From Rhodospirillales bacterium (GTDB lineage: Bacteria > Pseudomonadota > Alphaproteobacteria > Acetobacterales > Acetobacteraceae): DNA of 46,505 bases. The notes under the pieces were generated by a model. It ran no database searches, had not been told where the DNA came from, and saw only the letters and a list, made by a program, of their open reading frames with translations. Location: assembly GCA_018971565.1 (NCBI GenBank), contig JAGXAO010000005.1:1-46505 (forward strand), in the 5' to 3' direction. Numbering within the stretch: position 1 is the first letter of the stretch; the number at the start of each line of letters is the position of its first letter. A program made the position numbers and the translations under genes. Shown piece after piece: positions 1-46,505 of the stretch.

Positions 1-318
1 AAACTGACCGTATACCCTGACCAGATGGCTGCAAATGTTGAGAGCCTTGGCGGGGTGGTACATTCCGGAGAGGTTTTGCTTGCGCTAACACGAGCCGGGA
101 TATTGCGTGAGGATGCCTATAGCATCGTGCAGCGAAATGCGATGGCCACGTGGACCAAACTCGGCAAGCCGGATGCCAAAACATTCCGGGAAAATCTTCT
201 CGCCGACCCGGAAGTAGCCGGACATGTGCTCGAAGAGGTGATCGACGCAGCTATGAGCTCCAGAATTCACCATGTTCATATAGAAACAATTTTCAAACGT
301 GTATTTGGCGACGATTAA
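1..318 (+). CDS. purB: Adenylosuccinate lyase, C-terminal part (5' truncated by window edge)
   Basis: Frame is open from base 1 (KLTVYPDQMAANVESLGGVVHSGEVLLALTRAGILREDAYSIVQRNAM...), typical of the PurB C-terminal region. Confidence 0.88.
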   Translation, partial: KLTVYPDQMAANVESLGGVVHSGEVLLALTRAGILREDAYSIVQRNAMATWTKLGKPDAKTFRENLLADPEVAGHVLEEVIDAAMSSRIHHVHIETIFKRVFGDD

Positions 319-359
319 AGGCACCGTGACGCCACCAATCTCATACGTTAAATAAGCAA

Positions 360-1001
360 ATGAATCCGCCAATTCAGGACAGTATGCTGGTAGAACCGTT
401 TCTGCAGGCGGAAATTGCCCGGCGCTGTCAGAATGGAGACTTTCCGGATGAACCCCAGGAAGTTTCCAACGATCTTGGATTGATCGATCTGCCTGGCGGA
501 GAAAGCGTTCGGGTGTGGCTGTGTCATGCCGCGGATGCAGTAATTCTGGATAATTATGGCCAGACCTTATTAATCACCAGACGGCATAACCCAGGCCAAG
601 GCAAGAAAGCGTTGCCCGGCGGATTTCTGGAAATGACCGCTAGCGGCATGGAGTTTTCCCGTAACGCGGCCTTGCGCGAGACGATGGAAGAAGCCGATAT
701 ATCTGCTGAAATTCTGGCGCAGGCCGATATTATGCAGCTAGGCCACAGGCGCCATGTTCGCCCATTTGATATTCGGCAAGCATGGAATGATTTACCTGGA
801 ACACCGATACGAAAAAACGAACTATTCACCGTCTCGACTTTAGCATTCAGGGTAAAGCTGGCTGGAAATTTACGAAGTCTCGCTTTGCAAGCAGGCGATG
901 ACGCAACCGGCCTCACGATCATTCCGGCATCAGAGATTGCTCTCGATGAGCTTGCCGTACCGGATCACCTCGAAATAATCCACGAGGCGCTTAATGTGTA
1001 G
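360..1001 (+). CDS. NUDIX hydrolase
   Basis: NUDIX box GGFLEMTASGMEFSRNAALRETMEEADI. Confidence 0.85.
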   Translation: MNPPIQDSMLVEPFLQAEIARRCQNGDFPDEPQEVSNDLGLIDLPGGESVRVWLCHAADAVILDNYGQTLLITRRHNPGQGKKALPGGFLEMTASGMEFSRNAALRETMEEADISAEILAQADIMQLGHRRHVRPFDIRQAWNDLPGTPIRKNELFTVSTLAFRVKLAGNLRSLALQAGDDATGLTIIPASEIALDELAVPDHLEIIHEALNV

Positions 1002-1683
1002 CATCGTTCTGCATATTACGGCCGACGGTGTTTTTATCGCCGCCAACAGAGATGAAATGGTTAACCGCCTTTGGGATCCTCCAGAGGAATACTGGCCAGG
1101 AATATCCGGCGGGCGAGACCAGACTGGTGGCGGTACCTGGGCAGCGCTAAACCGGAATAATATTTTTGCCGCTTTACTCAACCGTACGGGCACATTGGGT
1201 CCGGCAACCGGCAAAACCAGCCGCGGCAATTTACCACTATTGGCGCTGGCCCATAAAAATGCGGCCGAAGCAGCTTCATCGATTAGTGAACTGGATGCCA
1301 CTAAATACAGAAGCTTTAATCTTGTCATTGCTGACGCTAAAGGTGCATTTCTGCTCCGGGGCTTGGAACATGGGACCCCCGATTCCCGTGCGCTTGCTCA
1401 AGGTGTAACCATGATAACCTCCGGTGAAGCAAACGACCTGTCTTACCCGCGGATTGCCCGCCATTTACCACGGTTTAAAGCCACAAGACCTGAAAACTGG
1501 ATGGCATTACTCGCCGATAGTAGCGGCAGCCGGGAGGAGCAGTTAAACATTACCCCTCCCTCGGCAGGGTTTGGCACTGTTTGCTCTACTTTCATCCATC
1601 TGCCTCGTAATGGGGGCGCAACGCATCTTTTCGCACAAGGCACCCCAGACCAAACGCCCTTCTTGCCTGTTACCTTTTCTTGA
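994..1683 (+). CDS. NRDE (TANGO2-like) family protein
   Basis: N-terminal MCSIVLHITADGVFIAANRDEM with NRDE motif and GGGTWAALN. Confidence 0.82.
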   Translation: MCSIVLHITADGVFIAANRDEMVNRLWDPPEEYWPGISGGRDQTGGGTWAALNRNNIFAALLNRTGTLGPATGKTSRGNLPLLALAHKNAAEAASSISELDATKYRSFNLVIADAKGAFLLRGLEHGTPDSRALAQGVTMITSGEANDLSYPRIARHLPRFKATRPENWMALLADSSGSREEQLNITPPSAGFGTVCSTFIHLPRNGGATHLFAQGTPDQTPFLPVTFS

Positions 1684-1725
1684 AACAATTAGCCGGTGTT
1701 TTTACCCGGATTTGGAGAAAACTTC

Positions 1726-1911
1726 ATGATCAGAATTTTGTTTCTGGCCATCTTTATCCTGGCACTCTGGGTACCGGCATTCAATCGGGTAATGCCAACC
1801 TTGTTTGGCATACCATTCTTCTACTGGTACCAAATGCTGGTTGTTCTAATATCGTCTGTGTTGATATGGATTGTGTATAAAGTAGAAGATAAGAAAGAAC
1901 CTCAGCAATGA
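1726..1911 (+). CDS. DUF3311-like small membrane protein, partner of the downstream symporter
   Basis: About 60 aa, two hydrophobic segments (FNRVMPTLFGIPFFYWYQMLVVLISSVLIWIVYK); overlaps the downstream symporter by 4 nt; start placed at the internal ATG. Confidence 0.72.
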   Translation: MIRILFLAIFILALWVPAFNRVMPTLFGIPFFYWYQMLVVLISSVLIWIVYKVEDKKEPQQ

Positions 1912-3425
1912 GCCGTCCTTTGGCGACAATCGTTTTTCTGGTCCTTGTTATCTTCGTGATTATTCTTGGCTTTGTTGCTGGGCGCTGGAAGGCGGGTAAT
2001 CTTAGTCATATTGAAGAATGGGGGCTTGGAGGGCGGCGCTTTGGAGCCTGGATATCATGGTTCCTCATTGGCGGTGACGTATACACAGCCTACACTTTCA
2101 TTGCGATACCGGCATTGATGTATGGAGCCGGCGCATTGGGTTTCTTCGCTCTCCCCTACACTGTTGTATGCTATCCTATACTTTATCTGGTCTTCCCGAA
2201 GCTTTGGAAAGTGTCAAACAAATACGGTTATATCACGGGCCCGGAATTTGTACGCGGCCGCTATGGTAACCGTTGGCTGGCATTAGCCATCGGCATCACG
2301 GGTATTGCAGCAACCATGCCCTACATCGCCCTACAACTTGTTGGAATGCAGGTGGTTATTGGCGCACTGGGTATTCCTGGCCATTTGCCATTAATTGTCG
2401 CCTTTGTGGTTCTTGCTGCTTTCACGTGGACATCCGGGCTACGCGCTCCGGCAATGATTTCCATTATTAAAGACTTGTTAATTTATATAACCGTTCTTGT
2501 AACTATTGTCGCCATACCAATCTCCATGGGCGGCTTCAGCAATATCTTCGCACATATTCCACCTGCCAAGCTAATTTTGCCACTGCCACCCAAAGGCAGT
2601 TCGGGAGCTTATTCGGGTTATGCTACCTTGGCCCTTGGTTCAGCGATGGCACTTTTCTTATACCCGCACACCACAACAGGTATTCTGTCTTCAGCCGGAC
2701 CGCGCATTATAAAGCGGAATGCGGCGTTGCTGCCAGCTTATACAATTATGCTCGGATTGTTAGCACTTCTTGGTTTCATGGCATTTGCATCCGGTGTAGA
2801 AAAATTACCACAATTTTCTGAAGGCTTTGCACGTTATAAAGCAAGTTATGCCGTACCCGCGCTTATATTAAATGAGTTTCCAGACTGGTTTGTTGGCATC
2901 GCATTTGCGGCCATCGCCATTGGTGCGCTTGTACCAGCGGCCATCATGGCCATCGCCTCGGCTAATATTTTTAGTCGCGATTTTTATGCTCCCTTTGTCT
3001 GCCGTAAAGATAGCACCTCTCAAATGCTTGCAGCAAAATCATTCGCAATGGTAATGATATTGGGCGCACTGGTATTTATTATTGCTATACCAACAAAATT
3101 TGCGGTGCAGCTGCAACTTTTGGGCGGCATGTGGATTATTCAAACTTTTCCTGCCATCGTGTTCTCGTTGTTTACTCGATTTTTCAATAGCTGGGCATTA
3201 TTAATCGGTTGGTTTACCGGGGTTGTTTCCGCAACGTGGCTAGTAACTGAAAATTCATTTGGCCCGACATGGACGTTTCATGTCTTTGGCTATTCCGTTC
3301 CAAGTTATATTGCGATAGCGACCGTGCTTTTGAACGCACTTGTTGCATTTGCACTTAGTATTCCACTCAATTCCGTAGCGAATGATCAACACAGAGACGA
3401 AACGGAAATAGCGGATTACGTCTAA
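1908..3425 (+). CDS. Sodium:solute symporter family transporter (MctP-like)
   Basis: 505 aa polytopic membrane protein; GGRRFGAWISWFLIGGDVYTAYTFIAIPALMYGAGALGFFALPYT is SSS-like; paired with a DUF3311-like ORF. Confidence 0.82.
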   Translation: MSRPLATIVFLVLVIFVIILGFVAGRWKAGNLSHIEEWGLGGRRFGAWISWFLIGGDVYTAYTFIAIPALMYGAGALGFFALPYTVVCYPILYLVFPKLWKVSNKYGYITGPEFVRGRYGNRWLALAIGITGIAATMPYIALQLVGMQVVIGALGIPGHLPLIVAFVVLAAFTWTSGLRAPAMISIIKDLLIYITVLVTIVAIPISMGGFSNIFAHIPPAKLILPLPPKGSSGAYSGYATLALGSAMALFLYPHTTTGILSSAGPRIIKRNAALLPAYTIMLGLLALLGFMAFASGVEKLPQFSEGFARYKASYAVPALILNEFPDWFVGIAFAAIAIGALVPAAIMAIASANIFSRDFYAPFVCRKDSTSQMLAAKSFAMVMILGALVFIIAIPTKFAVQLQLLGGMWIIQTFPAIVFSLFTRFFNSWALLIGWFTGVVSATWLVTENSFGPTWTFHVFGYSVPSYIAIATVLLNALVAFALSIPLNSVANDQHRDETEIADYV

Positions 3426-3612
3426 ACCTTATCTTAATTATCAAAATTCTCTGGATAACGGTGCTCTACAGATGCTTCTACACGAATTTTTCTAAATATT
3501 GTGTTAGCTGAAAATAATGAAATCATGCTTACAAGGCGCGTTGCATCTATAAATGAATATTCCCAATTATGTACGAATATCTCGCAAGCAACTATATAAC
3601 AGGTGAATTTAG

Positions 3613-4464
3613 ATGGCTTCAAAACTTAAGTGTCTGGTATATGGTTTCGCCTTTGCGGTAGGAATTTTTTCGTTTAAGGCTGCAATTGCCCAAACCCCTT
3701 CTCCTCTTGAGGAATGGCAATATTCGTCTGGAATACAGCTCCAGCGATTGTTTGAACCAACCGTTCCAAAATGGCAGGTGGAACTGGGATTGGGCTCGCA
3801 ATTTGGTCCTGCCTCGGATGGCCTAAAAAGATACCGGGTGCAGGGCGGGCCAGCCATTGATATTCGCTATAAGGACATTGCTTTTCTTTCAACCGGGGAA
3901 GGACTTGGGGCAAATCTGTTCAGTTTTCGGCATATAAGTGTAGGCGGTGCAATTACCTATGATATGGGGCGTTCGCCGCATGTAGACGGACGAGATTTGA
4001 ACGGTTTGGGAACCATCCACCCTGCCCCGGAACTTAAATTTTTTGCCACAACCGTTATTTCCAAAAGCTTTCCTTTAACCTTGCGGCTCGATATACGGAA
4101 GCAATTTGGAGCATCCTTTGGCTATATCGGTGATGTTGGCGCTTATATGCCTATGCCCGGAAGCTCGCGCCGGTTTGCTTGGTTTTTTGGCCCAAGCGTG
4201 ACGTTTGCGGATGCGCGATATATGAACACGTATTTTGGAATTAGCCATACACAGGCTGCGAGCACTCGATATTCTTTTTACAAAGCGCATGGAGGCTTTA
4301 AGTCCGCAGGAATTGGTGTTTCTGCGAATTACTTCTTAACTCCGCACCTGATACTCAACCTTGACGCTGCCTATGATCGCCTTTTAGGCAGCGCCAGCGA
4401 TAGCCCAATTACCCAAACAAATAATGAAGAAGCACTCTCGCTCGGGGCCATCTATAAATTTTAG
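3613..4464 (+). CDS. MipA/OmpV family outer-membrane protein
   Basis: Signal peptide-like N-terminus (GFAFAVGIFSFKAAIAQ), beta-barrel-like sequence ending LSLGAIYKF, MipA/OmpV-like pattern. Confidence 0.72.
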   Translation: MASKLKCLVYGFAFAVGIFSFKAAIAQTPSPLEEWQYSSGIQLQRLFEPTVPKWQVELGLGSQFGPASDGLKRYRVQGGPAIDIRYKDIAFLSTGEGLGANLFSFRHISVGGAITYDMGRSPHVDGRDLNGLGTIHPAPELKFFATTVISKSFPLTLRLDIRKQFGASFGYIGDVGAYMPMPGSSRRFAWFFGPSVTFADARYMNTYFGISHTQAASTRYSFYKAHGGFKSAGIGVSANYFLTPHLILNLDAAYDRLLGSASDSPITQTNNEEALSLGAIYKF

Positions 4465-4503
4465 CAAATTGAGACGCATTGTTTTGTAGGTTTTTTGGCC
4501 ATC

Positions 4504-4920
4504 CTAAAAAATCTTGTTAATAATGTCGTCTCCAATTCCAAATCCAGCGCCCATCTCCAGCGCCCGGCCAAAACCTGAATTCAAGAAGCCTCCCAGTATG
4601 CCGCGCGGCTGTTGGGGATAACCTGCCTGCGCACCAGGTTGAGGAGGATAGGCTGCGTTTCCCCATGGAGATTGAGATGCCTGTTGCGCCTGGCTTGAAA
4701 CATAACCATGCAAAGCTTGAAGAAGATTCGATACTTGACTTTGTTCATCCCGAATAGCCAAAGCGATGCTTTTCAAATCCAAATACCACTCTCTGGCGTT
4801 CTGATCGCCGCTTTGGGCAGCCGCCTGAAGCTTTTGAGCTAAATTTTGCAATTCCGCTACGGTTTGCTGTGCTTGCGATTGAAGCTGATTATACTGACTA
4901 TCAATAGTTTGAATGTCCAT
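4504..4920 (-). CDS. Hypothetical protein: Gln-rich coiled-coil N-terminus, Pro/Gln/Gly linker, glycine-rich C-terminus
   Basis: Complete 138-aa ORF; MDIQTIDSQYNQLQSQAQQTVAELQNLAQKLQAAAQ...; intergenic position with no competing ORF. Confidence 0.6.
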   Translation of the reverse strand: MDIQTIDSQYNQLQSQAQQTVAELQNLAQKLQAAAQSGDQNAREWYLDLKSIALAIRDEQSQVSNLLQALHGYVSSQAQQASQSPWGNAAYPPQPGAQAGYPQQPRGILGGFLNSGFGRALEMGAGFGIGDDIINKIF

Positions 4921-4989
4921 TTGCTTCCTCCTGAAAGAGTTTTCGGCTTAAGCCGCGACGAGGCTAACATGGGCCGGCAACCGGCTAGG

Positions 4990-5739
4990 CTACCGCATTG
5001 CCCTTCCATTGGCTGCGTAATCTGCACACGCCTTTCCAAAAGCCTCAAACAAACGAAGGCGATCAGGGAAGTTCGCAACTTCCCATTCAGGGTGCCATTG
5101 CACGGCTAGAGCAAAGCTCTTTGCTGCTTCAACGCGTACGGCTTCAATTGTTCCGTCTGGTGCAACTGCTTCCACAGCTAAGCCAGGTGCCAATTGGTCG
5201 ATCGCCTGGCCGTGAAGAGAATTTACCTTGATGGTTCTGGCTCCAGATATTTCAGCCAGCTCTCCGCACAACTCAACCTCATGCTGTAGGCGAAACCTAA
5301 ACTCATTATCGCCATCGCCACCACGATGATCCATTCGGCCTGGCAGAATGTGAACTTCTTGAGTCAGCGTCCCTCCAAGGGCGACGTTCAGCTCCTGCAA
5401 TCCTCGGCAAATGCACAAAATAGGCATTCCTCTTTCAAGCGCCGCCCGGATTAAGGGGAGTGTCGTTGCGTCACGCTCGGCATCGTGGGCATCCGGAGTT
5501 GCATCATAATCAACACCATACAAAGTCGGCATGACATTGGAGGGGGACCCGTTAAATAGGATACCGTCTAAACGATCAAGCAGCGGAAGCATTTCCGTAC
5601 CCTCGGGAGGGATAAGCACGGGTAATGCATTTGCGCCACGCATCAGGGCTGCTCCATAACGAGCTGGCGTTGCATGCTGAATATAGCCCGCAATTAATTT
5701 TGTGCAGGCAGGAATACCAACCAAAGTGGAATTATACAT
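4990..5739 (-). CDS. Gamma-glutamyl-gamma-aminobutyrate hydrolase family protein (class I glutamine amidotransferase, PuuD-like)
   Basis: Nucleophile elbow PILCICRGLQELNVALGGTLTQE, LHGQAID, and AVQWHPEW motif. Confidence 0.85.
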   Translation of the reverse strand: MYNSTLVGIPACTKLIAGYIQHATPARYGAALMRGANALPVLIPPEGTEMLPLLDRLDGILFNGSPSNVMPTLYGVDYDATPDAHDAERDATTLPLIRAALERGMPILCICRGLQELNVALGGTLTQEVHILPGRMDHRGGDGDNEFRFRLQHEVELCGELAEISGARTIKVNSLHGQAIDQLAPGLAVEAVAPDGTIEAVRVEAAKSFALAVQWHPEWEVANFPDRLRLFEAFGKACADYAANGRAMR

Positions 5740-5746
5740 TAACGAA

Positions 5747-6937
5747 CTACTCCGCTAACTCGAATCTTAGCCGTGGCCGGCATGTCGCCGCAAGTGCAGC
5801 TACCGCAGCGCTGCCAAACATAATAATAGCCATTGGCTGGGATGTATTATTAGCCAAAACGCCGACACCCAGCCCTGCAACCGCGCCGCCGGCATATTGC
5901 ATTGTTCCCAACAGGGCAGCGGCGGATCCCGCATGGGCTTGATGCCTGGATAAGGCGCCAACCATGCAACATGGCAATAAAAGCCCGAACGCGGCCTCGC
6001 ACAGAAGCAAGCCACCCGCCAAGGACAACCCGCCCGGAGGGTTGATGGATAGCCCAACCAACAGAAGCGTGCATAATAACTGCCAGATGGTAACCACGGA
6101 GATAACCGGCGCCACCCCAAAACGATTGACCAAAATTGGATTAAGCTGGCTGTAACCGATATAGGCGCAAGAGTTTACGCCAAATAACAGCGCATACTCT
6201 ACACTCGACCAGTGAAAAATTCCTTCAAATATCTGGGGTGTACCGCTTAAATACGCAAACAAGCATGCTGCCACGCAGGCGTTAATGACGGCGTGCGATA
6301 AAAACGCCCGTTCGCAAAAAATCTCCGCATAGCGAACAAAAGCCGAGATCGCCCCAGACCTGACGCGCCGTTCATAAGGCAGGGTATCGGGCAGATAAAT
6401 ATAAGCCAAAATAAGTGCCAAAACTCCATATAACGTGCATACTATAAAAATAAATCGCCACCCCACCGCTCCCGCGCAAACCACTCCCAACAGAGGAGCG
6501 CAAATTGGCGCCAGCCCCATTGCGAGCATCAATTTGGACATGAGCCGCGCCGCGGCTGGGCCGTCAGCCAGGTCTCGTACAACCGCGCGAGGGATGACGA
6601 TGGCGGCAGACGCACCTAGCGCCGTGAAAAAGCGGAAAGCAACAAACGAAACGGTACTCCAACTCGCAGCAGCCCCAAGTGAAGCCAAAATATATAGCCC
6701 CAGGCCAAATAATAAGGGGCCGCGCCGGCCGATACGGTCTGAAAGCGGCCCATTAACGAGCTGCCCAATCGCAAGGCCAAAAAAATATGAGGCAAGGGAG
6801 TATTGCGGCGCGGCTTGGTTATGCAAAGCCAGCGCAAGAGCCGGAAAAGCTGGCAGGTACATATCTGTAGAAACCGGGCCAACCGCGATTAACAGGCCAA
6901 GCAAAATGGGCAGGCGAGGCGGAACAGCGCGAGACAT
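5747..6937 (-). CDS. MFS drug-resistance transporter, Bcr/CflA type
   Basis: PVSTDMYLPAFPAL and GQLVNGPLSDRIGRRGPLLFG motifs; start set at MSRAVPP (6937) rather than the longer ORF. Confidence 0.85.
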   Translation of the reverse strand: MSRAVPPRLPILLGLLIAVGPVSTDMYLPAFPALALALHNQAAPQYSLASYFFGLAIGQLVNGPLSDRIGRRGPLLFGLGLYILASLGAAASWSTVSFVAFRFFTALGASAAIVIPRAVVRDLADGPAAARLMSKLMLAMGLAPICAPLLGVVCAGAVGWRFIFIVCTLYGVLALILAYIYLPDTLPYERRVRSGAISAFVRYAEIFCERAFLSHAVINACVAACLFAYLSGTPQIFEGIFHWSSVEYALLFGVNSCAYIGYSQLNPILVNRFGVAPVISVVTIWQLLCTLLLVGLSINPPGGLSLAGGLLLCEAAFGLLLPCCMVGALSRHQAHAGSAAALLGTMQYAGGAVAGLGVGVLANNTSQPMAIIMFGSAAVAALAATCRPRLRFELAE

Positions 6938-7047
6938 ACCGCTTTGTACGAGACAGAATGCAACGGGAAAAGCAATATGACAGCATCGCTGTAATGCCCC
7001 AACAAATACCGCTTTTGCCAAGCCGCCGGGTGGTGTAGGGCAAAATC

Positions 7048-7638
7048 ATGACACGCACCGCATTACGCAACCGCAAAACCAGTGAGACTGAAATATTTGT
7101 GTCGATCAACCTGGATGGAACCGGGGAGACAGATATTGACACCGGCATAGGGTTTTTTGACCATATGTTGGGGGCGTTCGGCCGACACGGCCTGTTCGAC
7201 CTTAAGATCGTGGCCAAAGGTGATGTGCATATCGACGCGCATCACACGGTTGAGGATGTCGGGATTGTCCTGGGCCAAGCTTTAGCCGAAGCTCTTGGTG
7301 AAAAACTTGGCATCCAACGTTTCGGCCATGCCAGCATTCCGATGGATGAAGCGCTGGTTGAAGCTGTAATCGATCTGTCCGGCCGGGCTATTCTGGCCTG
7401 GGGGGTAAGTTTCGAACGCCCAATGCTGGGCCAAATGGATACACAGCTTGTGGAAGAATTTTTTCGGGCGTTCGCCGGAAACGGCCACTTTAATCTTCAT
7501 GTCCGGCAGCTTGCCGGGCATAACGCCCACCATGTGGCTGAAGCTGCGTTTAAATCCGTGGCCCGTGCGCTACGCAGCGCTGTTTCCATAGAACCGCGCA
7601 CAGCCGGCGAGGTTCCTTCAACGAAGGGCTCATTATGA
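7048..7638 (+). CDS. hisB: Imidazoleglycerol-phosphate dehydratase (monofunctional)
   Basis: DTGIGFFDHMLGAFGRHGLFDL, DAHHTVEDVGIVLGQAL, AGHNAHHVAEAAFKS. Confidence 0.97.
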   Translation: MTRTALRNRKTSETEIFVSINLDGTGETDIDTGIGFFDHMLGAFGRHGLFDLKIVAKGDVHIDAHHTVEDVGIVLGQALAEALGEKLGIQRFGHASIPMDEALVEAVIDLSGRAILAWGVSFERPMLGQMDTQLVEEFFRAFAGNGHFNLHVRQLAGHNAHHVAEAAFKSVARALRSAVSIEPRTAGEVPSTKGSL

Positions 7639-8276
7639 GCCTGCGGGTCGCGGTTATTGATTACCAAAGCGGTAATCTTGCGTCTGCGGCTAGGGGGTTG
7701 GAACTTGCTGCGGCGCATCGGGAGATCGCGGTGGACGTGACGATCACATCTCACCCTGAAGAACTGAAGCGGGCCGATAAAATCGTTCTCCCCGGACAGG
7801 GAGCGTTTGCTGATTGCGCCACCGGCCTTTCTGGCGTGGATGGATTAAAAAATGCCCTGCTGGAACGAGTGGCAGCAGGTGTACCTTTTTTGGGAATCTG
7901 CGTTGGAATGCAGTTCATGGCCGAGCGTGGCCTAGAACACGCTGTAACACCAGGGTTTGGCTGGATTCGCGGCGAAATCGCCAAAATGGATGTGGGCTCT
8001 GCAAGGTTACCCCACATGGGGTGGAATGAACTTAGCTTTGAACCCGGCTCTCACAAGCTCCTGGATGGGCTGCAACCAGGTGCCCATGCATATTTTGTTC
8101 ACTCATACGCGCTCACAAATGGCCGGCAGGAAGAAATAATTGCCACAACTCACTATGGAAGTGAGGTCGCCGCAATCGTCGTCAAGAACAACGTGGCCGG
8201 CACTCAGTTCCACGTGGAAAAAAGCCAGGCCGTAGGGTTAAAAATATTAGGTAATTTTCTTTCCTGGTCGCCATAA
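7635..8276 (+). CDS. hisH: Imidazole glycerol phosphate synthase, glutaminase subunit
   Basis: VAVIDYQSGNLAS, PFLGICVGMQFM, GTQFHVEKSQ; 4-nt overlap with hisB. Confidence 0.97.
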   Translation: MSLRVAVIDYQSGNLASAARGLELAAAHREIAVDVTITSHPEELKRADKIVLPGQGAFADCATGLSGVDGLKNALLERVAAGVPFLGICVGMQFMAERGLEHAVTPGFGWIRGEIAKMDVGSARLPHMGWNELSFEPGSHKLLDGLQPGAHAYFVHSYALTNGRQEEIIATTHYGSEVAAIVVKNNVAGTQFHVEKSQAVGLKILGNFLSWSP

Positions 8277-8277
8277 T

Positions 8278-8865
8278 TTGACCCCTCTTGATCCGCGGCG
8301 CCTTCCGAGCGAAGAGGCAGACGTGAAACAGACTCTCCCCACGCCCAACAATATCTCAGCCGAGGTCATCGGCGCATTTGCCGATGAAAGCGACATTCAT
8401 GCCCTTGCGGAGGCTGCCACCGCAGCCGTGCTGGACGGTGGAGGTTTTGGCTGGATTAAGCCGCCAACAGCGGCGGCGGTTGAGCAATATTATCGAGGCG
8501 TACCGCTCGTACCGGAACGGGAGCTGATCGTTGGCCGAATGGACAACGTTATTTACGGGGCTGCCCAATTACAAAAACCATCGCGTAATAATGAAGCGCA
8601 AGCGTTTGCCGTACAGCTTATGCATCATTTTGTGGCACCGTACGCGCGCGGCTACGGGCTTGCTCGCCTTATTTTACAAAAAGCAGAAGAGCGCGCGAGA
8701 ACCCTCGGATTCCATGTCTTGAATCTTGATGTACGGGCAACCCAGGCGGGGGCGATTTCACTCTACGAAGCCGAAGGTTTTGTGCAATGGGGAACTCACC
8801 CGGCGTATGCCCGCGTTAAAGGACAAGTTATTGCTGGCCGTTTCTACTATAAGACTTTGAAATGA
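8278..8865 (+). CDS. GNAT family N-acetyltransferase embedded in the his cluster
   Basis: [50 protein letters not shown] is a GNAT core; TTG start at 8278 or GTG at 8323; overlaps hisA by 4 nt. Confidence 0.82.
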
Positions 8866-9593
8866 AACTAACTTTATACCCCGCCATCGATTTAAAAGAG
8901 GGCCATTGCGTCAGATTGTTCAAAGGCGAGATGGATCAAGCTACGATTTTTGGAGATAATCCTGGCAAGCAGGCCGCCTCGTGGCAAACCGCCGGCTTCC
9001 CATGGATTCACGTTGTGGATCTGGATGGAGCTTTTGCAGGGCGGACCGTTAATGAGACCGCCGTTAGTGATATTTTAAAATCAGTCACAATTCCCGTTCA
9101 GCTTGGGGGGGGGTTGCGCAGCATGGCGGGAATTGAAAGATGGCTGTATGCCGGAGTAACACGAGTTATCCTCGGCTCAGCAGCGGCGAAAAATGCCCCC
9201 TTGGTTAAAGAGGCCGCAAAAGCCTTTCCAGGGCGCATTGTGGTGGGGATTGATGCAAAAGCCGGCATGGTTGCAACCGAAGGTTGGGCAGAGGCTTCGG
9301 ACCTACCCGCGCCAGAGCTTGCGAAACGGTTTGAAGACGCTGGCGTCGCCGCAATTATCTATACCGACATCTCGAGGGATGGGACAAAGACCGGCCTTAA
9401 TCTGGACGAAACCCTAGTCATCGCCAAATCTGTAGCGCTTCCCATTATTGCGTCGGGCGGCGTTGCATCGGTGGCGGACATAATCGCACTTAAAGCCAGC
9501 GCCGCAACACAGCCAAATATAAGCGGATCGATTCTTGGCCGCGCGCTCTATGATGGCAGCCTGAAACCGAAAGAGGCATTGGCTGCATGTTGA
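8862..9593 (+). CDS. hisA: Phosphoribosylformimino-5-aminoimidazole carboxamide ribotide isomerase
   Basis: [43 protein letters not shown]. Confidence 0.97.
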
Positions 9594-10360
9594 AGCTGCG
9601 GGTTATTCCTTGCCTGGACGTAAAAGATGGGCGCGTTGTGAAAGGCGTGAATTTCACCTCCCTGCGCGACGCCGGAGACCCGGTAGAACAGGCGGCCTTG
9701 TATGATCAGGCAGGCGCCGACGAGCTTACTTTTTTGGATATCACAGCCAGTTCGGATAATAGGGATACAATCCTGGATGTCGTGCACCGGACAGCGCAGA
9801 ACGTATTTTTGCCCCTCACCGTAGGCGGAGGAATACGAACTGTGCAGGACATGCGCCGGTTGTTGCTGGCTGGCGCCGATAAATGCTCAATCAATTCAGC
9901 CGCGATTTCTAGGCCGGAGCTCATCTCCGAAGCGGCCGAAAAATTTGGCAGCCAATGCGTCGTTGTTGCCATTGACGCCCGCCAAACGGGCCCCGGCCAC
10001 TGGGAGGTTTTTTCGCATGGCGGGCGTAAGCCAACCGGCATTGACGTGCTGCAATGGGCAAAAAAAGTGGAATCCCTGGGCGCGGGAGAGCTCTTGCTTA
10101 CATCCATGGACAGAGATGGCACAGGTGAAGGATTCGATCTTGGATTACTGAAATCTGTCTGCAACGCGATCAGGCTGCCTGTTGTTGCCTCAGGAGGAGT
10201 TGGTGAACTACAGCACTTTGTTGAAGGAGCCGAAGCAGGCGCCACGGGATTGCTTGCCGCCAGTATTTTTCACTTTGGAAAATTCACGATCGGTGAAGTA
10301 AAGCAGGCCTTAGCCGCCGCTGGTTTACCTGTTCGTCCCTTAGTGCAAGATAAAATTTAA
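9587..10360 (+). CDS. hisF: Imidazole glycerol phosphate synthase, cyclase subunit
   Basis: [57 protein letters not shown]. Confidence 0.97.
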
Positions 10361-10377
10361 GGAATTGAAGTTTTATT

Positions 10378-10842
10378 ATGGCAAAAAAAGTGACGAAGCT
10401 ACCGAGCTCTTCGCCTAAGAAAAAAAGTGAGGCCAAGAAACCTACGCCACCCTCCCGCGGGGTGGCCATTCCTCCTCCCCTTCAGGCGCCCGACGCCAGA
10501 GTTCTCGATCGGCTGTGGGGCACAGTTTTGTCCCGAGCTGATGCAAACCCAAATGAAAGCCATTCAGCGCGGCTGCTCTCCAGAGGCACTGAAAAAGTCG
10601 CACAAAAATTTGGAGAAGAAGCAATAGAGTGCGTGATTGAAGCCGTTGCAAAGCACAGGACTGCTTTGATCGGCGAAAGCGCAGACGTATTATACCACTT
10701 GATGGTTTTGTGGGTTGATGCAGGGTTGCGGCCTGAAGAAGTTTGGGTCGAATTATCTCGTCGCGAAGGTATGAGCGGGATCGCGGAAAAAGCTGCCCGG
10801 AAACAATCTCTCCCTGGATTTCCAACCAAAAAAATTCCTTGA
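10378..10842 (+). CDS. hisE: Phosphoribosyl-ATP pyrophosphatase
   Basis: [29 protein letters not shown]...[16 protein letters not shown]. Confidence 0.93.
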
Positions 10843-10851
10843 GCAAACATC

Positions 10852-11217
10852 ATGGCATATGACAACGATAATATTTTCGCAAAAATTCTTCGCGGTGAAA
10901 TTCCCGCACAAAAAATATATGAAGACGAGTACGCTTTAGCTTTTCCGGACATAAATCCACAGGCTCCGGTACATGTATTGATCATTCCTAAAGGGCAATA
11001 CATATCCGCGGCTGATTTTGGTGCATATGCCAGCCCGCAGGAAATCACGGGTTTCTACCGTGCTCTTTCCGCCGTCGCTAAAAAGATGAACATCGAGGAA
11101 AGCGGCTACCGCATTATCTGCAATGCAGGCCCAGACAGCCACCAACTTGTTCCGCATTTTCACGCACATATTCTCGGCGGGCAAAAAATGGGCCACTTAT
11201 TAGCCACAACCGGTTGA
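10852..11217 (+). CDS. hinT: HIT family (HinT-like) protein
   Basis: IFAKILRGEIPAQKIYEDEYALAFPDINPQAPVHVLIIPK and HQLVPHFHAHILGG (HIT motif). Confidence 0.88.
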   Translation: MAYDNDNIFAKILRGEIPAQKIYEDEYALAFPDINPQAPVHVLIIPKGQYISAADFGAYASPQEITGFYRALSAVAKKMNIEESGYRIICNAGPDSHQLVPHFHAHILGGQKMGHLLATTG

Positions 11218-11241
11218 TTTTCAGAACAGTGTCGCAGATTC

Positions 11242-12459
11242 CTATGCAGCCAGCTGAATAACTTCCCGCACTAAGGGATAAATTTCATTTTCCCAACGGC
11301 GGCCTGAAAAAACCCCGTAATGGCCAACCCCGGTTTGCACATGATGGCGTTTGAGTAACGGACGAAGATTTGAACAAAGATCAAGCGCAGCTGATGTTTG
11401 CCCCAATCCACAAATATCGTCTCGCTCTCCTTCAACTGTAAACAAGAAAGTTTTGCTAATTGCCTCGGGGCGAACCCGCCTGCCCTTATAGGTCAATTCG
11501 CCTTTCGCCAGTTCATGCCGTATAAAAATTCTATCGACTGTCTCAAGGTAAAACTCGGCGGGCAGGTCCATAACTGCAAAATATTCGTCATAAAACTGGC
11601 GGTGCATATCAGAAGATTTTTGATCTTCAGACGCCAAATTGCGAAATTGGCGTATATGGGCACTAATGTGCCTATCGAGATTCATCGCAACAAACGCGGT
11701 TAATTGCATAAACCCTGGAAAAACCCGTCTCCCAGCTCCCCTATAGCGCCAGGGGACCACACTTATCATACTGTTCTCAAACCAATTTATATCCTTGGCT
11801 TTTGCCAAGACATTAACTTTTGTTGGATTGTTTCGCGTATCTATGGGGCCAGCCATCAAGGTCATGCTACGAGGCGTGGCAGGATTTTTATCTTCCGCCA
11901 TTAGCGAAACCGCCGCCAATACGGCCACTGCCGGCTGGCAAACACCCATCACATGCGCCCTTGGGCCCAATTTTTCTAGAAGCTGGATTACATGCTCCAC
12001 ATATTCATCAAAACCAAAGCAACCCGCAGAAAGAGGTACATCCCTGATATTTTTCCAATCCGTTATGTAAACGTCGTGGTCTTTTAACAGAACCTCAACC
12101 GTGTTGCGTAACAGGGTTGCAAAATGCCCGGACAAAGGTGCAACCACCAGCACTTTCGGTTCGCTTCGCCTGACATCTTTTTTAAAATGCAATAAACTTG
12201 CAAATGGCGTTGCAAATACGATCTCTTCGGTTACGGACACTGACGCATTACCGTCTTTAACTTGATCAATCCCGTAATTTGGCCGCTGATGGGTCGTACC
12301 AGAATAGCCAAAAACCTCTAAGGCCGCATTAAAATGGCGCAGCAGAATGCCGTGCGGCGCTGAGGGCGTAACGACCCGCATTAAGGAGCTGGTCGTTCGA
12401 GCAATCGCCCGCAGCGGGTCGATGAAATCGGCCTGGGCCTGATATATGGGATACAACAT
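11242..12459 (-). CDS. phaZ: Intracellular polyhydroxyalkanoate depolymerase
   Basis: MLYPIYQAQADFIDPLRAIAR N-terminus, HVMGVCQPAVAVLAAVSLMA (lipase-box-like Cys nucleophile), VGHYGVFSGRRWENEIYP C-terminus; start set at 12459. Confidence 0.88.
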   Translation of the reverse strand: MLYPIYQAQADFIDPLRAIARTTSSLMRVVTPSAPHGILLRHFNAALEVFGYSGTTHQRPNYGIDQVKDGNASVSVTEEIVFATPFASLLHFKKDVRRSEPKVLVVAPLSGHFATLLRNTVEVLLKDHDVYITDWKNIRDVPLSAGCFGFDEYVEHVIQLLEKLGPRAHVMGVCQPAVAVLAAVSLMAEDKNPATPRSMTLMAGPIDTRNNPTKVNVLAKAKDINWFENSMISVVPWRYRGAGRRVFPGFMQLTAFVAMNLDRHISAHIRQFRNLASEDQKSSDMHRQFYDEYFAVMDLPAEFYLETVDRIFIRHELAKGELTYKGRRVRPEAISKTFLFTVEGERDDICGLGQTSAALDLCSNLRPLLKRHHVQTGVGHYGVFSGRRWENEIYPLVREVIQLAA

Positions 12460-12587
12460 GCTAAACCTTAACTTTGAGCACCTTCCTAAATCTTCAAGCC
12501 AGCACACAGTTGCAACGAAACGCCATTGAATACTCTTTTATCTTTTGATAATTGTAGACTCATTTTTTATAAAAAGGAAAATGAATC

Positions 12588-13244
12588 ATGACCGAGGCAA
12601 CCCTGCTTATCAGCAGTAAGAATTACTCGTCATGGTCCTTGCGCGGATTTTTGCTCGCCAAGCTTTCCGGGCTCTCTTTTAAGGAAGAACGTGTATCCCC
12701 TGAAGATCCACGCGCTAAAGAAGAATTGCTCATGCGTACGTCCTCGATATTGGTTCCATGCTTAATACATGGCGAAATAAGCGTTTGGGACACTATAGCC
12801 ATCGCAGAATATCTCAACGAAAATTTTCCTGAGTCCAACATGCTGCCACGCGAAATTCACGCACGGGCTCGGTGCCGCTCAATCTCTGGAGAGATGCATT
12901 CAGGTTTTGCGGCTTTGCGCTCATCCCTGCCTATGAATTTGCGCTTCCGAAAGCCCGGCTTCACAGTATGGTCTTCAGCACAGACAGACATAGATAGAAT
13001 AATTTTTCTTTGGCAAGAATGCTTGACGACATGGAAAGGGCCTTTTCTGTTCGGCCGACTTCCAACCATAGCCGATTGTATGTTTGCGCCGGTAGTCACT
13101 CGTTTTTTATCCTACGACGTTCATGTCAATCCAATATGCCAGGAATATTGTGATACTATTCTATCCTGGTCGCCAATGAAGGAGTGGATCGCCGCTGCTC
13201 AAGATGAGCCGCAGGGAATTATGGAGCTTGATCTGGATTTTTAA
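12588..13244 (+). CDS. Glutathione S-transferase family protein
   Basis: LLISSKNYSSWSLRGFLLAKLSGLSF...VPCLIHGEISVWDTIAIAEYLNENFPE (GST N-terminal fold). Confidence 0.87.
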   Translation: MTEATLLISSKNYSSWSLRGFLLAKLSGLSFKEERVSPEDPRAKEELLMRTSSILVPCLIHGEISVWDTIAIAEYLNENFPESNMLPREIHARARCRSISGEMHSGFAALRSSLPMNLRFRKPGFTVWSSAQTDIDRIIFLWQECLTTWKGPFLFGRLPTIADCMFAPVVTRFLSYDVHVNPICQEYCDTILSWSPMKEWIAAAQDEPQGIMELDLDF

Positions 13245-13264
13245 GCCAGCGTTCCAAACTGCTT

Positions 13265-15664
13265 CTAATCCTCTTCTCGTTCTGCTCTAACTAACACCTC
13301 TCTTCGGCCCACATGATTAGCGGAAGATATAACCCCTTCCCTTTCCATTTGCTCAATAAGCTTCGCTGCACGGTTATAGCCAATGGTCAGGCATCTCTGT
13401 AGGTATGATGTGCTTGCTTTACGATCGCGAGCAACAATTGCCACGGCTTGGTCGTAGAGCTCGTTTTCTCCATTTCCGCTTCCGGCGCTGGCCGGCGCGC
13501 CTCCAAGAGCGCCCTCATCGTCCTCGGTGGATTCAGTAACTTCATCTAAATAGTTCGGGGCACCTTGTTCACGAAGATATTCGACGACAGATTCGACCTC
13601 TTGGTCGGAAACAAAAGGCCCATGGACGCGGGTAATTCTTCCACCTCCCGCCATATAAAGCAGATCGCCTTGGCCCAATAATTGTTCAGCCCCCTGCTCA
13701 CCCAAAATTGTCCGGCTATCGAATTTTGAGATAACCTGAAACGAAATACGTGTTGGAAAATTCGCTTTAATCGTTCCGGTAATAACATCAACGGAAGGGC
13801 GCTGCGTTGCCATTATAACGTGAATCCCGGCCGCGCGCGCTTTCTGGGCAAGTCGCTGCACACATATCTCGATATCCTTGCCGGCAACCAGCATCAAATC
13901 GGCCATTTCATCTATGAAGACCACAATGAATGGCAATGGTTCGAGCGCAAGAGGTTGCTCTTCAAAAACCGGCTTGCCAGTTTCTGAATCAAAGCCTGTT
14001 TGAACGCGGCGGGTTACAACCTCTCCACGTGCCCGCGCTTCATTCACGCGGTCATTATAACCACCGATATTCCTTACCGAGAGCTGACTCATGGAGCGAT
14101 AACGGCGATCCATCTCTCGTACAACCCATTTTAGGGCCGCAACAGCTTTTGCCGGCTCGGTAACCACCGGAGTCAGCAGGTGCGGAATGCCATCATAAAC
14201 CGACAACTCCAGAATTTTAGGATCAATCATGATCAGCCGGCACTGCTCAGGAGAGAGCTTGAATAGCAAACTCATAATCATCGCATTCACGCCGACCGAC
14301 TTGCCTGAGCCAGTCGTTCCCGCGATTAATAGATGCGGCATCCGCGAAAGATCTGCGATTACGGGAGCGCCGGAAATATCCTTGCCCAGCGCCAGAGAAA
14401 GCGCACCATTTGAGCTTCCCCAGTCCACAGCACCGACTAATTCCGATAGATAGACCGTTTCACGCTTATTGTTGGGAACCTCTATGCCAATAACGTTACG
14501 GCCAGCCACCACAGCGATACGGACCGCAAGTACGGAAAGCGACCTTGCAATGTCCTCAGCCAGGCCAATAACGCGGGCAGAGCGAATCCCTGGCGCAGGT
14601 TCAAATTCATAAAGCGTTACAACCGGGCCAGGACGAATTTCAGTAATTTTTCCCTGAACACCATAGTCCTGGAGAACCGTTTCCAATAAACGGGCATTGT
14701 TTTTAAGCCCTTCCGCCGTGGGGCCGGAATTGGTTCTTTGCGGTGCAGCTCTAAGTAAGTCTAACGCGGGTAGCTCCCACCCCATCTCAAGCAACGGAAG
14801 CCTCTGCTGTTGAACAGGCGCTTGCCGAACTGCCGAAGCAGGCTTGGCGGGCGCTCTCGCCCGGAGTGGCAAGTCCTGAATATATTCATTTACCTCCCGA
14901 TCTGTTGTGACCCGTTCTAGAATTCCACCACTCCTGGCGGAGGGTGATTCAGGCAGCGGGATGGAAGCAGAGGCTGCCTGTAATAGAGGTGAAAGCCACG
15001 AGGACATAACAACCGCGCCTCGCTTGCCTTTCCGCACAGATACCGTCGCAGCAAAAACTGCGCGCTGCCCGCCAGATCTCCACTCGCTGGGCGTAAAGCC
15101 TAAAGCCAGCGCAAAGCTTCCAACAGCAAAAAGAAGCGTGACTACGAAAACGAGCCCACTGCCGATTCTTCCCAGGGCAGTGCTTCCCGCATCGCTCACC
15201 AATTTTGCCAAAATTTCTCCCGCTGCGCCTCCAGCGCCAGCGGGAACAGGCCACGCGAGCGCAGCGCCTGGGATCACCCTAAACGCCATTGCGAGCGCAA
15301 CAGCGGTCAGTGGCATCGACACGCCAGTTAAAATAGTCCTGATTTTTAAGTGGCCAATACTTCCTCTCATTCCCAGCCTGTAGCTCCAGGCCAGAAATAC
15401 AATCACGGGAATAAACCCAGCGATTCCAAAGCTTTGAAGAAGCAAATCCGCAATGTTAGCCCCGGCAAATCCGGCCACGTTGTGAATCGGAGCTGCACTA
15501 ACGGTATCAAAAGAAGGATCCGCAGCGTTATACGAAAAAAGCGCCAGCGCAAGAGACAATGAAACAAGAGCGATTATAATTGCGCTTATTTCCCCCACGC
15601 GGCGCCGAAGCTGCGCACGAATCGCGTGAGATATAAAACGCTCTGCCCCTAGATCAATCGCCAT
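13265..15664 (-). CDS. ftsK: DNA translocase FtsK
   Basis: N-terminal TM segments, Walker A LLIAGTTGSGKSVGVNAMI, VVFIDEMADLM, C-terminal winged-helix gamma domain (TSYLQRCLTIGYNRAAKLIEQMEREGVIS). Confidence 0.96.
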   Translation of the reverse strand: MAIDLGAERFISHAIRAQLRRRVGEISAIIIALVSLSLALALFSYNAADPSFDTVSAAPIHNVAGFAGANIADLLLQSFGIAGFIPVIVFLAWSYRLGMRGSIGHLKIRTILTGVSMPLTAVALAMAFRVIPGAALAWPVPAGAGGAAGEILAKLVSDAGSTALGRIGSGLVFVVTLLFAVGSFALALGFTPSEWRSGGQRAVFAATVSVRKGKRGAVVMSSWLSPLLQAASASIPLPESPSARSGGILERVTTDREVNEYIQDLPLRARAPAKPASAVRQAPVQQQRLPLLEMGWELPALDLLRAAPQRTNSGPTAEGLKNNARLLETVLQDYGVQGKITEIRPGPVVTLYEFEPAPGIRSARVIGLAEDIARSLSVLAVRIAVVAGRNVIGIEVPNNKRETVYLSELVGAVDWGSSNGALSLALGKDISGAPVIADLSRMPHLLIAGTTGSGKSVGVNAMIMSLLFKLSPEQCRLIMIDPKILELSVYDGIPHLLTPVVTEPAKAVAALKWVVREMDRRYRSMSQLSVRNIGGYNDRVNEARARGEVVTRRVQTGFDSETGKPVFEEQPLALEPLPFIVVFIDEMADLMLVAGKDIEICVQRLAQKARAAGIHVIMATQRPSVDVITGTIKANFPTRISFQVISKFDSRTILGEQGAEQLLGQGDLLYMAGGGRITRVHGPFVSDQEVESVVEYLREQGAPNYLDEVTESTEDDEGALGGAPASAGSGNGENELYDQAVAIVARDRKASTSYLQRCLTIGYNRAAKLIEQMEREGVISSANHVGRREVLVRAEREED

Positions 15665-15828
15665 ATCTGAAACTATAAACGTCAGGCGCTGAATTTAAAA
15701 GTTTTTTTGCAACTCAGAGGTCCCAAAATTGTCTTAAGATCGAGCGTGTGTTGTGTCTTGCATATGCCGGATGAAAAGATACAGAGAAACAATTTTTACC
15801 TCCTCGAACCACAACAAGGATGCTAAAA

Positions 15829-16077
15829 ATGAAGACGCTTATCGTGCAAATCAAATGCGAACTTGGGCGTGCGTATGATGTTGCCGCATATATCATGGAT
15901 AACGTTACGCCGTGCCATATCTATTCAATTTCAGGGGCTTATGACCTATTGGCCATCATCAACCTCGATGACGAGCAAGACCCTGGAATATTTATAAACA
16001 AAAATCTTCATAAAGTCCCCGGCATAAGAGACACTGATACGATGATCGCGTTTAATGCCTTCACACCAAAAGAATGA
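15829..16077 (+). CDS. Stand-alone Lrp/AsnC ligand-binding (RAM) domain protein
   Basis: MKTLIVQIKCELGRAYDVAAYIMDNVTPCHIYSISGAYDLLAIINL..., matches the AsnC C-terminal fold with no HTH. Confidence 0.7.
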   Translation: MKTLIVQIKCELGRAYDVAAYIMDNVTPCHIYSISGAYDLLAIINLDDEQDPGIFINKNLHKVPGIRDTDTMIAFNAFTPKE

Positions 16078-16108
16078 CTGTGGAGCTTAACCCTCATGAT
16101 TTGCAGTG

Positions 16109-16540
16109 TCAGCCGCCCTCTGCAACCAAGCCAGCATCCGTAATACCAGCTACCGCCGCGGCCTCGTCATTGTCAGATGTATCTCCCGAGACACCAACCG
16201 CACCGATGACAACCCCAGCCTGCTTGATCAAAACACCACCTGGAACCGGGATAAGCCCCCCGCCGATGGCAACACCCACAGCACTGATAAAAGAGGGCTG
16301 AAGTTCAGCTCGTTTCATCAATGCACGCGACCCTACGCCCAACGCCAACGCGCCATTCGCCTTACCCAAAGCTATCTCGCCGCGCTTTAACGATGTTCCA
16401 TCCTGCGCGGCAAAAGCTTTGATCGCACCACGAGGGTCAAAAACTCCAACGGCCAGAGGTTTTAAATTTTGTGCTTTAGCATAGGCCAAAACGCCGGCAA
16501 CAATCTTCTGCGCGGCTTCCAGAGTAAGCGACATTCTCAA
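16109..16540 (-). CDS. GlcG/HbpS family heme-degrading domain protein
   Basis: SLTLEAAQKIVAGVLAYAKAQNLKPLAVGVFDPRGAIKAF...GGGLIPVPGGVLIKQAGVVIGAVGVSGDTSDNDE. Confidence 0.85.
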   Translation of the reverse strand: MRMSLTLEAAQKIVAGVLAYAKAQNLKPLAVGVFDPRGAIKAFAAQDGTSLKRGEIALGKANGALALGVGSRALMKRAELQPSFISAVGVAIGGGLIPVPGGVLIKQAGVVIGAVGVSGDTSDNDEAAAVAGITDAGLVAEGG

Positions 16541-17124
16541 CCTTCCAATTCAGTATCCCAGTAAAGAAAGTCGCGCCAACTTTCATGCAGGTAATTGGGC
16601 GGAAAATGCCGTCCCCTTTCCTGCAGCTCATAGCTCGTAGGGCGGCGCGGCTCTTCGCGCGGAATCATATTGCATTCCCGCGGCATCTTGGAGCCCTTAC
16701 GTAAATTGCAGGGCCCGCAAGCAGTCACAACGTTATCCCAGCTGGTTCGCCCGCCACGGGCGCGCGGGATAACGTGATCAAATGTCAGCTCAGGCGTCGC
16801 CCGCCTATGGCTGCAATATTGGCAGGCAAATCTATCGCGCAGAAAAACATTAAATCGCGTAAAGGCTGGCGTCCTGGCGGAGGGGATGAAATCGCGTAAT
16901 GCAACCACGCTAGGCAGCCGCATGGAGAAACTCGGCGACCGCACTTCTTGCTCATATTGAGAAAGCACGGAAACCCTATCAAGAAACACAGCTTTAACTG
17001 TGTCTTGCCAGGTCCATGTGGACAACGGAAAATAGGATAATGGACGAAAGTCCGCATTCAATACCAGGGAGGGAAAATGAAACCCGCCGTCAGGCATTAC
17101 TTTCTCCGCTCCGCATTGGAACAA
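16537..17124 (-). CDS. HNH endonuclease family protein
   Basis: FACQYCSHRRATPELTFDHVIPRARGGRTSWDNVVTACGPCNLRKGS (HNH with CxxC/CxxC zinc pairs). Confidence 0.88.
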   Translation of the reverse strand: MFQCGAEKVMPDGGFHFPSLVLNADFRPLSYFPLSTWTWQDTVKAVFLDRVSVLSQYEQEVRSPSFSMRLPSVVALRDFIPSARTPAFTRFNVFLRDRFACQYCSHRRATPELTFDHVIPRARGGRTSWDNVVTACGPCNLRKGSKMPRECNMIPREEPRRPTSYELQERGRHFPPNYLHESWRDFLYWDTELEG

Positions 17125-17307
17125 TATTTTGATTGGCAGCCACCAAGCACTGCCACATATGGTAGTCGGCTGGAGTCATGGGCACTTTATGGCAAAGTAA
17201 GCCTCTGCGAGCAAGCGTTACGGCTGCATATCGCCTATTTGTCATATTTACTCTACCCCGGCGTTTATTCAATTTCTCACCACTAAAACGGGTATATTTG
17301 TTCTTTA

Positions 17308-18120
17308 ATGAGCGTCATTTCACGATTTGCACCTAGCCCGACCGGTTATCTTCATCTCGGGCACGCCTATTCCGCTTTGCTTGGCCGGGCACAAAGCGAT
17401 GTTTGGCGGCTCAGACTCGAAGATATCGATACGACTCGGTGTAGAAAAGAATATGCTCTTGCGATCCCACAAGATTTATCTTGGTTGGGGCTATCGTGGA
17501 ATGGCGCGATCCGCGTGCAATCGGAACATCTTGCGGAGTATCGCAAGGCACTTGAAGTTCTTAACCAAAAAGAAGTTCTTTATCCCTGTTTCTGTACGCG
17601 TGGCGAAATTGCCAGAGCTCAGTCCGCGCCACATTTCAAGGAAACGATATATCCGGGAACCTGCCGCAATTTGTCCCCGGTTGAACGAGACCGGAAACTG
17701 CAATCCGGCTTGCCGTTCGCGCTACGTATGAACGTGGAACAGGCTTGCAAAATCGCAGGGCATCGGCGATTTTTTGAGATCGGTGCTGGCTGGGTTGACG
17801 CCGACCCGTGCAGATGGGGCGATGTGATTATTGCCCGGAAAGACACACCCACAAGTTACCATTTATGCGTGGTTCACGATGATTGGGTCCAGGAAATCTC
17901 AAATGTCGTTCGCGGAGATGATCTGCGGGATGCAACGCATATACACGTGCTATTGCAAGCACTTCTCGGCTATGAAACGCCCCGCTACATGCACCATAAG
18001 CTGCTCTTGGGAAGCGATGGCAAAAGACTCGCCAAACGGCACCAGGCCGTAACCATAAGAGAAATGAGAGAGGCCGGCATAACGCCAGCAGAGGTTCTGA
18101 AACGAATAGAAACAACATAA
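17308..18120 (+). CDS. gluQ: Glutamyl-Q tRNA(Asp) synthetase
   Basis: SRFAPSPTGYLHLGHAYSALLG (HIGH-like), LRLEDIDTTRCR, GKRLAKRHQA; short length without anticodon-binding domain. Confidence 0.93.
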   Translation: MSVISRFAPSPTGYLHLGHAYSALLGRAQSDVWRLRLEDIDTTRCRKEYALAIPQDLSWLGLSWNGAIRVQSEHLAEYRKALEVLNQKEVLYPCFCTRGEIARAQSAPHFKETIYPGTCRNLSPVERDRKLQSGLPFALRMNVEQACKIAGHRRFFEIGAGWVDADPCRWGDVIIARKDTPTSYHLCVVHDDWVQEISNVVRGDDLRDATHIHVLLQALLGYETPRYMHHKLLLGSDGKRLAKRHQAVTIREMREAGITPAEVLKRIETT

Positions 18121-18232
18121 ATTCACAATTACGGTCGCATGAATCCGCCCGCCGGGATATTAGCCTGCGCTTACATTTGGCAGTAATGCCGGATTTGGGT
18201 AAAATCCCGAAGGCTATTTGGTTGGAGAATGA

Positions 18233-18487
18233 ATGATGGGCGGGTTAAGCATCTGGCATTGGCTAATTGTCCTGGTCGTCGCCCTGTTGCTGCTTGGCGG
18301 GCGTGGGCGGGTAAGCTCCATGATGGGCGATCTGGGCAAAGGAATTAAAAGCTTCAAGCAAAGCATGGCTGAAGATGACACCCCCAAGCCTCCCCCAACC
18401 GTCCCCGACGCGAAAATGAGCGCGCCGGATGCCTTAAACGCTCCGTTCCCCGAAAATAATAACAAGCCCCCCATGAACCAAGGCTAA
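18233..18487 (+). CDS. tatA: Sec-independent protein translocase TatA
   Basis: [40 protein letters not shown]. Confidence 0.9.
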
Positions 18488-18488
18488 C

Positions 18489-19085
18489 ATGGTTCCGCTA
18501 CAAGTGGCCGCGGCTTTGGCAGAAGCCGGGCGAAGCATGGATGCCCGCGGTTGGGTTCCCGGCTCCGCAGGAAATCTGTCTGCACGCCTTAACGAAACCA
18601 CCATTGCCATAACCCGGAGCGGCGTTCACAAGGGCAAACTTAACGCCGAAACAGATATTATCGCCGTTGATTACCACGGCAACGCCCTGGCCAAGGGGCA
18701 AAAACCGAGCGCCGAGACGCTGCTTCATTGCCAAATCTACCGCCTCTTTCCACACGCGGGCGCTGTTTTGCACGGCCATTCGGTAGCCGCCACGGTTCTG
18801 TCTCGTCTCGGACCGATAAAATTTTCGGATTATGAGCTGCTGAAGGCGTTCGGATTTTCCACCCATGAGCTGGAGGTCAATCTTCCAATTTATGAAAACG
18901 ACCAGGACATCTCACGATTGGCTAATTTGATAGAGCCTGGCTTAGCGAACGAGCCGCCAATAGGGTATGTCATCGCTGGGCATGGAGTTTATGCCTGGGG
19001 AACGAGCGTTGAGCACGCCTTATGGCGGCTGGAAGCGACTGAATTTCTTCTTGCATGCGAACTGGAGCGGAGGCAGATCAAATGA
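18489..19085 (+). CDS. mtnB: Methylthioribulose-1-phosphate dehydratase
   Basis: GSAGNLSARL, ITRSGVHKG, VLHGHSVAATVLSR (class II aldolase fold); adjacent mtnD and mtnC. Confidence 0.92.
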   Translation: MVPLQVAAALAEAGRSMDARGWVPGSAGNLSARLNETTIAITRSGVHKGKLNAETDIIAVDYHGNALAKGQKPSAETLLHCQIYRLFPHAGAVLHGHSVAATVLSRLGPIKFSDYELLKAFGFSTHELEVNLPIYENDQDISRLANLIEPGLANEPPIGYVIAGHGVYAWGTSVEHALWRLEATEFLLACELERRQIK

Positions 19086-19621
19086 GCCGTCTGTTGGTTT
19101 ATGAAGATATTTCACCCGCCAAGCCGATATTTGACAGCATGGACGCGGCGGAGATTTCTGTTGAATTGCAGAAAATTGAAGTCAAATTTCAGCGCTGGGA
19201 AGGCGGAGGAGACTTGCTGGGCGCTGCCCCAGCGGCGGATATTTTAAACACTTACCGGCCTTATCTGGATTCACTTATGGGCGAGACGGGCGCAGGCTCC
19301 GCCGATGTCGTGAAATTGACCCCAGACCACCCGCAAGCCGCCGCCTTGCGGGAAAAGTTTTTGGCTGAACACACCCATACTGAGCCGGAGATACGCTTTT
19401 TTGTCTCAGGCTCTGGGCATTTCGTTTTGCACGAGGGAGGAAGAGTTTATGACGTTCTCTGTGAAAAAGACGACCTCATATTCGTTCCTGCGGGCATTAA
19501 ACATTGGTTTGATGCTGGCCCCAGACCCAATTTCACGGCCCTGCGAGTCTTTACCGATACCTCAGGCTGGGTGGCGCATTTTACCGGAGACAATATTTCC
19601 AGCCGTTTTCCTGTAGCGTGA
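19082..19621 (+). CDS. mtnD: Acireductone dioxygenase
   Basis: EHTHTEPEIRFFVSGSGHFVLHEGGRVYDVLCEKDDLIFVPAGIKHWFDAG (cupin); start set at the ATG overlapping the mtnB stop. Confidence 0.93.
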   Translation: MSRLLVYEDISPAKPIFDSMDAAEISVELQKIEVKFQRWEGGGDLLGAAPAADILNTYRPYLDSLMGETGAGSADVVKLTPDHPQAAALREKFLAEHTHTEPEIRFFVSGSGHFVLHEGGRVYDVLCEKDDLIFVPAGIKHWFDAGPRPNFTALRVFTDTSGWVAHFTGDNISSRFPVA

Positions 19622-20277
19622 TCCGTTCAATCATCACCGATATCGAGGGAACGACCACACCGATAAGCTTTGTGCATCGGGTGTTGTTCCCTTATGCGCG
19701 TGAACGCCTGCAGAATTTTGTGGATAACAACCCAGATTATCCCTCCCTGGCCGCCGTGCCTGAGCCAAAGCTGGAAACTTTGCTTAAATGGATGGAACTG
19801 GACGAAAAAATTACAGCATTAAAAACCATTCAAGGTGAAATCTGGAAGCAAGGCTTTGCGGATAAGCACCTTGTTGGTGAGGTTTACGATGATGTCCCCC
19901 CTGCCCTGAGCAAGTGGTCTGAGGCTGGCCTGCGTCTTTTTGTATTCTCCTCTGGTTCGGTAAATGCGCAGAAGCTATTATTCGGTCATACGGCCTATGG
20001 CGACCTTACCCCAAAATTTGAGGGATTTTTTGACACCAATATCGGCTCTAAAAAACAGAGCGGCAGCTACACAGACATAATCCGCATCATAGGTACTCAA
20101 CCAAATGAAACTTTGTTTTTGTCAGACATTGAAGCTGAATTAGACGCCGCTGCGTTAGCCGGATTAAAAGTGTGCCAACTCGTCCGGCCAGAGGATAAAA
20201 CGCAAACCAGCAGCCATCATCCGGTGGCGGCTGACTTTTACAATGTTTCCAGCCTTTTTGGATTGCCCCGTGAATAA
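19618..20277 (+). CDS. mtnC: Enolase-phosphatase E1
   Basis: IRSIITDIEGTTTPISFVHRVLFPYAR, FVFSSGSVNAQKLLFGHT, LFLSDIEAELDAA; GTG start overlaps mtnD stop. Confidence 0.93.
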   Translation: MIRSIITDIEGTTTPISFVHRVLFPYARERLQNFVDNNPDYPSLAAVPEPKLETLLKWMELDEKITALKTIQGEIWKQGFADKHLVGEVYDDVPPALSKWSEAGLRLFVFSSGSVNAQKLLFGHTAYGDLTPKFEGFFDTNIGSKKQSGSYTDIIRIIGTQPNETLFLSDIEAELDAAALAGLKVCQLVRPEDKTQTSSHHPVAADFYNVSSLFGLPRE

Positions 20278-21808
20278 TACAACAGGGAGTGCCACCTCAA
20301 TTTTGGTGGAAAAATTCAGAAAACTCCCGCTTTTGCGGGCTTTTTTATGGGGGGCGCTCGCCGCAACGGCGTTGCCCCCGGTGCATCTTCTACCTTCTTT
20401 GCTTTTCTCTGTTCCGGCATTGTTACGCCTGATCGATTCTGCTCCAAATTGGCGCCGCGTTGCGTTGGTTGGCTGGTTTTATGGGTTTGGCCTTGGCTTG
20501 GCGGGGCTTTACTGGGTCACTGAGCCCGTCTTAACCGAAGCCAGTCAATTTTGGTGGCTTGTGCCGTTTGCCGCACCACTCCTGGCTGCCGCCGTTGCGT
20601 TCTACACCATCATTCCAGCCGTTGCGGCGCGGCTGGTTCCCGCAGGGTTAGGAAGGGTTCTGGTTTTCGCAGGCGCCTGGACTCTCTCCAATTTCGCCCA
20701 ACAATTTCTTTTCACGGGCTTTCCCTGGAACTATTGGGGAACGGACTGGGCGATCCCTGGGTATCTTGGCAATATTTTCCTTCAACCCGCCGCAATTTTT
20801 AGCGTGTACGGCCTCACACTCATAACCGTCCTACTTTCAGCAGCACCTCTCTTCCGCCTTCGAGGCTTTGTTGTGCTGGCAATCTGCCTCACCATCTGGG
20901 CAGGGTTTGGGTGGGTGCGCCTGCAAACGCCCGAATACAACACCGCAACCAACGTTGCGTTAGTTCAACCGGATTTTACGGAGCCGCCAGATTTTTCGCG
21001 CCCAGCCCTCATCGCGAACTGGCATCGCCTCCTGGCAATGAGTTCCGCTGGAATAAAAAACGGCGGAAATATCGTTATATGGCCCGAAGCCGCCAGCCCG
21101 TGGCTGCTGGACAGCGACTCTGGAGCACGTGAACAACTCGCCACCGTAACCGGTACCACCCCTGTTATAGCCGGAAGCCTTCGCGTCATCTCAAACACCG
21201 ATTTTCGCAATTCAATCGTCGTTACGGCCGGGCCGCAGCCACCTCTTGCAGTATATGACAAATGGAAGTTGGTTCCATTCGGCGAGTACACACCCAAATG
21301 GCTTCCCGTTAAAATTATCCCAAGCCTGGTGGCGGGGGGATTCACGCCTGGCACCGGCCCAAAAACCATAGACAACGTTCCTGGCATTCCTCCGTTTGGC
21401 GCAATTATCTGTTATGAGGCTATTTTCAGTGGCCAGATTTTAGATGAACACGACCGCCCCGACTGGATTGTAAATGTAACAGATGACGCTTGGTTCGGCG
21501 ACTCGGCAGGGCCCCGGCAACATTTTGCCGATGTGCGGTTGCGAGCGGTTGAAGAAGGGCTGCCAATCGTTCGAGATGCCAACTCCGGGATTTCCGCCAT
21601 TATCGACCCGTTTGGCCGCGTTACCGCCAGCATGCCGCTCGATTATGCAGGCGTGCTCGTGGCACCACTACCCAAAGCTCAGCCAAAAACGCTTTATGCG
21701 CGCCTGGGACTGGCTTTTCCCATAAGCCTTTCTATCCTTTGCCTTTTAATAGGCTTAATGTGGAGACACGTAAAGGTTGTCCGTGATTCTAAATTTTTGT
21801 CTATTTAA
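20270..21808 (+). CDS. lnt: Apolipoprotein N-acyltransferase
   Basis: TM-rich N-terminus; GFPWNYWGTDWA; IVIWPEAASPW; YDKWKLVPFGEYTP; ICYEAIF; NVTDDAWFGDSAGPRQHF. Start is uncertain (GTG at 20270 or 20306). Confidence 0.93.
   Translation: MNNTTGSATSILVEKFRKLPLLRAFLWGALAATALPPVHLLPSLLFSVPALLRLIDSAPNWRRVALVGWFYGFGLGLAGLYWVTEPVLTEASQFWWLVPFAAPLLAAAVAFYTIIPAVAARLVPAGLGRVLVFAGAWTLSNFAQQFLFTGFPWNYWGTDWAIPGYLGNIFLQPAAIFSVYGLTLITVLLSAAPLFRLRGFVVLAICLTIWAGFGWVRLQTPEYNTATNVALVQPDFTEPPDFSRPALIANWHRLLAMSSAGIKNGGNIVIWPEAASPWLLDSDSGAREQLATVTGTTPVIAGSLRVISNTDFRNSIVVTAGPQPPLAVYDKWKLVPFGEYTPKWLPVKIIPSLVAGGFTPGTGPKTIDNVPGIPPFGAIICYEAIFSGQILDEHDRPDWIVNVTDDAWFGDSAGPRQHFADVRLRAVEEGLPIVRDANSGISAIIDPFGRVTASMPLDYAGVLVAPLPKAQPKTLYARLGLAFPISLSILCLLIGLMWRHVKVVRDSKFLSI
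20325..20346 (+). terminator. Intrinsic-terminator-like hairpin (CCCGC-TTTT-GCGGG-C-TTTTTT) inside the 5' end of lnt
   Basis: Perfect 5-bp GC-rich stem (20326-20330 / 20335-20339) followed by T6 at 20341-20346. Confidence 0.5.
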
Positions 21809-21983
21809 TGAGTTTTTCGCTGAAGTTTTGTATTGCGTTGACGGTTAACGCCTGTTAACCTCCTAAAGACTATTATCGCGGAGCTTGTCTGATATTTTGC
21901 TATCTGCACGCAAAAAACGTGCAACTTACAGGCGATCCGACAGAATATTTATGGCGAAAGCCGTAATTGGAGAATTTTTGTTT

Positions 21984-22463
21984 ATGGCTGAAGAGAACGC
22001 CGAACGCCCTGAACGTGAGAGCCGCCCTAGCCCGATTGATGTTCACGTGGGCTCTCGACTTCGTCTTCGCCGAACCTTGCTCGGCATGTCTCAGGAACGC
22101 TTGGGGGACGCTCTCGGCCTCACTTTTCAGCAAGTACAAAAATACGAACGCGGCATGAACCGCATTGGAGCTTCCCGCCTATTTGATATATCGCGCGTGC
22201 TGGATGTTCCAATCTCCTATTTTTTTGATGACATGCCGGAAGGCATGTCGGAGAGTCCGGTTTCCGGCCCAAGAGGCCGCACATATGGGTTTGCCGAGCA
22301 ACAGGAGCCTTTTAGCGCGGGCGTTGACGATCAATTGACCAAGCGTGAAACACTCGAACTTGTTCGAACCTATTATCGTATTATTGACCCTGCCATGAGA
22401 AAGCGGATCTTCGATTTGATGAAATCTTTGGTCCCCCCTGACGCTCCCTTTGAGGGCGGCTAG
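21984..22463 (+). CDS. XRE family transcriptional regulator
   Basis: VGSRLRLRRTLLGMSQERLGDALGLTFQQVQKYERGMNRIGASRLFDISRVLDVPISYFFDDM (HTH_3); start set at ATG 21984. Confidence 0.9.
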   Translation: MAEENAERPERESRPSPIDVHVGSRLRLRRTLLGMSQERLGDALGLTFQQVQKYERGMNRIGASRLFDISRVLDVPISYFFDDMPEGMSESPVSGPRGRTYGFAEQQEPFSAGVDDQLTKRETLELVRTYYRIIDPAMRKRIFDLMKSLVPPDAPFEGG

Positions 22464-22629
22464 ACCAGATATTCTCTGGAACGGGCAACTCGACAATTCT
22501 TCAAACCATATGATAATGAGCCGTGCGTTAGCTCAGGCTAACTGGCCATCCAAAATTATTACGTTAGATGCGCAATGGAAAATTTTTAGGTCTGCCCAAA
22601 TTGGGCCGTTACCAGCCATGCACGAAAAT

Positions 22630-23121
22630 TCACAGTTGCTTCTGCATAATCACCACGTCCAGCCACCGGTCAAATTTGTAACCGACCTTTCTCATTGTTC
22701 CAGAGTGTTGAAAGCCCAAACTCGCATGCACCCCTATGGACGCCGTATTTTCGGAGTCCCCTATTAATGACAGCATTTGAGAAAAGCCCGCTTTTTTGGC
22801 CGATCCCAAAAGGCTATCAACCAATATTTTCCCAACACCCTGCCCGCGAACGTCGTCACGAACATAGACACTATCCTCCACGGTCCTCGCATATGCGCTT
22901 CGAGCCCGAAATGGAGCATAATAGCCGTATCCCAATATCCGTTTTTTATTTTCGGCCACGATCCAGTTAAACCCAGCCTCTCGGTTCACTCGAAATCTGG
23001 CATCCATTTCTTCAAGAGATGGTGGAATCGTTTCAAAAGAACCCGCACCATGCAAAACATGGTACGCATAAATCGCCTGAATCTGCAGAAGATCACTAGC
23101 AGTGGCAATTCTGATGTCCAT
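22630..23121 (-). CDS. GNAT N-acetyltransferase (phosphinothricin acetyltransferase-like)
   Basis: MDIRIATASDLLQIQAIYAYHVLHGAGSFETIPPSLEEM...VRDDVRGQGVGKILVDSLL...GVHASLGFQHSGTMRKVGYKFDRWLDVVIMQKQL. Confidence 0.9.
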   Translation of the reverse strand: MDIRIATASDLLQIQAIYAYHVLHGAGSFETIPPSLEEMDARFRVNREAGFNWIVAENKKRILGYGYYAPFRARSAYARTVEDSVYVRDDVRGQGVGKILVDSLLGSAKKAGFSQMLSLIGDSENTASIGVHASLGFQHSGTMRKVGYKFDRWLDVVIMQKQL

Positions 23122-23349
23122 GGGTCCCTAATATTATACTGCCCCACTCCTGGCCAGACATAAAAAAATAAATGAAAATATAAAATAATACAATAAAGAA
23201 TTTTTTATCATTTTTAATGCAAAGGCGTATTACATTGCATCTACAATCACAAAGAACCTGACCGTTGTGCTGGCAATGTTTTTTCAGGCATAACACGCTC
23301 CGTGGGTAGGTTATCCGGAAGTCTCTGCAGGAATGAGGGTTAGACCAGA

Positions 23350-25629
23350 ATGAACGATTCACCGCATAACCCGGAGCCTGGACTGGGCACAGATCAGGCC
23401 TCGGCCAACCCTGATGTAGCTTATCTGAGGGACGCGCAACTTGGTTTAAGGCCGCAATGCGAGGCGCGTTTAGCCGCACTTCTGAATGTTGCTCGCTATC
23501 ACGGCGTAGAAATGAATTTAGAGGCCCTCCGCCTCAGGCCAGGGGAGCACGCCCCCAATCCCCCTGAGCTCATTGCCTGGCTACAGGAGGCCGGGCTTTG
23601 GTCCCGCGGGGTGCATATGAATTTTCGGCAACTCGTGAATATCGATGCGCCGGCACCAATCGTTCTTTTATTAGACGACGGTGGCGCGGCACTTCTGGTC
23701 GGCCGAGACAAGGGAAGAAACCTTCTGGTAATTAGAGACCCTCGTCAATCAGGATCTGCATCGCCTGTGCTTGTCGACGAACTCAGGCTCAAACAAGTTT
23801 GGAGCGGAGCTTGCCTGCTTATACGCGCCAGCCGGCACGGCACAATTGAAGAGCAGCCCTTCAATTTAAGTCTCGTGGCAAGATTGGTTTGGGGTGACCG
23901 CAAAATTTTACGGGATATTGGCATTACTTCAGTAACCCTGACAGCCTTGAGTCTGATTCCGATTCTTGTGGTAATGCAAACGATTGGCAAAGTCTTACAA
24001 TATCACAGCGTCGACACACTAAACTTGGTTATTATCCTTCTTTGTGTCGCAATTTTTTTCGAAGCCATTCTCACGTGGAGTCGAAAAATCATGGAGGTGG
24101 TGCTGGCGGCAAAGCTAGATGCAAGACTCAACTTGATGATTTTTGATAGGCTGGTTGCCCTCCCGATAGATTATTTCGAACGTGAACAAGCCGGCCAGAT
24201 CACGCATAAAATTTCGCAAGTAAACCGCGTGCGGCAGTTCCTGACCGGCAAATTGATGAATGCCTTCATCGATATCTTCATGTTAACTTTGCTGCTTCCT
24301 ATTTTGTTTTACATGAATGCCGCATTAGCGTGGACAGTATTGATTGCTGCCGCCCTTATCGCCGCCATAATCGCAATCTTCTTGAAGCCAATCGCGATCA
24401 TGACCGGCAAGATAATCATGGCTGAATCGGCAAAAGGTTCAATTCTTGTCGAAACCATATTCGGAATCAGAACTGTCAAGGCTCTGGCGCTTGAAAATAC
24501 CCGCGCTGCCCAGTGGGACCGCAGAGTTGCTGAAGTAGCGGAACTACATGTCGAAGAAAGCAGGCTCGCGAATTGGCCCATGACGCTTACGCTCCCGCTT
24601 CAGCGATACTGCAGCTACGGAGTTATCGTCGTCGGCGCTTTCATCGCATTGCACAGCAAATCGTCGGTCGATTCCTCAAGTTTGTTTGGATTTATGATGC
24701 TAGGCGGGCGCGTCGCTGGTCCTTTGGTCAGTCTTGCTGGGCTTCTGGAAGAGGTGCAAGAGGCAAAGGCATCAATTGGAATGGTTGGCGATGTTCTCAA
24801 TCGGACAAATGAGCGCCATGCCCTTACAAATGGATTGCGCCCGCGGTTTGAGGGTAGCGTCGAATTTAATGATGTTACCTTTCGCTATGAGGGAACAAAA
24901 ACGCCTGCCCTCGATAAGATGAGTTTTAAAATTCCCGCCGGCACGATGCTGGGATTGGTAGGGCGCTCCGGGTCAGGCAAGTCTACCGTAACACGGTTGC
25001 TACAAGGCATTAATCGTGATTATAGCGGCTCAATCCGCATTGACGGCACCGACATGCGGGAAATTAATTTACGCCACATCCGCAAAAATTTTGGCATGGT
25101 TCTGCAAGACAATTTCCTGTTTCGTGGAAGCGTCCGGGATAATATTATTGCTGGCCGGCCAGGCTTGTCGTTTGAAGATGCCGTAAGAGCTGCCCGGCTT
25201 GCCGGAGCCGAGGAGTTTATTGAGCGTTTACCGAACGGCTATGATACTTTCATCCAGGAAGGCTCGCCTAATCTTTCCGGCGGACAAAAACAGCGTCTCG
25301 CGATTGCGCGTGCATTGATTTCTGATCCCAAAATTCTAATTTTGGATGAAGCCACAAGTGCACTTGACCCCGAAAGCGAAGCGTTAGTTAACGCCAATAT
25401 CAAACGAATCGCCGCAGGCCGGACCATGGTGATCGTTTCACATCGCCTTTCTTCGCTTCTCGATTGTAATTTGATCATGGTGCTCGACCGAGGTTGCACA
25501 ATCGATATCGGTACACACCATGAATTAGTGGAGCGTTGTGCAATCTATCGCCATCTTTGGTTCCAGCAAAACCGCCACCTTTCTCCTGAAGGGTTTGACG
25601 ATGCTTCGTCTCAAACAGCCATTGTTTAA
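23350..25629 (+). CDS. Type I secretion ABC transporter/permease (HlyB/RtxB-like) with degenerate C39-like N-terminal domain
   Basis: N-terminal AALLNVARYHGVEMNLEALRLRPGE (C39-like, no catalytic Cys), TM domain, Walker A GLVGRSGSGKST, signature LSGGQKQRLAIARAL, Walker B ILILDEATSALD, H-loop IVSHRLSSL. Confidence 0.92.
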   Translation: MNDSPHNPEPGLGTDQASANPDVAYLRDAQLGLRPQCEARLAALLNVARYHGVEMNLEALRLRPGEHAPNPPELIAWLQEAGLWSRGVHMNFRQLVNIDAPAPIVLLLDDGGAALLVGRDKGRNLLVIRDPRQSGSASPVLVDELRLKQVWSGACLLIRASRHGTIEEQPFNLSLVARLVWGDRKILRDIGITSVTLTALSLIPILVVMQTIGKVLQYHSVDTLNLVIILLCVAIFFEAILTWSRKIMEVVLAAKLDARLNLMIFDRLVALPIDYFEREQAGQITHKISQVNRVRQFLTGKLMNAFIDIFMLTLLLPILFYMNAALAWTVLIAAALIAAIIAIFLKPIAIMTGKIIMAESAKGSILVETIFGIRTVKALALENTRAAQWDRRVAEVAELHVEESRLANWPMTLTLPLQRYCSYGVIVVGAFIALHSKSSVDSSSLFGFMMLGGRVAGPLVSLAGLLEEVQEAKASIGMVGDVLNRTNERHALTNGLRPRFEGSVEFNDVTFRYEGTKTPALDKMSFKIPAGTMLGLVGRSGSGKSTVTRLLQGINRDYSGSIRIDGTDMREINLRHIRKNFGMVLQDNFLFRGSVRDNIIAGRPGLSFEDAVRAARLAGAEEFIERLPNGYDTFIQEGSPNLSGGQKQRLAIARALISDPKILILDEATSALDPESEALVNANIKRIAAGRTMVIVSHRLSSLLDCNLIMVLDRGCTIDIGTHHELVERCAIYRHLWFQQNRHLSPEGFDDASSQTAIV

Positions 25630-27019
25630 TATCGCAAAAAGCAAATCCGTGCATACGGATATTGATAGCGCCTTGCCATTGGCTGTTCTGGAATTCCAGT
25701 CGCCAACAGCTGCTGTTATCGCGACACCTCTTCCTGGTATTACCCGGTCAACAAGCTATATCTTAAGCGCGCTTGTCTTGAGCTTACTGCTCATTGCAGC
25801 GATTTTTAAGGTAGACAAACTGGTGGCGGCAACAGGCGTTCTGAATTCGGTAACGCCGGATATCAGCGTTCAGGCATTTAATGCTGGTTCTATCGTTCGT
25901 GACATCAAAGTACAACCGGGTGATTTTGTTGCAAAAGGCCAACTTCTGGCAACTCTCGATCCAACCTATACATCGGCAGATCTAAAAGCTCTTACCTTAC
26001 AAGAACAGAACTATTCAGCACAGGTTGCACAGTTACAAGCACAAGAGAACGACACGCCATACACACCAGATCCATCAAATCCCGCGTCGGCTTTGATGCT
26101 GCAAACATACGACCAGCAAGTTGGGCAATATCACTATACACTGGAAAATTACGATCAGCAGATAAGCCAGTTAAAAACCCAAATCGAAGGCTACAACCAA
26201 CAGGCGGATTATTATCGTCAGCGGCTGCAAATTGCTACAAATGTCGAAGATATGCGCAAGAAGCTGCAAAAACTTCAGGTCGGCAGCCAGCTCGATTCCG
26301 AAGCAGCAACGGATGAGCGTGTTAGCGTACAGGCTCAGCTTGCTTCCGCTATCTCTGAGGCTGATGCTGATAAGAGACAGCTTGCCTCAGTACAGGCGCA
26401 ACGAGACAGTTTCTCTCAACAGTTCAAAGCAACGACTTCAACTGATCTGGCTACAGCCTTGAACAATTTGGCACAGGCCAGGCAAGAACTTTCCAAGGCG
26501 CAGTTTAACAACAACCTTGTGGATTTGCAGGCGCCACAGGACGCAGTTATTCAAAGCGTTGCCCCTGTCTCAGTTGGGTCTGTGCTACAAGCTGGGCAGC
26601 AGCTTATGGAACTGGCTCCCGTCAATGCACCTTTTGTTGTTGAAGCCGACCTGCTGGCCAGTGAATCTGGCTTCGTTCATGTAGGAGACAAGGTAACTAT
26701 AAAATTTGCCACGCTGGATCCATTACAATACGGCTCGGCAAAAGGAACCGTTACCTCGATAAGTCCCGAAAGCATCAACCCTCAAGATCAACAGAATTCC
26801 GTTGCGATGGGAGCGCCTTTGCCTACAGCTCCTCAAACTCTATATTTTAAAGTACGAATCTCCTTTGACGTAATGAACCTCCATAACGTGCCTGCCGGCT
26901 TCCGTTTGGTGCCTGGTATGCCGATCGAAGCAGATATAATTGTAGGAAAGCATTCAATTCTTTCTTACTTCCTATCGCGCATGACCCCTGTTGCATACGA
27001 GAGCCTACATGAGCCCTGA
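25601..27019 (+). CDS. HlyD family type I secretion membrane fusion protein
   Basis: One N-terminal TM, GSIVRDIKVQPGDFVAKGQLLATLDPTYTSADLKAL (lipoyl-like), coiled coil, C-terminal GMPIEADIIVGKHSILSYFLSRMTPVAYESLHEP; start set at MLRLKQP overlapping the upstream gene. Confidence 0.9.
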   Translation: MLRLKQPLFNIAKSKSVHTDIDSALPLAVLEFQSPTAAVIATPLPGITRSTSYILSALVLSLLLIAAIFKVDKLVAATGVLNSVTPDISVQAFNAGSIVRDIKVQPGDFVAKGQLLATLDPTYTSADLKALTLQEQNYSAQVAQLQAQENDTPYTPDPSNPASALMLQTYDQQVGQYHYTLENYDQQISQLKTQIEGYNQQADYYRQRLQIATNVEDMRKKLQKLQVGSQLDSEAATDERVSVQAQLASAISEADADKRQLASVQAQRDSFSQQFKATTSTDLATALNNLAQARQELSKAQFNNNLVDLQAPQDAVIQSVAPVSVGSVLQAGQQLMELAPVNAPFVVEADLLASESGFVHVGDKVTIKFATLDPLQYGSAKGTVTSISPESINPQDQQNSVAMGAPLPTAPQTLYFKVRISFDVMNLHNVPAGFRLVPGMPIEADIIVGKHSILSYFLSRMTPVAYESLHEP

Positions 27020-27024
27020 CAACT

Positions 27025-28791
27025 ATGTCTGCTAAGCTCTCTCTCAGTGATAAATTTGCTGCGCGAAGCCATCAGAAAGCTTTGCTTCGCGCCCGTGAAT
27101 TGGCGGCCCAAGCAGAGCATGGGCGAGCATTTAAACTTTATGCCGTTGCCGCGGAGGCGGGAGTGGCAGAAGCCGAGCGCGAGCTTGGCTTATATTATAT
27201 TCATGGAAATGCAGATAATTTTCGCAGTGCGGTTGAGGCTGCTCGCTGGCTAACACTGGCCGCTGAAAAAGGTGATATTCAAGCTCAAAGCGCTTTGGGC
27301 GGATTATACGCACACGGGTTTAACGAAGGTGCCGCAAATGATCTATTTGGCGAGGCAAAGCAGGGCCAACCGAACCTTGAAGCCGCTCTAAAATGGACGC
27401 TGGCTGCCGCCGAAGCGGGTGATGTTAATTCACAGGCTCTCGCTGGTTTTTTGTTTGCAACCGGGCCTCAAGAAATTCAAAACATAGAGCGCGCCAAATA
27501 TTGGTACCAGCTTGCAGCTAAAGCTGAAAAGGCTCAAGGCCATTTAGGTTTGGGAACCTTGCTGCTACTTGAGGCAACAACGGATGAATTAACCTTTACT
27601 GCTGTTGCACATATTCGCGCGGCCGCTGATGCCGGCCTGGCGATGGGTCATTATTTTCTTGGCCTCGTGTACGAGCGAGCAATTGGCGTTCATGCCGACG
27701 CTAAACTTGCGGCTTACCATTATCAGTTTGCAGCGGAAAAAGGTGTCCGCAGTGCTCAATTTCGTTATGGAGTCATGCTCTATAATGGGGTTGGCGTTTC
27801 CAAAAACAAAACCGAGGGAGAAACCTGGCTTCGCCGAGCCGCGGTTGCCGGTGAGAGTGAGGCCGCGGCACTCGTGGGCGAGATATATGCCCGTGGTGAC
27901 GACGGCTTGCCACCAAACTACGCTGAAGCGGCTTTGTGGTTTCGCGCTGCTGCCGATTCTGGCCATCGTTCTTCGGCGCGCGCGTTAGGGCTGCTATATC
28001 TAACAGGTGCAGGCTCTGGCGCAATTCCACGAGACCCAGATGAAGCTGCTAAATGGCTGCGAATTGCAGCAGAACAGGGCGACAGTATCGCACAGGCAGA
28101 TCTTGCCGGTTTGCTACTCAAACGCCAGACAAATTTAAGATTTACTGAACCAGCGCCTGTACATGAATGGTTTGAACAAGCCGCAGAATCGGGCGATGCG
28201 ATCGGCGCGTATAATTTTGCAGTTTGCTTAATGGAAGGTATCGGCATGGACCGCGACGAAGCGCGCGCGGCCCGCTGGTTCCGTAAGGCGGCCGAAAATG
28301 TCGTCAATGCCCAATATCGCTACGGCCGGATGCTCGCAGAAGGCCAAGGCGTTGAGCAAAACTTTGAAGAAGCGAGGCATTGGCTACAAGAAGCCGCCAA
28401 CAAGAATATGCTTGAAGCTCTTCTGGACCTCGCCGCCCTTAAAATACAGGGATTGGGTGGCCCCCGCGAGGACGCTGAAGCCCGGGACCTTTTTGAACGA
28501 GCCGCCGCCCAGGGAAATGCCAATGCGATGTTCGCCCTGGGAGCACTCTATGGAGGCGGCCATGAAATTGAGACTGATCGCTCAAAATCACTGGAATGGT
28601 ACCGCAAAGCAGCAAGTTTGAAGCATCCGCGTGCCGCGCTTATGCTTGGAAAATATTTATGCGCGGGAATAGCCACAACCCAAGATATTGAAGAAGCCAA
28701 AAAATGGTTTGCAGTTGCGGCCACGGCGGGCTTACCAGAAGCGGCAACTGAACTGGAAACGCTTACACCCTCCACGGCAGCAACTGAGTAG
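27025..28791 (+). CDS. Sel1-like repeat (SLR/TPR-like) protein
   Basis: Many about 36-aa repeats, e.g. AARWLTLAAEKGDIQAQSALGGLYAHG, AKYWYQLAAKAEKAQGHLGLGTL, EAAKWLRIAAEQGDSIAQADLAGLL, SLEWYRKAASLKHPRAALMLGKYL. Confidence 0.92.
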   Translation: MSAKLSLSDKFAARSHQKALLRARELAAQAEHGRAFKLYAVAAEAGVAEAERELGLYYIHGNADNFRSAVEAARWLTLAAEKGDIQAQSALGGLYAHGFNEGAANDLFGEAKQGQPNLEAALKWTLAAAEAGDVNSQALAGFLFATGPQEIQNIERAKYWYQLAAKAEKAQGHLGLGTLLLLEATTDELTFTAVAHIRAAADAGLAMGHYFLGLVYERAIGVHADAKLAAYHYQFAAEKGVRSAQFRYGVMLYNGVGVSKNKTEGETWLRRAAVAGESEAAALVGEIYARGDDGLPPNYAEAALWFRAAADSGHRSSARALGLLYLTGAGSGAIPRDPDEAAKWLRIAAEQGDSIAQADLAGLLLKRQTNLRFTEPAPVHEWFEQAAESGDAIGAYNFAVCLMEGIGMDRDEARAARWFRKAAENVVNAQYRYGRMLAEGQGVEQNFEEARHWLQEAANKNMLEALLDLAALKIQGLGGPREDAEARDLFERAAAQGNANAMFALGALYGGGHEIETDRSKSLEWYRKAASLKHPRAALMLGKYLCAGIATTQDIEEAKKWFAVAATAGLPEAATELETLTPSTAATE

Positions 28792-28809
28792 ATTACGCGC
28801 GGTATCACA

Positions 28810-31539
28810 TTGGCAAAATCGTCGGATGACCCCAGCACAGCGACCGCAGCTTATTTAAGAGGTGTGCAGAATGGTCCTAACGCATTATTCTGGCTAAATC
28901 GGGCACGCAGGCTTGCGCCGAATGACCCAAGAATTGAACTGGAAATTGCGCGGCAGGAATTATCTGCAGGTCTGCCACGCGCAAAGCTCGCACATGCGGC
29001 ATTTCTGCGATTAGCCGAACAATATGACATTGCTCCCGCATGGATTGGTGCTGCCGTTGCCGCCCAGGTTTTGGGAGATGCCGCAGCCAGCGCGCGAGCT
29101 TTGGAGGCATTACTCAACCGCCATTGTATACCGGATGAAAAAAGCTTTTCTGCATTTGCGCAGCATATCGCTATCGCGGCTGGCTATAATGGCTATCAGG
29201 GCTATAACGCCGCAGGAGAATTGGTTAGCACAGGGTCTGGTCGGCTCCTGGGAGCCAATCTAAACCATCAGGCCATTCTACGCATAGAAGGCATGGTGGA
29301 ATACAAGGCTGGCGGTTTAAGCGGCTGGGCGGTACGTCCCGCCTCGCCCGATCAGCCTCCTTGCCTAACGTTAAGGGACTCACTAGGCCGCTCGTTCATC
29401 GTCAAATGCACCACCCTTCTTCCAGCAGATACTTCCAACCCGCTTTTACCTCGCTATAAATTTCGCGTACCTCTTTCAAGGATAAACGGCCTCCTTCCGC
29501 CCTTTATTCTGTCTGGTTCAGGGGGCAGCCAGCTTATGGGCTCACCCATAGATCCGAATCAGATACAATGTTTACCCGTCGGCGCCTCTTCTAGAGGGAG
29601 ACCTCCCGAAGTCATTCCGAAATCCGCGCCGCTTGTGCTGGTTATGCCTGTTTATGGCGGCGTTAGAGAAACTCAGGTGGCCATTCGTTCAGTCCTCAAG
29701 GCTGCTCCACCAGGCATCAGGTTCGTTGTGGTAAACGATGCATCTCCGGAACATGTACTTAACAAGTGGCTTACAAAGCTAGCCGCCGAGCGCAAGATCG
29801 AATTGTTTCAGCACGCTCAAAATCTCGGCTTTTGTGCCGCAGCCAACACTGGCTTTGCCGAAGCAATCGGGTGTGATGTGCTTTTGCTTAACAGTGACAT
29901 TCTCATGCCCGCCGGTGCAATCGAGGCTTTGAACCGAACTGCCTATTCCGACCCCGCGATCGGGACAGTAACTCCATTTTCGAATGAAGCAACAATTTGC
30001 AGCTATCCAGATGTTTATTCTGGAAACGTAATGCCAGATTTGATAACAACAAATCTATTCAACCACCTGGCTGCAACAGCCAATCACGCAGCACGCGTTG
30101 AAATTCCAACTGGCGTTGGTTTCTGTATGTATATCCGGCACGACTGTCTATCCGCGACAGGAAATTTTCGAGCAGAAGTTTTTGCGCAAGGATACGGCGA
30201 AGAAAATGATTTTTGTATCCGCGCACGCCATCTTGGCTACAAGCACGTAGCCGCCATGGATGCATACGTTGCTCATCAGGGTGGCGTGTCATTTAAAAGC
30301 TCTACGAAGGCATTGGTTAGCCGGAATTCAAAGCTACTAAATCAATTCTATCCCGGCTATAATGACTTAATAAAAGAGTACGTAAAGAAGGATCCGGCGG
30401 CTCCATTCAGAACCGCGCTAGATGAAGCCAGGCTACGCCATATTCAGAAGGGCAAAAAATCTGTTCTGTTTATTAGTCATGCACATGGCGGTGGAGTTAC
30501 AAAATATGTCGATCAAGAAATTTCAAATGCTCGCGATAAAGGATTAAACCCCTTACTTCTGACAACTGAATTTCCAAAAGATACCAGCAAGGCACCATAC
30601 CCGTGGCCTTCCCTATTATGCGCCGGGAACCCCAAAGATTACCCCAACCTTACATTTATAATGCCGCGGGATTTGACAGCCTTGCTTTGCCTATTACGAC
30701 AGCTCAATGTTGTGCGCGTTGAGCTGCATCATATGCTGGGTCAACACAAGGTAATCCGCGGCATTTCCGAGGCTCTCAATGTTCCGCAGCGCATAACGAT
30801 TCACGATTATGCCAGCTTCTGCCCACGGGTTAATCTCTTAAATCGGCCGGAACCATCCGCACCTCTCCGGTATTGCGGTGAACCTGATATCGCCGGATGC
30901 GAACGATGCTGCTCTCAAGAAAAAGAGGGGGTTTTTGAACCACTTCCCATTAAAGCCCTTCTCGCGCGTTCACAGAGAGAATTAAAGTCGGCGGATCGCA
31001 TAACCGTCCCTTCTGAGGATGTCGCGCGACGCCTTACCCGGCATTTTCCTTCTATTTCTGTAAATCTAATGCCGTGGGAATTAGATTCCGAATCCGTAAC
31101 ATTAAAAGCACCTCGCTCCGGGAAACGGCGTATCGCAGTAATTGGCGGAATTGGGCCCCAGAAGGGTTTTGATGTTCTACTTGATTGTGCGAACGATATT
31201 AAAAGAAGATGTCTGCCGCTGGAATTCGTTGTAATCGGAAACAGCGCCGACGATGCTCTGCTTCTGGAGGCTGGGATTTTTGTTAGCGGCGCCTACAAAG
31301 CTGACGAGATTCATAATTTAATCATCGAATCTCAAGCTGACCTTGCATTCGTTCCATCAATTTGCCCCGAAACTTGGTGTTTTGTATTGTCCGAAGCCTG
31401 GCAAGCGGGGTTATACACTGTTGCTTTCGACCTGGGTGCACAGGCTGAACGTATCCGCGCAACTGGCCGTGGCGCAATTTTGCCTCTGGGTCTTCCTCCT
31501 GAGCGTATTAACAATTCCCTAATGAGCATCACGTTTTGA
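28810..31539 (+). CDS. Multidomain glycosyltransferase: TPR-like N-terminus, GT2 domain, GT4-like C-terminal domain
   Basis: TPR-like helices in the first ~120 aa; GT2 LVLVMPVYGGVRETQVAIRSVL...FVVVNDASPEHVL...NLGFCAAANTGFAEA...VLLLNSDILMPAGAIEAL; GT4-like LFISHAHGGGVTKYVDQ...IAVIGGIGPQKGFDVLLDCA...CPETWCFVLSEAWQAG. Confidence 0.85.
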   Translation: MAKSSDDPSTATAAYLRGVQNGPNALFWLNRARRLAPNDPRIELEIARQELSAGLPRAKLAHAAFLRLAEQYDIAPAWIGAAVAAQVLGDAAASARALEALLNRHCIPDEKSFSAFAQHIAIAAGYNGYQGYNAAGELVSTGSGRLLGANLNHQAILRIEGMVEYKAGGLSGWAVRPASPDQPPCLTLRDSLGRSFIVKCTTLLPADTSNPLLPRYKFRVPLSRINGLLPPFILSGSGGSQLMGSPIDPNQIQCLPVGASSRGRPPEVIPKSAPLVLVMPVYGGVRETQVAIRSVLKAAPPGIRFVVVNDASPEHVLNKWLTKLAAERKIELFQHAQNLGFCAAANTGFAEAIGCDVLLLNSDILMPAGAIEALNRTAYSDPAIGTVTPFSNEATICSYPDVYSGNVMPDLITTNLFNHLAATANHAARVEIPTGVGFCMYIRHDCLSATGNFRAEVFAQGYGEENDFCIRARHLGYKHVAAMDAYVAHQGGVSFKSSTKALVSRNSKLLNQFYPGYNDLIKEYVKKDPAAPFRTALDEARLRHIQKGKKSVLFISHAHGGGVTKYVDQEISNARDKGLNPLLLTTEFPKDTSKAPYPWPSLLCAGNPKDYPNLTFIMPRDLTALLCLLRQLNVVRVELHHMLGQHKVIRGISEALNVPQRITIHDYASFCPRVNLLNRPEPSAPLRYCGEPDIAGCERCCSQEKEGVFEPLPIKALLARSQRELKSADRITVPSEDVARRLTRHFPSISVNLMPWELDSESVTLKAPRSGKRRIAVIGGIGPQKGFDVLLDCANDIKRRCLPLEFVVIGNSADDALLLEAGIFVSGAYKADEIHNLIIESQADLAFVPSICPETWCFVLSEAWQAGLYTVAFDLGAQAERIRATGRGAILPLGLPPERINNSLMSITF

Positions 31540-31665
31540 TCACGCGCCCCCCTTTAGCGGAAAATCTCTTTTTCTCTTACATTAATTCGCCAACGCTTTG
31601 CGCCTGAAGTAATTTCTGCAACAATACCAGCCGACGGTAACTCATACTGCCCTTAAGGAACGATA

Positions 31666-32589
31666 ATGGCCGCTGTTAAAACTGCTTCTGCCCAGCCCAA
31701 GAAAGCACCGGTTGTTGAGCCAGCGAATCATGGCACTTCGGAAAAATTTGGAGCACAGGTTCAGGAGCTGAAGGTTACAGGGCACTTGATGGCTCTTCCC
31801 CCGGGCCTGTTTTGCTTTGTGAATGAGCTTAATGCCGGCGCCGGGATGCATAATGGTATGCCTGGCGTTCGCGTTTCTCCCCCCCCCATTGGCGGTCAAA
31901 ATGTTGAAATCTCCGGTTTTCGCTCTGATGGCTGGCTAAGCGCTGAAGGCGACGCCGTACTTGTGCGCATAAAAAACCAACCGGCTCAGGTTCTTGTAAC
32001 CATTTATCAACTCGCCAACATGCCAGATTCTTCGCCCCGGTTACAGGTCCGGCAGTTGTTGGGTGAAGCTCATATCGCCTCCAACGGTGCTCCAGCTGCG
32101 GCCGCCACGCCTGAACGCCCTGCCGCACCTGAAAGCCCCGCAGATATTACGGCTCACATTCAATCTCGTGGAGACGTCGGCATTAAATTTGGCGAGTGGA
32201 TGGGTGAAAAAGGCAGCCAAAACTGGATTGAGGGGTTTGCAATTCATGCCCCTGATGGGATCGCGCCTGCAGAGTTAACCTATCAGGCCGTTCTCGGCAG
32301 AGGGTGGCTATCCCCTTGGGTAGATGCCGGTCAATATTGCGGCTCGCGCGGTATGGCCTTGCCTCTCCTAGGGCTTCGCGTCCGCTTAAGCGGCGGTGCC
32401 GCAGAACAATATGATATCAGCTACGCCGCGACCTTCATTGGCGGTGCAAGTAGCGGCCCGGTAGGTAATGATGAAACTTGCGAAGCGGAAAACCTGGCGC
32501 CACTTGAATCTTTTCAAATTATCCTCACGCCTCGCGGCCGAAAAGGCACAAAGCCAAAAGGCAAAGGGGCGGAACCGAGGGCACTGTGA
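31666..32589 (+). CDS. Uncharacterised protein with ChW-like (clostridial hydrophobic W repeat) C-terminal half
   Basis: 307-aa ORF starting ATG; LTYQAVLGRGWLSPWVDAGQYCGSRGMALPLLGLRVRLSGGAAEQYDISYAATFIGG resembles ChW repeats (Y..H..n.GW..wv..G...Gt.g..lr.EalrI.L...YdI.Y); no signal peptide seen; 4-nt overlap with the next GT gene. Confidence 0.6.
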   Translation: MAAVKTASAQPKKAPVVEPANHGTSEKFGAQVQELKVTGHLMALPPGLFCFVNELNAGAGMHNGMPGVRVSPPPIGGQNVEISGFRSDGWLSAEGDAVLVRIKNQPAQVLVTIYQLANMPDSSPRLQVRQLLGEAHIASNGAPAAAATPERPAAPESPADITAHIQSRGDVGIKFGEWMGEKGSQNWIEGFAIHAPDGIAPAELTYQAVLGRGWLSPWVDAGQYCGSRGMALPLLGLRVRLSGGAAEQYDISYAATFIGGASSGPVGNDETCEAENLAPLESFQIILTPRGRKGTKPKGKGAEPRAL

Positions 32590-33884
32590 ACTTTCTGTTC
32601 GTTCACCAGAACTTTCCTGGGCAATATGTTCATCTTCTGCGGAGCCTGCTGGCTGACAATTTGGCGCGGCCAGGCACGCACGAAATTGTGTTTATGACGG
32701 AGCCAAACCAAAATTATATGGATGGCGTCCGCAAGGTGACTTATTCCCGCCCCCCGCCGGCTCCAAAAGCGCTGGCACCCGCGGCATGGGAATTTGAGAG
32801 CGCGGCGCTGCGCGCCCAGGCTGGATACCAGGGCGCACAACAAATTAAGGCTCTGGGTTTTAAACCTGACATCATCATCGGTCATCACGGCTGGGGAGAG
32901 ATGTTGAATTTGTGTGATGTGTTTCCTGGCGTACCCATTCTTGGCTATTTTGAATTTTACTACAGAATTTATAATTCAGACGTAAATTTTGACCCTGAAT
33001 TTCAGATGGATGAACCACGCTTCGGCGCGGTTCGCGCCAAAAATACAATCAATCTTTTGGCAGTAGCCCTTGAGCAGTGGGGACAGACCCCCACGCACTG
33101 GCAGTATGCAACCTATCCAGGTTGGGCAAAGGATAAGATTCGCATTATTGAGGAAGGCGTAAACCTTGAGCAGTGCGCGCCAGAACCGGCACTGCGCAAG
33201 AAAAAAATTACCGTTGGCCCTTTAACGGTTACGCCTAAACAAAAATTGCTAACATTCGTTTCACGTAACCTGGAGCCCTATCGGGGCTTCCACACATTAA
33301 TGCGCGCCCTGCCAAAAATTCTCGATGAATGTCCAAATCTTGTTGTTTCAATCGTCGGGGGCGATGAAGTCAGCTACGGCGCTCCACCACCTAACGGCGG
33401 CAGTTGGAAGAACGTGTTCTTAAAGGAGGTTGAAGGTCGAATTGATCTTTCTCGTGTTCATTTCATGGGAAAAGTTAAATATCAAGATCATCTGACTCTA
33501 TTGAAAAGATCGGATGCTCATATCTATCTAAGCTATCCGTTCGTGGCTTCGTGGTCGCTGAGAGAAGCGTTAGCATGTGGCTGCGTTATTATCGGGGCCG
33601 ACAGCACAACGGTAACGGAATTTATAAAGGATGGTGTAAACGGGCTGATTACACCCACCCTCGACTCAAACAAATTGGCTGATAATGCATTAAGGGTTCT
33701 GGGTGACAGTACCCTATCCGCTAAACTGCGCCTGGGGGCTCGGGAATATGCCGAAAAACATCTGAGCATGGAAAATTATCTTCATAGATATCGCGCCTAT
33801 ATTGAAGAAATCGTTGGCCAGCCGCTCATTAAAGCTCTTCCGGGAACGCCCGCAAAAAAATCACGCTCCCAGGCCCGCGCCTAA
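32586..33884 (+). CDS. Glycosyltransferase family 4 protein (Glyco_trans_4-type N-terminus)
   Basis: MNFLFVHQNFPGQYVHLLRSL N-terminus; LTFVSRNLEPYRGFHTLMRALPKIL; VHFMGKVKYQDHLTLLKRSDAHIYLSYPFVASWSLREALACGCVIIGADS. Confidence 0.9.
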   Translation: MNFLFVHQNFPGQYVHLLRSLLADNLARPGTHEIVFMTEPNQNYMDGVRKVTYSRPPPAPKALAPAAWEFESAALRAQAGYQGAQQIKALGFKPDIIIGHHGWGEMLNLCDVFPGVPILGYFEFYYRIYNSDVNFDPEFQMDEPRFGAVRAKNTINLLAVALEQWGQTPTHWQYATYPGWAKDKIRIIEEGVNLEQCAPEPALRKKKITVGPLTVTPKQKLLTFVSRNLEPYRGFHTLMRALPKILDECPNLVVSIVGGDEVSYGAPPPNGGSWKNVFLKEVEGRIDLSRVHFMGKVKYQDHLTLLKRSDAHIYLSYPFVASWSLREALACGCVIIGADSTTVTEFIKDGVNGLITPTLDSNKLADNALRVLGDSTLSAKLRLGAREYAEKHLSMENYLHRYRAYIEEIVGQPLIKALPGTPAKKSRSQARA

Positions 33885-33919
33885 TGCCGCAAACATTGAA
33901 GCAATCCGTTGAGGAGAAT

Positions 33920-35182
33920 TTATCGTCCTTGAATTTTATTCTGCTGCAAACGCCATTTTGCCACTGACAAGGCCATAAGCGTGATAATGGATGTAATAAT
34001 CAGGTACATTGCCGGGCTACGCGGATCCCCCGTTGCAGAAATCAAATAAGTAAAAATGAATGGCGCTGCACCACCAAAAATGGCGATGCCAAGAGCATAT
34101 CCCATGGATAAACCTATGCCCCTCTCCTTAACCAAAAACACCAGCCCCATAAAGCCATTTAACGGTGCGTTATAGGGAAGCCCCAAAAAGGCGAACATTA
34201 GGGAAAGCAGGAACAACGCCAAACTTGTTGGCCACACCTGCAGAGCATAAAAGGCTGGGTAAGCCATGGCAGCCATTGCTAGACAGGAATACAGCATATA
34301 GCTGTGGCTGTGAGATTTATCGAAACGCCTTGCAATAGCCAATCTTAGCGGCGTTAAGAATAAAAGCACCACATAAAGCAAACACACAATAGCCAGAGTT
34401 TCTTTTACCTGTACGCCAAGTTCCGTTTTCCCATAGGTAGGCAAATAAAGAACTAGATAAGTCTGTGCTGTACCAATCGCCACCATCCCCGCCGCGATAA
34501 CGATATTTGATAGCACCACACTTGGCCGTTGCCGGGGCGCCTCTTTTTGTTCAAAAAATAGTGGTGCATCTTCTATTCGGCGCCTTAACAGCAATGCAGC
34601 TATGCCACCCATCGCTCCCACGGCAAAAGCAATCCGAAAAGGTTGAAAACCAAGCGCCGCCCCCTCCCCTGTAAGCATCCAGGCAATGCCGGCGGCCAAT
34701 AAACCAGACAGATTTTGGCTAACACCCTGCCAGGCCGCCGCCTCGGTTTCCATCCCGGCCGAATGTTCAATCATCAAAGCCGTCGAACTTCCAAACTCTC
34801 CACCCAATGCAAAACCTTGCATCAGGCGCGCCAAAAGCACGCCGAGGGGAGCCAGGAGACCAATGTGCTCATAGCCCGGCAGCACCGCCAACATCAAAAT
34901 CGCGATCGTCATTATCGAAATTGACAGGATCATGCATGCTGAACGCCCTCTTGAATCAGCATAAGCGCCAAGTATGGCTGCACCCACAGGCCGTGCAAAA
35001 AAAGACACTCCAAAAGTCCCAAACGTCAAAAGCAATTGCGACGTCTGACTCTGCACTGGAAAAAATATCTTGCCGAGATTGAGTGCGAAAAAGCCATAGA
35101 TAAAAAAATCGTAAAACTCTAAGGCATTTCCGGCCGAAGCGGCGCTTATCATTCTTATCCGCTGTAGTTTCAAAGGTCGCAT
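33920..35182 (-). CDS. MFS transporter, metabolite:H+ symporter (MHS)-like
   Basis: SAASAGNALEFYDFFIYGFFALNLGKIFFP, GVSFFARPVGAAILGAYADSRGR, LMQGFALGGEFGSST. Confidence 0.88.
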   Translation of the reverse strand: MRPLKLQRIRMISAASAGNALEFYDFFIYGFFALNLGKIFFPVQSQTSQLLLTFGTFGVSFFARPVGAAILGAYADSRGRSACMILSISIMTIAILMLAVLPGYEHIGLLAPLGVLLARLMQGFALGGEFGSSTALMIEHSAGMETEAAAWQGVSQNLSGLLAAGIAWMLTGEGAALGFQPFRIAFAVGAMGGIAALLLRRRIEDAPLFFEQKEAPRQRPSVVLSNIVIAAGMVAIGTAQTYLVLYLPTYGKTELGVQVKETLAIVCLLYVVLLFLTPLRLAIARRFDKSHSHSYMLYSCLAMAAMAYPAFYALQVWPTSLALFLLSLMFAFLGLPYNAPLNGFMGLVFLVKERGIGLSMGYALGIAIFGGAAPFIFTYLISATGDPRSPAMYLIITSIITLMALSVAKWRLQQNKIQGR

Positions 35183-35239
35183 CGGCGCGGCTTCCTTACT
35201 TTAACTGCACCACAATATGGCGGCAAAACGCGTAAACGC

Positions 35240-35262
35240 AAAAACGGCGCCTCACGGCGCCG
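35240..35262 (-). terminator. Rho-independent terminator downstream of pnp
   Basis: Minus strand reads CGGCGCC-GTGA-GGCGCCG-TTTTT; 7-bp perfect stem (35245-35251 / 35256-35262) followed by T5. Confidence 0.85.
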
Positions 35263-35287
35263 CTTCTGTTGGTCGGGCAAGAATTGT

Positions 35288-37450
35288 TCAGCCTTCAGCC
35301 TGTGCTTCCCGTTCTTTCTTGCCTTTATTAACGCCCACCTTATCGGTGATATCCTCACCGGTTTCCTGGTCAACTACGCGCATGGAGAGCTTCACCTTGC
35401 CGCGGTCATCGAAACCGATAACCTTAACCTTAACGGCATCGCCCTGCTTCACTACATCGGTAGTTTTAACAACGCGGCCCTGAGCCAGTTCAGAGATGTG
35501 AACAAGGCCATCTTTAGCCCCGAGGAAGTTTACGAAAGCGCCAAAATCAGCGGTCTTCACAACCTTGCCATTGTAAATGGCGCCAATCTCAGCTTCAGCG
35601 GTGATACCTTTGATCATATCAATCGCCGCCTGAATCTTCTTGTCGTCAGAGGCGGAAACCTTCACCGCGCCGCTATCATCGATATCAACCTTGGCGCCTG
35701 TCTTCTCCACGATATCGCGGATCACCTTGCCACCGGTGCCGATCACATCACGGATCTTTTCTTTGGGTACCTGGATGGTCACGATCTTCGGCGCGTTGGC
35801 AGAAACACCATCGCGGTTGCCGGTGAGCGCTTTGGCCATCTCGCCCAGAATGTGCAGGCGCCCGCCCTTAGCCTGCTCCAAGGCGATCTTCATGATCTCT
35901 GGAGTGATGGAAGTGATCTTGATATCCATCTGCAGTGCGGTAATGCCGCTCGCAGTTCCAGCCACCTTGAAATCCATGTCGCCGAGATGATCCTCGTCGC
36001 CCAGGATATCCGAGAGCACGGCAAAGCCTTTGTCTTCCTTAATCAGGCCCATGGCGATGCCCGCCACCGGGGATTTAAGCGGCACGCCGGCATCCATCAG
36101 CGCCAGCGAAGTGCCACAAACTGTTGCCATGGAGGATGAGCCGTTCGACTCGGTAATCTCAGAAACAACGCGCAGCGTGTACGGGAAGGCTTCCTTGGAA
36201 GGCAGCAGCGGGTGAACCGCGCGCCAAGCCAGCTTACCATGGCCGATTTCACGGCGGCCAGGCGAACCCATGCGGCCCGTTTCACCAACCGAGAACGGAG
36301 GAAAATTGTAATGGAGCATGAAATGCTCTTTGAACTCACCCTCGATCGCATCAACCAGCTGTTCATCCTGGGCGGTACCCAACGTGGCGACAACCAGCGC
36401 CTGTGTCTCACCACGGGTAAACAAAGCAGAGCCATGGGTGCGCGGCAGTACGCCAACTTCCGACAGAATGGGGCGCACGGTCTTGGTGTCGCGGCCATCA
36501 ATGCGCAGGCCGGTATCAAGAATGTTATTACGGACAATGTCCGCCTCCAACTCCTTGAACAGGCCTTTTGCCGCATCGGCGTTCAGCCCCTCTTCGGTCA
36601 GCGCGGCAGCGGCAGCCTTCTTGGCGGCTGCCAGCTTCTCATACCGCCCCTGCTTCTGGGTTTCCTTGTAAGCATCGGCGATAGAGGCACGAGCCAGCGC
36701 GTCCACACGCGCCTTCAGGGTCTTGGTCTCCTCGGATTCCTCCGTCAGCGCCCATGGCTCCTTGGCGGCAGCCTCGGCCAATTCAATAATCGCCTGGATC
36801 ACCGGCTGAAAACCAGCATGGCCAAACGTTACCGCGCCCAGCATAACCTCTTCGGAGAGTTCGGAGGCCTCTGACTCAACCATCAGCACACCCTCACCGG
36901 TGCCCGCCAGAACCAAGTCAAGCTTGCTCTCGGTACGCTCATCCGTGGTCGGGTTCAGCACATATTCGCCATTCACGTAACCAACGCGGGCGCCAGCCAC
37001 CGGGCCAAAGAAAGGAATGCCGGAGAGTGTCAGCGCTGCGGAAGCAGCCACCAAGGCGACGATATCAGGTTCGTTTTCCATGTCATGGCTCAACACCGTG
37101 ACAATAACCTGCACCTCATTGCGAAAGCCCTCTGGAAATAGCGGGCGGATCGGGCGATCAATCAGGCGGGAAATAAGCGTCTCGCGCTCAGTGGGGCGGC
37201 CCTCACGTTTGAAAAAACCACCAGGAATGCGTCCCGCCGCGTAGAATTTCTCCTGGTAATTCACGGTCAGCGGAAAGAAATCCTGCCCCGGCTTGGCTGC
37301 CTTGGCGCCAACCACGGTGGCCAGCACCACCGTATCACCGTAGGAAGCCACAACCGCACCATCAGCCTGGCGTGCAACTTTACCGGTTTCCAAAATAAGG
37401 GTCTTGCCGGCCCAATCCATTTCCTTGCGGAAATATTTGTCAAACATCAA
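35288..37450 (-). CDS. pnp: Polyribonucleotide nucleotidyltransferase
   Basis: [78 protein letters not shown]-terminal KH and S1 domains. Confidence 0.98.
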
Positions 37451-37574
37451 ACAGCTCCAACTGCGGAATCACAGTGCCTGCCGACGGGAATAAGCGCGTT
37501 AGCCGGTTTTTCAGGCGGCGCCTCGGGCGGCATGGGTCTGGCTGGGGCATTCACCCGCAACCACGGACCATGTG

Positions 37575-37672
37575 GCCGGAAACGCCGCGGAACTAAATTT
37601 CCGGCGGCGGCGCGGATCATCCCGATGGCGTCTGCCCCGTTATGCCGCTTTTTACACGCGCCAAAAGCGGCA
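37575..37672 (-). promoter_or_regulatory. Structured pnp 5' leader (two perfect stem-loops)
   Basis: GCCGGAAA(37575-37582)/TTTCCGGC(37598-37605) and TGCCGCTTTT(37643-37652)/AAAAGCGGCA(37663-37672) inverted repeats in the 296-nt gpt-pnp gap. Confidence 0.4.
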
Positions 37673-37746
37673 CGATGCGCGGTCTGTAGCGAGTTTTTCT
37701 TTCTTTGCCTAGCAGCTAGGTGTTTAAGGCCACCAACCGTCTGAAA

Positions 37747-38232
37747 TTATGAGGTTTGTGCCGCCAGAGGGGCAATAAATTGGGGTTCCGTATCCCAAGG
37801 AAACAAAATCCAGGTATCTTGGCTGACTTCAGTGATGAAAGTATCAACCATTGGTTTGCCGGCTGACTTGGCATAAATGCTGGCAAAATGCGCCCTTGGC
37901 AGCAAACCACGCACCTTCTTGGCGGTGGTGCCAGAATCAACCAGATCATCAATAATCAACCACCCATCCCCATCACCCGCCGCAATGGCGGCTTTCATAA
38001 TCATGGGCTCGCCGCGCTGCTCGCCGTCATATGTAACGACGCAGACGGTTTCAACCAGTCGGCATTCCAACTCCCTGGCCACGATCGCGGCAGGAATCAA
38101 GCCACCGCGCGTAATGGCCACAATACCCTTCCACGGCCCAACACCGTGCAGGCGCCACGCCAACGCTTTGGCATCGCGGTGAAGCTGGTCCCATGTAACG
38201 GTAAAGTAATGGCTTGCCATAGATTGAGCCAA
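37747..38232 (-). CDS. gpt: Xanthine(-guanine) phosphoribosyltransferase
   Basis: [55 protein letters not shown] (PRPP-binding motif). Confidence 0.92.
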
Positions 38233-38355
38233 TAATGAACTGTTGTGCTCGCGTCTACCGTCACCATAAACCGGCCATCCATCACCCGGCTCAAATGGCG
38301 AATAATTGTAACGGGCATCGGGTCTATGTTAGCTTGCTGTAAATTGAGGATCGAT

Positions 38356-39186
38356 ATGCGGATTGCCGTCATTCAAATGTCGCCGGGAGCTGAAAAAGGG
38401 CGAAACATCGCTCAGGCTCGGGCATTACTTGAACAAATGCTGGCCAGTCAGACGGTGGACCTGGTTGTATTTCCAGAGATGTGGACATGCCTCGGCGGCA
38501 CCCGCGCTCAGAAATTCGCCGCAGCCGAAGCTTTTCCCGTCCCGGGTGAAGTGGGGCAAGAGGCGTATGAGTTTATTCGTCAGGCCGCGATGCAATATGG
38601 CCTTTACATTCATGGCGGATCCATCGGCGAACTTGAGGGCGACCGTATCTTCAACACCTCCATCGTCTTCAGCCCTGATGGAAAAGAGCTAGGCAGATAC
38701 AGAAAAATCCATCTTTTCGATATTTCCACGCCAGACGGGCAGGGTTACCGGGAAAGTGCCGTTTTTGGTGCTGGCGAGCAGGTGGTCACTGTTGAGATTC
38801 TCGGCATGAAGGTCGGGCTGGCGATTTGCTATGACCTGCGTTTCCCAGAACTGTTTCTGGAACTACGGCGAAAAGGAGCTGAAGTGATCGTGCTTCCCGC
38901 GGCTTTTACGCTGCAGACCGGCAAAGATCATTGGGAGATATTATTGCGTGCCCGCGCAATCGAGACACAGTGCTGGGTTGCTGCCGCCGCCTGCACCGGC
39001 ATGCATACAGCCGGCGATGGAGAAGCACGGTACACATACGGTCACTCATTAATTGTTGATCCATGGGGGCATGTGGTTGCTAAAGCGTCAGATGGACCTG
39101 GATGGGCAATCATGACTGTTGATTCAGCATTAACCGCAAAAATCAGGGCCGATATGCCAGTGCTTGAACACCGTAAGCTAGCATGA
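38356..39186 (+). CDS. Carbon-nitrogen (nitrilase superfamily) hydrolase
   Basis: [31 protein letters not shown] (Glu), YRKIHLFDI (Lys), [14 protein letters not shown] (Cys). Confidence 0.92.
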
Positions 39187-39941
39187 AACTGGCTTTCATC
39201 GCGGCGCGAAGTTTGGCTGCCTCATCCGCCAAAGAAAGGCTGACCGCCCGATATGGCGACTGCCCCATAAAAGAGGCAACGGTTATTGTCGCTTTGGGCG
39301 GTGACGGGCTGATGCTTGAATGCCTGCACCAGGTGCTTGGCGGCTCAATGCCGGTTTACGGCATGAATTGCGGCTCTGTTGGCTTTATGATGAATGAATA
39401 TCATGAAGATGACCTCCCGCTTCGAATAAGCCAGGCTCTTCCTTCTGTTTTGCATCCGCTTCGCATGCACGCGGTAACGGCTTCGGGAATTGTTGAAGAG
39501 GCAATGGCGTTAAACGAAGTTTCCTTGCTTCGTGAAGGCCGGCAGGCCGCCAAGATACGTATTTCCATCGACCACAGGGAGCGTTTAAGCGAGCTTATTT
39601 GCGATGGTATTTTGATCTCTACCCCGGCCGGGTCAACAGCCTACAACCTGTCGGCTCACGGCCCAATTGTTCCCGTCTCTGCTAATTTGCTGCCTTTAAC
39701 ACCCATTTCCGCATTCCGCCCGCGCCGTTGGCGGGGCGCTTTATTGCCCTCCACCGCCGATGTTTTGTTCGAGGTATTAGAGCCTGACAAAAGGCCCGTT
39801 GCCGCTGTCGCGGACTTTACTGAAGTCCGAGACGTGATCTCGGTTACGGTTCACGAAGACAGAACCGTTGGAGTCACCGTTCTTTTCGATCCGGATCGTG
39901 CATTATCTGAACGGATACTCACTGAACAGTTTACCGTTTAG
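39183..39941 (+). CDS. nadK: NAD kinase
   Basis: [54 protein letters not shown]. Confidence 0.94.
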
Positions 39942-39973
39942 CAAACGGGTTGCGGCGGAACCCAACTGCCCAT

Positions 39974-40867
39974 TTATTTTCGCGGCAATTCAAGGCCGGC
40001 CGCCCTAATCCGGGCGGCCTCCTCATCCCAACCAGGGCGCTCAACAACTCTTAGAAACAAATCAACCTTACCTTCCAGCAGCCGTTCCAATTCACGCCGC
40101 GCCCTGCTCCCAATCTCCTTAATCCGGGCACCCTTTGCGCCGATTAAAATGGCCTTATGGCCCTCTCGGGCTACATAAATCACCGCATCAATCCGGGTTG
40201 CCCCATTTTTCTGTTCTTTGAAACTTTCCGTCTCCACTGTCGCTCCGTAAGGCACCTCGTCGCGCGTTTGCAGAAAGATTTGTTCACGCACAATCTCCGC
40301 CGCCAGTTGCCTATCAGGCAAATCGGTCAGATCATCTTCGGGGTACAGAAAAGGGCCTTCGGGCAAAATGCCCGCACAATAATCCAGCAAGGCATCAATG
40401 CCATCACCTTTTTGAGCCGATATCATAAACACCTGCTCAAACGGCGCCAACTGCGCCGCTTCCTGTGTCAAGGGTAGCAGGTCTTGCCGGTCAATCAGAT
40501 CAATCTTGTTAAGCAAAAGCGACATTTTAACGCTATCGGCCGCAAGCCGGCTGGCGATCTTGCGAAACTCGTCACTCAAGCCGGACTTCGCATCAAGAAG
40601 CAGAAAAAGCATGTCCGCCTCTCCCGCACCATTCCAGGCTGCCTCCACCATGGCTTGGTCCAATCTGCGCTTTGGCGTAAAAATTCCCGGCGTATCAACA
40701 AAAATGATCTGTGATTCGTCACGAACCGCAATGCCGAGCACACGCGCCCTTGTCGTTTGCGCCTTAGGGCTCACAATCGAAACTTTAGCGCCCGTAAGCC
40801 GATTCAGAAGCGTCGACTTCCCCGCATTTGGCGCGCCAATCAAGGCAACAAAACCACATCTTCTCAT
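39974..40867 (-). CDS. era: GTPase Era
   Basis: FVALIGAPNAGKSTLLNRLTGAKVSIVSPKAQTTRARVLGI, VDTPGIF, LNKIDL, C-terminal KH; start set at ATG 40867 overlapping the rnc stop. Confidence 0.96.
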   Translation of the reverse strand: MRRCGFVALIGAPNAGKSTLLNRLTGAKVSIVSPKAQTTRARVLGIAVRDESQIIFVDTPGIFTPKRRLDQAMVEAAWNGAGEADMLFLLLDAKSGLSDEFRKIASRLAADSVKMSLLLNKIDLIDRQDLLPLTQEAAQLAPFEQVFMISAQKGDGIDALLDYCAGILPEGPFLYPEDDLTDLPDRQLAAEIVREQIFLQTRDEVPYGATVETESFKEQKNGATRIDAVIYVAREGHKAILIGAKGARIKEIGSRARRELERLLEGKVDLFLRVVERPGWDEEAARIRAAGLELPRK

Positions 40868-41535
40868 TTTGTTAGCACTTCCAGCAGGTTGCGCGCTGCC
40901 TCCTGCTCTGCCGCCCGCTTTGCTCCTGCGGTAGCCGATGCAGTTGCAGCGCCAATTGTAACACTTATCACAAATTTCGGCGCATGAGAGGGGCCAGACT
41001 GATCCATAATCTGATAATTCGGAAGCGGCAGAGCTCGCTTCAGCGCCCATTCCTGCAATGCGGTTTTCGGATCTTTTGGCGGAGCTGCCTGTCCTTCTAC
41101 CGCCGAACCCATTACGCGGCGAATAAATGGCCTGGCAGCAGGCAAACCCGCATCAAGATACAAAGCGCCAATCATGGCCTCCACGGCATCGGCCAGCACA
41201 TTCGCCTGGGAACTCACCCCTCGCTTCGCCTCGCCAGGCGCCACATTAAGCATGGCCCCAACATTATTTGCTTGCGCAATTTCAGCTAGGGCAGGCTTGG
41301 AAACAAGAGCCGCCAATCTAGGCCCCAGCTTGCCCTCCTGTTCATCGGGAAATCGTTCAATCAGCCACTCGGCAACAACCAGGCCCAAAACCCTGTCACC
41401 TATGAATTCCAGCCTCTCGTTCGAGCCCGCCCCCTTCGCGCCAGCGGCGGAGCGGTGCGTTAACGCCTCCGCCAGCAAGCCGGGGTGCTCAAACTGGTGC
41501 CCCAGAAACCGGGAAGCGTTCTCAACCTGGTTCAC
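40864..41535 (-). CDS. rnc: Ribonuclease III
   Basis: NERLEFIGDRVLGLVVAEWL signature, GALYLDAG, C-terminal dsRBD; GTG start at 41535 chosen because it overlaps the lepB stop by 4 nt. Confidence 0.94.
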   Translation of the reverse strand: MNQVENASRFLGHQFEHPGLLAEALTHRSAAGAKGAGSNERLEFIGDRVLGLVVAEWLIERFPDEQEGKLGPRLAALVSKPALAEIAQANNVGAMLNVAPGEAKRGVSSQANVLADAVEAMIGALYLDAGLPAARPFIRRVMGSAVEGQAAPPKDPKTALQEWALKRALPLPNYQIMDQSGPSHAPKFVISVTIGAATASATAGAKRAAEQEAARNLLEVLTK

Positions 41536-42296
41536 CGGATGGTGTGGAACATCCGCCCCCAGCGAATCTCGAATGGCCACTCCCAAATCTCCCAAAACGG
41601 ATGCTTCAAATCGATTGAAAAAAATATCAGCTCAGCGGGCCCAACCACATTTTCTATTGGCACATAGCCAACAGGCCCATCCATAAACCGGGAATCCTCA
41701 GAATTATCCCGGTTATCGCCCATCATAAACAAGTCACCCGCCGGAACAGTATATAGTGGAGTGTTATTCGGATCGACCCCCCCATCATTTTCAGGGGCAT
41801 TGGTCAGCTTCAGAATGGAATGCACAACCCCGCCGGGCAGCGACTCTGTGTAGTCCCGCGCCACAACCGGTGCGCCAGAACTAGTGTCCACATAGTCCCC
41901 AGCATCTACGCGCGGCACAATCTTCCCATTGATATAAAGTTGCCCGCCGGTAACCTGCACCGTATCTCCCGGCAGGCCGACTACGCGTTTAATAAAATCC
42001 TCATTCGGGGCACCTGGCGGACGAAAAACCACAACAGCGCCGCGCTTTGGCACCCCCCCGAATATGCGGCCCGCAAACCAATCCGGCGCAAAAGGTAGCG
42101 AAAACCGTGAATATCCGTAGGCAAATTTGTTAACAACAAGATAATCCCCAACCAATAGCGTGGGAACCATGGAACCGGATGGAATGTAAAACGGCTCCAG
42201 GAAAAATGTATGAATGCCCACCGCAATAAGCCCGGCATAGACAATGGTTTTAACAAATTCCGTTAACCCGCCTTGGCTTTGTTTATGCTGCGCCAT
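41532..42296 (-). CDS. lepB: Signal peptidase I
   Basis: PSGSMVPTLLVGDYLVVNKFAYG, FIKRVVGLPGDTV, GDNRDNSEDSRF. Confidence 0.96.
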   Translation of the reverse strand: MAQHKQSQGGLTEFVKTIVYAGLIAVGIHTFFLEPFYIPSGSMVPTLLVGDYLVVNKFAYGYSRFSLPFAPDWFAGRIFGGVPKRGAVVVFRPPGAPNEDFIKRVVGLPGDTVQVTGGQLYINGKIVPRVDAGDYVDTSSGAPVVARDYTESLPGGVVHSILKLTNAPENDGGVDPNNTPLYTVPAGDLFMMGDNRDNSEDSRFMDGPVGYVPIENVVGPAELIFFSIDLKHPFWEIWEWPFEIRWGRMFHTIR

Positions 42297-42488
42297 TCTT
42301 ACCTTGATCCTTTAAGATTGGCGCATCAAACCCGTGCCGGAACAGATGTCAAGAAAAGCCAGCCTTTGCCGCCCGGCTTCCCTCGCATTGCGGCCTGTTA
42401 CATGGCGTTAACACACCCCGGCTTGCGAAAATGCGCCAATCAGGTGCAGAGAGACCTTGCCTTACTGTGCTTGGAGTATGAGTCGCCC

Positions 42489-43730
42489 ATGTTGAAGACG
42501 TCTGGCCTTTCGAGAGTTGCCCTTGCCGCTTCCCTGGTACTTGCCTCTCCCGTTTTAGCCAAAGCAGCGCCAACGCCCCCTGCGGGAGATACCGGTAAAA
42601 TTGGCGCCACGCCTGCGCCAACTGGCCCTGCACCAGTGCCGGAAAGCCCCGCGGGCGACACATCAACCCCGTCCCCTCCCGTTTTGCCAGACGTCACCGC
42701 GTATGTGCTGATGGATGCCCAAACAGGAGCGATTTTAGCCGAGGCCGCACCCCATCTTGAAATTCCGCCGGCCAGCCTGACAAAACTCATGACAGCCCAT
42801 CTCGTCTATCAAGCCATCCATCATGGCAGCCTGAAAATGGACCAGACAGTTCCGATCTCGACCAATGCCTGGCACCAGCAAGGCTCAACAATGTTTGTCG
42901 ATCCGAATTCGGTGGTCACCGTAGATCAACTGCTCCACGGGCTTATCATCGATTCTGGCAATGACGCAGCCGTTGCTTTAGCCGAACAAGTTGCCGGCGG
43001 CACAAATGCGTTTGTTCAGATGATGAACACAACCGCTTCCAAAATCGGCCTAACCGATACTAATTATACAAATGCCACGGGCCTCCCGGACCCGGATCTG
43101 CATACCTCTGCGATGGATATAGCTCTGCTTTCACGCGTCATCTTGAACGATGAACCCGAAATATTGCAGATATCAAAACTACAAAGCTACACATATGGCG
43201 GCATCACACAAAGAAGCTGGAATCCCGTTCTGTTCAAAGATCCCACAGTGGATGGCTTAAAAACAGGCTTAACCAGGGAAAGCGGGCATTGCATCGATGC
43301 AACGGCAGAACGCGGCAACATGCGGCTTATCGCAGTTGTAACCGGCGGCCCAACCTGGGCATCAAGCACCGCCGCGATTGAATCTCTGCTGGATTACGGG
43401 CAGCATTTTTTCACGGACGTCCAGATTACCTCAGCTGGCCAGCAAGTGGGTATTGTGAAGAGCGACGCGTTTAACAGCGGTGAAGTTCCGGTGGGTATAA
43501 CCCAGGATGTCACGGTCACGATGCCCACGGACGCGCAAAAATCCGTCACTCATACAATCTCTGTTACAACGCCTCTCACCCCAGGCGTTCACAAGGGTGA
43601 AATCCTTGGTTCGATCACATACAGTGCCAAGGGCAAAACCCTGGCTGTCCTGCCCCTGATTGCAATGGCGGATTCCCCGCCCGCCAGTTTTAGCACGAAG
43701 CTTTCCCGCAAGATCAGGAGCATGTTATGA
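42489..43730 (+). CDS. D-alanyl-D-alanine carboxypeptidase (PBP5/6 family)
   Basis: PPASLTKLMTAHLVYQ (SxxK), SGNDAAVALAE (SxN), DGLKTGLT (KTG); signal peptide-like start at 42489. Confidence 0.93.
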   Translation: MLKTSGLSRVALAASLVLASPVLAKAAPTPPAGDTGKIGATPAPTGPAPVPESPAGDTSTPSPPVLPDVTAYVLMDAQTGAILAEAAPHLEIPPASLTKLMTAHLVYQAIHHGSLKMDQTVPISTNAWHQQGSTMFVDPNSVVTVDQLLHGLIIDSGNDAAVALAEQVAGGTNAFVQMMNTTASKIGLTDTNYTNATGLPDPDLHTSAMDIALLSRVILNDEPEILQISKLQSYTYGGITQRSWNPVLFKDPTVDGLKTGLTRESGHCIDATAERGNMRLIAVVTGGPTWASSTAAIESLLDYGQHFFTDVQITSAGQQVGIVKSDAFNSGEVPVGITQDVTVTMPTDAQKSVTHTISVTTPLTPGVHKGEILGSITYSAKGKTLAVLPLIAMADSPPASFSTKLSRKIRSML

Positions 43731-43981
43731 GTTCCACGCCTCCCGACCGTTTATCCTCCGATCCCGACAGCAATTTTTTTCAACAATCATTGCTGGAACG
43801 CGGCATTGGCATTCGTTTTAACGGATCAGAAAAAAACAACGTTGAAGAATACTGCGTTTCAGAAGGCTGGATACGTGTCGCCGCGGGCAAGGCTTTAGAC
43901 CGCAAGGGAAAGCCTCTCACCGTTAAGCTCAAAGGCGCCGTGGAAGCCTATTTCAGGGATGCACAGGATGTAGAAGGCTAA
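43727..43981 (+). CDS. DUF3297 family protein
   Basis: LSSDPDSNFFQQSLLERGIGIRFNGSEKNNVEEYCVSEGWIRV, characteristic conserved small protein. Confidence 0.85.
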   Translation: MSSTPPDRLSSDPDSNFFQQSLLERGIGIRFNGSEKNNVEEYCVSEGWIRVAAGKALDRKGKPLTVKLKGAVEAYFRDAQDVEG

Positions 43982-43984
43982 AGA

Positions 43985-44908
43985 TCAACCCGGGTCATAA
44001 TCCGGGAACGATCTGCAGGCAGCTGCTATAACGGGGGCGAGAGTTTGAAACTCTCCCGCTCTGGCGCTCCCCGCCCTCCACGCCAAAGCAATGCTTCGCC
44101 CACCCGCTACGCCTTCCAACTTGGTGGTTTGAACGCCTGTACCGCTCAGAAGCCCCGCGTCGACAGCAAGCTTTGGCACCAGCGTCACGCCAAGCCCTCC
44201 AGCAACCATCTGTATCAAAGTGTGTAGCGATGTAGCAGCGAATTTCTGCTCGCGCTTAAGGTCAGTGCTGCAAGCGGCCAGAACATGCTCACGCAAACAG
44301 TGCCCGTCTTCAAGCAGCAAAAGTTGCTCAGAAACAAACTCCGCACCCCCTATGCTTCTCTTCCCTGTAAACTCATGGCCGGGTGGAAAGGCCACAAGAA
44401 AATCATCCTGTGCCAATGGTAAAACCTCTGCTCTCCCGCAAGCGCAAGGTTGCGCCAGAATAACTAGATCGAGCAACCCGGCATCAAGCTGATCAAGCAA
44501 GCGTTCAGTCAAATCCTCGCGTAAAAACAGCCTTAAAGCCTTATACCTCTCTCTAAGTTGCGGCATCAGGCAGGGCAGCAGAAAAGGCCCAATCGTCGGA
44601 ATAATCCCAAGCCGCAGCGGGCCAGACATAGGCGCACGGGCCGCATCCGCAGCTTCAGCAATCGCTGACAAAGCCGACAACGCAGCACGAGCTTTAACAA
44701 CCAATTCCTGCCCAAGCGGTGTAAAAACGGGATGCTTTGCTACCGCACGATCCAGAATTTGGGAATCCAATGCTCTTTCAAGCGCTAACAGCCCCGCCGA
44801 AAGGGTAGATTGTGAAACCGCGCAAGCCGAGGCAGCCCGGCCGAAATGCCCCTTCTCTGCAAGCATCACCAGATAACGAAGCTGCTGCGGCGTGGGCAAA
44901 TAAGCCAT
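43985..44908 (-). CDS. LysR family regulator, OxyR-like
   Basis: PTPQQLRYLVMLAEKGHFGRAASACAVSQSTLSAGLLALERALDSQILDR HTH; CSTDLKREQKF region; adjacent to ahpF. Confidence 0.88.
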   Translation of the reverse strand: MAYLPTPQQLRYLVMLAEKGHFGRAASACAVSQSTLSAGLLALERALDSQILDRAVAKHPVFTPLGQELVVKARAALSALSAIAEAADAARAPMSGPLRLGIIPTIGPFLLPCLMPQLRERYKALRLFLREDLTERLLDQLDAGLLDLVILAQPCACGRAEVLPLAQDDFLVAFPPGHEFTGKRSIGGAEFVSEQLLLLEDGHCLREHVLAACSTDLKREQKFAATSLHTLIQMVAGGLGVTLVPKLAVDAGLLSGTGVQTTKLEGVAGGRSIALAWRAGSARAGEFQTLAPVIAAACRSFPDYDPG

Positions 44909-44916
44909 GCATCAGC

Positions 44917-46494
44917 TCACGCGGCTTTGGCATCCGCCGGGGCGAGCCGGATGAGATAATCGAATGCCGAGAGAGCCGCCTTCGCGCCGTCCCCCGTGGC
45001 GATGATAATCTGCTTATACGGCGTCGTCGTTGCATCGCCCGCCGCGAACACCCCCGGCAGCGACGTCTCACCTTTCGCGCTCACTTCAATTTCGCCACGT
45101 GGCGTCAGGTCAAGCGTTCCCTTCAACCACTCCGTGTTCGGCACAAGTCCAATTTGAACAAATATGCCTTCCAGATCCACGCGGCGCAATTCGCGGGATT
45201 CCCGGTCTTCGTAGGAAATGGCAACCACTTTTCCGCCATTCCCATGCACTTCGGTAACATTTGCGGCGGTAATAACCGTAGCATTTTTTAGGCTTCTAAG
45301 CTTAGCCTGCAGAACAGCATCGGCGCGTAATTGCCTGTCGAACTCAATCAACGTCACATGAGAAACAAGCCCGGCCAAATCTATCGCTGCTTCAACGCCC
45401 GAATTACCGCCCCCAATCACGGCAACACGCTTGCCTTTAAACAATGGTCCATCGCAATGCGGGCAATAGGCAACACCTTTGTTACGGTATTCAGCTTCAC
45501 CTGGAACATTCATTGTCCGCCAGCGTGCGCCTGGCGCAAGCACGATGCTCTGCGCTCTAAGCATCCCGCCCCCCGCGAGCCTTACCTCATATGCGCCATC
45601 ACCCTTAACAGGCGGAATAATCGTCGTTGCAGTCTGTGCTTTTATAATATCAACATCGTAGTCCCGGGTATGTTGCTCCAACGCGGCGGCGAATTGCGGC
45701 CCTTCCGTATGCCGAACCGAAATAAAATTTTCGATTGCCAAGGTATCCAGCACCTGCCCGCCAAAACGTTCTGCCACAACACCGGTGCTGATGCCCTTCC
45801 GCGCGGCGTAGATCGCGGCCGCGGCACCTGCAGGCCCTCCACCAACCACCAACACGTCAAATACACCCTTGGTCGATAGCTTGCCGGCCTCACGCGCAAT
45901 GGCGCTTGTATCTATCTTGGCAAGAATCTGCTCAATATCCATCCGCCCCTGGCCGAAAATATTTCCATTCAGAAGAACCGTAGGCACAGCCATTATCTTC
46001 TGTGCCTCAACCTCTGCCGGAAATGCTCCGCCATCAACCGCCACATGCGTGATTTTCGGATTAAGGATCGCAAGCAGATTCAGTGCCTGCACAACGTCCG
46101 GGCAGTTCTGGCAAGATTGAGAGAAATACGTGACGAAATGAAATTCGCCATCCAGGGATTTAATCTGTTCAATAATTTCAACCGGCACCTTTGGGGGGTA
46201 GCCGCTTGCCTGCAACAAGGCCAGAACCAGAGATGTAAACTCGTGGCCCATCGGAAGCCCCGCGAAGCGTACACCTTGCGATGCTTCTCTCCCGCGAATT
46301 TCAAAAGATGGCACCCGCGCATCATTTCCATTCAGGCGCAACGCAATCTTGTCGGTTTGCGCTACAACATCCTCCAGAAGGCCACGCATTTCCTGGGAAA
46401 TTTTGTTACTATCCAAACTTGCAACCAATTCAATCGGCTCAGCAAGTCGAGCTAAATAAGCCTTTAATTGAGACTTCAGGCTGTCATCTAACAT
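44917..46494 (-). CDS. ahpF: Alkyl hydroperoxide reductase subunit F
   Basis: [29 protein letters not shown]-terminus, [17 protein letters not shown] (CxxC), [44 protein letters not shown]. Confidence 0.95.
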
Positions 46495-46505
46495 AGCGGC
46501 CCCCA

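Follow-up and report, generated by a model that had tools for sequence, protein, structure and literature searches.

Here, we show that the open reading frame at positions 31666–32589 (+) is, by its sequence profile, a genuine ChW protein gene, and that it is genetically linked to glycosyltransferases (GTs) through in-frame fusions and a conserved neighbourhood. The gene lies in the window, the whole 46,505-nucleotide stretch of Acetobacteraceae DNA analysed in this study, which stems from contig C141 of a 2.16 Mb assembly. We lean towards the view that the 307-residue ChW protein works inside the cell together with the flanking glycosyltransferases, where it would bind a glycan or an acceptor.

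The ChW profile (PF07538) matches residues 213–243 (32302–32394) with 24.3 bits in the Pfam scan of the window, against a cut-off of 22, and scores 27.8 bits in the genome search. The pattern of spaced tryptophan, glycine and hydrophobic residues that the earlier note had read as a divergent ChW domain is real, and that reading is borne out both by the Pfam score and by alignment with a ChW triplet from Nostoc. Residues 162–290 form a three-repeat ChW module, hereafter the C-module, composed of repeat 1 (residues 162–197, 32149–32256 (+), AHIQSRGDV...WIEGFAIHAPD), repeat 2 (residues 204–243, 32275–32394 (+), YQAVLGRGWLSPW...CGSRGMALPLLGLRVRL) and repeat 3 (residues 249–290, 32410–32535 (+), YAATF...DETCEAENLAPLESFQIILTPR). 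Repeat 2 is the one unit that Pfam reports in this protein. The three units, cut from an alignment of 27 copies of the C-terminal module (A3), were compared profile against profile with hhalign, using 200 column shuffles as the null. Repeats 1 and 2 align at 83% with a score of 23.1 (null maximum 12.6) and repeats 2 and 3 at 92% with a score of 28.5 (null maximum 16.3), and in both comparisons none of the 200 shuffles reaches the score; the likeness between repeats 1 and 3 is weak (2 of 200 shuffles).

A clear ChW protein of 183 residues from Nostoc UHCC 0302 (L123), reached through a tblastn match, contains three repeats, seen as three Pfam ChW stretches (96.4 bits), and shows 28% identity over 114 residues. 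The A3 alignment matches it end to end over 134 columns (hhalign, 98.2% probability, E 4.9e-14), with repeat 1 in register. Given the repeat profiles and this triplet alignment, the flanking stretches that had been described as partial units correspond to repeats 1 and 3, although the first of them begins earlier (AHIQ..., residue 162) than had been quoted. Profile support for at least two repeat units, which the same note had asked for as a check, comes from the two comparisons that exceed all shuffles and from the Nostoc triplet, whereas Pfam calls a single unit. The GW dipeptide is found only in repeat 2 (residues 213–214), its place being taken by GD in repeat 1 and GG in repeat 3; because the Nostoc triplet likewise reads GD, the dipeptide seems to be dispensable in some ChW units. 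Unlike the window protein, the Nostoc protein opens with a signal of the export type (MPRRDFFVKGGLALTGLALP...), and no GT is annotated next to its gene. Another cyanobacterial three-repeat ChW protein is ChwA of Phormidium lacuna (PMC8794177). Several ChW-like repeats (RLEAIQIKL, GWLGWAKNGEEAGTAG) were also observed in a 980-residue protein on a human-faecal contig filed as phage (MT837030.1; L125:2-2944).

The gene has an ATG start, encodes the free-standing form of the protein, and has orthologues at 55–86% identity in 11 other loci of Acidocella and related MAGs, and is thus a real gene. These relatives mark the source organism as Acidocella-like within the Acetobacteraceae. Upstream of the repeats lies a beta-rich N-terminal domain (residues 34–134, 31765–32067 (+)) with conserved LPPGLFC, DGWL and VTIYQ motifs, for which no family was found and which is all-beta in the AF2 model. 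PF07538 is the only Pfam match of the protein, and NCBIfam and PADLOC models give none. AF2 models built from 12 sequences are nearly all beta and of modest confidence, with a pLDDT of 65 for the whole protein and 75 for the C-module. A PDB sequence search with two profiles returned weak matches, none of them significant, and Foldseek on two AF2 models gave no significant match in the PDB and matched no solved glycan-binding fold; its best match, 4lr4 (E 5.6e-3, probability 0.47), was set aside as non-significant.

The distribution of the family ties it closely to one type of glycosyltransferase. The PF07538 search has matches in 90 of 150 Acetobacteraceae genomes and in none of the 14 controls, and a full-profile search finds the ChW family in 104 of the 150 (72 of 102 genera), almost always as one full-length copy per genome; across a sample of the phylum (n = 399), only Acetobacteraceae pass the Pfam ChW search. 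A gene for a bimodular GT2+GT4 enzyme is present in 102 of the 150 genomes. Counting strong ChW hits (n = 103), 99 genomes carry both genes, 44 carry neither and 7 are discordant (Fisher p 1.5e-29, a value that overstates the evidence as the genomes are related and shared ancestry is ignored). The pattern is clear despite this kinship. The GT2+GT4 gene lies immediately upstream of the ChW gene on the same strand in 91 of the 103, with a median gap of 147 bases between the matched stretches, and two GT-ChW pairs occur in one genome (G018; contigs C53 and C127). The genome of the window also encodes a second GT2+GT4 paralogue of 1050 residues (L117:7587-10739 (-), G000:C7), which is 35% identical to the window enzyme over the GT part and ends lysine-rich. 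As no ChW partner was found beside this paralogue, the ChW protein does not seem to be required by every GT2+GT4 enzyme.

In the window, the ChW gene is part of a run of genes on one strand in the order HlyB, HlyD, Sel1, GT2+GT4, ChW, GT4, in agreement with the type I secretion and glycosyltransferase cluster that had been described earlier. The run opens with a type I secretion-like ABC transporter of the HlyB type with a C39-like N-terminus (23350–25629 (+)), which has Pfam ABC domains and scores 504 bits against TIGR01846, under the curated cut-off of 726. An HlyD-type periplasmic adaptor follows (25538–27019 (+), TIGR01843, 311 bits); since the listed frame overlaps hlyB by 92 bases, its true start is probably later. 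Next come a Sel1-repeat protein with 11 matched stretches (27025–28791 (+), PF08238), the bimodular GT2+GT4 glycosyltransferase (28810–31539 (+), PF00535 and PF00534) and, beyond the ChW gene, a GT4 glycosyltransferase (32586–33884 (+), PF12000 and PF00534), the start of which overlaps the ChW stop by 4 bases. Among 32 loci, HlyD was recovered in 29, GT2+GT4 in 29 and GT4 in 27; these counts miss some genes that the open reading frame filter conceals where loci are GC-rich, and the shorter loci stop before hlyB. The C39-like N-terminal domain of the transporter (23350–23830) scores 21.9 bits, just below the Pfam cut-off, and is probably inactive, as an early cysteine, judged by eye, is off the usual catalytic spacing. 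The N-terminal ~270 residues of the GT2+GT4 enzyme (28810–29600) match no Pfam family; the relatives in Azospirillum and in genome G423 have TPR-like repeats there.

In other lineages, the two neighbours are a single protein. Outside the Acetobacteraceae, the whole ChW protein is continuous with the GT2+GT4 C-terminus in L059 (1324 residues, ChW 21.5 bits, just under the cut-off) and L060 (1197 residues, 30.9 bits), and in both of these fused forms the N-terminal domain of residues 34–134 can be aligned as well. On Azospirillum plasmids, the C-module is contained within RefSeq genes named glycosyltransferase, of 1380–1396 residues in the two that were scanned, with ChW scores of 29.2 bits in A. 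argentinense and 18.7 bits, below the cut-off, in A. brasilense Sp7; two further Azospirillum records have the same layout, and a methyltransferase and a GT4 lie downstream of the Azospirillum fusion. In Bradyrhizobium sp. 155, a free-standing ChW relative, itself without a Pfam match, is followed by a GT2 gene after a one-base gap. The C-module also occurs by itself within the Acetobacteraceae, on GT61 proteins (L088, L090, L091 and L093) and GT90 proteins (L089, L094 and L106), and it is found on SAM methyltransferases (L095 scores above the cut-off, and L104 and others show a weaker likeness). Its position on these proteins is usually C-terminal; L091 carries two tandem copies, and in L088 the module sits between the GT61 and GT2 domains. 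Because the module recurs on such unlike glycan enzymes, a shared substrate or partner is to be expected.

Where does the ChW protein reside? A signal-like hydrophobic N-terminus was not found in the window protein or its Acidocella relatives, in line with the absence of a Sec signal noticed before, and the higher N-terminal hydrophobicity of some rows arises where the start of the conserved N-terminal domain falls within the first 40 residues. RTX nonapeptide repeats were not found either (no PF00353 match at E ≤ 1). With the in-frame fusions to GT2+GT4 in Azospirillum and two other alphaproteobacterial genomes, these results speak against the idea of an adhesion module exported by the type I system, which the earlier note had preferred, and the fusion of the same protein to the transferase favours the alternative it had mentioned, a cytoplasmic partner of the GTs. 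The note's reading as a probable binding module is plausible. We infer a cytoplasmic location and a physical complex. The protein ends in a basic tail (residues 291–307, 32536–32586 (+)) with a net charge of +5; in alignment A2, the tail is net positive (+1 to +16) in all 27 free-standing rows, and its charge is 0 and -5 in the two fused rows. Judging by this charge pattern, the tail may replace the covalent link to the transferase, possibly by docking to a partner or to the membrane.

Non-catalytic carbohydrate-binding modules sit on glycan-active enzymes. Like them, the ChW C-module is a small, mobile, all-beta unit carried by a range of glycan enzymes; neither by sequence nor by fold was it matched to a known carbohydrate-binding module, and its binding is putative. 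In the mechanism that we propose, the ChW protein would stay in the cytoplasm as an accessory subunit of a complex that builds glycans and includes the upstream GT2+GT4 enzyme; the downstream GT4 is probably part of the same complex. The ChW triplet would act in the manner of a carbohydrate-binding module, binding the growing glycan or a glycan-bearing acceptor and presenting it to the transferases, as a separate chain in the Acetobacteraceae and as a covalent part of the transferase in Azospirillum and others. The type I system would then export the glycan product or its protein acceptor. A glycan ligand seems the simplest common property, since a phage endolysin has a ChW domain that attaches to the cell wall of L. 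lactis (PMC6700490).

Protein binding by the ChW module would give the same data as glycan binding. Pure docking is the main rival. The module would in that case bring together glycosyltransferases and methyltransferases that serve a single surface-glycan pathway, for instance via the Sel1-repeat protein. That the module is found on catalytically different enzymes (GT2, GT4, GT61, GT90 and methyltransferase) which could share a scaffold, that the Sel1-repeat protein is a conserved neighbour, and that ChW repeats were first predicted to serve in surface anchoring or protein-protein interaction (PMC5817068) all agree with docking. Most genomes, however, have only one ChW protein, so that a second ChW-bearing enzyme for it to gather is often lacking, and the endolysin ChW region anchors to a cell wall; we regard docking as somewhat unlikely. 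Secretion of the ChW protein by the neighbouring type I system, so that it anchors to or decorates the cell surface, would fit its place in one run of same-strand genes with HlyB and HlyD, in a conserved block, as well as the extracellular nature of canonical ChW proteins. Yet ChW is fused to glycosyltransferases elsewhere, the protein is devoid of RTX repeats and has a K/R-rich tail, and no type I transporter genes are annotated in the Azospirillum stretches examined, in a gene table that is incomplete. Of all the readings we rank secretion as an adhesin lowest, and consider it improbable.

Could the exported acceptor be an RTX protein? In a narrower form of the intracellular reading, the ChW protein, the glycosyltransferases and the type I system would form one glycosylation and export unit, in which ChW recognises an RTX-type acceptor before export. 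Such an acceptor is suggested by the RTX-type or 'calcium-binding protein' genes that adjoin the GT-ChW gene in four Azospirillum records and in G423, and the free ChW relative in G417. In each of these Azospirillum records, a 'calcium-binding protein' gene directly precedes the fusion (L124:3997-5025, L119:4096-5064, L126:4080-5099 and L127:4066-5100), and RTX repeats were confirmed in the one that was scanned. RTX-like proteins of ~450 residues, as a rule unlinked to the locus, are moreover present in many ChW-carrying Acetobacteraceae. On the other hand, no RTX protein was found at the thresholds used in the genome of the window (90% complete) or in two further genomes from the same genus, and RTX and ChW are not associated across the 150 genomes (63/40/35/12, p = 0.14), so that RTX as an obligate partner of ChW within the Acetobacteraceae is unsupported. 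A shared RTX C-terminus was discounted as a special link, as it may be typical of RTX proteins at large, and the N-termini show no match. In the Acetobacteraceae stretches, scanning by composition turned up no exported glycine-rich proteins beside the locus. Altogether, we consider the RTX form unlikely.

The RTX-like family itself (L128-L151, e.g. L135:646-2067 (-)) comprises proteins of mostly ~400–500 residues, in which the N-terminus is conserved and reads roughly VTV.GASG..V.VTVDG and the C-terminus is of the RTX type; it is a possible type I substrate. Its genes are usually unlinked to the locus; in G134, one lies ~7 kb from the ChW gene.

How does the locus relate to known systems? By profile, the window protein belongs to the same repeat family as the ChW proteins of Clostridium, Lactococcus, Enterococcus and phage endolysins (PF07538/SM00728) and has the same grouping in threes, ChW repeats having been noted as triplets (PMC5817068). 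The Gram-positive and phage proteins are extracellular, either wall-associated or endolysins, whereas the window protein is without a signal peptide and its module is joined to glycosyltransferases elsewhere. The literature treats ChW as a repeat for surface anchoring (PMC5817068, PMC8051824, PMC6700490); its structure and ligand are given as 'n.d.' or unknown (PMC5817068), and its function is described as still unknown (PMC8051824). The cluster shares HlyB and HlyD with RTX/type I secretion clusters, and differs from these in that no RTX substrate was found in the genome of the window at the thresholds used. To our knowledge, such clusters do not ordinarily include glycosyltransferases or ChW proteins.

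More broadly, and tentatively, the ChW triplet may be a general intracellular recognition module for glycan assembly in Alphaproteobacteria, serving GT2/GT4, GT61 and GT90 enzymes and methyltransferases, with the wall-anchoring ChW of Gram-positives as the same glycan-binding module outside the cell. In the literature searched on ChW/PF07538 with glycosyltransferases and on type I secretion in Acetobacteraceae, we found no prior description of a ChW-GT link or of this locus.

In conclusion, the ChW-GT pair marks a surface-glycan locus that is widespread in the Acetobacteraceae and usually present as a single copy. The joining of ChW to specific classes of glycosyltransferase provides a concrete and testable ligand hypothesis for a domain that was named long ago.
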